This document shows positions 1 to 64,000 of a stretch of DNA of 64,000 nt, piece by piece. Where the stretch lies: positions 1-64,000 of the forward strand of contig CACEFK010000003.1 in NCBI GenBank assembly GCA_902558835.1, read 5' to 3'. The position numbers and the translations under genes are program-made. How positions within the stretch are numbered: position 1 is the first letter of the stretch; every line of letters starts with the position of its first letter. Below the pieces are notes generated by a model that made no database searches, had not been told where the DNA came from, and worked only from the letters and a program-made list of their open reading frames with translations. This stretch comes from an uncultured Pelagibacteraceae bacterium (GTDB lineage: Bacteria > Pseudomonadota > Alphaproteobacteria > Pelagibacterales > Pelagibacteraceae).

Positions 1-1
1 T

Positions 2-274
2 AATATTAAATTTGGGCTCGATATACCTTACATCAATTTTAGACGGAACGTTGTTACAAAAGGTATTCAGTTAAACGATTTAATTGGAAAAAAATTGAAA
101 GTAGGAAATGTTGAATTAGAGGGAATTGAATTATGTAGACCGTGTCGACATTTGACCGAAATGCTTGATCAAAAAAATATTCTTAAAGAATTTATGAGAA
201 AAGGAGGCCTTAGATGTCAAATTCTCTCATCTTCCAAAATTAATGTCGGTGATAAAATAGAAATAATTAATTAA
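2..274 (+). CDS. MOSC domain-containing protein, C-terminal part (5' truncated by window)
   Basis: Open frame from base 2 to TAA 272-274: NIKFGLDIPYINFRRNVVTKGIQLNDLIGKKLKVGNVELEGIELCRPCRHLTEML...; MOSC-like CRPCRHL motif. Confidence 0.75.
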   Translation, partial: NIKFGLDIPYINFRRNVVTKGIQLNDLIGKKLKVGNVELEGIELCRPCRHLTEMLDQKNILKEFMRKGGLRCQILSSSKINVGDKIEIIN

Positions 275-1575
275 GGTTTTGCAGTTTCATTAACTGGATT
301 TTCATCAAGTGTTGCAGGTGTATCGGGGTCTAGTTCTAGTCCAGCAGGTGTAATTGTTGCTGGTACAGGTGTAAAAGTTGAGTCCGGGTTTTCAACAGTT
401 TCTCTAACTTTCATCCTATATAAACCAAATCCACCAATTATCGCATGCGCAATAATTAAAAAAATAAATAAACCATTTAATCCAAACCATTCCATAAACA
501 CAGAACATAAAATAGGACCACTAATTGCGCCTACACCAAAGATAAACTGCAAACCACCTCCAGCTGCTACGAATTTTGATTTAGGAACAAAGTCATTTGT
601 GTGGGCAAGGTTAAGTGAAAACAAAGGAAGACATAAACTTGAATACAATCCTACAGCAATAAAAAATATAATTTTTCTTAAAGCAAATTCATCCATGTAA
701 TAAATATTTTGAATAGGATCATTTGAAGTTAGAATTGAAATAAACGCTAAAAAACAACTTCCAAAAGTTGTAATAACAATTACTTTTCTTCTATCAAATG
801 TATCTGAAAAATAACCTATCGGTCCTTGGCCAATCACTCCTGCGATTGTTGCAATAAATAAAAGTATTGATGTTTCAACCAAAGAAAATTTTGCAAGTGT
901 TGCATAAACAGATATTAAAGAAAAGAATGCTGCATGAATGATGCCAGTAAAGAAAGAGCTCAATGAACCAAGTGGTGAAATCTTATACAATTCTTTGATG
1001 CTTATTGTTTCAATCTTTTTAAATTTAGGCGCAGGTCTTTTAGTTAATAAAATAGGAACAAGCGCAAGAGAAAGTAAAATAGAAACTAAAATAAATGGTT
1101 CGTAGTCTTCTGGTTTGCTAACATTAAGTAGCAACATACCTATAGCCAAACCAAAGTAAAGTACCATCATATAAGCTGACAATAGTTGTCCTCTATTTTT
1201 ATTAGTCGCTCTATCATTTAACCAGCTTTCAGTAACCACATAACAACTAACCAAACTTATACCTGTTATAAATCTACTAATTGTCCACATAAAAGGATTT
1301 ACATAAACAACAGCAATTAAAGCACTTAAAGATGCAAGTGAAGCGAACGCAGCAAAAACTCTTATATGACCAACTTTTTGAACAAAGTTAGGTGTTGTTC
1401 TTGAGCCTACAAAGTAACCAACATAATATCCGGACATAAAGATACCAGTTGTAAAAACACTAAAATCTTCAAGTACTGATCGAATACCCATAACTTGCAT
1501 TTGCAAACCATGAGCAATCATCATTACCCCTATCCCTATAAAAAGAGCCCAAGACTTTTTTACTTCTTTTTGCAT
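271..1575 (-). CDS. MFS transporter
   Basis: 434 aa, about 12 hydrophobic segments, MFS loop motif (GYFSDTFDRRKVI). Confidence 0.85.
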   Translation of the reverse strand: MQKEVKKSWALFIGIGVMMIAHGLQMQVMGIRSVLEDFSVFTTGIFMSGYYVGYFVGSRTTPNFVQKVGHIRVFAAFASLASLSALIAVVYVNPFMWTISRFITGISLVSCYVVTESWLNDRATNKNRGQLLSAYMMVLYFGLAIGMLLLNVSKPEDYEPFILVSILLSLALVPILLTKRPAPKFKKIETISIKELYKISPLGSLSSFFTGIIHAAFFSLISVYATLAKFSLVETSILLFIATIAGVIGQGPIGYFSDTFDRRKVIVITTFGSCFLAFISILTSNDPIQNIYYMDEFALRKIIFFIAVGLYSSLCLPLFSLNLAHTNDFVPKSKFVAAGGGLQFIFGVGAISGPILCSVFMEWFGLNGLFIFLIIAHAIIGGFGLYRMKVRETVENPDSTFTPVPATITPAGLELDPDTPATLDENPVNETAKP

Positions 1576-1604
1576 ATTTAGTTTTTAAGTTTAATAGTTT
1601 CTGG

Positions 1605-2480
1605 CTACCTAGTTTTGGTTTGTGTTTTTTTTATGGCTAGTAAAGAATGAATTGCTATCGTAATAATGATAACGATACCTCCATAGATAGTTTCGTTAGA
1701 GGGCTGTTCTTTAATAACCATCCAAACCCATATTGGTCCAAGGATAGTCTCTAATAGAAAAAATAGATTAACTTCGGCTGCTGTTATAAATCTTGGTGCT
1801 ATAGTGACTAAAACAAATGGTATGGCTACACACATTACACACATTAAAGGTATATAAAAAATATCATTTTCAACTAATGCAAAGTCTTTAACAAAGAAAA
1901 AGGCAAATATAGCAACGCACGATTTTCCAATTACAGCAGCAGGTACTAAATCAATAGTTTTAGCATATCTTGCAATGTTAGCATTACAAGCTAATCCAAA
2001 AGAAGTGATTAAACCAAACATATCTCCATAAAAATTGCCAAGACTTAAAGAGTCGTAAAAAATATAAACACAAGCAATAAAGGTAATTATTATAGCGACC
2101 CAAGTTTTATTATCTGGTTTTTCTTTTAAGAAAATAGCTCCTAAGATTGCTGATAGCATTGGTGCAAGAGCTACCATTAATAAAGTATTTGCTACATTAG
2201 TATTTTGTATTGAAATAATAAAAGTAATATTACAAATAGAAAAACTAATTACATAAAAAATACCTGGATAACCAATTTTAAACAAAGCTTTTAAGAAATT
2301 ATTTTTATAAAATAAAAGAAGACCAACTAAAACTACCACAAACGGTATTGCCCCTCGGTAAAAAAGCATTCCCCAAGTATCAATATTTGATAATCTAATT
2401 AACAAAGAGTCAGGCGTTATAAACATAATTGCAACAAAAGCCATTAACGAACCTTTTTGCTGATTAGTTAAATTATTCAC
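1605..2480 (-). CDS. EamA/DMT family transporter
   Basis: 291 aa, 10-TM EamA-like repeats. Confidence 0.8.
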   Translation of the reverse strand: MNNLTNQQKGSLMAFVAIMFITPDSLLIRLSNIDTWGMLFYRGAIPFVVVLVGLLLFYKNNFLKALFKIGYPGIFYVISFSICNITFIISIQNTNVANTLLMVALAPMLSAILGAIFLKEKPDNKTWVAIIITFIACVYIFYDSLSLGNFYGDMFGLITSFGLACNANIARYAKTIDLVPAAVIGKSCVAIFAFFFVKDFALVENDIFYIPLMCVMCVAIPFVLVTIAPRFITAAEVNLFFLLETILGPIWVWMVIKEQPSNETIYGGIVIIITIAIHSLLAIKKTQTKTR

Positions 2481-3403
2481 GCTTTAAGCTCTTTCCAAAA
2501 AGTTTTAGCTAAATTTTTTCCAGATAGATCATAAAGTGTTTTAAGCCCAGTTGGAGATGTAACATTAATATCCCCATTGAGTTTTTGATCTATAAAATCA
2601 ATTCCTGCAAAAAAAATATTTTCTTTTTTTAAATCTTTTGCAATTAGTTTTGAAATTTTAATTTCTTTACTTGTTAATTTTATATTAGTTGGTTTTGCTC
2701 CTTTACTCATATTGCTTAAAATTGAACCTTTCTTTGGAACTCTTGAAATTGCACCACACACTTTACCATTAATAATAAAAACCCTTTTATCTCCGTTACT
2801 TATTTTTGGAAGAAATTTTTGGCACATAATATGATTATGTTTTTTTATAAATTTACTAACTAATTTTGAATTAAATTTAGTTAGTAAATGAATATCGTTT
2901 CCACTGAAACTATGGATGGGCTTTAAAATAACTTTTTTGTTTTTTTGGAAAAATTTTTTAATTTCATCCATATTTTGAGTAAAAATAGTAGCTGGCATGT
3001 ATTTTTGATATTTAGATGAATACAATTTTTCAGAAATATTCCTTACTGAAGTAGGGTTGTTAATTATTTTAACTTTAGTCTTAATTGTATCCAAAATGTA
3101 TGTTGTAGAAATATACTCAAGATTAAAAGGTGGATCTTGGCGAATAAGAATAAATTTACATTTACTTAAGTCTAGGTTTTGTTTTTTTGTGATTTTATAG
3201 AATTTTTTATTGCTATAGTTAAATTTAATAAAAAAACCCTTAGCTGTAACTTTTGAATTTACAACTGATAAGTCTTTTGGATCGTAATAGAAAATTTTAT
3301 ATTTTTTCTTCTGAATTTCGTTTGCTAAAAAAACACTTGTATCCGTTAAAGGATTTAGTTTAGAAGGATGATTTCCTTGAACAGCAATAATTTTATTTAT
3401 CAT
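2477..3403 (-). CDS. gshB: Glutathione synthase
   Basis: ATP-grasp GshB-like: RQDPPFNLEYISTTYILD, NNPTSVRNISEKLYS, GDKRVFIINGKVCGAISRVP, NVTSPTGL; adjacent to gshA. Confidence 0.88.
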   Translation of the reverse strand: MINKIIAVQGNHPSKLNPLTDTSVFLANEIQKKKYKIFYYDPKDLSVVNSKVTAKGFFIKFNYSNKKFYKITKKQNLDLSKCKFILIRQDPPFNLEYISTTYILDTIKTKVKIINNPTSVRNISEKLYSSKYQKYMPATIFTQNMDEIKKFFQKNKKVILKPIHSFSGNDIHLLTKFNSKLVSKFIKKHNHIMCQKFLPKISNGDKRVFIINGKVCGAISRVPKKGSILSNMSKGAKPTNIKLTSKEIKISKLIAKDLKKENIFFAGIDFIDQKLNGDINVTSPTGLKTLYDLSGKNLAKTFWKELKA

Positions 3404-4688
3404 ACAATTCGTCTAAATTTTCGTTTTTTGAAAATTTACTAATCATATGATCTGCGTTTGTTGTCTTATTATCAATTACTTTTTGTAGGTGGTTTAGGAA
3501 TACAGTCTCGTTATTACCTTTCTTACTTAAAACATCTCTATTCTCCAACCCTTTTCTTGAAAGATCTAAAAGTGTAGATGACCAATAAAGAAGATCTTTA
3601 CCCATTAATTGAGTATTAAATCCTTTTTTTGGTGCCTCTAAATAGGCATTAATTATTTTATCGTTTTCCCATTTCGAAATAAGTTCATGAACTTCATCTA
3701 AATTTCCATAAAGCATACCTATATTGAAAGCTGGTCCTGCACACAAACAATCCCAGCCACAGGTATCCATTGATCTCAATTCTATATACTTTTTTACTCT
3801 ATTCTCGGTAAATATTGTGCTTAAGTGAGTTGTTAAGTCTGTTTCAGTTGGAAGCCTATTTCCAATTTCTTGAATTTTTCCTTCCATAAAATCCTTAAAA
3901 ATATATTTCCTACCGGAAATATACTGATCTTCATTTTGTATAAATAATATGGGAAAATTAATTACAAAATTTGCATATTTTTCAAAATTCATATCTTCGA
4001 AAAATAATTTAGGCAATCCACCTCTAGAAGTGCTTTGCCATACTTTAGATCTATAAGATAAATAGTTACTATTTTTTTTCTCCACGATTGAGGAATTTGC
4101 AAACAAAGCGATTGCAACGGGTACAATTGAGTTTGCTACTCTAAACTTTTTAATAAAATCTTCTTCTGAGCCATAATCTATATTTAACTGAGTGCCACAT
4201 GTTCGATACATCATATCTAAACTAAGTTCACCACCTAAAGGCATATCCTTAGTCATCAATTCATATCTTTGTTTAGGATTGTTTGGTATTTCATTTAATT
4301 TAGATATTGGATCGAATCCTGCACTAACAATTTTTATATCTAATTTTTTTGTAACTTGTTTTAATTCAAACAAATAGTCTTGTGACTCCGCACAAGCTTC
4401 ATGCATATGATTTAATTTATCTCCTGATAATTCTATTTGGTTACCTGGTTCAAGAGTTATATTTTTTCCACCTTTATTAAGAGCAATGATATTTTGTTTT
4501 TCAAAAACTGGATTCCAGCCAAATTCAAGTAAGGCTGTAAACATTTTTTTTATTTTTGGATAATCAATCCTTTTATTGTCCGAATTATTAAATAAAAACT
4601 TTTCATGCTCGATCCCAATTTTGAAATTTTTGGGTTCTTTAATACCTGATTTAAAATAATTTATAATTTTTTCTTTTGAATCAATCAT
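3393..4688 (-). CDS. gshA: Glutamate--cysteine ligase (alphaproteobacterial/plant type)
   Basis: GIEHEKFLF, ELSGDKLNHMHEACAE, MMYRTCGTQLNIDY, ELRSMDTCGWD motifs. Confidence 0.88.
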   Translation of the reverse strand: MIDSKEKIINYFKSGIKEPKNFKIGIEHEKFLFNNSDNKRIDYPKIKKMFTALLEFGWNPVFEKQNIIALNKGGKNITLEPGNQIELSGDKLNHMHEACAESQDYLFELKQVTKKLDIKIVSAGFDPISKLNEIPNNPKQRYELMTKDMPLGGELSLDMMYRTCGTQLNIDYGSEEDFIKKFRVANSIVPVAIALFANSSIVEKKNSNYLSYRSKVWQSTSRGGLPKLFFEDMNFEKYANFVINFPILFIQNEDQYISGRKYIFKDFMEGKIQEIGNRLPTETDLTTHLSTIFTENRVKKYIELRSMDTCGWDCLCAGPAFNIGMLYGNLDEVHELISKWENDKIINAYLEAPKKGFNTQLMGKDLLYWSSTLLDLSRKGLENRDVLSKKGNNETVFLNHLQKVIDNKTTNADHMISKFSKNENLDELYDK

Positions 4689-4717
4689 GCGTTGTAAGTA
4701 GTGATTTATAGCTAAAT

Positions 4718-5275
4718 TTAAAGATAATAATAAGGCTCTTTTGCGAATATTTTTTTAACCAATGGCTTAAAATCTTCCAAAGTCATACTTTTGTAATTAG
4801 GGTCAAAAGAGCATTGGTCATATTTTTCACAAAAATCTATAGTGTCTTGATAATACTTGTGGTCTTTAAATTTATCTCTTGCATTTCTGTCACCCCCTAA
4901 ATGATGAGCACTGTAGTAAGTTTGAAAAAGACCATGGTGTAGAATAATCCAATAAGTTCTTTCTGAAACATAAGGTCTTAGTATAGATGCAGCATATTGA
5001 GAATGATTCATTGGTGCTAAATCGTCTCCAATATCATGTAATAAAGTTGCAACAACCATTTCATCACTTTCTTTATTTTTAAAAGCTCTTGTTGCTGCTT
5101 GTAAGGAGTGTTCTAGTCTAGTGACTTTGTAACCTTCTAAAGTTGTAGTTTGTTTAGATAAATAATTTAAAACTCTCTCAGCTGTTTGTCTTTCAAAGTT
5201 TTTCTCAAATTTTTCAAGAAGCTCATAATCTTCCTTAGTTCCATTTTTCATTTCAGTAAAATTTACTGTTTTCAT
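4718..5275 (-). CDS. HD-domain protein, PhnZ/MIOX-like oxygenase family candidate
   Basis: VTRLEHSLQAATRA ... LLHDIGDD ... MNHSQYAA ... ILHHG ... KYDQCSFDP: H..HD..H..H..D metal ligand pattern. Confidence 0.7.
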   Translation of the reverse strand: MKTVNFTEMKNGTKEDYELLEKFEKNFERQTAERVLNYLSKQTTTLEGYKVTRLEHSLQAATRAFKNKESDEMVVATLLHDIGDDLAPMNHSQYAASILRPYVSERTYWIILHHGLFQTYYSAHHLGGDRNARDKFKDHKYYQDTIDFCEKYDQCSFDPNYKSMTLEDFKPLVKKIFAKEPYYYL

Positions 5276-5278
5276 AAC

Positions 5279-6760
5279 TTAATTGTTTGATCCAGTGCTT
5301 AGTAAAGATAACTGAGTTATTTTATTATCTCCTAATTCATCCACTAATTTAACAGGGTATTCACCTGTGAAATAATGATCTGTTAATTGTGGATATGTTT
5401 CATTTCTTTTTTCAAAACCAATAGCTTTATACAATCCTTCAATTGACAAAAATCTTAAAGATTTAGCCCCAATATATTCACAAATTTCATCATTTGTTTT
5501 ATTTGCTGCTAACAATTCCTTTTTTGTAGGTGTGTCTACACCATAGAAATCCGGATATCTTATTTCGGGGCACGCAATTTTAACATGAACTTCTTTTGCA
5601 CCAGCATCATAAAGCATTTTAACAATTTTATAAGATGTTGTTCCTCGAACAAGAGAGTCATCAATTAGAATAATTTTTTTATCTTTTATTGTTGTTTGAT
5701 TAGCATTTAATTTTAATTTAACACCCAAGCTTCTAATTTTTTGGCTTGGTTCAATGAAAGTTCTTCCAACATAATGATTTCTAATTAACCCATGTTCAAA
5801 GTTCATTTTTAATTCTTGAGCAAAACCCATAGCAGCAGCATTTCCAGAGTCTGGAACTGGAACCACTATATCTGCATCAGTATCATTTTCTTTTGCAAGT
5901 TCTCTACCGATGTTCTTTCTATGCTCATATGCTGTTTTTCCTCCTATTAAACTGTCTGGTCTTGAAAAATATATATATTCAAATACGCAAGGCCTAACTT
6001 TTTTAGAAGGGAAGGGCTTAATACTTTTCAGTTCATTATTTTCAATTAATACTATCTCACCATTTTCAACTTCTCTTACAAATTTTGCACCAATAATGTC
6101 AAATGCACAGGTTTCTGATGCCAAGACATAACTATTGCCAAGCTTACCAATTACTAGTGGTCTAATTCCATAAGGATCTCTAACTCCAATTAAAGAGTTT
6201 TGAGTTAACATCACTAATGCATAACCACCTTGAATTTGAAAAATTGCATCGATTACTTTGTCAATTGTTTTTGGTCTTTTTGATTTAGCAATCAATTGAA
6301 CAATCGTTTCAGTATCTGAAGTAGTGTAAAATATAGCTCCATCTTCAACAAGTTTATTTCTTAAAGCTATTGAATTAGTAAGATTTCCATTATGCGCAAC
6401 TCCAATTCCACCTGCATTAGTATCAGCAAAAAAGGGCTGAATGTTTCTTAATATATTGTTACCAGTTGTACTATATCTGTTATGGCCAATTGCATAATTT
6501 CCCTTAAGATTATTAAGTACCTTTTCTTTGTTGAAATTATCACCAACTAAACCAAATCTTTTTTCAGAATAATATTTTTCTCCATCAAAAGTAACTATTC
6601 CACAACCTTCCTGACCTCTATGTTGAAGAGCATGCAGCCCAAGTGCTGTTAGAGCTGAAGCATCCTTTGCATTGCTAATACCAAAAACTCCACATTCTTC
6701 CTTTAGTCTTGGATTATAGCTCTGTAATTTTTTCTTTAGAATCTTGATATGTTTTTTCAT
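5279..6760 (-). CDS. purF: Amidophosphoribosyltransferase
   Basis: EECGVFGI catalytic Cys, ALQHRGQEGCGI, PRTase motif IILIDDSLVRGTT. Confidence 0.97.
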   Translation of the reverse strand: MKKHIKILKKKLQSYNPRLKEECGVFGISNAKDASALTALGLHALQHRGQEGCGIVTFDGEKYYSEKRFGLVGDNFNKEKVLNNLKGNYAIGHNRYSTTGNNILRNIQPFFADTNAGGIGVAHNGNLTNSIALRNKLVEDGAIFYTTSDTETIVQLIAKSKRPKTIDKVIDAIFQIQGGYALVMLTQNSLIGVRDPYGIRPLVIGKLGNSYVLASETCAFDIIGAKFVREVENGEIVLIENNELKSIKPFPSKKVRPCVFEYIYFSRPDSLIGGKTAYEHRKNIGRELAKENDTDADIVVPVPDSGNAAAMGFAQELKMNFEHGLIRNHYVGRTFIEPSQKIRSLGVKLKLNANQTTIKDKKIILIDDSLVRGTTSYKIVKMLYDAGAKEVHVKIACPEIRYPDFYGVDTPTKKELLAANKTNDEICEYIGAKSLRFLSIEGLYKAIGFEKRNETYPQLTDHYFTGEYPVKLVDELGDNKITQLSLLSTGSNN

Positions 6761-7259
6761 TAGGAAATTCTTTTATCAGATAACTACTACCTTTTTCTAA
6801 ATATGGAAAGACGTATGATTTGTCAAAATTTATTGGCCATTTATCATGATTATAAACAATATGAACACCAGAAAAGATACATACAGAAATTATGTAAGCT
6901 CTTATAAAACCAAAAAAGAATCCAAATGTCGTATCTAAGCCACCGATTCCCGTATATCTGACTGCTCTACTGATTCCTTTATTAATTAATAAAACCAAAA
7001 AGATAACAACCACAAATATTGCTATTCCCAAACCAACATCGAGCACATACTCATTATCAATTATGTCTTTTACATAGGGTTTAATTTTAGGAAATAAAAT
7101 TAATGTAATTATGTATGCTAGCAACCATTTAGCCATTGAAAGGATGCTTAAAATAAAGCCTTTTTTATAACAACTTATCAAAGAAAGGATTGTTAAAATT
7201 AAATAAATTAAATCAATAATTGATATTGCTTTATAAAAATCTTTTATGATTTCTAACAT
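6714..7259 (-). CDS. cvpA: CvpA family protein
   Basis: 181 aa, 4 TM, immediately upstream of and overlapping purF. Confidence 0.85.
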   Translation of the reverse strand: MLEIIKDFYKAISIIDLIYLILTILSLISCYKKGFILSILSMAKWLLAYIITLILFPKIKPYVKDIIDNEYVLDVGLGIAIFVVVIFLVLLINKGISRAVRYTGIGGLDTTFGFFFGFIRAYIISVCIFSGVHIVYNHDKWPINFDKSYVFPYLEKGSSYLIKEFPNEKTYQDSKEKITEL

Positions 7260-9655
7260 TAAGATGATTTGCCAAAAGGTTTAATAATTAAGATTAATGC
7301 AGGCAGTAGTGTTAATACCGATATCATGGCTAATAGCATAGCCAGGCCAGTAAACACACCAAAATAAATTGTTGGGATAAATTTTGATAACACCAAAATT
7401 GAAAACCCAAAAACAATCGTAATTGAAGTGTTTAATATAGCAACTCCAACAGTTGAATGACAAGTTTTTAATGTTTTATTGTAATCCTTTATTTTATTAA
7501 ACTCTTCTTTAAATCTATAAATATAGTGAATACTGTTATCTACAGCAATTCCTATTGTAATTGCTGCAATAGTTATAGTCATCATATCTAAAGGTATTCC
7601 TAACAATCCAATTATTCCTAGTATAAAAAAAGCAGCAATAAAATTTGGAACAACGCCAATTAATGAAAGTTTAATATTTCTGAATAAGATTATGAACATT
7701 GAAAATATTCCAATCATAACTAATCCCAATGTTAAAATTTGAGATTTAAACAGGCTTTGTAATAGATTATTAAATAATATTAATACACCTGCTAATTTGT
7801 AATCTTTTTCCTCTAAACCAAATTTGTCTTTTAGATCAAAATTAATTTTGTTAATTAAATCATTTCTTCTTAAATCTTCCTGCGAGTCTATAATTCTTAA
7901 ACTAATTCTAGCCTCATTATCTTTAATTGAAAGATAGGGATCAATGATTTCAGTTTTAATGCTCTCAGGAATTTTAGAGTAAAGTACTCCCATTTCTAAA
8001 GTGCCTAAAGGCTTATTATTATTTAATTGAGTAGCAACCTCAATAATTGATGAAAAAGATAGAACTTTACCAATTTCTGGTAAGCTATCTAAGTAATTAT
8101 GAACAGATGTAATTAGATCAATTTTATCTTTGGTAAACCAATATTTTTCATCGTTAGTATCTTCTTCATCACCCCAATCGTCAAACTCGTCATCTTCCTC
8201 AGATTTTTTTACCTTTTCTTTTTCAGGAAATTTTATAATAACCTCTAAAGGAGTAGTTCCACCTAGCTCTTCATCTATAAGCTCCATACCTTTATAAATT
8301 TCAGTATTCTTATCAAAGTAATTTATAAAACTATTTTCAACTTCAAGCTTACTAATTCCAGAAATACTGAATATTATAACTATTCCAGTTACCAAGAAAA
8401 TTGAGTTTTTATTATTTATAGAAATTAAACTAAGTAAATTTGTAATTTTAGATTTCTGTTCTTTTTTAACGGTTATATTATTTGTGGGTGCAAAGTTTAA
8501 AAGGGTAGGTAGTAAAGTAAATGTAATGATAAATGATGTAATTAACCCAAAAGTCATCATCCAGCCAAAATCAATAATAGGTTTTATTTCACTAAAAATT
8601 AAAGATAAGAAAGCGAAAATTGTCGTTAGAACAGTATAAAGAATTGGCCAAAACATTTTTGAAGTTGTTAAGGAAATAATTTCAAAATTGTTTTTTGATG
8701 GAAAATCTTTTTTAAGTTGAAGAAATCTTGTGCTCATATGAATATTCATTGCCATTGTTAGAATTAACATCAGTGCAATGAAATTTGATGAAATGACTGT
8801 AACTTTCCATCCTAGCAATCCAAGTAATCCCATCATTATTATCACAGAAAAAAGACAACTGCTTATAGGAACTATAATCCAAAGAAGGTTTCTAAAAACA
8901 AACCATAAAGTAGTAATTATAAATAACAGAACTCCCAAACCAAAAACAATTATATCGCTTTTGATAAAAGTCATCATATCATCAGCAATCATTGGTATTC
9001 CTCCTAGATAAATTTTTCCAACATTACTATAACTTTGAATAACTTGTCTAATTTCTAAAATATTCCGATGGTTTTGTTTTTTGATTTGATCTTTAATTAA
9101 TTCAACTTCTTCTTTTGATTTATTTTCTATATCTTCTAATTTTTGAGACTGTTTAATGTTAACAATAATTCCACTAGTTTTGCCGTCTTCACTAATGACG
9201 AAATTTCGAAAAACAGGACTATTTAAAATTTCTTTAAAACCTCTATCTCTATCAACATCTTCATCTTTTAATGTTTTGAAGCTTTCTAGTCTTTCCTGAA
9301 GAGGGGCATCAGAGTTATTTAAAAGAGGAATGTCTAATAATGTAATCACACTATGGACCCAATTGAGGCTCTGAATTTTATATTTTAAACTTAATAAATT
9401 ATTAATTGATGAGTCAGTTGCCATTCCCTCATTTGGTGTATAGGTAAGAATTAAAAATTCTTTAGATCCATATCTTTCAGAGATTTCTTTTAAATATACT
9501 AGATCTGGGTCACCCTCTATTAATAAGGTTTCTGATGAAGCATCTAGCCTAAAATTTTTTGCATAGTATCCAAAACTTAATATAGCAATAATTAACAACA
9601 CAAATATTGCTTTGGGATTTTTAAGGATAACGTTTTGATAAAAATGAGCTATCAT
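7259..9655 (-). CDS. RND/MMPL family transporter
   Basis: 798 aa, two SSD-like TM blocks, ITIAAITIGIAVDNSIHYIYRFKEE motif. Confidence 0.85.
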   Translation of the reverse strand: MIAHFYQNVILKNPKAIFVLLIIAILSFGYYAKNFRLDASSETLLIEGDPDLVYLKEISERYGSKEFLILTYTPNEGMATDSSINNLLSLKYKIQSLNWVHSVITLLDIPLLNNSDAPLQERLESFKTLKDEDVDRDRGFKEILNSPVFRNFVISEDGKTSGIIVNIKQSQKLEDIENKSKEEVELIKDQIKKQNHRNILEIRQVIQSYSNVGKIYLGGIPMIADDMMTFIKSDIIVFGLGVLLFIITTLWFVFRNLLWIIVPISSCLFSVIIMMGLLGLLGWKVTVISSNFIALMLILTMAMNIHMSTRFLQLKKDFPSKNNFEIISLTTSKMFWPILYTVLTTIFAFLSLIFSEIKPIIDFGWMMTFGLITSFIITFTLLPTLLNFAPTNNITVKKEQKSKITNLLSLISINNKNSIFLVTGIVIIFSISGISKLEVENSFINYFDKNTEIYKGMELIDEELGGTTPLEVIIKFPEKEKVKKSEEDDEFDDWGDEEDTNDEKYWFTKDKIDLITSVHNYLDSLPEIGKVLSFSSIIEVATQLNNNKPLGTLEMGVLYSKIPESIKTEIIDPYLSIKDNEARISLRIIDSQEDLRRNDLINKINFDLKDKFGLEEKDYKLAGVLILFNNLLQSLFKSQILTLGLVMIGIFSMFIILFRNIKLSLIGVVPNFIAAFFILGIIGLLGIPLDMMTITIAAITIGIAVDNSIHYIYRFKEEFNKIKDYNKTLKTCHSTVGVAILNTSITIVFGFSILVLSKFIPTIYFGVFTGLAMLLAMISVLTLLPALILIIKPFGKSS

Positions 9656-9676
9656 TCAAGCTCTTTATATTGGAAT

Positions 9677-11095
9677 TTAACTTAATTGAGTATCCTTAAA
9701 TTTTGTAAATCTTTCTTCAAATTCAAGTGTTACATTACCAATAGGCCCATGCCTTTGTTTTCCAATTATAATTTGAGCTAAATGCGCAACCTCATTCATT
9801 TTTGCTTGCCACTCTGCATGTTCAACTGTTGCTTCTCTTGGCTCTTTTCTTTGCAAATAATATCCTTCTCTATAAACAAACATTACAACATCTGCGTCTT
9901 GCTCAATAGAGCCAGACTCTCTTAAATCTGCTAATTGAGGCTTATGATCATCTCTTTGTTCTACTTGTCGAGACAACTGCGAAAGAGCTACAACAGGAAC
10001 AGAAAGTTCTTTAGCTATTGCCTTAAGTCCTTGAGTAATTTGCGATATTTCTTGAACTCTTCCATCTTTGTTAAATGTAGTCCCTCTCATTAACTGGATA
10101 TAATCAACTACAATCATATCGAGACCAAAAAGCCTTTTAATACGTCGTGCTCTATTGCTCAAAGCGGCAATACTTATTGCTGGAGTTTCATCAATATAAA
10201 GAGGCAGTTCAGAAATATTTTTAGATGTTTCTAAAAACTTGTCGAATTGCTCGTCAGATATTCTTCCTCTTCTAATATCATTAGAACTAATTCTAGCTTG
10301 TTCAGAAATAATTCTTGTAGATAATTGTTCTGAAGACATTTCAAGCGAAAAGAAAGCTATAGATGATTTCTTACCACTTTCTTGTAATTTTTGGGCAGCG
10401 TTGAAAGCAATATTTGTTGCAAGTGAGGTTTTACCCATTGATGGTCTACCAGCAATAATAATTAAATCTGATTGATGTAAACCACCAAGCTTATCATCTA
10501 AATCTCTTAAACCAGTTGGAACACCAACTATACCCTCTTCATTCTTATAAGCAGCTGAAGCCATTTCAATTGTTTGTTTCATTGCTTCATCAAATTTTAC
10601 TAAAGAAGAATTGAAAGAACCTTTTTCAGCTAAATCAAATAATAATCTTTCAGAACTTTCGATTATAGATTGTCCGTTAGTATCAAGATCATTTAATTTT
10701 GCACTATCAATAGTTTGTTCAGAAATTTTAATTAATTCTCTCCTCACGAACATGTCGTAAATTATTTTTGAGTATTCTATTGCTTGCCTAACCGATGTAG
10801 AAAACTTTGTGATTTTTACCAAATATTCTGGTACATTTAGATCATCTTTTTCATCTTCAAAATAATTTTTTAAAGTAATTGGATTAGCTAACATTCCTTT
10901 GTATATAAGACTTTCAATTGCCTCAAATATTTTTTGATGCATGGGGTCATAAAAATTAATACTAGAAATTATTGTATTTATTTCATCAAAAATATCATTA
11001 CTTACAAGGATAGATCCTATAACTGCTTGCTCCGCCTCAATGTTATTTGGCAACTCTTTAAATTGATCTTTAACTATACTTAAATTGTTTTCCAT
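9677..11095 (-). CDS. dnaB: Replicative DNA helicase
   Basis: PNNIEAEQAVIGSIL, IIAGRPSMGKTSLA Walker A, IVVDYIQLM. Confidence 0.97.
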   Translation of the reverse strand: MENNLSIVKDQFKELPNNIEAEQAVIGSILVSNDIFDEINTIISSINFYDPMHQKIFEAIESLIYKGMLANPITLKNYFEDEKDDLNVPEYLVKITKFSTSVRQAIEYSKIIYDMFVRRELIKISEQTIDSAKLNDLDTNGQSIIESSERLLFDLAEKGSFNSSLVKFDEAMKQTIEMASAAYKNEEGIVGVPTGLRDLDDKLGGLHQSDLIIIAGRPSMGKTSLATNIAFNAAQKLQESGKKSSIAFFSLEMSSEQLSTRIISEQARISSNDIRRGRISDEQFDKFLETSKNISELPLYIDETPAISIAALSNRARRIKRLFGLDMIVVDYIQLMRGTTFNKDGRVQEISQITQGLKAIAKELSVPVVALSQLSRQVEQRDDHKPQLADLRESGSIEQDADVVMFVYREGYYLQRKEPREATVEHAEWQAKMNEVAHLAQIIIGKQRHGPIGNVTLEFEERFTKFKDTQLS

Positions 11096-11163
11096 GAAAA
11101 TAAATTTACATGAAAAATAATTAAATCAAATTGTATATTTCTACTGGGGAAAAGAATGTATAA

Positions 11164-11622
11164 TTATTGAATTGTATCAGCTGAAGAAACATTGATTGTA
11201 ATTTCAGCATCAACTTCTGAGTGTAAAGAAATTTTAACTTTAAATTTTCCTAAAGCTTTTATTTCTTCAACCGGTTGTATCATTGAAGGCTTAATATCAA
11301 TTTTGTTCTCTTCTTGAATAAGTTTAGAAATTTCAGTTGGTTTAACTGAACCATATAATTCATTATTTTCTGTACTTAGTTTTTTAACAGAATACTCTTT
11401 ACCATTAATTTGTTCAGCAATTTGAGAGGCTTCTTTTTTCTTTTCGTTATCTTTTTTAGATAACTCAGCTTTAATTTTTTCAACTTCTTTTATATTTTCT
11501 TTTGATGCATAAAGAGCTTTCTTATTAGCAATTAGAAAATTTCTGGCAAAACCTCTTTTAACATCTATCACTTCACCAATAGATCCAATTCTTTTTACGT
11601 TTTCTAATAATATTACTTTCAT
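11164..11622 (-). CDS. rplI: 50S ribosomal protein L9
   Basis: MKVILLENVKRIGSIGEVIDVKRGFARNFLI. Confidence 0.97.
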   Translation of the reverse strand: MKVILLENVKRIGSIGEVIDVKRGFARNFLIANKKALYASKENIKEVEKIKAELSKKDNEKKKEASQIAEQINGKEYSVKKLSTENNELYGSVKPTEISKLIQEENKIDIKPSMIQPVEEIKALGKFKVKISLHSEVDAEITINVSSADTIQ

Positions 11623-11623
11623 T

Positions 11624-11896
11624 TTATATTAATGCTAAGTTTCTTGCTCTTTTTATTGAAAGAGAAAGTTCTCTTTGCTTTTTTTGAGAAATATTTGTTA
11701 TTCTAGAAGGTAAAATTTTACCATTCTCAGATACATATTTTTTTAAAAGCTTAATATTTTTGTAATCTACTTGAGGAGCGCCCTTAGCTGATAATGGGCA
11801 AGTTTTTTTGAATTTATATTTGTTAGGTTGAAAAATACTTAATTTTGCAAAGTTGCTCTGTTTACCTTTTTTATTTCCACTTTGTCTTTTTGGCAT
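11624..11896 (-). CDS. rpsR: 30S ribosomal protein S18
   Basis: [48 protein letters not shown]. Confidence 0.97.
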
Positions 11897-12249
11897 TAGT
11901 TTTTAACACTTTCTTTTTTTTCACTATCTTCTTTTTTTCCAAAATAGTTTGTTTCTAAGTCAAATTTTTTTACTCTAACTGTTAGATACCTCAGTAATTT
12001 TTTATCTATAGCTTCATTTTTTTCTAATTCATCAATAACATTACCTTTACCTTTTATTTTAAAGTGTATGTAGCTACCTTTTTTATTCTTTTTAATTAGA
12101 TAAGATAAGTTTAGTAATCCCCAGTTTTCAGTTTTAACAACTTCACCATCATTTTTTTCAACAATTTTAGAATATTTTTCTGTTAGTTGCTTTAATTCAC
12201 TTGGTGAAGTATCTTGCCTAGCTATAATTGTATGTTCGTATAAATTCAT
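11896..12249 (-). CDS. rpsF: 30S ribosomal protein S6
   Basis: [26 protein letters not shown], upstream of rpsR-rplI. Confidence 0.96.
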
Positions 12250-12336
12250 TTAAGTTCTTTAATAAAAAGTGAGGATATACTATTATAAAAGTTCAATTAC
12301 AATAGTTAAAAAGGCAGAAATATTAGTTTTTTTTAT

Positions 12337-13263
12337 ATGTTTTCAGTAATTTTTCCAGGTCAGGGATCTCAAATAGTGGGAATGGGAAAAGAGCTTTATG
12401 ATAAATTTAATATGGTAAAGGACCTTTTTAAACAGGCAGATGATACATTAAATTTTTCTATTTCTAAGCTTATCCTAGAAGGACCAAAAGAAGATTTAGA
12501 TTTAACAGCAAATACACAACCAGCAATATTTTTAATAAGTTACTCAATATTTAATTTAGCAAAAAATGAATTCAAGTTAGATTTAAATAAAGCAAAATAT
12601 TTTGCTGGACATTCTTTGGGAGAATATTCGGCTTTATCATGTGCGGGATATCTAGATTTTGCAGATACTTTAAAAATATTAAGAATTAGAGGGGATGCTA
12701 TGCAAAACTCTGTGCCTAAAGGACAAGGAGGGATGGTTGCGGTATTAGGTTCAACAGTTGATATGATTGAAAAAATTTTGATAGAAAATAAAGAAAATTT
12801 AAAAGTACAAATTGCAAATGACAATTCTGACGGCCAAATTGTTTTGAGTGGAAAAACAGAGGATTTAGAAAAGCTAATTCAAATTTTAAAGGATAATTCA
12901 ATAAAAAACGTTAAACTTCCAGTGAGTGCCCCTTTCCACTGCGATTTGATGAATAATGCTACAAAAATTATGAAAGAAGAGTTAAATAAACTTAATTTTA
13001 AAAATGGGCAAAATAAATTAATATCAAACGTTACTGCTAATGAGATTAAAGACCCAGATGAGCTTAAAAATCTCTTAATTAAGCAAATAGAGAATAGAGT
13101 TAGATGGAGAGAGAGTGTGATTAATATGATAGAAAATGATGTAGGTCATTTTATAGAAATTGGACCTGGGAAAGTTTTGTCAGGTTTGGTAAAAAGAATT
13201 AATAGAAATGTTAAAATTGATACAATTAATTCTCAAGGCGATATTGAAGGTCTAAAAATATGA
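12337..13263 (+). CDS. fabD: Malonyl CoA-ACP transacylase
   Basis: FPGQGSQIVGMGKELY, GHSLGEYSAL. Confidence 0.97.
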   Translation: MFSVIFPGQGSQIVGMGKELYDKFNMVKDLFKQADDTLNFSISKLILEGPKEDLDLTANTQPAIFLISYSIFNLAKNEFKLDLNKAKYFAGHSLGEYSALSCAGYLDFADTLKILRIRGDAMQNSVPKGQGGMVAVLGSTVDMIEKILIENKENLKVQIANDNSDGQIVLSGKTEDLEKLIQILKDNSIKNVKLPVSAPFHCDLMNNATKIMKEELNKLNFKNGQNKLISNVTANEIKDPDELKNLLIKQIENRVRWRESVINMIENDVGHFIEIGPGKVLSGLVKRINRNVKIDTINSQGDIEGLKI

Positions 13264-13997
13264 CTGATTTAAAAGGTAAAAATATTATTGTTACTGGTGC
13301 CTCAGGTGGGATTGGGAATTCAATAATTGAAAAATTAAATCAATCAGGAGCAAATATTTTAGCCTCAGGTACAAGAATAGAAAAACTTGAGGAATTAAAA
13401 AGTAAATATGGAAATATTAAAATATTAAAGTTTGATATTTCTCAAAGCGATAAAATTGAGGAGTTTGTTGAAAACGGAACTAAAGAACTTGGTGGCAGTT
13501 TAGATTGCATCGTTAATAATGCAGGCATTACCCAAGACAATTTAGCTATAAGGATGAGCTTAGATGAATGGAAAAAAGTTATTGATGTTAACTTAACATC
13601 AACTTTTTTGATGAGCAAATCAGCAATTAAAAAAATGCTTAAAAATAAATCTGGAAAGATTGTAAATATTACATCAGTCGTTGGACACACAGGTAATTTA
13701 GGACAGGCCAATTACACCGCTTCTAAAGCAGGTATAATTGCAATGTCTAAGAGTTTGGCAATAGAATATGCAAAGAAAAATATAAATATAAATTGTATTT
13801 CACCTGGTTTTATTAAAACAGCTATGACGGATAAACTAGATGACAAATTTAAAGAGGCTATAATATCAAAAATTCCTTCTGCCCGACTAGGAGAGCCAGA
13901 TGACATTGCAAATGCTGTACTTTTTTTATGCTCTAGCCACTCAAGTTATATAAATGGAGAAACCTTACATGTTAATGGGGGCATGTATATGGCTTGA
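13260..13997 (+). CDS. fabG: 3-oxoacyl-ACP reductase
   Basis: SDR: TGASGGIGNSI, NNAGITQDNL, YTASKAGI. Confidence 0.96.
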   Translation: MTDLKGKNIIVTGASGGIGNSIIEKLNQSGANILASGTRIEKLEELKSKYGNIKILKFDISQSDKIEEFVENGTKELGGSLDCIVNNAGITQDNLAIRMSLDEWKKVIDVNLTSTFLMSKSAIKKMLKNKSGKIVNITSVVGHTGNLGQANYTASKAGIIAMSKSLAIEYAKKNININCISPGFIKTAMTDKLDDKFKEAIISKIPSARLGEPDDIANAVLFLCSSHSSYINGETLHVNGGMYMA

Positions 13998-14045
13998 CAA
14001 AACAGGTTTTTAAACTAATAAGAATTTATAACAAAAAGGATCAAT

Positions 14046-14285
14046 ATGTCAGAAGACGTTTCAAGCAAAGTAAAAAAAATTGTAGCAGATCACTTAGGTA
14101 TCGATGAAGCAAAAGTAACTGAAGAGTCTAGTTTTATAGATGATTTAGGTGCTGATAGTTTAGATACAGTTGAATTGGTGATGGCTTTTGAAGAAGAATT
14201 TGGATCTGAAATTTCAGACAGCGAAGCAGAGAAGATTTTAACTGTTGGAGATGCAGTTAAGTTTATCGAAGGAAAAGCTAACTAG
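14046..14285 (+). CDS. acpP: Acyl carrier protein
   Basis: [22 protein letters not shown] with DSL phosphopantetheine site. Confidence 0.98.
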
Positions 14286-14293
14286 AAATTTTA

Positions 14294-14926
14294 ATGCCAT
14301 CAGAAAAAGATGGAGTAATGATAATCTTATCTTCTCCTTCAGGAGCAGGTAAAACAACATTGGTCAAAAAATTATCAGGTAAAGATAATTTTGAAATTTC
14401 AATATCTCATACTACCAGACAACCTAGACCTAATGAAAATCAAAATGAAGATTATTTTTTCGTTGATGAATTAGAATTCAAAAGGTTAATAAAAAATGAA
14501 GAGTTTCTTGAATATGCAAAAGTTTTCAATAATTTTTATGGAACAACAAGAACACCAGTAATAGATAAATTAAATAAAGGTAAAAATGTTCTTTTTGATA
14601 TTGATTGGCAGGGAGCTGATCAAATTAAAAATAAAAAATTAGACTATAAACTAATTACTTTTTTTATATTACCTCCAAGTAGAGAAGTTTTATTTGAAAG
14701 ATTATCTAAGCGTCATGCAAGCGATAAATTAATAGCAAAAGAAAGAATGAAACAGTTCGAAAGAGATGTTTTACATTGGATAAACTATGATTATGTTGTC
14801 ATTAATAACGACTTGAATGAATGCTACTCCAAAATTACAAATTTAATCGATGCTGTAGTTAATGATGGCTCTAAAGATTATGATCCAGATTACATAAGAA
14901 GTCACGTTGAAAAATTAACTTCTTAA
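14294..14926 (+). CDS. gmk: Guanylate kinase
   Basis: [40 protein letters not shown]. Confidence 0.97.
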
Positions 14927-15700
14927 ATTTTCATATTCACATGTTAGTTTGTAATAAGTATCTAAATTAAGATTTTGTGGTCTTAAATTTAAATCAATTT
15001 TAAGTTTATCTAACACTTTTTGATCTCCATTAAAGAGTTGATTAAAAGGTTTCTTTAACATCTTTCTTCTTTGATTAAAAAAAACTCTTGTAACTTTTTC
15101 TAAATTATTAGGATCATTAATTTTAATAAAATTTTGCTTTGGGTGAAATAATAATAATGAGCTGTGAATTTTTGGTTTTGGAGAAAATGCTTCAGGTCCA
15201 ATATCACATATTTTTTTAATATTAAGCTTCCAATTACAAATTATAGATAACCTTCCATAATTTGATGTATTAAATTCTGCAATTATTCTATCAGCAACTT
15301 CTTTTTGAAACATTAAAACCAAACATTCAAACCAAAAGTTGTCTTTTAGATTAATTATCCATTTGCTCAGAATTTCAGTTGAAATATTGTATGGCAAATT
15401 ACCAAAGACGGTTACTTTCTCTTTTAAAAGTTTTGTTTCATCTACTTTCAGAACATCTTCATTAATAATTGTTATTTGATTATAAAATTTATTTTCAAGA
15501 TTGCTTGAAAGTTCGTTATCTTTTTCAATTACAAATATTTTTTTTGGATTTTTCTTTAAAATATATGATGTAAGATTTCCAGTACCTGGGCCAATTTCTA
15601 AAATTGTTTTATTAAAAATTTCGGTAGAGTTCACAATTTTTTCCAAGATATTTTTATCTACTAAAAAATTTTGGCCTAAGCTTTTTTTTGCTTTAATCAA
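14915..15700 (-). CDS. rsmA: 16S rRNA dimethyladenosine transferase
   Basis: [38 protein letters not shown]. Confidence 0.96.
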
Positions 15701-16662
15701 TATTTATCCAAAAATGAAATAGCTTTAATTAGACTTAAAGGGTTTGATTTATTTTTACCTAGCATTTTTTCATTCGGGCCATGATCTGGTGAAACACGTA
15801 AGAAAGGTAAACCTACTGTAATATTTATTGCATCGTATTCAAACAACGTTTTCAGCGGTGTTAACACTTGATCGTGATACATACCAACAATTATGTTAAA
15901 TTTTTTTGAATTTTCTTTCAAAAAAATTGTATCAGCTGGATATGGGCCAGCGACTTTAATTTTAAGTTTTTTTAAATACTTAATAGCAGGATATAGTATT
16001 TTATTATCTTCATTAAATTTATCAATGCTTTCACAGTGTGGGTTAATACCCAAGACTGCAATTTTAGGATTAATACTTAAATTATATTTGTAAAAGTTAT
16101 TAATTAATTTTATTTTTTCAATAATTAATTTTTTGTTGATTTTTTTTGTTACAAATTTTAGTGGCAAATGCGTAGTTATAGGACAAACAGATAGTTTTTT
16201 ATTATAAATTAGCATTGCGCTATTTTTTACATTGAATTTTGCAGATATATATTCTGTTAAACCTAAAAATTTTCTGTTTAAAAAAGTTTTTTTTGATATC
16301 GGGCCAGTTATTAATCTATTTATCTTATTTTTTTTTAATATTTTAAAAGCCATTTCAAGTGAATTTTTAATATATGTGTTTGACTTAGATGAAATTTTTT
16401 CAAACGCTTTTGTCGTGCTATAATTTATATTTATTAGATTTAAACTTTTATTATCAAGTTTTAAATTTAAAAAGTTTTTTTCATCTATAATTTTAATTTT
16501 TTTTTTAAATTTTAATTTTTTCATTTGCAATTCGACTAATTTATGAGAAGCAATTAGAATTAATGGTTTTTTTATTTTCAATTTTTTTAATGATTTAAAA
16601 AAAATTTCTAAAAAGATACTATTCGGCTCACCTGCAACTATCAGAATTGGATTATAACTCAT
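15697..16662 (-). CDS. pdxA: 4-hydroxythreonine-4-phosphate dehydrogenase
   Basis: GEPNSI, TGPISKKTF, LGINPHCES, GMYHDQVLTPLKTL, VSPDHG. Confidence 0.93.
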   Translation of the reverse strand: MSYNPILIVAGEPNSIFLEIFFKSLKKLKIKKPLILIASHKLVELQMKKLKFKKKIKIIDEKNFLNLKLDNKSLNLININYSTTKAFEKISSKSNTYIKNSLEMAFKILKKNKINRLITGPISKKTFLNRKFLGLTEYISAKFNVKNSAMLIYNKKLSVCPITTHLPLKFVTKKINKKLIIEKIKLINNFYKYNLSINPKIAVLGINPHCESIDKFNEDNKILYPAIKYLKKLKIKVAGPYPADTIFLKENSKKFNIIVGMYHDQVLTPLKTLFEYDAINITVGLPFLRVSPDHGPNEKMLGKNKSNPLSLIKAISFLDKY

Positions 16663-17611
16663 TAATAATTATATTTTTTTTAATTTTATTTATGTAAATG
16701 TTTGAAAATTGATTTAGTTGTTCATTCATTTTAACTTCAATAACTTTTTCTATTTCTTTGTTGTTATTTATATCAATTTGTTCTTCTTTTAAGTCATTAA
16801 CCTTTAAAATTAAAAATCCTCCTGGAACTGTAACTGGACTTGTGAATTCTCCAATTTTAAGAAGTGATAATTCATTTTTGATTTTTGGTGATAGTGCGCT
16901 TTCATTTACCCATCCTAAACCACCACCATCTTTAGCATTTTCTGAAATACTATAAATTAAAGAAGTATTTTCAAATCCATCTTGAATTATTGATTGTCTA
17001 ATTAAATTATATTTTTTTTCTAAGTCTTCATTTTTTTCAACATTAAATATAATCTCAGAAATATTATAAAATTTATTTTTTTTACTAGAAATTTCATTAA
17101 TTATTTTTTCTTTATCAATTTTAATTTTATTTTTATATTTTTCATAAATTATTTTTTTCCAATATGCATCCAATATTAATTTTTGTTCAACTATTTTTAT
17201 ATTAATATTGTGATATTTAAGATGATTTTTAAATTGATCAATACTGCTTAAACCAATTTTTAAATAAGCAGCTTTTATCATTGAGTCTAAATATTTCTTA
17301 TCAATTGATAGTTTTTCTGTGAATTTAAGTATTTCAATTTTTTTTATTTTATCTCTAATAATAGAGTTTTTTGCTATATTAATTATTTTTTCATTTTCTA
17401 ATTCATTAATATTTTCGTTAAAGACTTTTAAATAATTAATTTCGTTAGAAATATCTACTGTGGTGATAATTTCATTATTTAATTTTATTAATATTTTGTT
17501 TTCCAATGCTTTACTAAACTCACTACTAAAAAAAGTTAAAATAAGAATTGATGTAAAAAAAATTTTATAGATATTTAGATCTATAAATCTATCTATTTTG
17601 GCTTTGCTCAT
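16652..17611 (-). CDS. surA: SurA-like periplasmic chaperone/peptidyl-prolyl isomerase
   Basis: N-terminal signal-like segment, SurA N domain, parvulin region (GGGLGWVNESALSPKIKNEL), between lptD and pdxA. Confidence 0.85.
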   Translation of the reverse strand: MSKAKIDRFIDLNIYKIFFTSILILTFFSSEFSKALENKILIKLNNEIITTVDISNEINYLKVFNENINELENEKIINIAKNSIIRDKIKKIEILKFTEKLSIDKKYLDSMIKAAYLKIGLSSIDQFKNHLKYHNINIKIVEQKLILDAYWKKIIYEKYKNKIKIDKEKIINEISSKKNKFYNISEIIFNVEKNEDLEKKYNLIRQSIIQDGFENTSLIYSISENAKDGGGLGWVNESALSPKIKNELSLLKIGEFTSPVTVPGGFLILKVNDLKEEQIDINNNKEIEKVIEVKMNEQLNQFSNIYINKIKKNIIINEL

Positions 17612-20207
17612 AAGTTGTTAAAGGATATAGCGTTAGAGTAAATAATAAATTTTCGCTTGGTTTTAGATCTCTATCTTCATAATATTGCTTGTTATATTTA
17701 ATCCCAGCAACCAAGCAATCATTTTTATACTCATAAATTAAATCATAAAATTCAGTTAAGTTTAATTTTCTATTTTTTCTTGTTTTAAAGGAAAATGAAT
17801 TATTTTTATCATGATTATATACGGTCGTATTTTCTAAAAAATTTTCATTTCCAGCTTCACCATTTTCTTCTACAAAATTAAAATTTGTTTCAAAATTATC
17901 TAAAACAAATTTAGTATTTAATGAATTATACTCAAATTTATCATAATTATTATCTAATCTAAAATCATAATCTATTATTATATTTTCTAAAATCGAGCTT
18001 GTTACAGATCCAAATAAATTAGAATTTTTTTTATTTAAACTTGAATTTTTAGGTATAAAATCTTCCTCATCATCTCTAAAGACCGTTCCAACTTTAAACT
18101 CAAAATATTTATTAATATTTTCAAGCCTCTCTTTTTTATAATTTAGTCCAATGGTTAAAGATTTACCTTCTTCAAAAGAATCATCTAATCCTAATCTGTT
18201 GATACTAAAAATATTATCTACTGTGATATTTTTTTCTGTACTTGAGTAATTTTTCATATCACCTGGATTCATTCTTAAAGATACTTTAGGAGTTAATATA
18301 TTATTATATCCATTCTTTTCCTTAATAAGAGGTAAAGATGAAGTAAATTCGAATAAGCTCATTAACTCAATTTGAGGACTAGATTTGTAGTCATCATCAT
18401 TTTTGCCAAGCGTGTTTGAATTTTTAAAGTTTATTTTAAAATTACTTACAAAACCAAGGTTATTGATGAATTCATTACTTTGATACTCTAAATCATTAAT
18501 AACCTTTGTTTTTAGGTTGTTTGTATTCTGTAAATCATTACTTCCTGATGAAGTGAATTTTAAAGATCCATCGATATTTTCTGCATCTATATATCTATCA
18601 TAATTATAATAAGGCAAAATATATTGATATCTATCACTGCTTATTTTTGTAAGATTCTCAAATGATTTCATGCCAGCTGTTAAATTGTAATTAGTTTTGT
18701 GATTTAATGTTAATTTAATCTCTGATAGCAAATTATTTTGGTCAGATGGTTTTAAGTTCGTTTCATACAAATTACTATCAAATACCTTTAAATATGTATC
18801 ATTTGATGTTTTTTGAATTGAAACATATAAATCACTATTATTAAAATTCTCCATTTGAAGGTCAGATTCAAATTTAGCAAATAAATGTGAAATACTATTT
18901 TTTGTTTTTGATAATGTTGACTTATAGCCTTCGACAAGACTAAAATCAGCAATGAAAAAAGAATTTTTATTTTTTTGACGAAATTCATTTTGAAACATCT
19001 TAATACTGTTTGCAAATAAAGTTGGTTTAAAAGTAATATCTTTGTTTTCAGAGATTACATGGAAGTAAGGGACATGTAATGAATCTCCTAATTCATTTGA
19101 GTTATTAATTTGTGGTTTTAGAAAACCACTTTGCCTTTTTACTGTAGGATCTGGATGAAAAAATTTTGGAAAATATAATACTGGAAAATTATATACTTTT
19201 AGAATTGCATTATCATAAATTAACTGCTTCTTCTTCTTATCATGTTTTATTTTCTCAGCATTTATGGCCCATGGCGGGCAGTCATCATCTTTAATTTTAC
19301 AACTTGTAAATACTGCTTTATTTAATGTTGTGATATCGTTTTGTGAATTTGAAGAAATTCCATAAATTCTTGGATTATTATCTTCATTTCCAAATAAATC
19401 AGGGTGAAGAATAATTTTTGTGTCACTAGCTACAAATTCTTTTGTTTCAAGATTAAAAAAACCATCTTTAAAAAATAATTTATCACTATTAGGTAAATCA
19501 AAATTTGTAATCATTAATATATTTTTACCTTTTAGTTTTTTATCTTTTATTGAATAATTAAATTTATCTAACAAGTATTGATTTTTATTATTATCTTTTA
19601 TTTCTGTTTTTTTTTCAGAACTTAATATCATTTTATCTCTAGAAAATAAGATATCTTCTGATTGAAAATTATATTTTGATTTTATTTCAGATACTGTTTT
19701 GCCTTTTGAGAATATTAATTCGTTATTTTGTTTATAAGTTATATCTTCAGAAAATATAGAAATATCCTCAACCTTATCTAAAATTTTAACTTTATTTTTA
19801 GCATTTAAAATATTTAAATTTTTATTATACTCAAAATTTTCTCCATATATTGTAATTTCATTGTTAATAGCTTTTGAATTACCCTTGGTCTTAATAATTT
19901 CCTCGTTTTTTAAATATAAAATATTATCAGAAATAATTTCATAATTTTTTTTTGTATCGATAATTTTGACATTTCCTTGAGCTTTAAGTTGATTAAGTAA
20001 TTTATTATATTCGAAATAATCAGCATTAATTATAATTCCTGCATCAGATGAAATCGTACCTCTTTTAATTCCTTTAAATAAGTTTCCATTTTCTAAAATT
20101 TCTATTTCTGTAACATTAAAATTAAATTGTTCTGCTGAGTATGTTTTTTCAATTAATGAAAAATTAAATAAAACAAGAAAAATTAAAATATAAATTTTAT
20201 TTATCAT
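17589..20207 (-). CDS. lptD: LPS-assembly protein LptD
   Basis: 872 aa, signal peptide, OstA-like repeats then SCKIKDDDCPPWAINAEKIKHD, VLYFPKFFHPDPTVKRQSGFL. Confidence 0.92.
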   Translation of the reverse strand: MINKIYILIFLVLFNFSLIEKTYSAEQFNFNVTEIEILENGNLFKGIKRGTISSDAGIIINADYFEYNKLLNQLKAQGNVKIIDTKKNYEIISDNILYLKNEEIIKTKGNSKAINNEITIYGENFEYNKNLNILNAKNKVKILDKVEDISIFSEDITYKQNNELIFSKGKTVSEIKSKYNFQSEDILFSRDKMILSSEKKTEIKDNNKNQYLLDKFNYSIKDKKLKGKNILMITNFDLPNSDKLFFKDGFFNLETKEFVASDTKIILHPDLFGNEDNNPRIYGISSNSQNDITTLNKAVFTSCKIKDDDCPPWAINAEKIKHDKKKKQLIYDNAILKVYNFPVLYFPKFFHPDPTVKRQSGFLKPQINNSNELGDSLHVPYFHVISENKDITFKPTLFANSIKMFQNEFRQKNKNSFFIADFSLVEGYKSTLSKTKNSISHLFAKFESDLQMENFNNSDLYVSIQKTSNDTYLKVFDSNLYETNLKPSDQNNLLSEIKLTLNHKTNYNLTAGMKSFENLTKISSDRYQYILPYYNYDRYIDAENIDGSLKFTSSGSNDLQNTNNLKTKVINDLEYQSNEFINNLGFVSNFKINFKNSNTLGKNDDDYKSSPQIELMSLFEFTSSLPLIKEKNGYNNILTPKVSLRMNPGDMKNYSSTEKNITVDNIFSINRLGLDDSFEEGKSLTIGLNYKKERLENINKYFEFKVGTVFRDDEEDFIPKNSSLNKKNSNLFGSVTSSILENIIIDYDFRLDNNYDKFEYNSLNTKFVLDNFETNFNFVEENGEAGNENFLENTTVYNHDKNNSFSFKTRKNRKLNLTEFYDLIYEYKNDCLVAGIKYNKQYYEDRDLKPSENLLFTLTLYPLTTYEQSQNR

Positions 20208-21279
20208 TTATTTTAATTAACATTATTCCGTTTATAGTCATTATAATAATTAGCGGAAATATAATTGATAAGCTTAGTGGAAGCTTTTCTACTTTACCTA
20301 AAATATTTGCAAAATTATTCATATAATAAATTAATACTGATAAAAATAGACCGAGTGAAATTTTAAAAGTAGAACTTTCATAGTGTCTTATATTGAACAT
20401 AATTACAGAAGACAATATTGTCATTAATATCAAATACAATGGATAAGAAAAAAGTTTCAGGAGATGAAGATTTATATCAGTCGTAGAGTAGTTCAATAAC
20501 TCATAATTTTTCTTAAGTTTTAAAAGCTCAATTAAAGATAAAGAATATAGGTCCGAAAATAGATTTTGAATTTTTTCATAATTAAAATTAGTATTTAACT
20601 CTAGCACTTGACCGTCAGATAAATTTGTATAATTATTTTCTACAAAAATTGTAGGGTTAAAAATCAGCCACTTTTTAGATTTTATATTGATTTTATCGCT
20701 CCAAATATTTCTTTTTACATTATAATTTTCATCAAATTCGGTTATGAAAGTATTAATTAAATTATCATTTTCTATTTTTGAAGAATTAATTATTAAAATA
20801 TGATCTTGCAATTTATCTCTTATCCATAAACCATTTTTTGTAACCACAGCCAAATATTTTCCATCATCTGTATATGGTGATTTTAGTTTTAAATAAATAT
20901 TTTTAAAATTTGATGAAAAGTTATAAAAAATAGTAATTATTAAAATACCCATTAATAATGAAATAGATGTCAAAATTAGTATTATTTTAGAATTTTTTAA
21001 GCCTGAATATTTAAAAATGCTAATTTCGTTCTTATTAAAAAGACTAATAAAAAATAATTGAGTTGTAAGAAGAAAGATAAAAGGAAATATATTAAAAACA
21101 TAAGATGGAGAATTCAGTAAAGCTAAGGATATTATAAAATTTGTGCTTATAAGCTGATTTTTAAAAAAATCAAGTTCACTTAGGATATTTAATATTATTA
21201 TTAAACTTAAAGTAATAAAAAATATAAAAAAAAATGATTTTATAAATAGGAATGTAATAAATTTTATATAGGTTTTCAT
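20197..21279 (-). CDS. lptG: LPS export permease LptG
   Basis: YjgP/YjgQ-like 6-TM protein, second of lptFG pair upstream of lptD. Confidence 0.8.
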   Translation of the reverse strand: MKTYIKFITFLFIKSFFFIFFITLSLIIILNILSELDFFKNQLISTNFIISLALLNSPSYVFNIFPFIFLLTTQLFFISLFNKNEISIFKYSGLKNSKIILILTSISLLMGILIITIFYNFSSNFKNIYLKLKSPYTDDGKYLAVVTKNGLWIRDKLQDHILIINSSKIENDNLINTFITEFDENYNVKRNIWSDKINIKSKKWLIFNPTIFVENNYTNLSDGQVLELNTNFNYEKIQNLFSDLYSLSLIELLKLKKNYELLNYSTTDINLHLLKLFSYPLYLILMTILSSVIMFNIRHYESSTFKISLGLFLSVLIYYMNNFANILGKVEKLPLSLSIIFPLIIIMTINGIMLIKINDK

Positions 21280-22424
21280 TATTTAAGATTTGAAGATTTA
21301 AAATAGAATGACCTATAAAATATAGAATATAATATCAGTATCAAAAAAAATGGAATTACAGCTATTTTAATATTTTGGACAATTTCATTATCAACCATCC
21401 TTAATGAGGTTTCAGAAAAAATTATTATAAAAAATCCAAAAGTAAAAACAATTATTCTTCTGAAAGAAAAATTTATACTTTCTTTAGATTTAATAATTAA
21501 CAGAAGTGTAGTAAGCATTAATACAGGAATATAAAAAGGTATAAACATTCTTTTGTAAACTTCTTTTATTAGATTATTTATATTTGACATATGACAATTT
21601 TGTTCATCTAAATTATTTTTACTAAACTTAATAAAATTATAATCTTTTAATATACTTAAGCATTTTATTAAGTTTAAAGTTGAAATTTCTTGGGTTTTTC
21701 TTACCGTGATAGTATTAGTCATTGTATCACTTAAATTTATATCTGATTGAGAAAAACTTAAGTTTGTAAATTCATTATTAATTTTACTTATTGTATGACC
21801 ATTAATTAATCTTAAAACGTTTGCATTTTTAATTTTTTTAAATATTCCTTTGTTTGCATAAGTAATTTGAACATTTTTATTGTCTGTATTATTTTTTAAA
21901 TAAATATTGTAGTAAAAACCATTCTCGTCTTTTTTTTCACTGTAAATAGTAATTCCTTTTATGTTGTCATTAAATTTTCCTGCTTTCATGAAATTTTCAA
22001 AGAAATTAAAATTTGATAGTCGTAAATAGGATCTGGCCATATCCTGTGATTTTGGGACTATAAATGCAGTTAATAAAATTTGAAGAGTTAATAAAATTAA
22101 TGAGATCCTAACTAAAAAATTAATTAACTCAAATTTTTTCACCCCAAAGTTCCAGAAAATCATCAGCTCGTTATTCAATTCATATTTTGAGATCACGTAA
22201 AAAAAACTAAAAAAAAATGCAAATGGTAATAATTTTGACATAGTTTTAGGCAAATTCAATAAAGTGTAACTAAAATAAACCCAGTAATCTCTTCCATCTT
22301 CTATTAAAATATCCAGGAAATTTACTGCTTGAAATACCCATATTATTAAGCTTGAGCTTAAAAGAGTAATCAAAAAAAAAAGTGAACAATCTGATAATAA
22401 TTTTCTAAATAAAATTTTTTTCAT
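21279..22424 (-). CDS. lptF: LPS export permease LptF
   Basis: YjgP/YjgQ-like; first of pair, divergent from pepA. Confidence 0.82.
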   Translation of the reverse strand: MKKILFRKLLSDCSLFFLITLLSSSLIIWVFQAVNFLDILIEDGRDYWVYFSYTLLNLPKTMSKLLPFAFFFSFFYVISKYELNNELMIFWNFGVKKFELINFLVRISLILLTLQILLTAFIVPKSQDMARSYLRLSNFNFFENFMKAGKFNDNIKGITIYSEKKDENGFYYNIYLKNNTDNKNVQITYANKGIFKKIKNANVLRLINGHTISKINNEFTNLSFSQSDINLSDTMTNTITVRKTQEISTLNLIKCLSILKDYNFIKFSKNNLDEQNCHMSNINNLIKEVYKRMFIPFYIPVLMLTTLLLIIKSKESINFSFRRIIVFTFGFFIIIFSETSLRMVDNEIVQNIKIAVIPFFLILILYSIFYRSFYFKSSNLK

Positions 22425-22485
22425 TGAATTATACTGTTTTTATTCATATATAGCACTCATCTACTAGAGATTGTATTTAAAATTT

Positions 22486-23940
22486 ATGACAGTAAAAATA
22501 ACTTATAGAAACGAAATATCTAAAAAAAACCCACTAAATCTGATTTTATTTGTAGATGAAAAGTTCAATATTTCAGGCATTAAGAAGTACATTTCCAACT
22601 CAGATTTTATTCTAATTTCAGACTTACTTAAAACAAGAGACGAAAAAAAAAAAATACTAGCTTTCGACATAAGTTCAAAAAAGAAAATAATATTGGTTTC
22701 ATTAAAGAAAAATATTTCTAATTCAGATGTAGAAAACTTAGGAGCAAGTTTTTATAGTCAATTTAAAGATGCTAAAATAAAGGATTTCAATTTAAATTCA
22801 GAAACTTTATTAAGTCAAAATAAAAATTTTGCAGGTTCTTTTGCTCATGGTATAAAATTAAAATCTTACAAATTTGATAAGTATATATCAAAAAAAAGTA
22901 ATAAAAATATTTCAATAATTATAACTGGAAAAAATCAACCATCTAATAAAGATCAAATTAAATTTAGAGCAATTGAAAATGGAACTTTTTATACTAGAGA
23001 TTTAGTTTCTGAACCTGGTAATATTCTGCATCCAGACGAATATGCAAAAAGATTAAACTCGCTTAGAAAATATGGTTTAAAAGTAACTGTATATGATGAA
23101 AAAAAATTAAAAAAACTTGGAATGAACACTTTACTTGGTGTTGGTCAAGGTAGCATAAGAGGATCATACCTTGTTACAATGGAATGGAATGGTTTAGGTA
23201 AAAAATCTAAACCTTTGGCATTTGTGGGTAAAGGAGTATGTTTTGATACTGGTGGAATATCTTTGAAGCCTGCAAAATTCATGGAAGATATGACTTATGA
23301 TATGGCTGGTTCAGCTGTAGTAGTTGGACTAATGAAAAGTTTAGCACTAAGAAAAGCAAAAATAAATGCTGTTGGTGTTGTGGGGTTAGTTGAAAATATG
23401 CCCGGAGGTAATGCACAAAGACCTGGAGATATTGTTAAATCTTACAGTGGTAAAACAGTAGAAATTTTAAATACAGACGCCGAAGGTAGATTAGTTCTTG
23501 CAGATGCCTTAACTTACACAGAAGAGAAATTTAAGCCAAAATTAATTGTAGACTTAGCTACTTTAACAGGAGCTATAATTGTTTCATTAGGTTCTGAATA
23601 TGCAGGTCTATTTTCAAATGATGACAACTTATCGAAACAATTAATTAATGCTGGGGAGAAAGTAGAAGAAAAAGTTTGGAGAATGCCTCTGAATAAAAAT
23701 TTTGACAAGTTAATTGATTCTAAAAATGCAGATATGCAGAATATAAATTATGTTGGTGGAGCAGGGTCTACAACTGCTGCACAATTTTTGCAAAGATTTA
23801 TTTTAAAGAAGACACCTTGGGCGCATCTAGATATAGCTGGAATGGCATTTTCTAAGTATGGAGGTGCATTAAACTCAGGTGGAGCTACAGGTTATGGAGT
23901 AAGATTATTAAACAAACTAATAGAGGATAATTATGAGTAA
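22486..23940 (+). CDS. pepA: Leucyl aminopeptidase (M17); ORF track opens at 22471, ATG 22486 is the likelier start
   Basis: VGKGVCFDTGGISLKPAKFMEDMTYDMAGSA, NTDAEGRLVLADAL. Confidence 0.96.
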   Translation: MTVKITYRNEISKKNPLNLILFVDEKFNISGIKKYISNSDFILISDLLKTRDEKKKILAFDISSKKKIILVSLKKNISNSDVENLGASFYSQFKDAKIKDFNLNSETLLSQNKNFAGSFAHGIKLKSYKFDKYISKKSNKNISIIITGKNQPSNKDQIKFRAIENGTFYTRDLVSEPGNILHPDEYAKRLNSLRKYGLKVTVYDEKKLKKLGMNTLLGVGQGSIRGSYLVTMEWNGLGKKSKPLAFVGKGVCFDTGGISLKPAKFMEDMTYDMAGSAVVVGLMKSLALRKAKINAVGVVGLVENMPGGNAQRPGDIVKSYSGKTVEILNTDAEGRLVLADALTYTEEKFKPKLIVDLATLTGAIIVSLGSEYAGLFSNDDNLSKQLINAGEKVEEKVWRMPLNKNFDKLIDSKNADMQNINYVGGAGSTTAAQFLQRFILKKTPWAHLDIAGMAFSKYGGALNSGGATGYGVRLLNKLIEDNYE

Positions 23941-24343
23941 TATTGAGCAAACTTTATCAATCATTAAACCAGATGCAGTTGAAAGAAATCTCGACAATGA
24001 AATTAAAGAAATGTTTAAAACTAATGGTTTTAAAATTTTAAAAGAAAAAAAAATACAAATTGAAAAATCAGAAGCTGAAAAGTTTTATAAAGTTCATGAA
24101 ACCAAACCATTTTATAATGATTTATGTGCCTATTTATCATCAGGTCCGATTGTTGTAATGGTTCTTGAGAAAGACAACGCAGTTTTAGGAAATAGAGAAT
24201 TAATGGGTGCTACAAATCCAGAAGATGCAGAAGAAGGCACTATTAGAAAAAAATACGGGATTTCAATAGACAAAAACTCTGTCCACGGATCTGATAGTGT
24301 TGAAAATGCTAAAATTGAGATAGATTTTTTCTTTAAAGATTAA
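23933..24343 (+). CDS. ndk: Nucleoside diphosphate kinase
   Basis: QTLSIIKPDAVERN, GATNPEDAEEGTIRKKYG, NSVHGSDS. Confidence 0.97.
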   Translation: MSNIEQTLSIIKPDAVERNLDNEIKEMFKTNGFKILKEKKIQIEKSEAEKFYKVHETKPFYNDLCAYLSSGPIVVMVLEKDNAVLGNRELMGATNPEDAEEGTIRKKYGISIDKNSVHGSDSVENAKIEIDFFFKD

Positions 24344-24914
24344 AAACTTTTAGTATAGCTTTTGAGTACAGTTTATGCTCTTGAACTAAAATTTTTTTAG
24401 CAAGAGAGGACACCGTATCTTTTTTTGAAATTTTCACTTTCTTTTGTAGAACAATCTTTCCCGAGTCTAATCTAGCATTTACAAAATGAACAGTGCATCC
24501 TGAGTATTTTTCCTTATTATTTAATACTCTTTGGTGAGTATTTAATCCTTTATATTTAGGTAGTAAAGAGGGGTGTATATTTAAAATTTTCCCTTTAAAT
24601 TTTTTTATAAAATTTTTTGACAAAATTTTCATAAATCCGGCTAGACAAATCATCTCAATATTATTTTTTTTTAAGATAGAAAGTAGATTATTTTCACTTA
24701 ATTGTTTGTTTTTAAAATTTAAAACTTTTTTTTTAATTTTAAATTTTTGGGCATAATTTAAACCCTTTGCCTTAGAGTTATTTGAAACAATAAAGTTAAT
24801 TGATATAGGAGATAATTTTGTTTTAGAAAATTTAATTAAAGATTTTAAATTACTACCTGTCCCTGAAATAAATACAGCTGTTCTAATTCTATTGATACCA
24901 GTTGATAGAACCAT
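24333..24914 (-). CDS. purN: Phosphoribosylglycinamide formyltransferase
   Basis: FISGTGSNLKSLI, LAGFMKIL, NIHPSLLPKYKG. Confidence 0.95.
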   Translation of the reverse strand: MVLSTGINRIRTAVFISGTGSNLKSLIKFSKTKLSPISINFIVSNNSKAKGLNYAQKFKIKKKVLNFKNKQLSENNLLSILKKNNIEMICLAGFMKILSKNFIKKFKGKILNIHPSLLPKYKGLNTHQRVLNNKEKYSGCTVHFVNARLDSGKIVLQKKVKISKKDTVSSLAKKILVQEHKLYSKAILKVFNL

Positions 24915-25920
24915 TTAATTTAACTTTGTTTTTACCATTTAAAATTTTTCCAATAACATATGGTTTGTATTCTTTTGAAAAAAATTTACTTATTTTTTTT
25001 AAATTTTTACTTTCAACAATAAGACAAAAACCAACTCCACAATTAAATGTTTTAAGCATTTCTTTATCAGAAATTCCATTATTTTTAAGCCAATTAAATA
25101 TTTTAGAAGTTTTAATTTTATCTAAACTTATATGTGCAGAGAGCTTATCTGGTATAATCCTTTTAATATTATCAGACAAACCTCCCCCAGTTATATTTGC
25201 ACAGCCATTTATTAAGTTGTTGTTTATCAAATTCATTATTTCTTTAACATATATTTTAGTTGGTTTTAGAAGCTCAGATTTTAAAAATTTTTTTTTTTTA
25301 ATATTTATTTTTTTTTGTTTTAATAAATATCTTACAAGAGAATACCCATTAGAATGTAAACCGCTAGAAGGAATTGCAACTATAAGATTATTTTTTTTTA
25401 TTTTATTTTTATTTAAAATTCTATTCTTTCCAACAACTCCTACAGCAAAACCTGCGATATCAAATTTACCTTTTTCATACGTACCTGGCATTTCAGCAGT
25501 TTCTCCACCAACGAGTTCACATTCTGATTGATTGCAGCCTTTGTTAATTCCTTTTATAATTGCCTTAAGTTTTTTAAGATCAATTTTATTTATTGAAATA
25601 TAATCTAAAAAAAGTAAAGGTTTAGCTCCTTGAACAATTAAATCATTTACACTCATAGCTACAAGATCAATACCAATGGTATCAAATTTATTTAATGTAT
25701 TAGCAATTTCAATTTTAGTTCCCACACCATCAGTACAAGCAACGATTCTAGGTTGTTTAATATTACCAGGTATATTTGTGATTGAACCAAACCCTCCTAT
25801 ATTAGAGAACTTTTTTTTGCCTCTTTTTTTTGCTGAAACTGTAGAAATGAAATCAACAAACTTGTCTGCAGCTTTAATATTAACTCCACTTTTTTTATAG
25901 GTAAATTTTTTTTTATTCAT
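24889..25920 (-). CDS. purM: Phosphoribosylformylglycinamidine cyclo-ligase
   Basis: YKKSGVNIKAADKFV, ACTDGVGTKIEIA, LVGGETAEMPGTY, ITGGGLSDNI. Confidence 0.96.
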   Translation of the reverse strand: MNKKKFTYKKSGVNIKAADKFVDFISTVSAKKRGKKKFSNIGGFGSITNIPGNIKQPRIVACTDGVGTKIEIANTLNKFDTIGIDLVAMSVNDLIVQGAKPLLFLDYISINKIDLKKLKAIIKGINKGCNQSECELVGGETAEMPGTYEKGKFDIAGFAVGVVGKNRILNKNKIKKNNLIVAIPSSGLHSNGYSLVRYLLKQKKINIKKKKFLKSELLKPTKIYVKEIMNLINNNLINGCANITGGGLSDNIKRIIPDKLSAHISLDKIKTSKIFNWLKNNGISDKEMLKTFNCGVGFCLIVESKNLKKISKFFSKEYKPYVIGKILNGKNKVKLNGSINWYQ

Positions 25921-25931
25921 TAATATGTTTT

Positions 25932-27020
25932 ATGAAATTTATTTCTCTACTTAGTAATTTAAGGCTTTTATATAATTTTTTTTTATTTCTTGCTTTAATA
26001 AATATTTTCTTTTCCACAGAAAAAAGTCATGCAAAGACATTTTCTATAAATGATATTGAAATATCAACACCTTTTGAAATAAATTTTAATAAAAATGAAA
26101 TTATCGACGAAGGATTTGTAAAGGCATTTAATGAACTAATTTTGTCAATTGTACAAAGTAAAGATCAGGTAAAATTAAAGAATACATCAATTAATCAAAT
26201 AAAAGGAATGATAGAAACTTTCTCAATCAAGGAAGAAAAGTTTATTGATGAAATTTATTATCTTGTCCTAAATGTTTCATTTAATAAAAAAAATATATTT
26301 GATTTATTAGAAACAAAAAATATTTTTCCATCTATACCTGTGAAAAAAGATTTTTTATTCATACCCGTACTTGTTGATCAAAATAAAAATCAAGTTTTAA
26401 TGTTCTCTGAGAATAAGTTATTTTCCCGTTGGAATTTAAATAATAAAAAATACAGTCTTTTAAATTATATTTTACCTACTGAAGATTTAGATGATTTTAG
26501 ATTGATAAAACAAAACATTAATATTTTGGAAACTTATGACTTCAAAGAAATTTTAAATAAATACAATATAAATGATCACATTATTATGATTGTATTTAAG
26601 GATAATAATAAAATAAGAGTATATAACAAAATTTTTTTTAATCAAAATAACAATTTAAAAAATTTAAATTATACTGAAGTCAATTTTGATGATGAAGAAG
26701 AGTTATTTGAATTTATTGATAATTTAAAATTAGTCTACGAAGATTTTTGGAAATCACAAAATCAAATCAATACTTCAGTAAAGTTATCTTTAAATATTTC
26801 TATTGATAATTCTAATAATATAAAAATTAATAAATTTGAAAAAATATTATCTGATATGGATTTGATATATAATTTTTCAATTTATAAGTTCGATAATCGA
26901 AATAATTTTTATAAAGTTATTTTTAATGGAACACCTGACAAGTTTTTAGAAGTTATGAGTGATCAAAATTATGATTTTGAAATTAAAAATAAAATTTGGG
27001 TTTTAAATGACAAATCTTAA
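25932..27020 (+). CDS. DUF2066-like secreted protein
   Basis: N-terminal signal-like segment; position directly before hda and divergent from purM as in other alphaproteobacteria. Confidence 0.6.
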   Translation: MKFISLLSNLRLLYNFFLFLALINIFFSTEKSHAKTFSINDIEISTPFEINFNKNEIIDEGFVKAFNELILSIVQSKDQVKLKNTSINQIKGMIETFSIKEEKFIDEIYYLVLNVSFNKKNIFDLLETKNIFPSIPVKKDFLFIPVLVDQNKNQVLMFSENKLFSRWNLNNKKYSLLNYILPTEDLDDFRLIKQNINILETYDFKEILNKYNINDHIIMIVFKDNNKIRVYNKIFFNQNNNLKNLNYTEVNFDDEEELFEFIDNLKLVYEDFWKSQNQINTSVKLSLNISIDNSNNIKINKFEKILSDMDLIYNFSIYKFDNRNNFYKVIFNGTPDKFLEVMSDQNYDFEIKNKIWVLNDKS

Positions 27021-27669
27021 TCAGCAAATACTTAAATTTGATTATGATCAAAATTTTAAAGATCAGGATTTTTATGTTTCAAAAAGCAACGAACACTCTT
27101 TTAGTCTTTTAAATAGTTGGCCAAAATGGGATAGAAATTTTATAAACTTAATAGGTGAAAAGTTTTCAGGAAAAAGTCACTTAATAAATATATTTTTAGA
27201 AAAGCATAGAGGAATTAAAATTAATTCAGAAGATATTAATAATGACTTTCTTCGACAAATTAAAATATATGAAAATATTATTGTTGAGGATTTAACTGAA
27301 AAAATAAATGAAAACTTATTATTTACACTTATAAATATAATAGATCAGGATAATAAGTATTTAATAGTTACTTCAAAAATACCAATAGTTAACTTTGAAT
27401 TTAAATTAAATGATCTTAATTCAAGATCTGCTAATTTTATTTTATCTCAAATTGAAAAACCTGGTGACGATTTAATTTATGCACTAATATTAAAAAATCT
27501 TTCTGATCGTCAAATATCAATAGACCAAAAACTTATTGAATTTATAATTAAGAGAATTGATAGAACTTATGGCAAAATTTCCGATTTCATATATAAAATC
27601 GACGAAATTAGTTTAAAAAGAAAGAAACCAATCGATTTTAAAATTATAAAAGAAGCATTAGAGGTTTAA
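27007..27669 (+). CDS. hda: DnaA-like/Hda regulatory inactivation protein
   Basis: 220 aa, LIGEKFSGKSHLINIF P-loop, DnaA domain III-like. Confidence 0.8.
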   Translation: MTNLNQQILKFDYDQNFKDQDFYVSKSNEHSFSLLNSWPKWDRNFINLIGEKFSGKSHLINIFLEKHRGIKINSEDINNDFLRQIKIYENIIVEDLTEKINENLLFTLINIIDQDNKYLIVTSKIPIVNFEFKLNDLNSRSANFILSQIEKPGDDLIYALILKNLSDRQISIDQKLIEFIIKRIDRTYGKISDFIYKIDEISLKRKKPIDFKIIKEALEV

Positions 27670-29454
27670 TTGAATAAATACAGAACACACAAGTGTAATG
27701 AATTAAGAAAAGAGGATGTAGATAAAAAAATTTCTCTTTCAGGCTGGATAAATAAAAAAAGAGACCATGGGAATTTATTATTTATTGATTTGAGAGATAA
27801 TTATGGAATTACCCAATGTATAATTGATAAAGATAATAAATATTTTTCTGATTTAGAAAAAATGCAATTAGAGACTGTAATTAAAGTTGAGGGAAAAGTA
27901 GTTAATAGATCTAAAGAAACAATTAATTCTGAAATAGACACAGGTGAAATAGAGATTGTTATTGAGAAGCATGAAGTTTTAGGGACTTGTAAAGAATTAC
28001 CTATGCCAATCTTTAGTGACCAAGAATATGCTGAAGAAATAAGATTGAAATATAGATTTTTAGATTTAAGAAGAAAAAAAATTCATGAAAATATTATTTT
28101 AAGATCTAAAGTTATTTCATACATCAGAAATGAAATGACTAAATTAGGTTTTTTAGAATTTCAAACACCAATTTTAACTTCATCTAGTCCGGAGGGCGCT
28201 AGAGATTTTTTAGTGCCTAGTCGTTTAAATCCTGGAAAATTTTATGCATTACCTCAAGCCCCTCAACAATTTAAACAATTAATAATGGTCTCAGGTTTTG
28301 ATAGATATTTTCAAATTGCACCTTGTTTTAGAGATGAAGATGCAAGAGCAGACAGAAGTCCTGGAGAATTTTATCAATTAGATTTAGAAATGTCATTTGT
28401 TGAGCAGGAAGATGTATTTAATGTAGTTGAGAAATTAATGATTAATACATTTAAAAATTTTTCAACTAAAAAACTGATGTTTGATAACTTTCCAAAGATT
28501 TCATACAAGGAAGCAATGCTTAAATATGGTACTGATAAACCAGATTTAAGAAACCCGCTCATTGTAAATGATATAACTGAAATTTTTACAAGAGAAGATG
28601 TTTCATTTGAAATATTTAAAAAATTAGTAAAATCTGGATCTAAAGTAAGATGTATTATTACAAAAAACACGAAAAATAAGCCAAGAAGTTTTTTTGATAA
28701 TATTGATAAATGGGCAAAAGAAGAAGGTGCTTCTGGTTTAGCTTACTTTACTTTTGAAAAAGATAAAGATATTTCAGCAAAAGGCCCTATAGGAAAATTT
28801 TTTTCTAAAGATGCTTTGGCTGAAATCATGGAAAAAACAAACTGTGAAATAGGGGATAGTATTTTTATGGCTTGTGGAAAACAAGATGAATTAGAAAAAA
28901 TTACTGCACTAGCAAGAGATAAAATTGCAAAAGATCTAGATTTAATTGATGAAAATGTTTTCGCATTTTGCTGGATTGTTGACTATCCAATGTTTGAAAA
29001 AGATGAATCAACAAACAAGATTGAATTTAGTCATAATCCATTTTCAATGCCTCAAGGTGATTTAAGTGAAAAAGATTATGAAAACCCATTAGATATACTT
29101 GCTTATCAATACGACATAGTTTGTAATGGTATAGAATTATCTTCAGGAGCAATTAGAAATCACAAACCAGAGCTTATGTATAAACTTTTCTCCATTGCAG
29201 GATACGATAAAAATCAAGTAGATGAAAAATTTAGTGGCATGATTAATGCACTTAGTTATGGCGCACCACCACACGGAGGAATAGCACCTGGTATTGATAG
29301 AATCGTAATGTTACTTGCTAATGAGAAGAATATTAGGGAAGTTACTATGTTTCCAATGAATCAAAATGCGCAAGATTTGATGATGAATGCACCATCTGAG
29401 GTAAATCCAGATCAATTGAAAGAACTAAATTTAGCCTTAAAAACTAAAAAATAA
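27670..29454 (+). CDS. aspS: Aspartyl-tRNA synthetase (TTG start)
   Basis: RTHKCNELRKEDVDKKISLSGWI, PQQFKQLIMVSGFDRYFQIAPCFRDEDARADR, GIAPGIDRIVMLL. Confidence 0.97.
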   Translation: MNKYRTHKCNELRKEDVDKKISLSGWINKKRDHGNLLFIDLRDNYGITQCIIDKDNKYFSDLEKMQLETVIKVEGKVVNRSKETINSEIDTGEIEIVIEKHEVLGTCKELPMPIFSDQEYAEEIRLKYRFLDLRRKKIHENIILRSKVISYIRNEMTKLGFLEFQTPILTSSSPEGARDFLVPSRLNPGKFYALPQAPQQFKQLIMVSGFDRYFQIAPCFRDEDARADRSPGEFYQLDLEMSFVEQEDVFNVVEKLMINTFKNFSTKKLMFDNFPKISYKEAMLKYGTDKPDLRNPLIVNDITEIFTREDVSFEIFKKLVKSGSKVRCIITKNTKNKPRSFFDNIDKWAKEEGASGLAYFTFEKDKDISAKGPIGKFFSKDALAEIMEKTNCEIGDSIFMACGKQDELEKITALARDKIAKDLDLIDENVFAFCWIVDYPMFEKDESTNKIEFSHNPFSMPQGDLSEKDYENPLDILAYQYDIVCNGIELSSGAIRNHKPELMYKLFSIAGYDKNQVDEKFSGMINALSYGAPPHGGIAPGIDRIVMLLANEKNIREVTMFPMNQNAQDLMMNAPSEVNPDQLKELNLALKTKK

Positions 29455-29455
29455 C

Positions 29456-30280
29456 TTATTTTTTACCTTTTAGACTTATTTTTACATCTGAAAGATCAAC
29501 TAGATTTTTTTTATAATTATTTCTAACGAAACCTTTACTAGTAATATCTTTCACAATTTTCAATAATTGATTTTGATCTTCAGAGCTTTGATCCTCTGTG
29601 TTGATAGCCTCATTTCCCCCAATAGCTGGAGTATGAGCTAGATCCTCTCTATTTTGATATGAAATAGCTAATTCTCTGAAAATATAATCCAAAATTGATG
29701 TAGCGCTTAAAATTCTATCATTACCATGGACTTTTCCAGATGGTTCAAATTTTGTACCCACAAATGCACTTATAAACTCATCTAATGGAACACCATATTG
29801 AAGTCCTAGAGAAACAGCAATTGCAAAATTATTCATTAAAGCTTTTACAAGCTCACCTTCTTTACTGGTATCAATAAATATTTCTCCAATTTTTCCGTCT
29901 TCATACTCTCCAGTATGCAGGTAAACTTTGTGATCACCAATAGTAGCTTTTTGAATATATCCTTTTCTTCTGTCTGGCATGCTAAATCTTTTACCTGACT
30001 TCTCGTTTGCTGTGTTTATACTTCTTATTACACTTTCTTTATTTATTGAGCTTTTTTTATCTGTTTCGTTAATTACTTCTACTTTGTTATTTTCAAGGAC
30101 TTTGTTGTTTTTAGGGTCTAGACTTTTTGTTTTTCTATTATCAAGTTTAACGTCTAAAACCTCAAATTTACCATCATCTCTTTTTTCTAAATTTTTTAAC
30201 TCTGCCTCATTAATATCATCTAAGTAATGATTTACTTTAAAGGTACAGGTATAATAAGTTTCTACTAAATACTTTGCCAT
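29456..30280 (-). CDS. Stand-alone protein similar to the C-terminal region of B12-dependent (class II) ribonucleotide reductase NrdJ
   Basis: [108 protein letters not shown] resembles the alphaproteobacterial NrdJ C-terminus. Confidence 0.75.
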
Positions 30281-30394
30281 TTGACCTCAATTTAAATTTT
30301 AATTTGAATAATGAATCAATTAATTTATATACATATTCATATTTTAGTCTAATTTAAATTTTACAATTTTTAATTGAATAAATAAAAAAATATT

Positions 30395-30754
30395 ATGTTG
30401 ACACTCTTAAAAAAAATTTTCACATGGTGGAATCAAGATACTTTTGGAACAAGACTAAAAACTATTTTTTTTGGAAAACTAGTTGGGACTGATGAGCTAG
30501 GTAATAAATATTATGAGAGTAAAAACGGAAAAAGATGGGTTATCTATTCAAACACAATTGATGCATCAAAAATTCCTGTTGAATGGTATTCTTGGATACA
30601 TTTTACACCAAATAAAATTGAGAAAAAACACACCTTAGAAAAATATGAATGGCAAAAACCACATCAAGAAAATTTAACTGGGACTGACGCTGCATATTAT
30701 CCAAATAAAAATCAAGATGGTATTAAAAAGAAATACTCAAGTTGGAAAGAATAA
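30395..30754 (+). CDS. NADH:ubiquinone oxidoreductase subunit NDUFA12-like
   Basis: TWWNQDTFGTRLKTIFFGKLVGTDELGNKYYESKNGKRWVIYSN...PVEWYSWIHF. Confidence 0.93.
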   Translation: MLTLLKKIFTWWNQDTFGTRLKTIFFGKLVGTDELGNKYYESKNGKRWVIYSNTIDASKIPVEWYSWIHFTPNKIEKKHTLEKYEWQKPHQENLTGTDAAYYPNKNQDGIKKKYSSWKE

Positions 30755-31124
30755 TTTTAAATTAATCTATTTAGTTTTTTTATTTTATTTTTGTTTAGTT
30801 TTAAACTCAAACGCAAAAAGTAATTTAGAAGGAACTTTTACTGATATAAAAATTTTGGATAAAATAAGTTCTAAAAACACTTTGCTTAAAATTAAAAATG
30901 GAGAATTAATTAAGTTTAAAGATTTATCAATTAAAAGTATGAAATGTAAAAATTCAGAATTTGATGATAATCCAGAAATAACTGCTTATATACAAGTTCG
31001 AGATTTGACTAATAAAAATAATGATGAAGTTTTTGTTTTTAATGGTTGGATGTTTTCATCAAGTCCATCAATCGCACCATTTGATCATCCTGTTTATGAT
31101 GTTTGGCTTGTAAACTGTTATTAA
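30717..31124 (+). CDS. DUF2155-like protein (true start may lie downstream of 30717)
   Basis: Follows NDUFA12; TAYIQVRDLTNKNNDEVFVFNGWMFSSSPSIAPFDHPVYDVWLVNC. Confidence 0.82.
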   Translation: MVLKRNTQVGKNNFKLIYLVFLFYFCLVLNSNAKSNLEGTFTDIKILDKISSKNTLLKIKNGELIKFKDLSIKSMKCKNSEFDDNPEITAYIQVRDLTNKNNDEVFVFNGWMFSSSPSIAPFDHPVYDVWLVNCY

Positions 31125-32458
31125 ACAATTGCATCTTTATCTAGCCAGCTAACGTTAAAATCTGAATTGATAAATTTTTTGTGGTTTAGTAATTTTTTAT
31201 GCAGAGGTATTGTTGTTGTTATTCCTTCAATAACAAATTCATCTAAAGATCTATTCATTCTTTGAATTGCTTCTGTTCTGTTTCTTCCATGACAAATTAA
31301 CTTACAAACCATACTATCATAATAAGGCGTTACCTTGTATCCTTGAAATATTGCGCCATCTACTCTTGTTCTAAAACCAGATGGTTGATGACACATAGTA
31401 ATAACTCCAGGCGAAGGCTGAAAGTTTTTACTAGCATCCTCAGCATTTATTCTACATTCAATTGCATGTCCCCTAGGATTTATATCACTTTGTTTCAAAG
31501 CTGTTTCCCCTGAAAAAGCAATCCAAATTTGCTCTTTAATTATATCAACGCCAGTAACCATCTCAGTTACAGGATGTTCAACTTGAACTCTTGTATTCAT
31601 TTCAAGGAAATAAAATTTTCCATCTTCATATATAAACTCAACAGTCCCAGCTCCCATATAGCCAATTTTAGCTACCATTTTTACTGTTCTTTCAAATAAA
31701 TCTTTTCTTATTTCATCATTTAAAACTGGACTTGGTGTTTCTTCTATAAGTTTTTGATGCCTTCTTTGAACCGAACAATCTCTCTCATGTAGGTGAACTG
31801 CTCTATTTTTTCCAGCTAATATTTGAACTTCAATATGTCTTGGATTTTGAAAAAATTTTTCGATATAAACTTCGTCATTACCAAAGTATTTTTGTGCTTC
31901 TGATTTTGCAGTTGAAAACAACGTTTCAAATTCTTCTTCTTTATAAACTATTTTCATACCTTTACCTCCACCTCCACCTGAGGCTTTGATTAAGACAGGA
32001 AAACCAATTTTTTTACAAAGTTCTTTTGCTTCAGAGATATCTTTTACACCTCCTTCAGACCCTTCAATAACGGGTAATCCATTTTCTTTAGCTATTCTTT
32101 TTGCTTGGATTTTATCACCCATCATTTCAATATGTTTTGATGAGGCTCCAATAAAATTAATTTTGTTTTCTTCTAAAATTCTTGCAAAATTTGAATTTTC
32201 AGAAAGAAAACCATAGCCTGGATGGACAGCATCAGCATTTGTAAGTTCTATTGCTGACATTAGTGCTGGAATATTCAAATAACTATTCACTGGTTGATGA
32301 GAACCTATGCATACGCTTTCATCAGCCATTCTTACATGCATACTTTCTCTATCTACATCCGAATGAACAGCTACCGTAGGTATTCCCCATTCTTTACATG
32401 CCCTAATAATTCTAACTGCAATTTCCCCACGGTTTGCAATTAAAATTTTTTTAAACAT
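31121..32458 (-). CDS. accC: Biotin carboxylase subunit of acetyl-CoA carboxylase
   Basis: KILIANRGEIAVRIIRACKE, KASGGGGGKGMKIV, FLEMNTRVQVEHPVTE. Confidence 0.97.
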   Translation of the reverse strand: MFKKILIANRGEIAVRIIRACKEWGIPTVAVHSDVDRESMHVRMADESVCIGSHQPVNSYLNIPALMSAIELTNADAVHPGYGFLSENSNFARILEENKINFIGASSKHIEMMGDKIQAKRIAKENGLPVIEGSEGGVKDISEAKELCKKIGFPVLIKASGGGGGKGMKIVYKEEEFETLFSTAKSEAQKYFGNDEVYIEKFFQNPRHIEVQILAGKNRAVHLHERDCSVQRRHQKLIEETPSPVLNDEIRKDLFERTVKMVAKIGYMGAGTVEFIYEDGKFYFLEMNTRVQVEHPVTEMVTGVDIIKEQIWIAFSGETALKQSDINPRGHAIECRINAEDASKNFQPSPGVITMCHQPSGFRTRVDGAIFQGYKVTPYYDSMVCKLICHGRNRTEAIQRMNRSLDEFVIEGITTTIPLHKKLLNHKKFINSDFNVSWLDKDAIV

Positions 32459-32461
32459 TAT

Positions 32462-32896
32462 TTATTCTAGGATAATAATAGTTTGACCAAATTCTACAGG
32501 TTGGCCATCTTCAACACAAATTTCTTTTACTACACCATCTGCTGTTGAAGGAACATGATTCATTGTTTTCATTGCTTCAACAATCATTATTGTGTCACCT
32601 TTTTTTATTTTTTTTCCAATCTCAACAAACTTTTTAGCACCAGGTTCTGGAGAGTGATAGGCAGTTCCAATTATAGGTGAAGTAATTTCAGTTCCTGATT
32701 TAATATTTTGAGTTTGAGTAGATGCTGAACTTGTTGCAGGTGATGAGGGCGAAATAACTTGTGGTTGATTGCTAATTGAAACATTATTTTTTGATACTTT
32801 AATTTTTGTATCTTTTTCAGTTATCTCTATTTCAGTAAGATTAAATTCTTTTAAATAATCACTTAACTCTTTAATTATTTTTTTATCTATTTTCAT
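32462..32896 (-). CDS. accB: Biotin carboxyl carrier protein of acetyl-CoA carboxylase
   Basis: C-terminal biotinyl domain IVEAMKTMNHVPS; upstream of accC. Confidence 0.96.
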   Translation of the reverse strand: MKIDKKIIKELSDYLKEFNLTEIEITEKDTKIKVSKNNVSISNQPQVISPSSPATSSASTQTQNIKSGTEITSPIIGTAYHSPEPGAKKFVEIGKKIKKGDTIMIVEAMKTMNHVPSTADGVVKEICVEDGQPVEFGQTIIILE

Positions 32897-33332
32897 TTTG
32901 CAAAGTCTTTTGTAATGAAATTATGGCCAAAATATATCCTTCAGCACCTAGTCCAAAAATTCCTCCAGTTACGACACCACTTATAAGTGATTTATGTCTA
33001 AATTCCTCTCTTTTATAAATATTAGATAAATGTAGCTCGATTATTGGTTTTTTAAATAAATCCAAAGCATCTCTTATGGCCACAGAAGTATGAGTAAATG
33101 CAGCAGCATTTACAATCATACCATCAAATTTTTTTCTAGCATCTTGAATTATATTAACAAGCTCTCCTTCAATATTTGATTGCGCAAATTCAACATGAAG
33201 ACCAATTTCTTTTGCTTTTTTAGAACAATTCTCTTTAAGTTGGTCAAACGTAGTTGATCCATATTGTGATTGTTCTCTTTCTCCTAATAGATTAAGATTT
33301 GGACCATTAATAATAATTATTTTATTATTCAT
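32883..33332 (-). CDS. aroQ: 3-dehydroquinate dehydratase type II
   Basis: IINGPNLNLLGEREQSQYG, NAAAFTHTSVAIRDAL, ELHLSNIYKREEFR. Confidence 0.97.
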   Translation of the reverse strand: MNNKIIIINGPNLNLLGEREQSQYGSTTFDQLKENCSKKAKEIGLHVEFAQSNIEGELVNIIQDARKKFDGMIVNAAAFTHTSVAIRDALDLFKKPIIELHLSNIYKREEFRHKSLISGVVTGGIFGLGAEGYILAIISLQKTLQNENR

Positions 33333-33348
33333 TCAACATTTATATACG

Positions 33349-33567
33349 ATGAAAAAAATAAAAAAAATAAAAATTAAAATAAATGGTAAAATCAAATCTA
33401 TAACTCAAGATTCTAAACTCTCTGAAGTGTTAAAAAATCTAAAAATACCATTAAATAAAGTAGCAATTGAGCTAAATAAAGAAATAATAGATAAAAAAAA
33501 AATTAATAAAATAAAATTAATTAAAAATGATAAAATTGAAATAGTTCATTTTATTGGAGGTGGTTAA
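33349..33567 (+). CDS. thiS: Sulfur carrier protein ThiS
   Basis: 72 aa ubiquitin-like, C-terminal GGG, followed by thiG. Confidence 0.88.
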   Translation: MKKIKKIKIKINGKIKSITQDSKLSEVLKNLKIPLNKVAIELNKEIIDKKKINKIKLIKNDKIEIVHFIGGG

Positions 33568-33568
33568 T

Positions 33569-34342
33569 TTGAAAAAAGACAGTCTAATTATTGCAAATAA
33601 AAAATTTAATTCCAGATTAATTGTCGGAACAGGAAAATATAAAAGTATGTCTGAGTGCGCAAAAGCAATTAAGCTGTCTGGAGCAGAAATCGTAACAGTT
33701 GCTGTAAGAAGAGTTAATATTTCAGACAAAAAAAAGCCTTTATTGATGGATTATATTGATCCAAAAAAAATTACATATTTACCCAATACTGCTGGATGTT
33801 TTAATTCTAAAGAAGCCTTAAGAACATTAAGATTAGCCAGAGAAATAGGTGGTTGGAAGTTGGTTAAATTAGAAGTTTTAGGAGATAAAAAAAATTTATT
33901 TCCTGACATGATAGAAACTTTAAAATCAACAGAGGTTTTAGCTAAAGAGGGTTTTAGGGTTATGGTTTACTGCAATGATGATCCTTTAATGGCTAAGCGT
34001 CTAGAAAATGCAGGTGCTGACGCAATAATGCCTTTAGCTGCACCAATTGGATCGGGACTAGGGATACAAAACAAAATCAATATTCAAATAATTAGAAAAC
34101 AAACCAAACTTCCATTGATTATTGACGCTGGCTTAGGTCAAGCATCCGACGCAACAATAGCAATGGAGTTAGGATGTGATGGAGTACTTGTTAATACAGC
34201 AATTGCAAAAGCCAAAAAACCTTTTGAAATGGCACTTGCTTTTAAAAATGCTGTTATCGCCGGTAGACAATCCTACAAGTCAGGAAGAATAGATAAAATT
34301 TTGATGGGCAATCCATCATCTCCATCAAAAGGGATTATTTAG
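33569..34342 (+). CDS. thiG: Thiazole synthase (TTG start at 33569 preferred over track start 33554)
   Basis: FNSRLIVGTGKYKS, LPNTAGCFNSKEALRTLRLARE, IDAGLGQASDA; GGAGG at 33556-33560 upstream. Confidence 0.95.
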   Translation: MKKDSLIIANKKFNSRLIVGTGKYKSMSECAKAIKLSGAEIVTVAVRRVNISDKKKPLLMDYIDPKKITYLPNTAGCFNSKEALRTLRLAREIGGWKLVKLEVLGDKKNLFPDMIETLKSTEVLAKEGFRVMVYCNDDPLMAKRLENAGADAIMPLAAPIGSGLGIQNKINIQIIRKQTKLPLIIDAGLGQASDATIAMELGCDGVLVNTAIAKAKKPFEMALAFKNAVIAGRQSYKSGRIDKILMGNPSSPSKGII

Positions 34343-36152
34343 TTTTTTTATAATATCTTTTTTTTTTATAAGTTTTTTTGTTTATTTTTTTATTTTCTTT
34401 TTTTTCTAAAAATTTATTTTCTTTGTTTTGGATTTCTAAATTTTTTAATTTTTCGTAATATTCTACCAGTTCAACTGTTTTCTTTGATTTATTTTTAACA
34501 TCTATAATGTACTCTGGTATTATTAACGAATTGTCACTTATTATATCTATCTTTATTTTATTTTTTTTTTCAAAATAAGTTAGGTCATCAACAAAATTTT
34601 CTTTAAGAAAATCTGAAACTTTTTTACATACTTTTAATTCAACAAATTTAGCTTTATTAATAACTGCTTTTAATTCAACAATTTTTAGTAGTTTTTGAGC
34701 AAAAGACTCGTCCGTTAATGTAACTTTCCATTTAATTGCACTTTCTCTTAGCCTTTGTCTTGACATCTCCAAAAGACCAAAATTACTTATTCTTCCAATT
34801 TGAATTCTTGCTCTATCTGATCTGCATTTTTCTTTTAGTTTTCTTTCTACCAATCTCCTATTTCCATAACTTAGCATATCTATAAAATCTATAATTATTA
34901 AACCAGACAAATCTCTTATCTTTATTTGTCTTGCAATTTCTTCTGCAGCTTCAATATTCGTATCTAAAGCAGTGCTTTCAACATTTTTTCCTTTTATTGA
35001 ACTTCCAGAATTTATATCAATAGAAACCAAAGCTTCTGTTGGGTTGATAACCAAATATCCTCCTGATTTAAGTTTAATTTCAGAATCAAAAATTTGATTT
35101 AATTTTTGTTCAATTTTTTCTTGAATAAATAGTGGAATTTTTCCTCTATATTTTTTAACTTTTTTCACATTTGATGGCATCATATTTTTCATGAATGATT
35201 GAGCTTTTTTATAACCCTCGTTACCTTCTACAATTATATTTTTGGTATTTTCATCAAACATATCTCTTAAAGTTCTTTTAATTATTTCACTTTCTTGATG
35301 AATTAAGGAGGGAGCAATAGAATTTATTGCATTTTCCTTTATTTGACCCCAGGTATTAATCAAAGTTGTTAAATCATTATTTATTTCATTTTTTGTTTTG
35401 TTACTTCCGGCAGTTCTAACAATTAAGCCCATCTCCCTAGGTATTTCAATTTCATTTAAAATTGTTCTTATTTTTTTTCTGTCAGAAGGATTAAATATTT
35501 TTCTTGATATACCACCTCCTTTAGGAGTGTTTGGCATTAATACTATGTATTTACCAGCAATAGAAATAAAAGTACTTAATGCAGCACCTTTTTGACCTCT
35601 TTCATCTTTAATTACTTGCACAAGAATTACTTGGTTGGGTTTAATTACTTCCTGAATTTTATATCTTTTAAATTTAAATCTATGCTCTTTCTTTTTTCCT
35701 TTTCCATCATCTAAATTTTCTTTTTCAGTAATATTTTCTTTGTTATTTGAATCTTCTTCTATTTGTTCTTCTGATATCTTTTCTATCGGATCATCAATTT
35801 CTAGTTTTCCTTCAGCAATATTTTCCTCTTCTTTAGCCTCAACTTCTCTTGAAAGTTCTTCTCTAGCTTTTTCTTCCTCCTCTTTAATTCTTTCTAAATC
35901 TGCTTTCGGTATCTGATAATAATCTGATTGAATGTCATTAAAAGACAAAAACCCATGCCTCTCTCTTCCAAAATCAACAAAAGCTGCTTGCAAAGAGGGT
36001 TCAATTCTACTTACTTTGCCTAAATAAATATTATTTTTAATTAAGTTATTTTTTAAACCTTCGTACTCGTAATCTTCAATATTTTCGTCAGATTTAAGAA
36101 CAACTCTAGTTTCGTTAGGATGCGAAGCATCGATATATAAATTTTTTTCCAT
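34335..36152 (-). CDS. rne: Ribonuclease E/G family
   Basis: NIYLGKVSRIEPSLQAAFVDFGRERHGFL, ALVSIDINSG, IRDLSGLIIIDFIDM, GLLEMSRQR. Confidence 0.92.
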   Translation of the reverse strand: MEKNLYIDASHPNETRVVLKSDENIEDYEYEGLKNNLIKNNIYLGKVSRIEPSLQAAFVDFGRERHGFLSFNDIQSDYYQIPKADLERIKEEEEKAREELSREVEAKEEENIAEGKLEIDDPIEKISEEQIEEDSNNKENITEKENLDDGKGKKKEHRFKFKRYKIQEVIKPNQVILVQVIKDERGQKGAALSTFISIAGKYIVLMPNTPKGGGISRKIFNPSDRKKIRTILNEIEIPREMGLIVRTAGSNKTKNEINNDLTTLINTWGQIKENAINSIAPSLIHQESEIIKRTLRDMFDENTKNIIVEGNEGYKKAQSFMKNMMPSNVKKVKKYRGKIPLFIQEKIEQKLNQIFDSEIKLKSGGYLVINPTEALVSIDINSGSSIKGKNVESTALDTNIEAAEEIARQIKIRDLSGLIIIDFIDMLSYGNRRLVERKLKEKCRSDRARIQIGRISNFGLLEMSRQRLRESAIKWKVTLTDESFAQKLLKIVELKAVINKAKFVELKVCKKVSDFLKENFVDDLTYFEKKNKIKIDIISDNSLIIPEYIIDVKNKSKKTVELVEYYEKLKNLEIQNKENKFLEKKENKKINKKTYKKKRYYKKTK

Positions 36153-36252
36153 AATTTTGTTAATGTTAATTTCATTAGTAATTTAATTTTTAAAATTTTG
36201 TTTAATTTTCTTGCCATATCTTTAACAAATTCCAAGATATAATGAAATTAAA

Positions 36253-38589
36253 ATGAATAAATTTTTCAAAAATATCTTTATTTTAATTACTTCTTTTATT
36301 CTATTATCAGCAATTTCGATAATAAGTGTTTTATGGACTTATTCTAATGATTTACCAGATTATAAATTTCTTAAAAGTTACAAACCTCCTGTTTCCAGTA
36401 AAGTTTACTCTGGTAATGGTGATTTGGTGGCAGATTTTTCACAGGAAAAAAGAGTATTTGTTCCATTTAATTCAATTCCAAAAAAAGTAATTAATGCATT
36501 TTTATCTGCTGAAGATAAAAATTTTTTCAAACATCCAGGCGTTGATGCTAAAGGTGTTATTAGAGCTGTAATAAATAATATTTCAAATATTTTATCATCT
36601 AAAAGGTTAGAAGGAGCATCTACAATTACTCAACAGGTAGCAAAAAACTTTTTACTAACAAATGAAGTAAGTTTAAATAGAAAAATTAAGGAAGCAATTT
36701 TAGCTTTTAGAATAGAGAGAGCTTTATCTAAAGAAAGAATTCTAGAACTTTATCTAAACCAAATTTATCTCGGAAGTGGAGCATATGGAGTAGCTGCAGC
36801 AAGCTTAGAATATTTTGATAAATCTATTAAAGATTTAAATTACTCAGAAGCTGCTTTATTAGCAGCTTTACCAAAAGCACCTAGTAGATATAATCCTTAT
36901 AGAGATCCAGATATAGCAAAATTTAGAAGAAATTTAGTTTTAAAAAATTTGTTAGATAATAATTATTTAACTTCAGAATGGTATGAAAAAATTACAAAAG
37001 AGGAAATAATTTTAAAAAAAAATAAAAAAATTTATTTAGAAGATGCTCAATATTTTATTGAAGATGTGAGAAAGAGTGTAATTGAAACTTTAACCTATGA
37101 TAAAGTTTACAAACAAGGTTTTAATATCAATACTCCAATAGATTTAAATTTACAAATAATTGCAACAAAATCACTCAGAGATGGATTAATAGCATATGAT
37201 AAAAGAAAGGGATGGAGAGGACCACTTACTAACAAGATTTATAATTCAGAATGGAAAAAAGATTTAAAAAAGTATAAATTAGAAAATTCAATTAATTGGA
37301 AATTAGCAATAGTCAAAAAGATAAATAAATTTTCAGCAGAAATAGAAACAGAAGATAATATTGAAGGTGTTATTGAATATCAGAGTGTTTCTTGGACAAA
37401 AAAAGAATTTAATAAATTATTAAAACCTGGTGATATTATTTATGTTAAAAATCTTAAAGAAAATATTTTTAACTTACAACAATTACCAAAGATAAATGGA
37501 GGAATTGTTGTGATGGATCCATTTACTGGAAGAGTTTTAGCACTAAGTGGTGGTTTTAGTTTTAAACAAAGTGAATTTAACAGAGCAACTCAAGCTAAAA
37601 GACAGCCTGGATCAGCTTTCAAACCATTTGTTTATGCATTAGCTTTAGAGAACAATTTTACACCAACATCATTAGTTCTTGACGCACCATTGGTTTTAGA
37701 CCAAGGAGATGATTTAAAAATGTGGAAACCAGAAAATTATGGAAAAAAATTTTATGGACCTTCGACTTTAAGAGTTGGTTTGGAGAAATCCAGAAATTTA
37801 ATGACAGTAAGAATAGCCCAAAATCTTGGTGTAGAGAAAATAGTTAATTTTTCAAAAGCATTAAAAATTTATGATAATCCAGAAGAACTTTTATCCATAT
37901 CTTTGGGATCTGCTGAAACAACTTTATTAAAACTTACATCTGCTTATTCAGTTTTTGTAAATGGAGGAAAACTTGTTGAACCAATACTTATAGATAGAAT
38001 TCAAGACGGTGAGGGAAATACTATTTTTAATAATGATAAAAGAAAATGTATTAATTGTGATCAAATTTCTTATTTAACTGAAGATTATCCAGAGATTAAA
38101 AATAACTATAAGCAAATTTTTTCTCCAGAAACTGCTTTTCAAATGACATCAATTTTAGAAGGAGTTGTTCAAAGAGGTACAGCTAAAAAATTAAAAGACT
38201 TAAATTTGAATATTGCAGGAAAAACTGGAACAACAAATAAAAATACAGATACTTGGTTTATAGGTTTTACCTCAAATGTGCTAGTTGGTGTTTATGTTGG
38301 TTCAGATAATCCAACTCCATTAGGAAAATATGAAACAGGATCCAAAACAGCTTTGCCAATATTCAAAAGTTTTATAAGTGATTCTATTAACAAAAATGAT
38401 GCAAGACCATTTAAGGCTGCTAAAGGTACAGTAATGATGGTTGTTGACCCTTTAACAGGTCAAAAAGCAAAATTTAACTCAAAGAATACAATTATTGAGG
38501 TTTTTAAAAAAGAAAATGTGGTTGATGGAAAAGTACTTTATACAAATTCAGATAGATTAGATTCAAATAATATATTAAAGTTTTACTAA
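36253..38589 (+). CDS. mrcA: Penicillin-binding protein 1A
   Basis: Transglycosylase SAEDKNFFKHPGVD, EGASTITQQVAKNFLL; transpeptidase RQPGSAFKPFVYA, AGKTGTTNKNTDTWFIGF. Confidence 0.95.
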   Translation: MNKFFKNIFILITSFILLSAISIISVLWTYSNDLPDYKFLKSYKPPVSSKVYSGNGDLVADFSQEKRVFVPFNSIPKKVINAFLSAEDKNFFKHPGVDAKGVIRAVINNISNILSSKRLEGASTITQQVAKNFLLTNEVSLNRKIKEAILAFRIERALSKERILELYLNQIYLGSGAYGVAAASLEYFDKSIKDLNYSEAALLAALPKAPSRYNPYRDPDIAKFRRNLVLKNLLDNNYLTSEWYEKITKEEIILKKNKKIYLEDAQYFIEDVRKSVIETLTYDKVYKQGFNINTPIDLNLQIIATKSLRDGLIAYDKRKGWRGPLTNKIYNSEWKKDLKKYKLENSINWKLAIVKKINKFSAEIETEDNIEGVIEYQSVSWTKKEFNKLLKPGDIIYVKNLKENIFNLQQLPKINGGIVVMDPFTGRVLALSGGFSFKQSEFNRATQAKRQPGSAFKPFVYALALENNFTPTSLVLDAPLVLDQGDDLKMWKPENYGKKFYGPSTLRVGLEKSRNLMTVRIAQNLGVEKIVNFSKALKIYDNPEELLSISLGSAETTLLKLTSAYSVFVNGGKLVEPILIDRIQDGEGNTIFNNDKRKCINCDQISYLTEDYPEIKNNYKQIFSPETAFQMTSILEGVVQRGTAKKLKDLNLNIAGKTGTTNKNTDTWFIGFTSNVLVGVYVGSDNPTPLGKYETGSKTALPIFKSFISDSINKNDARPFKAAKGTVMMVVDPLTGQKAKFNSKNTIIEVFKKENVVDGKVLYTNSDRLDSNNILKFY

Positions 38590-39690
38590 TGGATAATAAT
38601 TATCAAAATTTAAAAGAAGAGATTGAAAAGATAAATCAAAAAATACAGGAGTATCTTTGAAAAAAACAATATCCATTCAAAGCTAAAATCTTTAAACTCA
38701 CAAATGTTGAGAGCTGATTTTTGGCAAGATAAAAATAATTCTCAAAGAGTAATCAAAGAAAAGAAATTTTATGAAGATTTAACTAATTCTTTATATAATA
38801 ATGTCGAAAAACTAAAAGATTTAGATGATTTGAGTGAACTGGCGCATGAAGAAGAGAACTTACAAGTTCAAAATGAAGTTTTACAAAATATAAAAGATTT
38901 AAGAACTGAAGTTAAAAAAAATGAAATTAAATGTTTTTTATCAAATGAAGCAGACCCTTTAAATTGTTATATAGAAATACATGCTGGTGCTGGAGGTACA
39001 GAAAGTCAAGATTGGGCTGATATGCTAAGAAGAATGTATTTAAAATGGTCTGATAAAAAAAATTTTAAATCAAGTTTGATTAGTGAACATAGAGGTGACG
39101 AGGCTGGAATAAAGTCTGCAACAATTAAAATAGATGGTGACTATGTTTTTGGATGGTTAAAAAAAGAGTCGGGAATACATAGATTAGTTAGGATATCTCC
39201 ATTTGACTCTGGAGCAAGAAGGCACACAAGTTTCGCAAGTGTTTGGATCTATCCAGTTGTAGACGAAAATATAAATATAGAAATTTTAGAAAAAGATTTA
39301 AGGATAGACACCTATCGTTCAAGTGGAGCAGGTGGCCAGCATGTTAATACTACTGATAGCGCAGTTAGAATAACACACATTCCTTCAAAAATTGTTGTTC
39401 AATGTCAAAATGAAAGATCTCAACATAAAAATAAAGAAACCTGCATGAATATGTTGAAAGCAAGATTATATGATTATGAAATTAAAAAAAGAGAGGAAGA
39501 AAATCAAAATGTTGAAAGTTCTAAATCTGAAATAGGGTGGGGGCATCAAATTAGATCTTATGTTCTTCAACCTTACAGGCTTGTAAAAGATAATAGAACT
39601 AGTTTTGAAAGCACTAGTCCAGATAAAGTCTTAGATGGTGATATTGATGAATTTTTGGAACAATCTCTTTATAAATTAAATGAAAAATAA
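38589..39690 (+). CDS. prfB: Peptide chain release factor 2, programmed +1 frameshift at 38655-38660
   Basis: Zero frame 38589-38660 MDNNYQNLKEEIEKINQKIQEYL then TGA; CTT TGA with AGGAG three nt upstream; +1 frame LEKNNIHSKLKSLNSQMLRADFWQD...; RSSGAGGQHVNTTDSAVRITH. Confidence 0.96.
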
Positions 39691-42109
39691 TATTTTAAAA
39701 TATTTTATATTACTTCTGTCATTGTTAGTTATTTTGACAGTTTACCTTAGCACCGTAGGTATAGAGACAAATAAATTTAACGATCAAATTAAAAAAAGAA
39801 TTTCACTAATAAATAAAAAGATAGATATAGATTTAAAAAAAATTAAATTAACTCTAGATCCTTTCAAACTAAAAATTTATGCAAAAACAATTGGTACCAC
39901 AGTATATTTTTCAAAAAGACCTTTAGCATTAGAAAGCATAAAAACCCAAGTATCACTTGGTTCTTTAATTAAAAAAAAGATTTCATCTTCAAATATAGAG
40001 GTAAAAACTAAGTCTATATTATTAAATGATTTAATTAAATTTGTTAGGACCATAAATAATAAACCAGAATTTTTTATATTAGAAAAAATTGTAAAAAAAG
40101 GTCATGTAATTATAGATCTGAGTTTGAACATCGATGAAAATGGAAAACTTAAAAATGATTATATTATTGAAGGTTTGATAAAAGATGGAGGTATTAATTT
40201 TTTAGACAGGTCTAATTTTAAAAATATAAATTTTAATTTCAATATTCAAAAAGATAATTATCATTTTGATGAAATAAATTTTAAAACAGAAGAAGTAAAT
40301 TTTATTTCAAAAAAACTTAAAGTAAAAAAGAAAAAAAATAGCTTTTTAGTTGATGCTATTGTTGAAAATAATCAATCAAGTTTAAATTCAAATATTTTAA
40401 ATTTATTAAATTTAAGTTTTAAAAATATAATTGTTGATGATGCTAAATTTAAAACAAATAATGAATTTTCTTTGGAAATAGATAAAAAATTCAAAGTTAA
40501 AAATTTTATTTTAAATTCTGACATAAATATTACTCAGCTAAAATATAAAAATTTAAAAATAATTAATAAATATTTTTCAGAAGTTGATGATCTAATTTTA
40601 CTAGATAATCATAAATTAAATTTAAATTATAAGGACAACAATTTAACAATTAATGGTGAGGGGCAAATTCAGTTAAATACTGGAGAAATAGATGAAATTA
40701 AATATTTTATAAATAAAAAAGATAATGATTTAAGTATAGATTCAGAATTATTTTTAAAAAATATAGTTTTAGAGCAGCAAGATTTTTTAAAAATTTTCTT
40801 TCCTCAAACTAATGAAAATATAAATTTTAATAACCAAAAATTAAAAATTAATTTTAACAATAATAATCTAACTTTTTCAGGCTCTGGAAAATTTAAAATC
40901 GATAAAGATTTTGAAGAAATTGATTATTTTATTGAGAAAAATGAAAATAAATTAAGTTTTAATACTAATTTAAATGTAAAAAATACAAAATTTAAAATTG
41001 ATAACATTAATTATAAAAAAAAAGATAAAAGTAAAATGAATCTTCAAATTAATGGAGAAATAAAAAATAATAAAAATCTTAATATAAATAGTTTTATTCT
41101 TAATGAAGAAAATAATAACATTAAAATTAAGAATTTATTTCTTAACGATTATAATCAAATAATAAAAATTGATCAGGCAAATTTTAATTATTTAGATACA
41201 GAAAACAAAAAAAATAATTACAATATAAAAAAATTAGAAGGCCAAAATTATTTAATTGACGGAACCTCATTTAATGCAAATTCTTTAATTTCGAATTTAC
41301 TAGATTCCAATGATAAAAAAGAAAACAATCTTTTTGAAAATAACGTAGGCATAGACCTAAATTTTGAGGAAGTTTACTTTGATACAGTATACTTTGTTAA
41401 GGATTTAAAAGGAAAGTTAAAGATTATTAATAACAAAGTTGAGGAAGCAGATATTTTGGCCTTTTATAACAATTCACAAAATATAAAATTTACAATTAGA
41501 ACAAATGATCAAGATGAAAAAATTACAACTCTTTTCTCATCTAAGGCAAAACCCTTAGTAGATAGATATAAATTCATTAAAGGATTTAAAGATGATAGAG
41601 AAGGATATTTAGATTTTTACTCTGTAAAAATAGATGGAGTTTCAACTTCTAAATTAATAATTGATAATTTTAAAGTTAAAGAAATTCCAGTACTAGCAAA
41701 GTTGTTAGCTCTTGCGTCTCTTCAAGGAATAGCAGACTTACTTACAGGAGAAGGCATTAGATTTACAGATTTTGAAATGAATTTTACTAATCAAGATAAA
41801 TTTATGAAAATTCAAGAGTTATACGCAATTGGTCCAGCAATATCTATTTTATTGGAAGGATACATTGAGGAGAATAAATTAATCAGTTTAAGAGGAACTT
41901 TGGTTCCAGCTACAACAATAAACAGATCTATTGCTTCAATACCTTTACTTGGTGACTTATTGATTGGAAAGAAAGTGGGTGATGGAGTTTTTGGAGTCAG
42001 TTTTAAAATTAAAGGTCCGCCTAAAAATTTAGAAACTACTGTAAATCCTATAAAAACTCTAACACCCAGGTTTATTACTAGAACTTTAGAGAAAATTAAA
42101 AAAAATTAG
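39680..42109 (+). CDS. AsmA/YhdP-like large protein with DUF3971-like C-terminal region
   Basis: N-terminal TM, long beta-rich repetitive body, C-terminal FKVKEIPVLAKLLALASLQGIADLLTGEGIRFTDFE. Confidence 0.65.
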   Translation: MKNNILKYFILLLSLLVILTVYLSTVGIETNKFNDQIKKRISLINKKIDIDLKKIKLTLDPFKLKIYAKTIGTTVYFSKRPLALESIKTQVSLGSLIKKKISSSNIEVKTKSILLNDLIKFVRTINNKPEFFILEKIVKKGHVIIDLSLNIDENGKLKNDYIIEGLIKDGGINFLDRSNFKNINFNFNIQKDNYHFDEINFKTEEVNFISKKLKVKKKKNSFLVDAIVENNQSSLNSNILNLLNLSFKNIIVDDAKFKTNNEFSLEIDKKFKVKNFILNSDINITQLKYKNLKIINKYFSEVDDLILLDNHKLNLNYKDNNLTINGEGQIQLNTGEIDEIKYFINKKDNDLSIDSELFLKNIVLEQQDFLKIFFPQTNENINFNNQKLKINFNNNNLTFSGSGKFKIDKDFEEIDYFIEKNENKLSFNTNLNVKNTKFKIDNINYKKKDKSKMNLQINGEIKNNKNLNINSFILNEENNNIKIKNLFLNDYNQIIKIDQANFNYLDTENKKNNYNIKKLEGQNYLIDGTSFNANSLISNLLDSNDKKENNLFENNVGIDLNFEEVYFDTVYFVKDLKGKLKIINNKVEEADILAFYNNSQNIKFTIRTNDQDEKITTLFSSKAKPLVDRYKFIKGFKDDREGYLDFYSVKIDGVSTSKLIIDNFKVKEIPVLAKLLALASLQGIADLLTGEGIRFTDFEMNFTNQDKFMKIQELYAIGPAISILLEGYIEENKLISLRGTLVPATTINRSIASIPLLGDLLIGKKVGDGVFGVSFKIKGPPKNLETTVNPIKTLTPRFITRTLEKIKKN

Positions 42110-43335
42110 TTTAATTCTATTTTAATATGTCTTTTTTTTCCAAGGGAGAGTTTAAGATAATTATCTTTAAATAAATTTTTATTGATTTGGAATTTTTCAT
42201 CTGAAATAACATCGTCATTTATTTTTACCGCATTCCCTTTTATAAGTCTTCTGATTTCGCTTTTCGAGTTTTCTAGTTTAGATAATAAAACAAGATCTAT
42301 TATATTTATTTTTTCTTCTATTTTATTTGATTGAATATTAACTTTAGGTAAGTTCGAACCTAGTGTGTTTCCGGAGAAAGCTTCTTTCGCTGCTTGCTCA
42401 GAATTTTTAGCTGCTTTCTTTCCATGTAACATTTCTGTAGTTTTATTAGCAAGTAGTATTTTTAATTCATTTATATCTTTATCTTTAATTGTTTCTATTT
42501 TCTTAATTTCAATTTCAGTAAACATTTTTAAAAATTTAATTACATCTCTATCATCTACGTTTCTCCAAAATTGCCAATAATCATAAGCTGATAAATATTT
42601 TTCATCTAACCAAATAGCCCCACTTTCAGTTTTTCCCATTTTAGCACCAGTTGCTAGTGTAATTAAGGGTGTTGTTAAACCAAAGGTTTGATTATTAGAA
42701 TATCTTTTAATTAGCTCAACACCGTTCACAATGTTTCCCCATTGATCTGAACCTCCGATTTGTAAGACACAATTTTCTTTCTTATTTAACTCAAGAAAAT
42801 CGTATGCTTGTAAAATCATATAATTAAACTCCATATAGCTTAGAGATTGTTCTCTATCTAATCTGAGTTTTACGCTATCAAATGTTAGCATTCTATTTAT
42901 AGTAAAATGTTTTCCAATATCTCTTAAAAATGAAATATAATTTAAATCTTTAAGCCAAGTATAATTATTTACAAATATTGGTTTTGTATTTGGATCGTCA
43001 TTTTCTAAAAATTTTTTTAAAATATTTTTTATATTTTTAATATTTTTCTCAATCTCTTCTTCACTTAATATTTTTCTAGTTTTGTCTTTACCAGATGGAT
43101 CCCCAATTCTTGTAGTTCCTCCACCAAGTAAAACTATTGGTCGATGTCCATTTTTTTGAAGTAGTCGCAAACACATTATTTGCAATAAACTACCCACATG
43201 CAAGCTTTCAGCTGTACAATCAAAACCTATGTAACCTTTTATCTTTTCTTCATCTAATTGTTTAGATAGTTCATCTTCACTTGTGCATTGATAGAAAAAG
43301 CCTCTATCTTTAAATTCTTTTAAAAATTTATTCAT
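42106..43335 (-). CDS. tyrS: Tyrosyl-tRNA synthetase
   Basis: YIGFDCTAESLHVGSLLQI, QIGGSDQWGNI, KMGKTESGAIWL. Confidence 0.97.
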   Translation of the reverse strand: MNKFLKEFKDRGFFYQCTSEDELSKQLDEEKIKGYIGFDCTAESLHVGSLLQIMCLRLLQKNGHRPIVLLGGGTTRIGDPSGKDKTRKILSEEEIEKNIKNIKNILKKFLENDDPNTKPIFVNNYTWLKDLNYISFLRDIGKHFTINRMLTFDSVKLRLDREQSLSYMEFNYMILQAYDFLELNKKENCVLQIGGSDQWGNIVNGVELIKRYSNNQTFGLTTPLITLATGAKMGKTESGAIWLDEKYLSAYDYWQFWRNVDDRDVIKFLKMFTEIEIKKIETIKDKDINELKILLANKTTEMLHGKKAAKNSEQAAKEAFSGNTLGSNLPKVNIQSNKIEEKINIIDLVLLSKLENSKSEIRRLIKGNAVKINDDVISDEKFQINKNLFKDNYLKLSLGKKRHIKIELN

Positions 43336-43380
43336 AAGTTTATAGTTACAATATACAAATTTTTTTTAAAAAACATATCA

Positions 43381-44523
43381 ATGAAAAAAAAATTATATAC
43401 TGCAATTGGATTAATGAGCGGAACATCTATGGATGGTATTGATTTATCTATAATTAGTTCAGATGGATACGATGAATTTTCAAACATTTTGGATGATTAT
43501 TATGAGTATGATAAAAATCTTCAGGATCAGTTGGTTCGTTTAAGAGATTTAGTTTTAACAAAGAAAGATCTTTTACAAAATTCAGAAAAATTAAGAGAAT
43601 TAGAGCGTAATTTAACTCTTTTTCATGCCGATGCAGTTAATCAATCATTAAAAAAATATAGAGATCCCATTGATTTGATAGGTTTTCATGGTCAAACAAT
43701 TTTTCATAACCCAAATGAGAAAATTACCAATCAATTAGGAGATGGGAAATTGTTATCTCAAATCGTCAAAACAAAAGTTATATATGATTTTAGACAAGCG
43801 GATATTCAAAATAATGGCCAAGGTGCCCCTTTAACACCAATTTTTCATCATATTATATCAAAAAAAATTAATCAAAATTTTAATATTAAATTTCCAATAG
43901 GTTTCTTGAATATTGGTGGTATCGCTAATGTTACAAAAGTTATTAATGACTCTGATAAATTTCAAAATAACCTTTCTGCTTTTGATATGGGCCCTGGTAA
44001 TTGTTTAATTGACGAATGGGTTAGAAATAATTCCAATAAAAAATTTGATAAAAATGGTGAAATAGCTAATGCAGGGAAAGTTGATCAATTAATTCTAAAT
44101 CAGGCGATAGATAATTTTAAAATAAATTCTTACTCTCAATCATTGGATATTAAAAATTTCGATGTATCTTTTGCAAGAGGTTTATCCCTAGAAGATGGTT
44201 GTGCTACTATAACAGATTTTACAGCATATTTAATTGCAGAAGGGTTAAAATATATTAGTCAAGAAAATAGTATTACATTTTTACTCTGTGGTGGTGGTAG
44301 AAAAAATAGTAATTTAATTAATCGTATAAAAAATTACATATCAAATGAAAATTATATTAATTTGGAAAGTATAGATAATTATAATTTAAATGGTGATTAT
44401 ATTGAATCCCAGGCATTTGGATTTTTAGCTATAAGGTCATATTTGAATTTACCAATTTCTTTCAGCACAACAACTGGATGTAAAGAATTTACGGTGGGTG
44501 GAAAACTGGTAGAAAATTTTTAA
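43381..44523 (+). CDS. anmK: Anhydro-N-acetylmuramic acid kinase
   Basis: GLMSGTSMDGIDLS, GFHGQTIFHNP, NIGGIANVT, FDMGPGNCLID. Confidence 0.95.
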   Translation: MKKKLYTAIGLMSGTSMDGIDLSIISSDGYDEFSNILDDYYEYDKNLQDQLVRLRDLVLTKKDLLQNSEKLRELERNLTLFHADAVNQSLKKYRDPIDLIGFHGQTIFHNPNEKITNQLGDGKLLSQIVKTKVIYDFRQADIQNNGQGAPLTPIFHHIISKKINQNFNIKFPIGFLNIGGIANVTKVINDSDKFQNNLSAFDMGPGNCLIDEWVRNNSNKKFDKNGEIANAGKVDQLILNQAIDNFKINSYSQSLDIKNFDVSFARGLSLEDGCATITDFTAYLIAEGLKYISQENSITFLLCGGGRKNSNLINRIKNYISNENYINLESIDNYNLNGDYIESQAFGFLAIRSYLNLPISFSTTTGCKEFTVGGKLVENF

Positions 44524-45176
44524 TATAGTGCTGTTTCTTTTTTTATATATTTATCAAGATGTTTAATTAAAGAATCACTTGTTTTTGAAAAAAAGTGATT
44601 GGCCTCTGATATTGCATTAAATTCTACTTTAATACCTTTTTGTGCACTTAATCTTTTGTCAAGTTCAGTAATATATTCTACTGGTACCAATTCATCTTTT
44701 TTACCATAAGCAACTAAACCAGAAGTTGGACATGGAGATAAAAAAGAAAAATCATAAACATTTGGTTGAGGTGAAATTGCTATAAACCTGTTTATTTCTG
44801 GTCTTCTCATTAATAATTGCATTGCAATCAAAGATCCAAATGAAAATCCTGAAACCCAACATTGTGAATTGTCAAAATTTTCTCTTTCTAACCAATCTAA
44901 AGCAGCTGCTGCATCAGCAAGTTCGCCTTGACCGTTATCGAACTCTCCATCACTTTTGCCAACACCTCTGAAATTTACTCTGCAAACAGAAAAATCATTA
45001 TCCATAAATGTATGAAAAGTATCTACTACTACTTTATTATTCATAGTTCCTCCATATTGAGGATGGGGCTGTAATACTAAAGCAATTGGAGAAGTATTTT
45101 TTTTACTTTTATAATATTTAGCCTCAAGTCTTCCTGCAGGACCAGGTATAAATATTTCTAAAATCTTGTTATCCAT
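44520..45176 (-). CDS. Alpha/beta hydrolase
   Basis: VLQPHPQYGGTMNN, CRVNFRGVGKSDGEFD, WVSGFSFGSLIA. Confidence 0.85.
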   Translation of the reverse strand: MDNKILEIFIPGPAGRLEAKYYKSKKNTSPIALVLQPHPQYGGTMNNKVVVDTFHTFMDNDFSVCRVNFRGVGKSDGEFDNGQGELADAAAALDWLERENFDNSQCWVSGFSFGSLIAMQLLMRRPEINRFIAISPQPNVYDFSFLSPCPTSGLVAYGKKDELVPVEYITELDKRLSAQKGIKVEFNAISEANHFFSKTSDSLIKHLDKYIKKETALY

Positions 45177-45261
45177 AAGCGATATTGATTATTATTCTCA
45201 AAAAAAATGTACGTTTATCATAAGTCAGCGACAATATGTTAGTTTTTTTTTACACTCTAAA

Positions 45262-45290
45262 CTTGACCATTTTAGTCAGGTATGTATAAA
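45262..45290 (+). promoter_or_regulatory. Candidate suf operon promoter (TTGACC-16-TATAAA) overlapped by a palindromic Rrf2/IscR-like operator
   Basis: CTTGACCATTTTAGTCAGG contains TGAC-N7-GTCA at 45264-45278; TTGACC 45263-45268, TATAAA 45285-45290; iscR ATG at 45314. Confidence 0.55.
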
Positions 45291-45313
45291 AACTCACAAT
45301 TTAAGGGTAAAAA

Positions 45314-45739
45314 ATGAAACTTACATCCAAAGGAAGATATGCTGTAATGGCACTAGTTGATTTAGCCAGGTTTGATAATATCAATCCAGTATCACTAAGA
45401 GACATATCATTAAGACAAGGCATATCTTTAGATTATCTAGAACAAATTTTTTCTAAATTAAAAAAAAACGAAATTGTTAAAAGCATTAGAGGAACTCAAG
45501 GAGGATATGTTCTTAATAAAAACCCTAACGATATTAAATTAACAAATATCTTTCATGCAGTTGATGAAAAAGTAAAAACTGTTCAATGTAAAAAAGAATC
45601 TAAAAAAGGATGCAACGGCAAAGCCACAAAGTGCATTACTCATAATTTATGGGACGAATTAGAGATACACATAAATACATTCTTTGAAAATAAAAGCCTA
45701 AAAGATTTATTAACCAACAACAAAGAAACAAGAGTTTAG
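45314..45739 (+). CDS. iscR: Rrf2 family regulator, IscR-like
   Basis: [52 protein letters not shown]-like motif, three Cys in [17 protein letters not shown]. Confidence 0.9.
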
Positions 45740-45740
45740 A

Positions 45741-47183
45741 ATGGATAACAGACAAAAAGAAATAAATAATTTAAAAGACTACAAATATGGTTTTTCTACA
45801 GATATAGAAAATATTCAAGCCCCAAAAGGTTTGAATGAAGATGTTATTAAATTTATTTCAAATATAAAAAAAGAACCTGCATGGATGCTTGAATTCAGAC
45901 TAAAAGCTTTTGAAAGATTTAAGGTATTAAAAGAACCGGATTGGCAGAAACCTAAATTTCCAAAAATAGATTATCAAGATTTATATTATTATTCTGCCCC
46001 TAAAAGTATGAAAGATAAGCCAAAAAGCTTAGATGAACTGGATCCTAAACTTTTAGAAACTTATAAAAAACTTGGAATTCCTTTGCAAGAGCAAGCGAGA
46101 TTAAATGGAATAGCTGTTGATGCTGTATTTGATTCAGTTTCTGTAGCCACTACATTTAAAGATGAATTAACTAAACAAGGAATTATATTTTGTCCTATAT
46201 CAGAGGCAATTCAAAATCACCCTGAATTAGTTAAAAAATATCTAGGATCTGTAATTCCAACAAGTGATCATTTTTTTGCAACATTAAATTCAGCAGTTTT
46301 TACAGATGGTTCATTTGTATACATTCCAGAAGGTGTTAGATGTCCAATGGAACTATCAACTTATTTTAGAATTAATGCATCTAATACAGGTCAATTTGAA
46401 AGAACTTTAATTATTGCAGATAAAGGAAGTTATGTAAGTTACTTAGAAGGATGTACAGCTCCAATGAGAGATGAAAATCAATTACACGCTGCTAATGTAG
46501 AGCTAGTTGCGCTCGATGATGCAGAAATAAAATATTCAACTGTTCAGAACTGGTATCCAGGTGATCAAGATGGCAAAGGTGGAATTTATAATTTCGTAAC
46601 CAAAAGAGGTTTATGCAAAGGTAAAAATTCTAAAATTTCATGGACACAAGTTGAAACAGGTTCCGCAATTACCTGGAAGTATCCTAGTTGTATTCTTAAA
46701 GGAGATAACTCTGTTGGTGAGTTCTATTCAATAGCTATTACTAACAATCATCAAAAAGCAGATACAGGTACCAAAATGATCCATCTAGGTAAAAATACTA
46801 AAAGTAAAATAATTTCTAAAGGAATATCAGCAGGTAGTTCAGATATGACATATAGAGGTTTAGTTGATATTTCATCAAAAGCTAAAAATTCAACTAATTA
46901 TACTCAGTGCGACTCTTTATTAATGGGTAACAAATGTGGAGCTCACACTGTTCCTTATATAAAAAATAAAAACTCTGAGTCCAATATTGCTCATGAGGCA
47001 ACCACATCCAAGATTAGTGAAGAACAGCTACATTATTGTCAGCAAAGAGGATTAAATCCAGAGGAAGCTGTTGGCTTAATTGTTAACGGTTTTTGTAAGG
47101 AAGTATTGCAACAATTACCTATGGAATTTGCTGTAGAAGCGCAAAAACTTGTAGGTATCAGTCTAGAAGGAAGTGTTGGTTAA
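45741..47183 (+). CDS. sufB: Fe-S cluster assembly protein SufB
   Basis: 480 aa, [39 protein letters not shown]. Confidence 0.97.
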
Positions 47184-47184
47184 T

Positions 47185-47919
47185 ATGCTTAAAATAAATA
47201 ATTTAAATGCAACCATCGATAATAAGTCTATTTTAAACGGACTATCCTTAGATATAAATCCTGGTGAGGTTCATGCAATTATGGGCCCTAATGGATCTGG
47301 AAAAAGCACATTATCAAATATTCTATCTGGAAAAAAAGGTTATGAAGTTTCTGGGGAAGTTCTTTTTGAAGAAAAAGATTTATTTGAGCTTGAAACAGAG
47401 GAAAGAGCACACAAGGGTATATTTTTAGCTTTCCAATATCCTTTAGAAATTCCAGGTGTAAATACAAATATATTTTTAAAAACTTCTTTAAATGCTGTTA
47501 GAAAAGCTAGGGGTGAGAAAGAGCTTGATGCTATTGAGTTTCTAAAATTGGTAAAAGAAAAGTCTAAAGAATTAAAATTTGATGAGGAAAAATTAAACAG
47601 ACAATTAAATGTTGGTTTTTCTGGAGGTGAAAAAAAGAAAAATGAAATTTTACAGATGTCGTTGTTAGCTCCAAAACTTTCAATTTTAGATGAAACAGAT
47701 TCTGGTTTAGATATTGATGCTTTAAAGATTGTTGCAGATGGAGTTAACACATTAAGGGATAAAAATAATTCATTTTTAATTATTACACACTACCAAAGAT
47801 TACTTGATTATATAAAACCTGACTTTGTTCATGTTTTGATGAATGGCAAAATTGTAAAATCTGGTGGTCCAGATTTAGCTTTAGAATTAGAGAAAAAAGG
47901 ATACGAAAATTTTAATTAA
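47185..47919 (+). CDS. sufC: Fe-S cluster assembly ATPase SufC (ATG 47185; track opens at 47173)
   Basis: IMGPNGSGKSTLSNILSG, GFSGGEKKKNEILQM, LDETDSGLDIDAL. Confidence 0.97.
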   Translation: MLKINNLNATIDNKSILNGLSLDINPGEVHAIMGPNGSGKSTLSNILSGKKGYEVSGEVLFEEKDLFELETEERAHKGIFLAFQYPLEIPGVNTNIFLKTSLNAVRKARGEKELDAIEFLKLVKEKSKELKFDEEKLNRQLNVGFSGGEKKKNEILQMSLLAPKLSILDETDSGLDIDALKIVADGVNTLRDKNNSFLIITHYQRLLDYIKPDFVHVLMNGKIVKSGGPDLALELEKKGYENFN

Positions 47920-49167
47920 ATGATAGAACAATTACAAAAAGATTTTTATAATAGTATAAAAAATTTAAGTTTATCTCAAAAAGATATTGAGTTAAAAAAA
48001 TTTTGTTTAGATAATTTTATAGACAAAGGTTTTCCAAATAAAAAAGAAGAAGATTGGAAATTTTCAGATCTTAATCAAATAATAAAAAATAATATTGGAG
48101 AACTTAGTTTTTATAATGATCAAGCTTCTACTAATAAAGTTGATACCTCTATATTTGTAGATGGATTAGAGCACAATAAAATAGTTTTTATAAATGGTAG
48201 AATTGAAAAAATTGATTTTGAATATGAAAAAAAAGATCAAATAGAAATAATTGATCAATCAGAAACTATAAATGAATTTGAAAATAGCAATTCATTATCT
48301 GACTTAAATAATGCCTTTACTAATAAATGTTTTAAAATATTGGTAAAAAAAGGTTATCAGTTAGCAAAACCTCTTATTATCTATCATACAACTAATTCAA
48401 AAATTTGGTCTAAAAACATTAATTTACGACTTAATTTTGAACTAGATAAAGATAGCTCGTTAAGATTAATTGATTTCTTTAATGATGCATCTGAAAAGAA
48501 TTTTTTAAATATATTTTATAACTTTGAATTAAAAGAAAATGCTGTTTTAAAAAATTATAAAGTAGATAAATTTGAGAATAAAAATATTAAGTATTCTTTT
48601 AATAATATTGATCAAGACAAGAACAGTATTTCTGAAACATTTATTTTATCTTCTGGATCAAATTTTTCTAAAAATGAGATAAACTGTAATCTAAACGGAG
48701 TTTATGCATCAGCTTTTGTTAATGGTGTTTTTTCATTGAATAATGATAAACATCACGAAATTAGATCAATAATAAATCACTTAACTGAAAATACAAAAAG
48801 TTATCAATTAATTAAAAGTGTCTTAGAACAAAGCTCTAAAGCAGTGTATCAAGGCAAAATATTTGTAAATTCAGATGCTCAGAAAACTGATGGATACCAA
48901 TTGAGCAAAGCAATATTGTTAAATAAAGAATCGGAGTTTAATGCCAAGCCAGAACTAGAAATTTATGCTGATGACGTTAAGTGTTCGCATGGTTCAGCAT
49001 CAGGTAGTTTAAATGAAGACTCTATATTTTATTTAATGTCTAGAGGTTTAAGTTATCAGCAGTCAAGGGAGCTATTGATTAATGGTTTTCTGCTTGACGT
49101 TGTGGAAAAAATTACTGACTCAGAAATAAAAAACTTAATAAAAAATATGCTTGGAATTAAAGAATGA
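47920..49167 (+). CDS. sufD: Fe-S cluster assembly protein SufD
   Basis: C-terminal KPELEIYADDVKCSHGSASGSLNEDSIFYLMSRGL. Confidence 0.93.
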   Translation: MIEQLQKDFYNSIKNLSLSQKDIELKKFCLDNFIDKGFPNKKEEDWKFSDLNQIIKNNIGELSFYNDQASTNKVDTSIFVDGLEHNKIVFINGRIEKIDFEYEKKDQIEIIDQSETINEFENSNSLSDLNNAFTNKCFKILVKKGYQLAKPLIIYHTTNSKIWSKNINLRLNFELDKDSSLRLIDFFNDASEKNFLNIFYNFELKENAVLKNYKVDKFENKNIKYSFNNIDQDKNSISETFILSSGSNFSKNEINCNLNGVYASAFVNGVFSLNNDKHHEIRSIINHLTENTKSYQLIKSVLEQSSKAVYQGKIFVNSDAQKTDGYQLSKAILLNKESEFNAKPELEIYADDVKCSHGSASGSLNEDSIFYLMSRGLSYQQSRELLINGFLLDVVEKITDSEIKNLIKNMLGIKE

Positions 49168-50381
49168 ATATTGATCAAATAAAAAAAGAATTTCCAATTT
49201 TTGATGAAAAAATTCAAAATAATGATCTAGTTTATTTAGATAGTGCAAATTCTTCACAAAAACCAAAAATAGTTGTGGATAGAATTAATGAATTTTATAC
49301 CAAACAATTTTCTAACGTTGGAAGAAGTGTTCATTATCTTGCTGTAGCAGCAACAAATTTATACGAAAACACAAGATCATCAGTTCAAAAATATATCAAC
49401 GCTAAAGATAAAAATGAAATTGTTTTTACAAAAGGTGCTACAGAAGCATTAAATTTAGTTGCCAATACATTGGGCCAAAGTTACCTACAGGAGGGTGATG
49501 AAGTATTAATTACGGAACTTGAGCATCATTCAAATTATGTGCCATGGCATTTCTTAAGAAAATCAAAAAATATAAAAATTAATTTTGCTGAAATAAATGA
49601 AGAAGGTGAAATTACACTTGAAGAAATAGAAAAGAAAATAACTCCAAAAACAAAATTAATTTCTATTACTCATCTGTCGAATGTAACAGGTGCAATTTTA
49701 CCTGTAAAAGAAATTACCCAGCTTGCACATTCAAAAGGAATAATTGTTGTAGTCGATGGATGTCAGGGAGCACCACATTTAAAACTAGATATGCAAGATT
49801 TAGATTGTGATTTCTATGCAATTTCATGTCACAAAATGTATGGACCTACAGGTTTGGGAGTTCTTTATGGCAAAAAAAAATGGTTAGAAGAATTACCTCC
49901 ATACCAAGGTGGTGGAGGAATGATAAATGAAGTTAAAAAAGATAGGATTTCCTATGGTGAACTACCTAATAAATACGAGGCTGGTACTATGGCTACAGCA
50001 CAAGTAATTGCTTTTGACCAATCAATAAAATTTTTAGAAAGCATTGGCATCGAAAATGTTATGAAACATGAAGCTGATTTAGTTGAATACGGGCAAGAAC
50101 TATTGCAAAAAAATAATTCAGTTAAACTTATTGGAAATCCAAAAAATAAAGGAGGGGTTTTATCATTCACTATAGAAGGAGTTCACCCTCATGATATAGC
50201 AACTATCTTGGATGAAGACGGGGTTGCAATAAGAGCAGGACATCATTGCTGTCAAATTCTACATGACAAATTAAATATTCCAGCAAGTGCAAGAGCATCA
50301 GTTGGTATATACAATACAAAAGAGGATTTAGATCAGTTGAATGAGTCAATTAACAACTGTAAAAAAATATTTAATTTATAA
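49164..50381 (+). CDS. sufS: Cysteine desulfurase SufS
   Basis: YLDSANSSQKP, CHKMYGPTGLGVLYG PLP Lys, RAGHHCCQ. Confidence 0.96.
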   Translation: MNIDQIKKEFPIFDEKIQNNDLVYLDSANSSQKPKIVVDRINEFYTKQFSNVGRSVHYLAVAATNLYENTRSSVQKYINAKDKNEIVFTKGATEALNLVANTLGQSYLQEGDEVLITELEHHSNYVPWHFLRKSKNIKINFAEINEEGEITLEEIEKKITPKTKLISITHLSNVTGAILPVKEITQLAHSKGIIVVVDGCQGAPHLKLDMQDLDCDFYAISCHKMYGPTGLGVLYGKKKWLEELPPYQGGGGMINEVKKDRISYGELPNKYEAGTMATAQVIAFDQSIKFLESIGIENVMKHEADLVEYGQELLQKNNSVKLIGNPKNKGGVLSFTIEGVHPHDIATILDEDGVAIRAGHHCCQILHDKLNIPASARASVGIYNTKEDLDQLNESINNCKKIFNL

Positions 50382-50845
50382 TGAATTTAAAAGAACTTTA
50401 TCAAGAAATTATATTAGAACACGGTAAGAATCCAAGAAATCTTAGAAAGACAGAAGGTTTTAATAAAGATGCTAAAGGTAATAATCCACTTTGTGGTGAT
50501 AATGTTCATGTTTATTTAAAACTAAATGGACAAAAAATTGTAGAAGATGCATCTTTCGAAGGGAGTGGTTGTGCGATTTCAATGGCTTCAGCTTCTATAA
50601 TGACAGATTTAATTAAAGGAAAAAATGAGCATGAGGCTAAAGAGATAGTTGAGGATTTTTTAGGAATGATTAAGGAAAATCCTGAATTAAAATCTAAGTA
50701 TTTGAGTGAAGATGAAAAAACTAAACTAATGTGTTTATCTGGTGTTAAGCAATATCCAATGAGAGTTAAGTGTGCAACTTTATCTTGGCATACAATGGTT
50801 TCTGCTTTTGATGAAAAAACAGAGGAAGTAAAAACTGAAAATTAA
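50381..50845 (+). CDS. sufU: SUF system NifU/IscU-like scaffold SufU
   Basis: NPLCGDNVHVYLKL, FEGSGCAISMASASIMT, VKCATLSWHTM. Confidence 0.92.
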   Translation: MNLKELYQEIILEHGKNPRNLRKTEGFNKDAKGNNPLCGDNVHVYLKLNGQKIVEDASFEGSGCAISMASASIMTDLIKGKNEHEAKEIVEDFLGMIKENPELKSKYLSEDEKTKLMCLSGVKQYPMRVKCATLSWHTMVSAFDEKTEEVKTEN

Positions 50846-50848
50846 ATT

Positions 50849-51148
50849 ATGTCAAAAAAAGAACAGATAATTGAAGAAATAAGAAAAATTTATGACCCTG
50901 AGTTACCTGTAAATATCTACGAATTGGGTTTGATTTATGATATTAAAGTAAAAGATGAAAAGTTTGCTATTATCAAAATGACACTGACAACTCCAAACTG
51001 TCCAGTTGCAGAAAGTTTGCCAAAAGAAGTTAAAGAGGGTGCAATGCAGGTTGAAGGAATAGAGGATGTAGATCTTGAATTAGTTTGGGACCCTCCCTGG
51101 AATAAAGATATGATGACAGAGGCAGCAAAATTGGAATTGAATTTGTAA
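50849..51148 (+). CDS. sufT: SufT / DUF59 (MIP18-like) protein
   Basis: IYDPELPVNIYELGLIYDI, MTLTTPNCPVAE, LVWDPPWNKDMMTEAAKLELN. Confidence 0.9.
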   Translation: MSKKEQIIEEIRKIYDPELPVNIYELGLIYDIKVKDEKFAIIKMTLTTPNCPVAESLPKEVKEGAMQVEGIEDVDLELVWDPPWNKDMMTEAAKLELNL

Positions 51149-51483
51149 TGAACCCTATAATTAAATTAAGTGATAATGCAGCTTTAAGAATAAAAGAGAT
51201 AATGTCTAATGCTGAAAAAGATTCTATTGGTGTTAGAGTATCAGTGAAATCAGGTGGTTGTGCAGGAATGTCTTATGTAATGGAATACACAAAAGACTTA
51301 AACCCCAGCGATGAAGTTATTGAAGACAAAGGTGTAAAAGTGTTCGTTGATTCTGCAGCAATTATGTACCTTCTTGGCACTGAAATGGATTACAAAAAAG
51401 AGGAATTATCTTCATCATTTGTTTTCAATAATCCTAACGAAACTGAGAGATGTGGTTGCGGAGAGTCCTTTAAAATATCATAA
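51148..51483 (+). CDS. sufA: HesB/IscA-family Fe-S carrier
   Basis: VSVKSGGCAGMSYVMEY, ERCGCGESF. Confidence 0.92.
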   Translation: MNPIIKLSDNAALRIKEIMSNAEKDSIGVRVSVKSGGCAGMSYVMEYTKDLNPSDEVIEDKGVKVFVDSAAIMYLLGTEMDYKKEELSSSFVFNNPNETERCGCGESFKIS

Positions 51484-51549
51484 GTTGTATTATCCCATTC
51501 CTTGCATATCTGTATTGCATTATATGCATATCTAATGTATAGATTCTAT

Positions 51550-51720
51550 ATGAACAAATTTGAGTTTAAAAATCTTGTTAAAAACTTAAAAGATTCTTTA
51601 AAAGAAAAAAAATTCTTTAAAGAACTACGTAAAGAAGTGGAGACCGGTGCTAACGGAACACAAGATTACGTTGTTAAAAAAGGTGTTAACAAAGATACAA
51701 TTGCAACAACTAGACAGTAA
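51550..51720 (+). CDS. Small hypothetical protein, 56 aa
   Basis: ATG 51550: MNKFEFKNLVKNLKDSLKEKKFFKELRKEVETGANGTQDYVVKKGVNKDTIATTRQ; no overlapping gene. Confidence 0.5.
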   Translation: MNKFEFKNLVKNLKDSLKEKKFFKELRKEVETGANGTQDYVVKKGVNKDTIATTRQ

Positions 51721-51729
51721 TTAAATTTA

Positions 51730-53136
51730 TTAGCTACTGTAATACATCTCAAACTCTACAGGATGAGGTGCATGCTCAAATTTGTGTATCTCTTCAAACT
51801 TCAGAGCAATGTATGCATCAATCTGATCATCAGTAAAGACACCGCCTTGAGTTAAAAACTCTCTGTCTTTATCCAAACTTTCCATCGCTTCTCTTAAAGA
51901 ACCACAAACTGTTGGGATAGCTTTAACTTCTTCTGGTGGTAATTCGTATAAATCTTTATCAAAAGACTCACCTGGATGAATTTTATTTTTAATTCCATCA
52001 ATTCCAGCCATCAACATTGCTGCAAAAGTTAAATATGGGTTTCCAGCAGCATCTGGGAATCTAATTTCACATCTTGCACCTTTTTTACTTAATGTAATTG
52101 GTATTCTACAAGAAGCAGATCTGTTTCTTGCTGAATATGCGAGAAGAACTGGTGCTTCAAAACCTGGTATTAATCTTTTGTAACTGTTTGTTGTAGAGTT
52201 AGCAAAGGCATTAATTGCTTTAGCATGTTTCAGAATTCCACCGATATAATGTAAAGCGGTTTCACTCAAACCAGCATAAGCATCTCCTGAAAATACCGGG
52301 GTATCACCTTTCCAAATTGATTGGTGGATGTGCATACCTGAACCATTATCACCAGCAACTGGTTTTGGCATAAATGTTGCAGTTTTTCCAAATGAATGTG
52401 TAACCATTTGAACAACATATTTGTACAACTGAACGTTATCTGCTTGATCAACTAAAGTTCCAAAATACATTCCAAGTTCGTGCTGACTAGGAGCTACTTC
52501 ATGGTGATGTTTCTCAACTTTAATACCAACTTCTTTTAAATTTTTTAGATATTCACCACGCATGTCTTGCTCACTATCAACCGGTGGTACTGGAAAATAC
52601 CCTCCTTTGATTTGAGGTCTGTGTCCCATGTTTCCATTTTCATATTCTTTTCCTGAGTTGTAAGGACCTTCTTTACTATCTAATTTAAATCCACACTCAT
52701 TCATATCATTTTTGATTCTCACATCGTCAAAAACAAAAAATTCTGGCTCAGGTCCAAAAAAAGCTTTATCGCCTATACCTGAAGCTTTTAAATATTCTTC
52801 AGCTTTTTTAGCAACACCTCTTGGATCTCTTTCATAAGGATCTTTTTTAATTGCATCTAGAATGTCACAAAACAAAACCACAGTATTATGAGACGTAAAA
52901 GGATCCATGAACATTCTTGCAGTATCAGGTTTTAAAATCATGTCAGACTCATTAATTGCTTTCCAACCAGCAATAGACGAACCGTCAAAAAAGACACCTT
53001 CATTCAACATATCTTCATCAACTATTGAAGCATCCATTGTTAAGTGTTGAAGTTTTCCTCTTGGATCAGTGAATCTTAGATCCACAAATTCTGCTTCTTT
53101 TTCTTTGATAAATTTTAATACGTTTGCTGCACTCAT
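51730..53136 (-). CDS. glnA: Glutamine synthetase type I
   Basis: [45 protein letters not shown], Tyr adenylylation-type loop ([12 protein letters not shown]). Confidence 0.98.
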
Positions 53137-53273
53137 TTTGTCTCCTATGTAATTTTGTTTGGCCTAATTAGCAAAAAAAAACTTAAAAATATTGCTTATT
53201 TAATAAATAACACCTATGCAATTTTCACATAAGTAGTGTAATTAGTCACTAAAATAATAAATATATTTAACTT

Positions 53274-53756
53274 GTGAATTCAATATTAAATAAAGAGCCA
53301 GTTTTAAGAGCAGAAAAATCACTAAAACAATTTAACCCAGATCTTAAAGTGATTGTTTTAGAGCAAACTGCCAGAACAGCTAACGATGCAGCTACAGCTT
53401 TAGGTTGCAAAGTAGGAGCCATTGTCAAAAGCTTACTTTTTAAAGCAGGGGATAGTTATGTTTTATGTTTAGTTTCTGGAGATAAAAGGTGTTCATTAAA
53501 TAAATTAAAAAAAATTTTAGATCAAAAAGATGTTTCAATGGCGAACCCAGAAGATGTTAAAAAAATTACTGGGTATACAATTGGTGGAGTATCTCCAACA
53601 GGACATTTAACAAAAATAAAAATTTTTATTGATGAAACTTTAAATAGATTTTCTTCAATTTTTGCAGCCGCGGGTCATCCTAATGCAGTGTTCGAAATAA
53701 ATTTTGAAAATTTAATTGCCTTAACCTCTGGTGAGATAAACGAAATAACAGAATGA
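53274..53756 (+). CDS. YbaK/EbsC-type aminoacyl-tRNA deacylase (GTG start)
   Basis: TANDAATALGCKVGAIVKSLLF, GYTIGGVSPTGH, FAAAGHPNAVFEI. Confidence 0.9.
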   Translation: MNSILNKEPVLRAEKSLKQFNPDLKVIVLEQTARTANDAATALGCKVGAIVKSLLFKAGDSYVLCLVSGDKRCSLNKLKKILDQKDVSMANPEDVKKITGYTIGGVSPTGHLTKIKIFIDETLNRFSSIFAAAGHPNAVFEINFENLIALTSGEINEITE

Positions 53757-54640
53757 GAAAACCACAATTAGTTGATTATTTGTTGTTGACATTGTTGTCA
53801 TTAATATGGGCGTCTGCTTTTTTTAATATAAAGATTGCGACATACTCATTCGGACCTATTACAATAGGTTTTTTAAGATCTTTTTTGGGAGCTATACCAG
53901 TTTTAATTTTATGTTTTTATAAAAATATAAAAATTGAAGCATTCTCAAAAGACTGGAAGTGGTTTGCAATCATTGGATTGGTAAATTTAGTTATTCCATT
54001 CATACTAATATCTTATGGAGTGAATTTTGTTCAAAGTAACTTAGCAGCTATCTTGATGTCCACAACACCATTAAGCTCAACAGTTCTAGCTCACTTTTTT
54101 TTAAAAGGAGAAAAATTTAACTTATTAAAAACAATTGGATTATTAATAGGATTTTCAGGAATAGTATTTTTGTTTTCAGATAACTTTTTAATTAATGAAA
54201 ATAACTTTATTGCTGCACTGTTGATTCTTCTTGGATCTACCTGTTATGTAATCGGAGGAGTTATAACATTAAAAATAAGCAATAAAGAAAATGAAAATGT
54301 TACGGGTTCAATTTTAATTTGGTCTACAATTATACTTCTTCCATTCACTTTAATTTTTGAAAAACCTTGGATGTTAAATCCCTCAACAGACTCAATTATA
54401 TCTGTAATATATTTAGGAATTTTTCCTACTGGTATAGCATGGTTATTGAGATTCAGAATTTTAAAAACAAATGGTCTCATATTTCATTCACAGGTTTCAT
54501 ATATCATTCCAATATTTGGAATTATTTTAGGATACATATTTCTTAATGAAATAATTACCTCAAAAATTATTGTTGCATTAATTGCTGTATTTATTGGAAT
54601 ATATTTAGCAAGAAAAGCAGATTATAAAAACGTTACTTAA
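53753..54640 (+). CDS. EamA/DMT family transporter
   Basis: 295 aa, 10 TM, LLTLLSLIWASAFFNIKIA. Confidence 0.87.
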   Translation: MRKPQLVDYLLLTLLSLIWASAFFNIKIATYSFGPITIGFLRSFLGAIPVLILCFYKNIKIEAFSKDWKWFAIIGLVNLVIPFILISYGVNFVQSNLAAILMSTTPLSSTVLAHFFLKGEKFNLLKTIGLLIGFSGIVFLFSDNFLINENNFIAALLILLGSTCYVIGGVITLKISNKENENVTGSILIWSTIILLPFTLIFEKPWMLNPSTDSIISVIYLGIFPTGIAWLLRFRILKTNGLIFHSQVSYIIPIFGIILGYIFLNEIITSKIIVALIAVFIGIYLARKADYKNVT

Positions 54641-55535
54641 GCTTTGCCATTGCTTTTATGTGAGCAGGACCAGTTTCACAACAACCTCCAATAATTGTTG
54701 CTCCATTTTTTTTAAATTTTTTTGCAATTTCATGAAATTTATCTGGTGTAAGATCATGTCTTTTTCCTAAAAACTCATTTGGATTTCCCTTAGTTTTTAA
54801 ATAATTAGCTGTGTATCCGTTTTTTGGTTTAGTGGTCAAAAATCCATTTAATTTAAATCCAAATGGTACGTTTAATTTTTTGATTTCTTCAAGATTGTGC
54901 TCATAATTTTCAGGTGAAACACAAGACAACATGACGCCTAAAAGATTTCCATCAATAATACTTTTAATATCTGAAATTTTTTCACCACTAGGTAACTTTG
55001 TACCTTCTGAAATATGAATTCCTATTAAATAAGGTTTTTTGAATTCTTTAATTGCCTCAATACCACATTTAAACTCTTTAATGCTGCTCCAAACATCAAA
55101 GTAATAAAAATCTACATATTCATTTAATAATCTAGCCTGTTCATTAAAGTCTTTAGTGATTTCAACCTCACTTCTTATATCCTCTTCATAAGTTAAACGT
55201 TGAGGTGGCAAACCTCCAGCAATCATTATATTTGGATATTCATTTTTCACTTTTAAAGCAATTTCTCCTGCTTTTTTATTAAGATATTCGAATTTATCTT
55301 CAATGTTGTTTTCACTTAGTCTTTTTCTTCTTGTGGTAAAAGTTGTTGTAACAATTACTTCTGCCCCAGCTTTTACAAAATCTTTGTGAGTACTCTCTAC
55401 CAATTCATGATATTCAGAATTTAGTATCGCATTAGCACTCCATAAAGTTCCATTTGGCTTCATGCCTCGAGCCAAAAGCTCTTGACCCATTCCACCATCC
55501 AATATTCTCGTCTCTTTAAAAAAATTAATATCCAT
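54633..55535 (-). CDS. bhmT: Homocysteine S-methyltransferase family protein (bhmT/mmuM-like)
   Basis: RILDGGMGQELLARG, VMLSCVSPENY, IIGGCCETGPAHI Zn-Cys pattern; preceded by SAM-II/SAM-V-like elements. Confidence 0.82.
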   Translation of the reverse strand: MDINFFKETRILDGGMGQELLARGMKPNGTLWSANAILNSEYHELVESTHKDFVKAGAEVIVTTTFTTRRKRLSENNIEDKFEYLNKKAGEIALKVKNEYPNIMIAGGLPPQRLTYEEDIRSEVEITKDFNEQARLLNEYVDFYYFDVWSSIKEFKCGIEAIKEFKKPYLIGIHISEGTKLPSGEKISDIKSIIDGNLLGVMLSCVSPENYEHNLEEIKKLNVPFGFKLNGFLTTKPKNGYTANYLKTKGNPNEFLGKRHDLTPDKFHEIAKKFKKNGATIIGGCCETGPAHIKAMAKLK

Positions 55536-55553
55536 TGTTTCCTCACTTTTTTA

Positions 55554-55598
55554 GTACTTTAGCTTTATGCTAGGTGCACAATACAGTTCAACTACCTT
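55554..55598 (-). promoter_or_regulatory. SAM-V-like riboswitch aptamer (gene-proximal of a tandem pair)
   Basis: Minus strand AAGGTAGTTGAACTGTATTGTGCACCTAGCATAAAGCTAAAGTAC: P1 AGGT/ACCT, loop UUGAACUGUAUUG, 3' AUAAAGCUAAAGU, pseudoknot ACU/AGU; followed by RBS GTGAGG (55546-55541) and ATG 55535. Confidence 0.8.
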
Positions 55599-55615
55599 GC
55601 TTATTTGATTATTTT

Positions 55616-55670
55616 GGGATTTCCATTTTAGCAGTTTATGCCCGCAATAGGATCAAATCGGCAATTAACT
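55616..55670 (-). promoter_or_regulatory. SAM-II-like riboswitch aptamer (distal of a tandem pair)
   Basis: Minus strand AGTTAATTGCCGATTTGATCCTATTGCGGGCATAAACTGCTAAAATGGAAATCCC: P1 TGCC/GGCA, GAUUUGAUCCUAUUGC loop, GCUAAAAUGGA, pseudoknot UCC/GGA. Confidence 0.82.
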
Positions 55671-55697
55671 TTTAATTGATAAATGAATGTTTGTAAA

Positions 55698-56288
55698 CTA
55701 TTTATCTAAAATAATTTTAGCATTAAAAGAAAAAGATCTTCTTTCAGCATTAATATTAAATGGATATGCAGTATGCATCAAATAGTTTGGAAAAATTATC
55801 AAGTCTCTTTCTTTAGGCACAATATTAAAAATACTTCTGCTTAAAAAACCCCTCTGTCCGTTTATAAAATCAATTGTGCCATTAGTCTTATCTTTTTTAT
55901 TTTTTAAAAGTTTATTTTTAGTCATATTTTTTGGGACTTTTAAATAACCCACACCAGATATATCTCCATCATGATAATGAATAGGGTTATATTCATCTTT
56001 AAATTGACTAACTACCCATAAATTTAATATTTTTATACTTTTAACTTTTTTAATTTTTTCATTTTTAAGAAAATCTTTGATATTTTTTTTTATTTCTCTC
56101 TCTAAATTCTTTTTTATAAAATTATTTGAAATTTTAATTTCTTTTTTAATTTGACTGGCTAATTTAGAACTATAATCATTATTTTTTGTTAAAACTTTAT
56201 TATCAATCTCTTTGTTCAAGATATTCAAAAATTTCTTTGAAATTTTTGTCTTTCCAATTGATGGACCAAAAGGCTTAATATTTTTCAT
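55698..56288 (-). CDS. Putative 2OG-Fe(II) oxygenase
   Basis: NPIHYHDGDISGVGYLKVP (HxD) and FPNYLMHTAYPFNINAERRSFSFNAKI (H...R). Confidence 0.72.
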   Translation of the reverse strand: MKNIKPFGPSIGKTKISKKFLNILNKEIDNKVLTKNNDYSSKLASQIKKEIKISNNFIKKNLEREIKKNIKDFLKNEKIKKVKSIKILNLWVVSQFKDEYNPIHYHDGDISGVGYLKVPKNMTKNKLLKNKKDKTNGTIDFINGQRGFLSRSIFNIVPKERDLIIFPNYLMHTAYPFNINAERRSFSFNAKIILDK

Positions 56289-56325
56289 AATATTTTAAAT
56301 ATATTAAAAGTACATTTATTCAAGA

Positions 56326-57072
56326 TTAAGCAATAAGTTTAATCCCCATTCTTATTGCGACAAAAATTACAAGAAAAGAAGTTAGTAGAGCTAAAATTTT
56401 ATTCGATAAAAATTTAATGTTTAATAAGCTACCAATTTGTCCTCCAATAAGTACCGATAAAAATAATGGCCAATAGGTAATAACTTGATCTAAAATCTGA
56501 TCTTTTGTCAGCTGTCCAGCTATTCCAAAGATAGAATTGATTAATATAAATATAGATGCACTGCTGGTGATATGCTTAGGGTATCCAGCTTTCATTAAAA
56601 ATAGAAGAGGACTTAAAAAAATTCCTCCACCAATTCCTACTAACCCTGACATAAAGCCAATTATCGATCCAATAGAAATTGAGATTAATCTTGGTATTTT
56701 ATTAATTTTAATTTGCTCTTTATTAAAAGATTTACTTTCAATTAATAAAAAAATGCCTGCAACCAACAAAACACAAAATAATAAAATCTCAAATAAACTT
56801 TTTTCAATTTTTATTGATCCTCCAATAAATGCAAAAGGTATAGAGCCAATTAAATAAGGAAAAAGTAAATTAAAATTTATGTTTTTAGATCTTATAAAAT
56901 TAATAGAATTACCAGATACAACAATAATATTGCATACAAGAGCTATGACGGGAAATATTGTGTAAGGTACACCCCAAATTAAAAGTATTGCAAGATATGT
57001 TGAGCCTCCTCCAAAACCAACACTTGAGTATATTAATGCAGTTACAAAGAAAAGAATTGATAATATAATCAT
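56326..57072 (-). CDS. TauE/SafE family sulfite exporter/permease
   Basis: SSVGFGGGSTYLAILLIWGVP, FMSGLVGIGGGIFLSPLLFL. Confidence 0.88.
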   Translation of the reverse strand: MIILSILFFVTALIYSSVGFGGGSTYLAILLIWGVPYTIFPVIALVCNIIVVSGNSINFIRSKNINFNLLFPYLIGSIPFAFIGGSIKIEKSLFEILLFCVLLVAGIFLLIESKSFNKEQIKINKIPRLISISIGSIIGFMSGLVGIGGGIFLSPLLFLMKAGYPKHITSSASIFILINSIFGIAGQLTKDQILDQVITYWPLFLSVLIGGQIGSLLNIKFLSNKILALLTSFLVIFVAIRMGIKLIA

Positions 57073-57081
57073 TTTTAAATT

Positions 57082-57582
57082 ATGGATGTAAATATAGCTT
57101 TATTGACTGTAACAGATACAAGAACATTTGATAATGATAAATCAGGTGCAATCTTAGTTGAAAAAATTAAAGAAGCAAAACATCAATTAATTGATCGAAA
57201 AATTTGTAAAGACAATAAAGAAGATATTGTAAAAATTTTAAAAGAATGGACTAATCAAAAAGATATAGACGTTATTATTACTACTGGAGGAACAGGTCTT
57301 ACTGGAAGAGATATAACTCCTGAAGCAGTTAATGAAATTGCAGATAAACATATACCTGGATTTGGAGAAGTTTTTAGAACAATAAGTCTAAAAACAGTTG
57401 GGACATCATCTATACAATCTAGAGCTTGTGCAGCTTTATCCAATGGAAAATATATATTCGCATTACCAGGATCCTCAGGAGGTGTAACTGATGCTTGGGA
57501 TGGAATATTGAAGCATCAGCTAGATATTAATCACAAACCTTGTAATTTTGTAGAATTATTTCCTAGACTTAAAGAGAAATAA
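57082..57582 (+). CDS. moaB: Molybdenum cofactor biosynthesis protein B
   Basis: LLTVTDTRTFDNDKSG, ITTGGTGLTGRDITPEA, LPGSSGGVTDAWD. Confidence 0.94.
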   Translation: MDVNIALLTVTDTRTFDNDKSGAILVEKIKEAKHQLIDRKICKDNKEDIVKILKEWTNQKDIDVIITTGGTGLTGRDITPEAVNEIADKHIPGFGEVFRTISLKTVGTSSIQSRACAALSNGKYIFALPGSSGGVTDAWDGILKHQLDINHKPCNFVELFPRLKEK

Positions 57583-57828
57583 TTACTTTTGATATTTGTC
57601 TTTCCATTCAGAATAAGGCATCCCGTAAACATGTTCCCTTGCATCAGGATCAGAAATTTCTATACCTTTCTTTCCAGCTTCTTCTCGGTACCATTTAGAA
57701 AGACAGTTTCTACAAAAACCTGCAAGATTCATTAGATCTATATTTTGTACATCTTTTCTTTCTCTAAGATGAAAAATTAATCTTTCAAAAGCTGCAGATT
57801 GCAATTCTTTTTTTGTATTTTCGTCCAT
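57583..57828 (-). CDS. DUF1244 domain-containing protein
   Basis: FERLIFHLRERKDVQNIDLMNLAGFCRNCLSKWY, DPDAREHVYGMPYSEWKDKYQ. Confidence 0.9.
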   Translation of the reverse strand: MDENTKKELQSAAFERLIFHLRERKDVQNIDLMNLAGFCRNCLSKWYREEAGKKGIEISDPDAREHVYGMPYSEWKDKYQK

Positions 57829-57849
57829 AATTTATTATATGTTTAATTT

Positions 57850-58416
57850 ATGAAATTAACAGGATCTTATAAAATTAATTTAGAGAAACAAAAAGTTTGG
57901 GATGCTTTAAATAATCCAGAAATACTTAAACAAGCAATCCCTGGATGCGAAGAGTTTAATAAAAAATCTGACACAGAATTTTCTGCAAAAGCTACAAATA
58001 AAATCGGACCTTTTAATGCTACATTTTCTGGTGATATTGAATTGAAAGATTTAAATCCTCCTAATAGTTATAAGATTTCAGGATCTGGAAATTCTTTAGT
58101 TGGTTTTGCTTCAGGAGAAGCCGAAGTTAAACTTGAAGATACAGACAATGGAACAAATTTAATTTATTCTGTTGAAGCACAAGTAGGTGGTAAAATTGCA
58201 CAAGTAGGTTCACGACTTATAGATATGACAGCAAAAAAAATGGCAGATATTTTTTTTGGTAAATTTTCAGAATTGATTTCTTCTGAAAAAGTTGAAGAAA
58301 AAGAAATTCCATTAACAACTGATTCAAAAACACCAGAAACAAAAATTAATTATGGTTATTTGACTGCTGCAGTAGTTCTTGGAATCTTCTTAATTTATTG
58401 GATGTTTTTAAAATAA
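57850..58416 (+). CDS. coxG: CoxG-like SRPBCC protein with C-terminal membrane anchor
   Basis: MKLTGSYKINLEKQKVWDALNNPEILKQAIPGCEE; terminal TM segment; upstream of coxSL. Confidence 0.88.
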   Translation: MKLTGSYKINLEKQKVWDALNNPEILKQAIPGCEEFNKKSDTEFSAKATNKIGPFNATFSGDIELKDLNPPNSYKISGSGNSLVGFASGEAEVKLEDTDNGTNLIYSVEAQVGGKIAQVGSRLIDMTAKKMADIFFGKFSELISSEKVEEKEIPLTTDSKTPETKINYGYLTAAVVLGIFLIYWMFLK

Positions 58417-58503
58417 AATTCTAGTCCAAGTAGTGTTCAATTTGACACTTGCCTTCATATTCTCAAAATGATTAAATCATAATATTATTTATAAGGAGAG
58501 ATT

Positions 58504-58965
58504 ATGGGTAAAATTTCATTAGAAGTTAATGGAAGAAAAGTAGAAAAAGAAGCTCCTGATAACACTTTATTATCTACATTTTTAAGAGAGCATTTGCAGC
58601 TAACAGGTACACATATCGGATGTGATACTAGCCAATGCGGAGCATGTGTAGTTCATGTTGACGGAAATTCTTTAAAAAGTTGTACAGCTTTAGCAGCTGA
58701 TGTTAATGGGTCAAAAGTTACAACAATTGAAGGTTTAGAAACAAATGGAAAAATGCATCCAATGCAGGAGGCATTTAAAAAACTTCATGGTTTACAGTGT
58801 GGTTTTTGTACACCTGGAATGGTTATGAGTGCAATTGATCTTTTACAAAAAAATAAAAAACCATCAGATACAGAAATTAGAGATTGGTTAGAGGGAAATA
58901 TTTGTAGATGCACTGGATACCAAAATATAGTTGCCGCGGTTAAAGAAGCAGCAACGAAAATGTAA
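58504..58965 (+). CDS. coxS: CODH-like molybdenum hydroxylase small (2Fe-2S) subunit
   Basis: [41 protein letters not shown]. Confidence 0.94.
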
Positions 58966-58985
58966 TTTTAAGGAGGAAAAAGAAA

Positions 58986-61364
58986 ATGGCAAGTTTAGTA
59001 GGTTCTAGAGTTGAGAGAAAAGAGGATAAAAGATTTTTAACTGGTAAAGGTAGATATACAGCAGATATTAATTTAGCAAATCAAACTTACGCAATTTTTG
59101 TTAGATCACCGCATGCAAGAGCATCTATTAAAAAAATAAATATAGATAAAGCTTTAAAATCGTCAGGAGTAGTAAGTATACTTACTGGAAAAGAAATAGC
59201 AGATGATAAAATTGGAGGTTTAATTGCGGGTTGGGCAATAAGAAGTGAAGACGGTACAGAAATGAAATGTCCTGGAAACCCTCCGCTAGCTAAAGATAAT
59301 GTAAATTTTGTTGGAGATCCTGTTGCAGTTGTAATTGCTGAAAGTTTAGCAGAAGCAAAAGAAGCTGCTGAAAAAGTTGAAGTTGATTACAAAGTATTAA
59401 AAGCAGTAACAAGTACTGCAGATGCCATGAATGGAGATACTATTCATGAAGGAATTGATAAAAATCTTTGTTTTGACTGGTTATTAGGTGACAGACAAAA
59501 AGTTAAAGAAGCATTTGATAAGGCTGATAAAGTAATTTCTATTGATATCATAAATAATAGATTAATTCCAAATGCAATGGAGCCAAGAGCATGTGTTGCT
59601 GATTACAATGCAGCATCTGAAGAGATCACTTTATACACAACAAGTCAAAATCCACATTTATCAAGATTGATAATGTCTGCTTTTGGAAATGTAGCTCCTG
59701 AACACAAGTTAAGAGTTGTAGCTCCAGATGTTGGTGGTGGTTTTGGTTCTAAAATAAATGTCTATAACGAAGATATTGTTTGTAGCTGGGCAGCTAAAAA
59801 AATTAATAGAGCTATTAAGTGGGTTGCAGAAAGATCAGAATCTTTTTTAACTGACATACATGGAAGAGATCATGTTACTCATGCAGAATTAGCAGTAACT
59901 AAAGATGGAAAGTTTCTTGGTTTTAAAAACGAGACCATAGCAAACCTTGGAGCTTATGCTCGAGTATTTGGAACAGTTACTCCAACTTATTTATTTGGAC
60001 CTTGCGCAACTGGTGTTTATGAAATTCCAGCAGCTTATACAAATGTCAAAGCCGTATATACAAATACAGCTCCAGTAGATGCTTATAGAGGCGCAGGTAG
60101 ACCAGAAGCTACATATACAATAGAAAGATTAGTTGAAAAAGCTTCAATGGAATTGGGAATAGATAAAACTGAACTTAGAATAAAAAACTTCCCTACAGCA
60201 TTTCCTTTTAAACAAACTTTAGTTCATACAGTAGATTCTGGTGATTATGTTGCTGGAATGGAAAAGGCAAAACAGATGGCGGACTACAAAGGTTTTGAGG
60301 CGAGAAGAAAAGAGTCTGAAGCAAAAGGAAAACTTAGAGGAATAGGTGTTACCTCATATTTTGAAGCATGTGGTATTGCTCCTTCAGCTGCTGTAATGTC
60401 TTTAGGATGTGGAGTTGGATTATGGGAATCTGCAGAGGTTAGATTTAATCCAACTGGACAAGTTACTGTTTACACAGGTTCACATAGTCATGGACAAAGT
60501 CACCAAACAACTTTTGCTCAAATAGCAGCGGATGAACTAGGTGTTCCAATAGAAAACATAGATATCGTTCATGGTGACACAGACAAAGGAACATTCGGTA
60601 TGGGAACATACGGTTCAAGATCTTTAGCTGTTGGTGGTATTGCTATTGTCAATGCTTGTAAAAAAATAGTTGAAAAAGGTAAAAGAGTTACAGCAAAAAT
60701 GTTAGAGGCAAATCCTGAAGACGTTGAGTTTAAAGATGGTGAATTTGTTGTTTCTAAATCAAATAAAAAGAAAACAATTGGAGAAGTAGCTTTTGCTTGT
60801 TATTTACCTGGTGTAAGAGATGAAATGAAATCTCCATTGCCAGAAGGTGATGAGCCTGGTTTAAAAGAAACTTCTTTCTATGATCCTTCAAACTTTTCTT
60901 TTCCAGCAGGAACACATATTGCTGAAGTTGAGATAGACCCTGAAACAGGTCATGTTAAGCTTGAAAAATATACAGCTTGTGATGATTTTGGAAGAATAAT
61001 TAATCCAATGGTTGTCGAAGGACAAGTTCATGGTGGTCTTGCTCAAGGTATTGGTCAAGCATTGTATGAAAATGCAGAGTACGATGAAACAGGTCAATTG
61101 ATGACAGGATCTTATATGGATTATACGATGCCACGTGCAGATAATTTTCCTGAGTTTAACATTGGTTATACTTGCACTCATGCAACCACAAATCCTTTAG
61201 GAGTTAAAGGTTGTGGAGAAGCAGGAGCAATAGCAGCACCACCTACTGTGATGAATGCTGTAATTGATGCCTTAGGTGGACAAGAAGTTACTATGCCAGC
61301 CACAGCTGAAAAAGTGTGGAAGGCTTGTAAAAATCTAAAAAAATCTAACGCAAAAGCAGCATAG
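58986..61364 (+). CDS. coxL: CODH-like molybdenum hydroxylase large subunit, form II signature
   Basis: VGSRVERKEDKRFLTGKGRYTADI, APVDAYRGAGRPEATY (AYRGAGR), GVKGCGEAGAIAAPP. Confidence 0.93.
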   Translation: MASLVGSRVERKEDKRFLTGKGRYTADINLANQTYAIFVRSPHARASIKKINIDKALKSSGVVSILTGKEIADDKIGGLIAGWAIRSEDGTEMKCPGNPPLAKDNVNFVGDPVAVVIAESLAEAKEAAEKVEVDYKVLKAVTSTADAMNGDTIHEGIDKNLCFDWLLGDRQKVKEAFDKADKVISIDIINNRLIPNAMEPRACVADYNAASEEITLYTTSQNPHLSRLIMSAFGNVAPEHKLRVVAPDVGGGFGSKINVYNEDIVCSWAAKKINRAIKWVAERSESFLTDIHGRDHVTHAELAVTKDGKFLGFKNETIANLGAYARVFGTVTPTYLFGPCATGVYEIPAAYTNVKAVYTNTAPVDAYRGAGRPEATYTIERLVEKASMELGIDKTELRIKNFPTAFPFKQTLVHTVDSGDYVAGMEKAKQMADYKGFEARRKESEAKGKLRGIGVTSYFEACGIAPSAAVMSLGCGVGLWESAEVRFNPTGQVTVYTGSHSHGQSHQTTFAQIAADELGVPIENIDIVHGDTDKGTFGMGTYGSRSLAVGGIAIVNACKKIVEKGKRVTAKMLEANPEDVEFKDGEFVVSKSNKKKTIGEVAFACYLPGVRDEMKSPLPEGDEPGLKETSFYDPSNFSFPAGTHIAEVEIDPETGHVKLEKYTACDDFGRIINPMVVEGQVHGGLAQGIGQALYENAEYDETGQLMTGSYMDYTMPRADNFPEFNIGYTCTHATTNPLGVKGCGEAGAIAAPPTVMNAVIDALGGQEVTMPATAEKVWKACKNLKKSNAKAA

Positions 61365-61371
61365 GAGGTTT

Positions 61372-62157
61372 ATGAAAGATTTTAATTATCATTCAGCAAA
61401 AGATAGTAAAGAAGCATCGAAACTTGCTTCATCTAGTTCTGCTTTTTTAGCAGGAGGAATGACCACTATTCCTTCAATGAAGTTAGGATTAGCTACTTAC
61501 AAAGATTTAATTGATATAAAAAATATCAAAAAATTAAGTGGGATAAAAGTAAGTGGGAAATCAGTTACAATAGGGGCTGCAACTAAACATGTTGAAGTTT
61601 CAAATTCTAAAGATGTAAAAAAAGCAATTCCATCATTATCTAGTTTGGCTGAAGGAATTGGTGATCCTCAAGTTAGAAATAGAGGAACAATAGGAGGGTC
61701 AATAGCAAATAATGATCCATCAGCAGATTATCCATCAGCATGTATTGCTTTAAACGCTATAATACATACGAACGAAAGAAAAATTGAAGCGGCAAAGTTT
61801 TTTAAAGGAATGTTTGAGACAGCTTTAAAAAAGGGTGAGTTAATAGAAGCCATAGAGTTTCAAATTCCAGAAAAATCTAGCTATCAAAAACATCCTAATC
61901 CTGCATCTAGATATGCAATAGTTGGAGTATATGTAGCTAAACATAAAGGCGATATAAACGTTGCAGTTACTGGTGCAAAATCATGTGTTTATAATGATAA
62001 AGAAATGTCGAAAGCTCTATCGGGTAATTTTTCATCTTCTTCAATAGATGGAATGGATCTAGATAGTTCAGAAATGAACTCTGACATGCATGCTTCTGCA
62101 GATTTTAGAGCTAGTTTAGTTGTCACTCAGGCTAAAAAAGCCGTTGATGCTTGTTAG
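61372..62157 (+). CDS. coxM: CODH-like molybdenum hydroxylase medium (FAD) subunit
   Basis: FLAGGMTTIPSMKLGLATYKDLIDI, VRNRGTIGGSIANNDPSADYP. Confidence 0.94.
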   Translation: MKDFNYHSAKDSKEASKLASSSSAFLAGGMTTIPSMKLGLATYKDLIDIKNIKKLSGIKVSGKSVTIGAATKHVEVSNSKDVKKAIPSLSSLAEGIGDPQVRNRGTIGGSIANNDPSADYPSACIALNAIIHTNERKIEAAKFFKGMFETALKKGELIEAIEFQIPEKSSYQKHPNPASRYAIVGVYVAKHKGDINVAVTGAKSCVYNDKEMSKALSGNFSSSSIDGMDLDSSEMNSDMHASADFRASLVVTQAKKAVDAC

Positions 62158-62178
62158 TTAAAAACTATATTTTATCAG

Positions 62179-62508
62179 ATGAAAAATTCATTTGATGAGA
62201 AAATATTAGACGAAGCTAAAGATTGGATTAAGGCTAATCAAAAAGTAGTTTTAGCAACTGTAATTCAAACCTGGGGATCATCACCTAGACAAGTTGGTAG
62301 CAGAATGATTGTGAACGAAAAAGGAGATTTTTCAGGATCAGTTTCTGGTGGATGTGTAGAATCTGCAGTTGTAAGTGAGTGTCTATCGTTAATTAAAGAC
62401 AACAAGCCTTGTAAAAAAATAGAATTTAAAGTTTCGAACGAGAGCGCTTGGGAAGTGGGTCTAGCATGTGGTGGAGAAATAGCGGTATATATTGAGCAGA
62501 TACACTAA
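62179..62508 (+). CDS. XdhC/CoxI family protein, N-terminal domain only
   Basis: LATVIQTWGSSPRQVGSRMIV, GSVSGGCVESAVV. Confidence 0.9.
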   Translation: MKNSFDEKILDEAKDWIKANQKVVLATVIQTWGSSPRQVGSRMIVNEKGDFSGSVSGGCVESAVVSECLSLIKDNKPCKKIEFKVSNESAWEVGLACGGEIAVYIEQIH

Positions 62509-63188
62509 TGAAAATTAAAACACTCGAAGAAATATTAAAAAAAAAATCATCAAAAACTGAGTTTGCAATACTTACAAATTTAGAAAATGGTGATAGTGAA
62601 ATTTATTTACCTGGCACTTCTCCAAAAGGAGAATTTTCAAAATATGCTGTTGAAATAGAAAATTTTTTTAAATCAAAAAAAAACGGGGTTATAGAAAATT
62701 CAGAGATATTTGTTGAAACTTATATAAAACCAATAAAAGTAATTATTGTTGGGGCTGTACATATTGCACAATATTTAGTTGATTTTGCAAAAAGTTTAAA
62801 TTTTGAGATTAGTATTATAGATCCAAGAGGATATTTTGCATCCGAGCAAAGATTTCCTGATATTAAAGTTATTAACAAGTGGCCAAAAGAAGCTTTTGAA
62901 GAAATTGAAACAAATTCAAGTACAGCTTTAATAGCTTTAACACATGATCCAAAAATAGATGATCCTGCTTTACAATACGCGTTAAAAAATAAATTTTATT
63001 ATATTGGAGCACTTGGTAGTAAAAAAACTCATGAAAACAGATGTCAAAGATTAGCCGAAGCTGGATTTACTAATGATGAAATTAATTCAATTCACGGACC
63101 AATTGGAATTAAGCTTGGTGGAAAATCTGCTCCAGAAATTGCTTTATCTATTATAGCTCAATTAGTATCAGAAACTTATAAAAAGTGA
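62508..63188 (+). CDS. XdhC/CoxF family protein, C-terminal Rossmann domain
   Basis: VIIVGAVHIAQYLVDFAKSLNFEISIIDPRGYFASEQRFPD, YIGALGSKKTHENR. Confidence 0.9.
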   Translation: MKIKTLEEILKKKSSKTEFAILTNLENGDSEIYLPGTSPKGEFSKYAVEIENFFKSKKNGVIENSEIFVETYIKPIKVIIVGAVHIAQYLVDFAKSLNFEISIIDPRGYFASEQRFPDIKVINKWPKEAFEEIETNSSTALIALTHDPKIDDPALQYALKNKFYYIGALGSKKTHENRCQRLAEAGFTNDEINSIHGPIGIKLGGKSAPEIALSIIAQLVSETYKK

Positions 63189-63760
63189 TTAAAGCAATAT
63201 TACTTGCAGCTGGCCAATCAAAAAGAATGAAATCAGAAAATAAACTTATTAAGTTATATAAAAATAAACCGTTAATAAATTACTCATTAAATGTATTAAC
63301 AAAAAGTAAGGTAAACAAAATTATTATAGTTCTTGGTCATCAACACAAAGAATTGAAAAAAATAATAAAAAAAAATAAAAAAATTATTTTTACCTATAAT
63401 AAAAATTACAAAAAAGGGATGGCCTCTTCTATAAAAATAGGATTAAAAAAAATATCTAAAAACGATAAGGGCTTTATTGTAGCTCAGTCTGATATGCCAT
63501 TTGTTAAACAATCAGATATAAATAAAATTTGTAGATCTATAAAATCTAAAAAATTTTTAATACATGCTTTAAAATATAAAACTAGAGTAGGTAATCCTAT
63601 TGGTTTTGACAGTTCTTTAATAAAAAAATTTAAAAATATTAAAGGTCAGTTTGGAGCAAAATTTATGGTTAAAAGGCTCAAAAATAGAACAAATTATATT
63701 AAAACTATGAGTATTAAATCTTTTAAAGATTTTGATAAAGCCTCAGATTTTATATGCTGA
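63185..63760 (+). CDS. MobA-like nucleotidyltransferase (MocA-type Moco cytidylyltransferase candidate)
   Basis: ILLAAGQSKRMKSENKLIKLYKNKPLI, AQSDMPFV; follows xdhC genes. Confidence 0.85.
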   Translation: MIKAILLAAGQSKRMKSENKLIKLYKNKPLINYSLNVLTKSKVNKIIIVLGHQHKELKKIIKKNKKIIFTYNKNYKKGMASSIKIGLKKISKNDKGFIVAQSDMPFVKQSDINKICRSIKSKKFLIHALKYKTRVGNPIGFDSSLIKKFKNIKGQFGAKFMVKRLKNRTNYIKTMSIKSFKDFDKASDFIC

Positions 63761-64000
63761 TCTAGTAATTTTAATTCTAAAAAGTAAAAGAATTATTAAA
63801 ATAATTAAAAATATAAGTGGTTTGAAAAATATTGTTTTTGACAGCCAAATATAATGAAGTACGCCAAAAATCCCAATTATATAAATTAATCTATGAATTT
63901 TTTTCCAATTTTGTTTTAACAGTCTAACCATTTTCTCAGATGACGTTACAGCAAGTGGAATTAACAATAGCCAAGCTGAAAATCCTATAAAGATAAACTT
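63743..64000 (-). CDS. msrQ: MsrQ-like heme-binding membrane subunit (N-terminus outside window)
   Basis: Frame open to window end: KFIFIGFSAWLLLIPLAVTSSEKMVRLLKQNWKKIHRLIYIIGIFGVLHYIWLSK. Confidence 0.8.
   Translation of the reverse strand, partial: KFIFIGFSAWLLLIPLAVTSSEKMVRLLKQNWKKIHRLIYIIGIFGVLHYIWLSKTIFFKPLIFLIILIILLLFRIKITRSAYKI

Follow-up and report, generated by a model that had tools for sequence, protein, structure and literature searches.

A terminator-less tandem of a short SAM-II-type aptamer and a SAM-V riboswitch in the mmuM leader of Pelagibacteraceae

The mmuM leader

The window analysed here, a 64,000-nucleotide stretch of Pelagibacteraceae DNA, carries a tandem of two pseudoknot aptamers on its minus strand at 55554-55670. 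An earlier note on this DNA had proposed a SAM-II-type element followed by a SAM-V element before a homocysteine S-methyltransferase gene; both of the sequences it quoted are found at this position and the tandem itself is borne out. The leader fills the 162 bases that separate a 2OG-Fe(II) oxygenase gene (55698-56288) from the homocysteine S-methyltransferase gene (54633-55535, minus strand), whose 300-aa product matches PF02574 with an E value of 1.8e-53. Judged by this domain and by its mmuM relatives, the gene behind the tandem is an orthologue of mmuM, a gene found in 147 of the 300 genomes of the genus that were searched. Its identification as bhmT was ruled out on the same grounds, bhmT being a separate gene with a different leader in genome G026.

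The downstream element (55543-55606, minus strand) is a clear SAM-V aptamer, scoring 72.3 bits against RF01826 (cut-off 41; E 6.8e-10 for the 64-kb window), and is the sole Rfam match above its cut-off within these 64 kb. Its P1 pairs AGGU (55597-55594) with ACCU (55575-55572), and its main P2 pairs GUGC with GUAC. The AGU of the Shine-Dalgarno region AGUGAGG (55541-55547, minus strand) pairs with ACU (55587-55585) to form P2a; this region is where the mechanism of the SAM-V class operates (PMC6061858).

A -35-like box, TTTACA (55692-55697), and a -10-like box, TTAAAA (55670-55675; mostly TATAAA in relatives), lie 16 nt apart on the minus strand ahead of the upstream aptamer. A simple promoter scan of the window's leader returned nothing at its threshold. 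TTTACA-like and TATAAA-like boxes, again about 16 nt apart, are nevertheless kept at a like distance from the aptamer in 59 mmuM and metY leaders, which suggests a promoter. Because the boxes end about 8 nt before P1, the mRNA is predicted to start at the upstream aptamer.

A short-P1 variant of the SAM-II aptamer

The upstream element (55618-55668, minus strand) consists of P1, P2a and P2b, the last with two G-C pairs and a bulged U, and is without P3, as seen both in the sequence and in an alignment of relatives. P1 pairs UGCC (55663-55660) with GGCA (55642-55639); this stem, like that of the downstream aptamer, pairs as the earlier note had written it. The same note named UCC/GGA and ACU/AGU as the pseudoknot pairs of the two elements; both are present but correspond to the short P2a helices, and the main P2 pairs, AUUGC/GCUAAA upstream and GUGC/GUAC downstream, were absent from it. 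In the window, the two upstream P2b strands lie at 55644-55648 (AUUGC, placed from the alignment of 28 copies) and 55627-55632 (GCUAAA, invariant in those copies). A second copy of SAM-V was ruled out for this element by its 2-bp P2b and the lack of P3. We therefore read it as a short-P1 variant which, on its layout, is of SAM-II and not SAM-V type.

Both P1 and loop 3 are compact: P1 spans 3-4 bp, and loop 3 has a length of 5-9 nt, with 4 exceptions among 203 copies gathered by a pattern that left the 3' strand of P1 free. The P1 of the crystallised metX SAM-II has about 6 bp. A 3-bp core of P1 is kept in 202 of the 203 copies, and it survives double changes from GCC/GGC to ACC/GGU in 3 copies and to GUC/GAC in 10, although such events are few and formal counting of pairs on 28 sequences gave a modest result, with little covariation. 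P1 is broken in one leader, L055. When the SAM-contact and triple positions of the SAM-V crystal structure were mapped by eye onto 28 diverse copies, their equivalents, including the UUU triplex strand (55655-55657, minus strand), were invariant except for one (PMC6061858). Since the contact bases are conserved in this way, the upstream aptamer probably binds SAM.

The note had also held that the two elements match the SAM-II and SAM-V consensus. This stands for SAM-V; the upstream element, in which the lengths of P1 and loop 3 differ, reaches 15.1 bits against SAM-II (RF01726, cut-off 44) and 13.2 bits against SAM_alpha (cut-off 36), both below threshold. We do not take the low score as evidence against the element, because the HTCC1062 bhmT SAM-II, a published example, also has no match listed in the Rfam scan. 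The SAM-II model was dropped as a yes/no test for this insensitivity. The classical SAM-II at metX in the window's own genome (L003 1501-1575, G000:C4:22717-22791) likewise lies below both cut-offs, at 32.9 bits of 44 and 25.2 of 36, and Rfam-based annotation therefore under-counts SAM-II in SAR11. Against R1, a covariance model built from 28 diverse copies, the window's upstream element scores 73.8 bits, a figure that includes the element's own contribution to the model.

R1 finds the element in 118 of 397 genomes of the family, and for near-complete genomes the count is 70 of 140; a second draw of genomes, from the order, overlaps the family draw. Exact copies of a 23-base core, GCCGATTTGATCCTATTGCGGGC, are present in at least 119 genome stretches, and the 80 among the matches listed all come from Pelagibacteraceae/Pelagibacterales. 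Among mmuM leaders gathered from the 300 genomes of the genus, the element is nearly unchanged in about 45 orthologues, and the remaining 83 examined do not fit the search pattern. Many mmuM orthologues have no riboswitch leader at all, the gene following directly on a TauE-type or 2OG-Fe(II) oxygenase coding sequence (L057, L059 and L061, for example); regulation has thus been gained or lost repeatedly.

Over all collected loci, the element and SAM-V occur together without a T-run terminator, defined here as the lack of a T7 run, in 122 metY and 55 mmuM leaders. The window's own genome has this terminator-less tandem at metY too, and so does G026, where the bhmT leader has a classical SAM-II, a terminator and SAM-V. 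In some metY and mmuM leaders (L052, L062 and others) the element stands alone and SAM-V is missing. Five sister-genus leaders (L184, L186, L189, L191 and L192) combine the short-P1 element, an intrinsic terminator and SAM-V, and the linker bases beside their SAM-V are again complementary to the 5' side of the aptamer; it is plausible that such leaders represent an intermediate.

Four metY leaders from other genera of the family (L253, L255, L258 and L260) carry a lone short-P1 element with a GUC/GAC P1 and no SAM-V, together with a linker GCUUAG and a Shine-Dalgarno region CUAAGGAG, identified by eye. It is possible that GCUUAG pairs either with the CUAAAGC of the aptamer or with the Shine-Dalgarno region, which would make these leaders translational SAM-II switches. 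Outside the family, R1 gave five weak and heterogeneous matches among 240 genomes of the class. A SAM-II-like sequence, GATTTGATCCTATTGC...GAGCTAAAACGG, was seen outside the family at about 1500-1560 of L412, before a gene whose protein begins MKTFYVNARYLIVPVMTIATILG. The leader had no match in phage records.

Linker complementarity and a model for coupling

No intrinsic terminator was found by the terminator scan in the window's linker (55597-55621, minus strand). The linker can instead pair with the 5' side of the upstream aptamer, AUCAAAU (55609-55603) with AUUUGAU (55658-55652) and GCAA (55600-55597) with UUGC (55664-55661), giving 7 + 4 pairs in all and a duplex of -10.3 kcal/mol (p 0.038 against shuffled linkers). 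This helix is absent from the lowest-energy fold of the window's leader. The energy of whole-leader folding, compared with shuffles, gave a z of -0.18, a measure that is uninformative for pseudoknots.

The complementarity is clearest at metY, where the bases just 5' of the SAM-V P1 read AAAUCGG or similar and are complementary to CCGAUUU, a stretch of the upstream aptamer made up of the 5' strand of P1 and the triplex strand. In the metY leader of the window's own genome the two sides read CCGAUUU and AAAUUGG. Pairing of the metY linker lies above the shuffle mean in 102 of 111 leaders, with only 12 reaching p<0.05 singly. The registers differ at mmuM, where the complement takes the form AUCAAAU, AUCAAUCUGC or AAUUGGU and pairing gives a mixed signal (24 of 43). 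In two leaders a change on the aptamer side is answered in the linker, GCUGAUUU pairing with AAAUUAGU in L055 and UGCCAA with UUGGCA in L189. In folds of whole leaders, the mean pairing between aptamer 5' side and linker was 0.52, against 0.14 for shuffled linkers, across 83 terminator-less leaders, and was near zero in 13 classical GCUGAUUU tandems. Swapping linkers among 17 clustered representatives weakened the pairing (p 0.0003); with 16 representatives clustered differently, classical ones included, the swap gave p 0.01, and the linker alone p 0.035, although these shuffle and swap statistics overstate independence, the leaders being related by descent, and their figures should be read as guides. 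By eye, no consistent helix was seen between the freed linker and either the Shine-Dalgarno region or the 3' P1 strand of SAM-V. As drawn, the aptamer fold and the linker helix are mutually exclusive, and a switch between the two would be expected.

We consider it reasonably probable that two SAM aptamers of the SAM-II/SAM-V superfamily are arranged here in series without a terminator, and that the upstream one and its complementary linker switch with SAM. In this model, SAM-bound SAM-V would close over the Shine-Dalgarno region and turn translation off, as is known for the class. At high SAM, the upstream aptamer would form during transcription, before the linker emerges, and at low SAM the linker would capture the aptamer's 5' side. 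The output would then run through SAM-V folding, translation or mRNA stability, rather than through hairpin termination, and its sign could go either way. A sharper or two-threshold SAM shut-off of a single gene is the likely consequence, through an effect of the upstream aptamer on expression that we infer.

Several alternatives were weighed against this model. The locus might be a further copy of the published bhmT-type tandem, with the upstream SAM-II terminating transcription and SAM-V blocking translation. The order of the aptamers is identical, and several of the sister-genus short-P1 leaders place a terminator hairpin and U-run ahead of SAM-V; however, the gene is a different one, and no terminator-like site is present here or in the set of leaders without a T7 run (122 at metY, 55 at mmuM), all of which makes such a copy improbable. 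The earlier note had drawn this parallel with bhmT and assigned the SAM-II element to transcription: the bhmT-type arrangement does not hold for an mmuM gene with no terminator between its aptamers, and a transcriptional role finds no support in a leader whose terminator scan is empty. A protein-binding DNA operator would account for a block that is short, very conserved and adjacent to the promoter. We regard this as very unlikely indeed, as the block comes after the promoter boxes, where the mRNA is predicted to begin, has a SAM-II pseudoknot layout with compensating P1 changes, and occurs with methionine and SAM genes.

The upstream element could also be a degenerate SAM-II relic that binds no SAM, leaving SAM-V alone to regulate. 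An Rfam score far under the cut-off, the broken P1 of L055 and the silence of the SAM-II domain in the full-length bhmT tandem (PMC11508383) are all in keeping with a relic, yet the contact bases are invariant, P1 survives two double changes, the element is retained in leaders that lack SAM-V (L052, L062 and others), and the published bhmT SAM-II also goes without a listed Rfam match; decay to a relic thus seems to us quite unlikely. More serious, though still doubtful, is the view that the upstream aptamer binds SAM while the complementarity of the linker is without function and each aptamer acts on its own, both on translation or mRNA stability. The mixed mmuM signal and the position of the window's linker helix outside the lowest-energy fold would suit independent aptamers. 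Set against this are the conserved AAAUCGG-type linker end before SAM-V at metY, absent from classical tandems, the linker changes in L055 and L189 that track changes in the aptamer, and the pairing probabilities of real compared with shuffled linkers.

Published data fit the coupled model without proving it. Under sulfur limitation, mmuM mRNA rises 6.1-fold and metY mRNA 7.1-fold, with only a translational switch listed for either (PMC5069961), and the SAM-II of the bhmT tandem is kept from responding to SAM by the linker (PMC11508383). The mRNA changes can also be explained by translation-coupled decay. More broadly, we tentatively propose that across Pelagibacter the metY SAM-V and its mmuM sister may form the downstream half of a terminator-less tandem not described before, whose short SAM-II-type aptamer, at the very 5' end of the mRNA, and complementary linker would act as a switch that couples both aptamers and sets the sharpness of the SAM shut-off, perhaps at the mRNA level.

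Relation to known SAM riboswitches

Among the original 120 examples SAM-II always lies 5' of a terminator (PMC9481103), and in HTCC1062 it is listed only at bhmT and metX, with metY and mmuM given SAM-V only (PMC2704228, PMC5069961). As far as the open literature goes (Poiata et al. 2009 lay outside this scope), the tandem of short-P1 element and SAM-V that precedes mmuM and metY with no terminator in between is a new variant. Its novelty, as read from sequence comparison, would lie in the short P1 with a short loop 3, in a promoter from which the mRNA should begin at the aptamer, and in a linker that can base-pair with the 5' half of the aptamer, clearly so at metY and with a mixed signal at mmuM.

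Few bacterial groups in the ocean outnumber SAR11, in which control of the methionine genes falls largely to RNA. Should the upstream aptamer prove functional, the switches at metY, where SAM-V has been crystallised, and at mmuM have so far been studied as half of a natural device, and affinities and dose responses need remeasuring on the full leader. A working upstream aptamer would also offer a possible explanation for the response of metY and mmuM at the mRNA level when sulfur is limiting, and a direct way to test why SAM-II falls silent next to its linker at bhmT.

The closest known system is the bhmT tandem of Pelagibacter ubique (PMC2704228, PMC11508383), in which a SAM-II-type aptamer likewise lies 5' of SAM-V before a methionine-synthesis gene, with SAM-V overlapping the Shine-Dalgarno region. 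The tandem described here differs in preceding mmuM and in having no terminator after the upstream aptamer, whereas bhmT has a terminator hairpin and U-run after SAM-II. It also differs in its 3-4 bp P1 and short loop 3, and in a linker complementary to the 5' side of the aptamer, a pairing not predicted for the classical tandems. The downstream element is, at 72.3 bits, a member of the SAM-V class (RF01826; metY crystal structure, PMC6061858), set apart from the class as described by its place behind a second aptamer, a trait shared with the metY SAM-V of both G026 and the window's own genome. The upstream element shares with SAM-II (RF01726, RF00521) the P2b of two G-C pairs and a bulged U, P2a, the lack of P3, the UUU triplex strand and GCUAAA, and departs from it in the 3-4 bp of its P1, its shorter loop 3 and a score below the Rfam cut-off.
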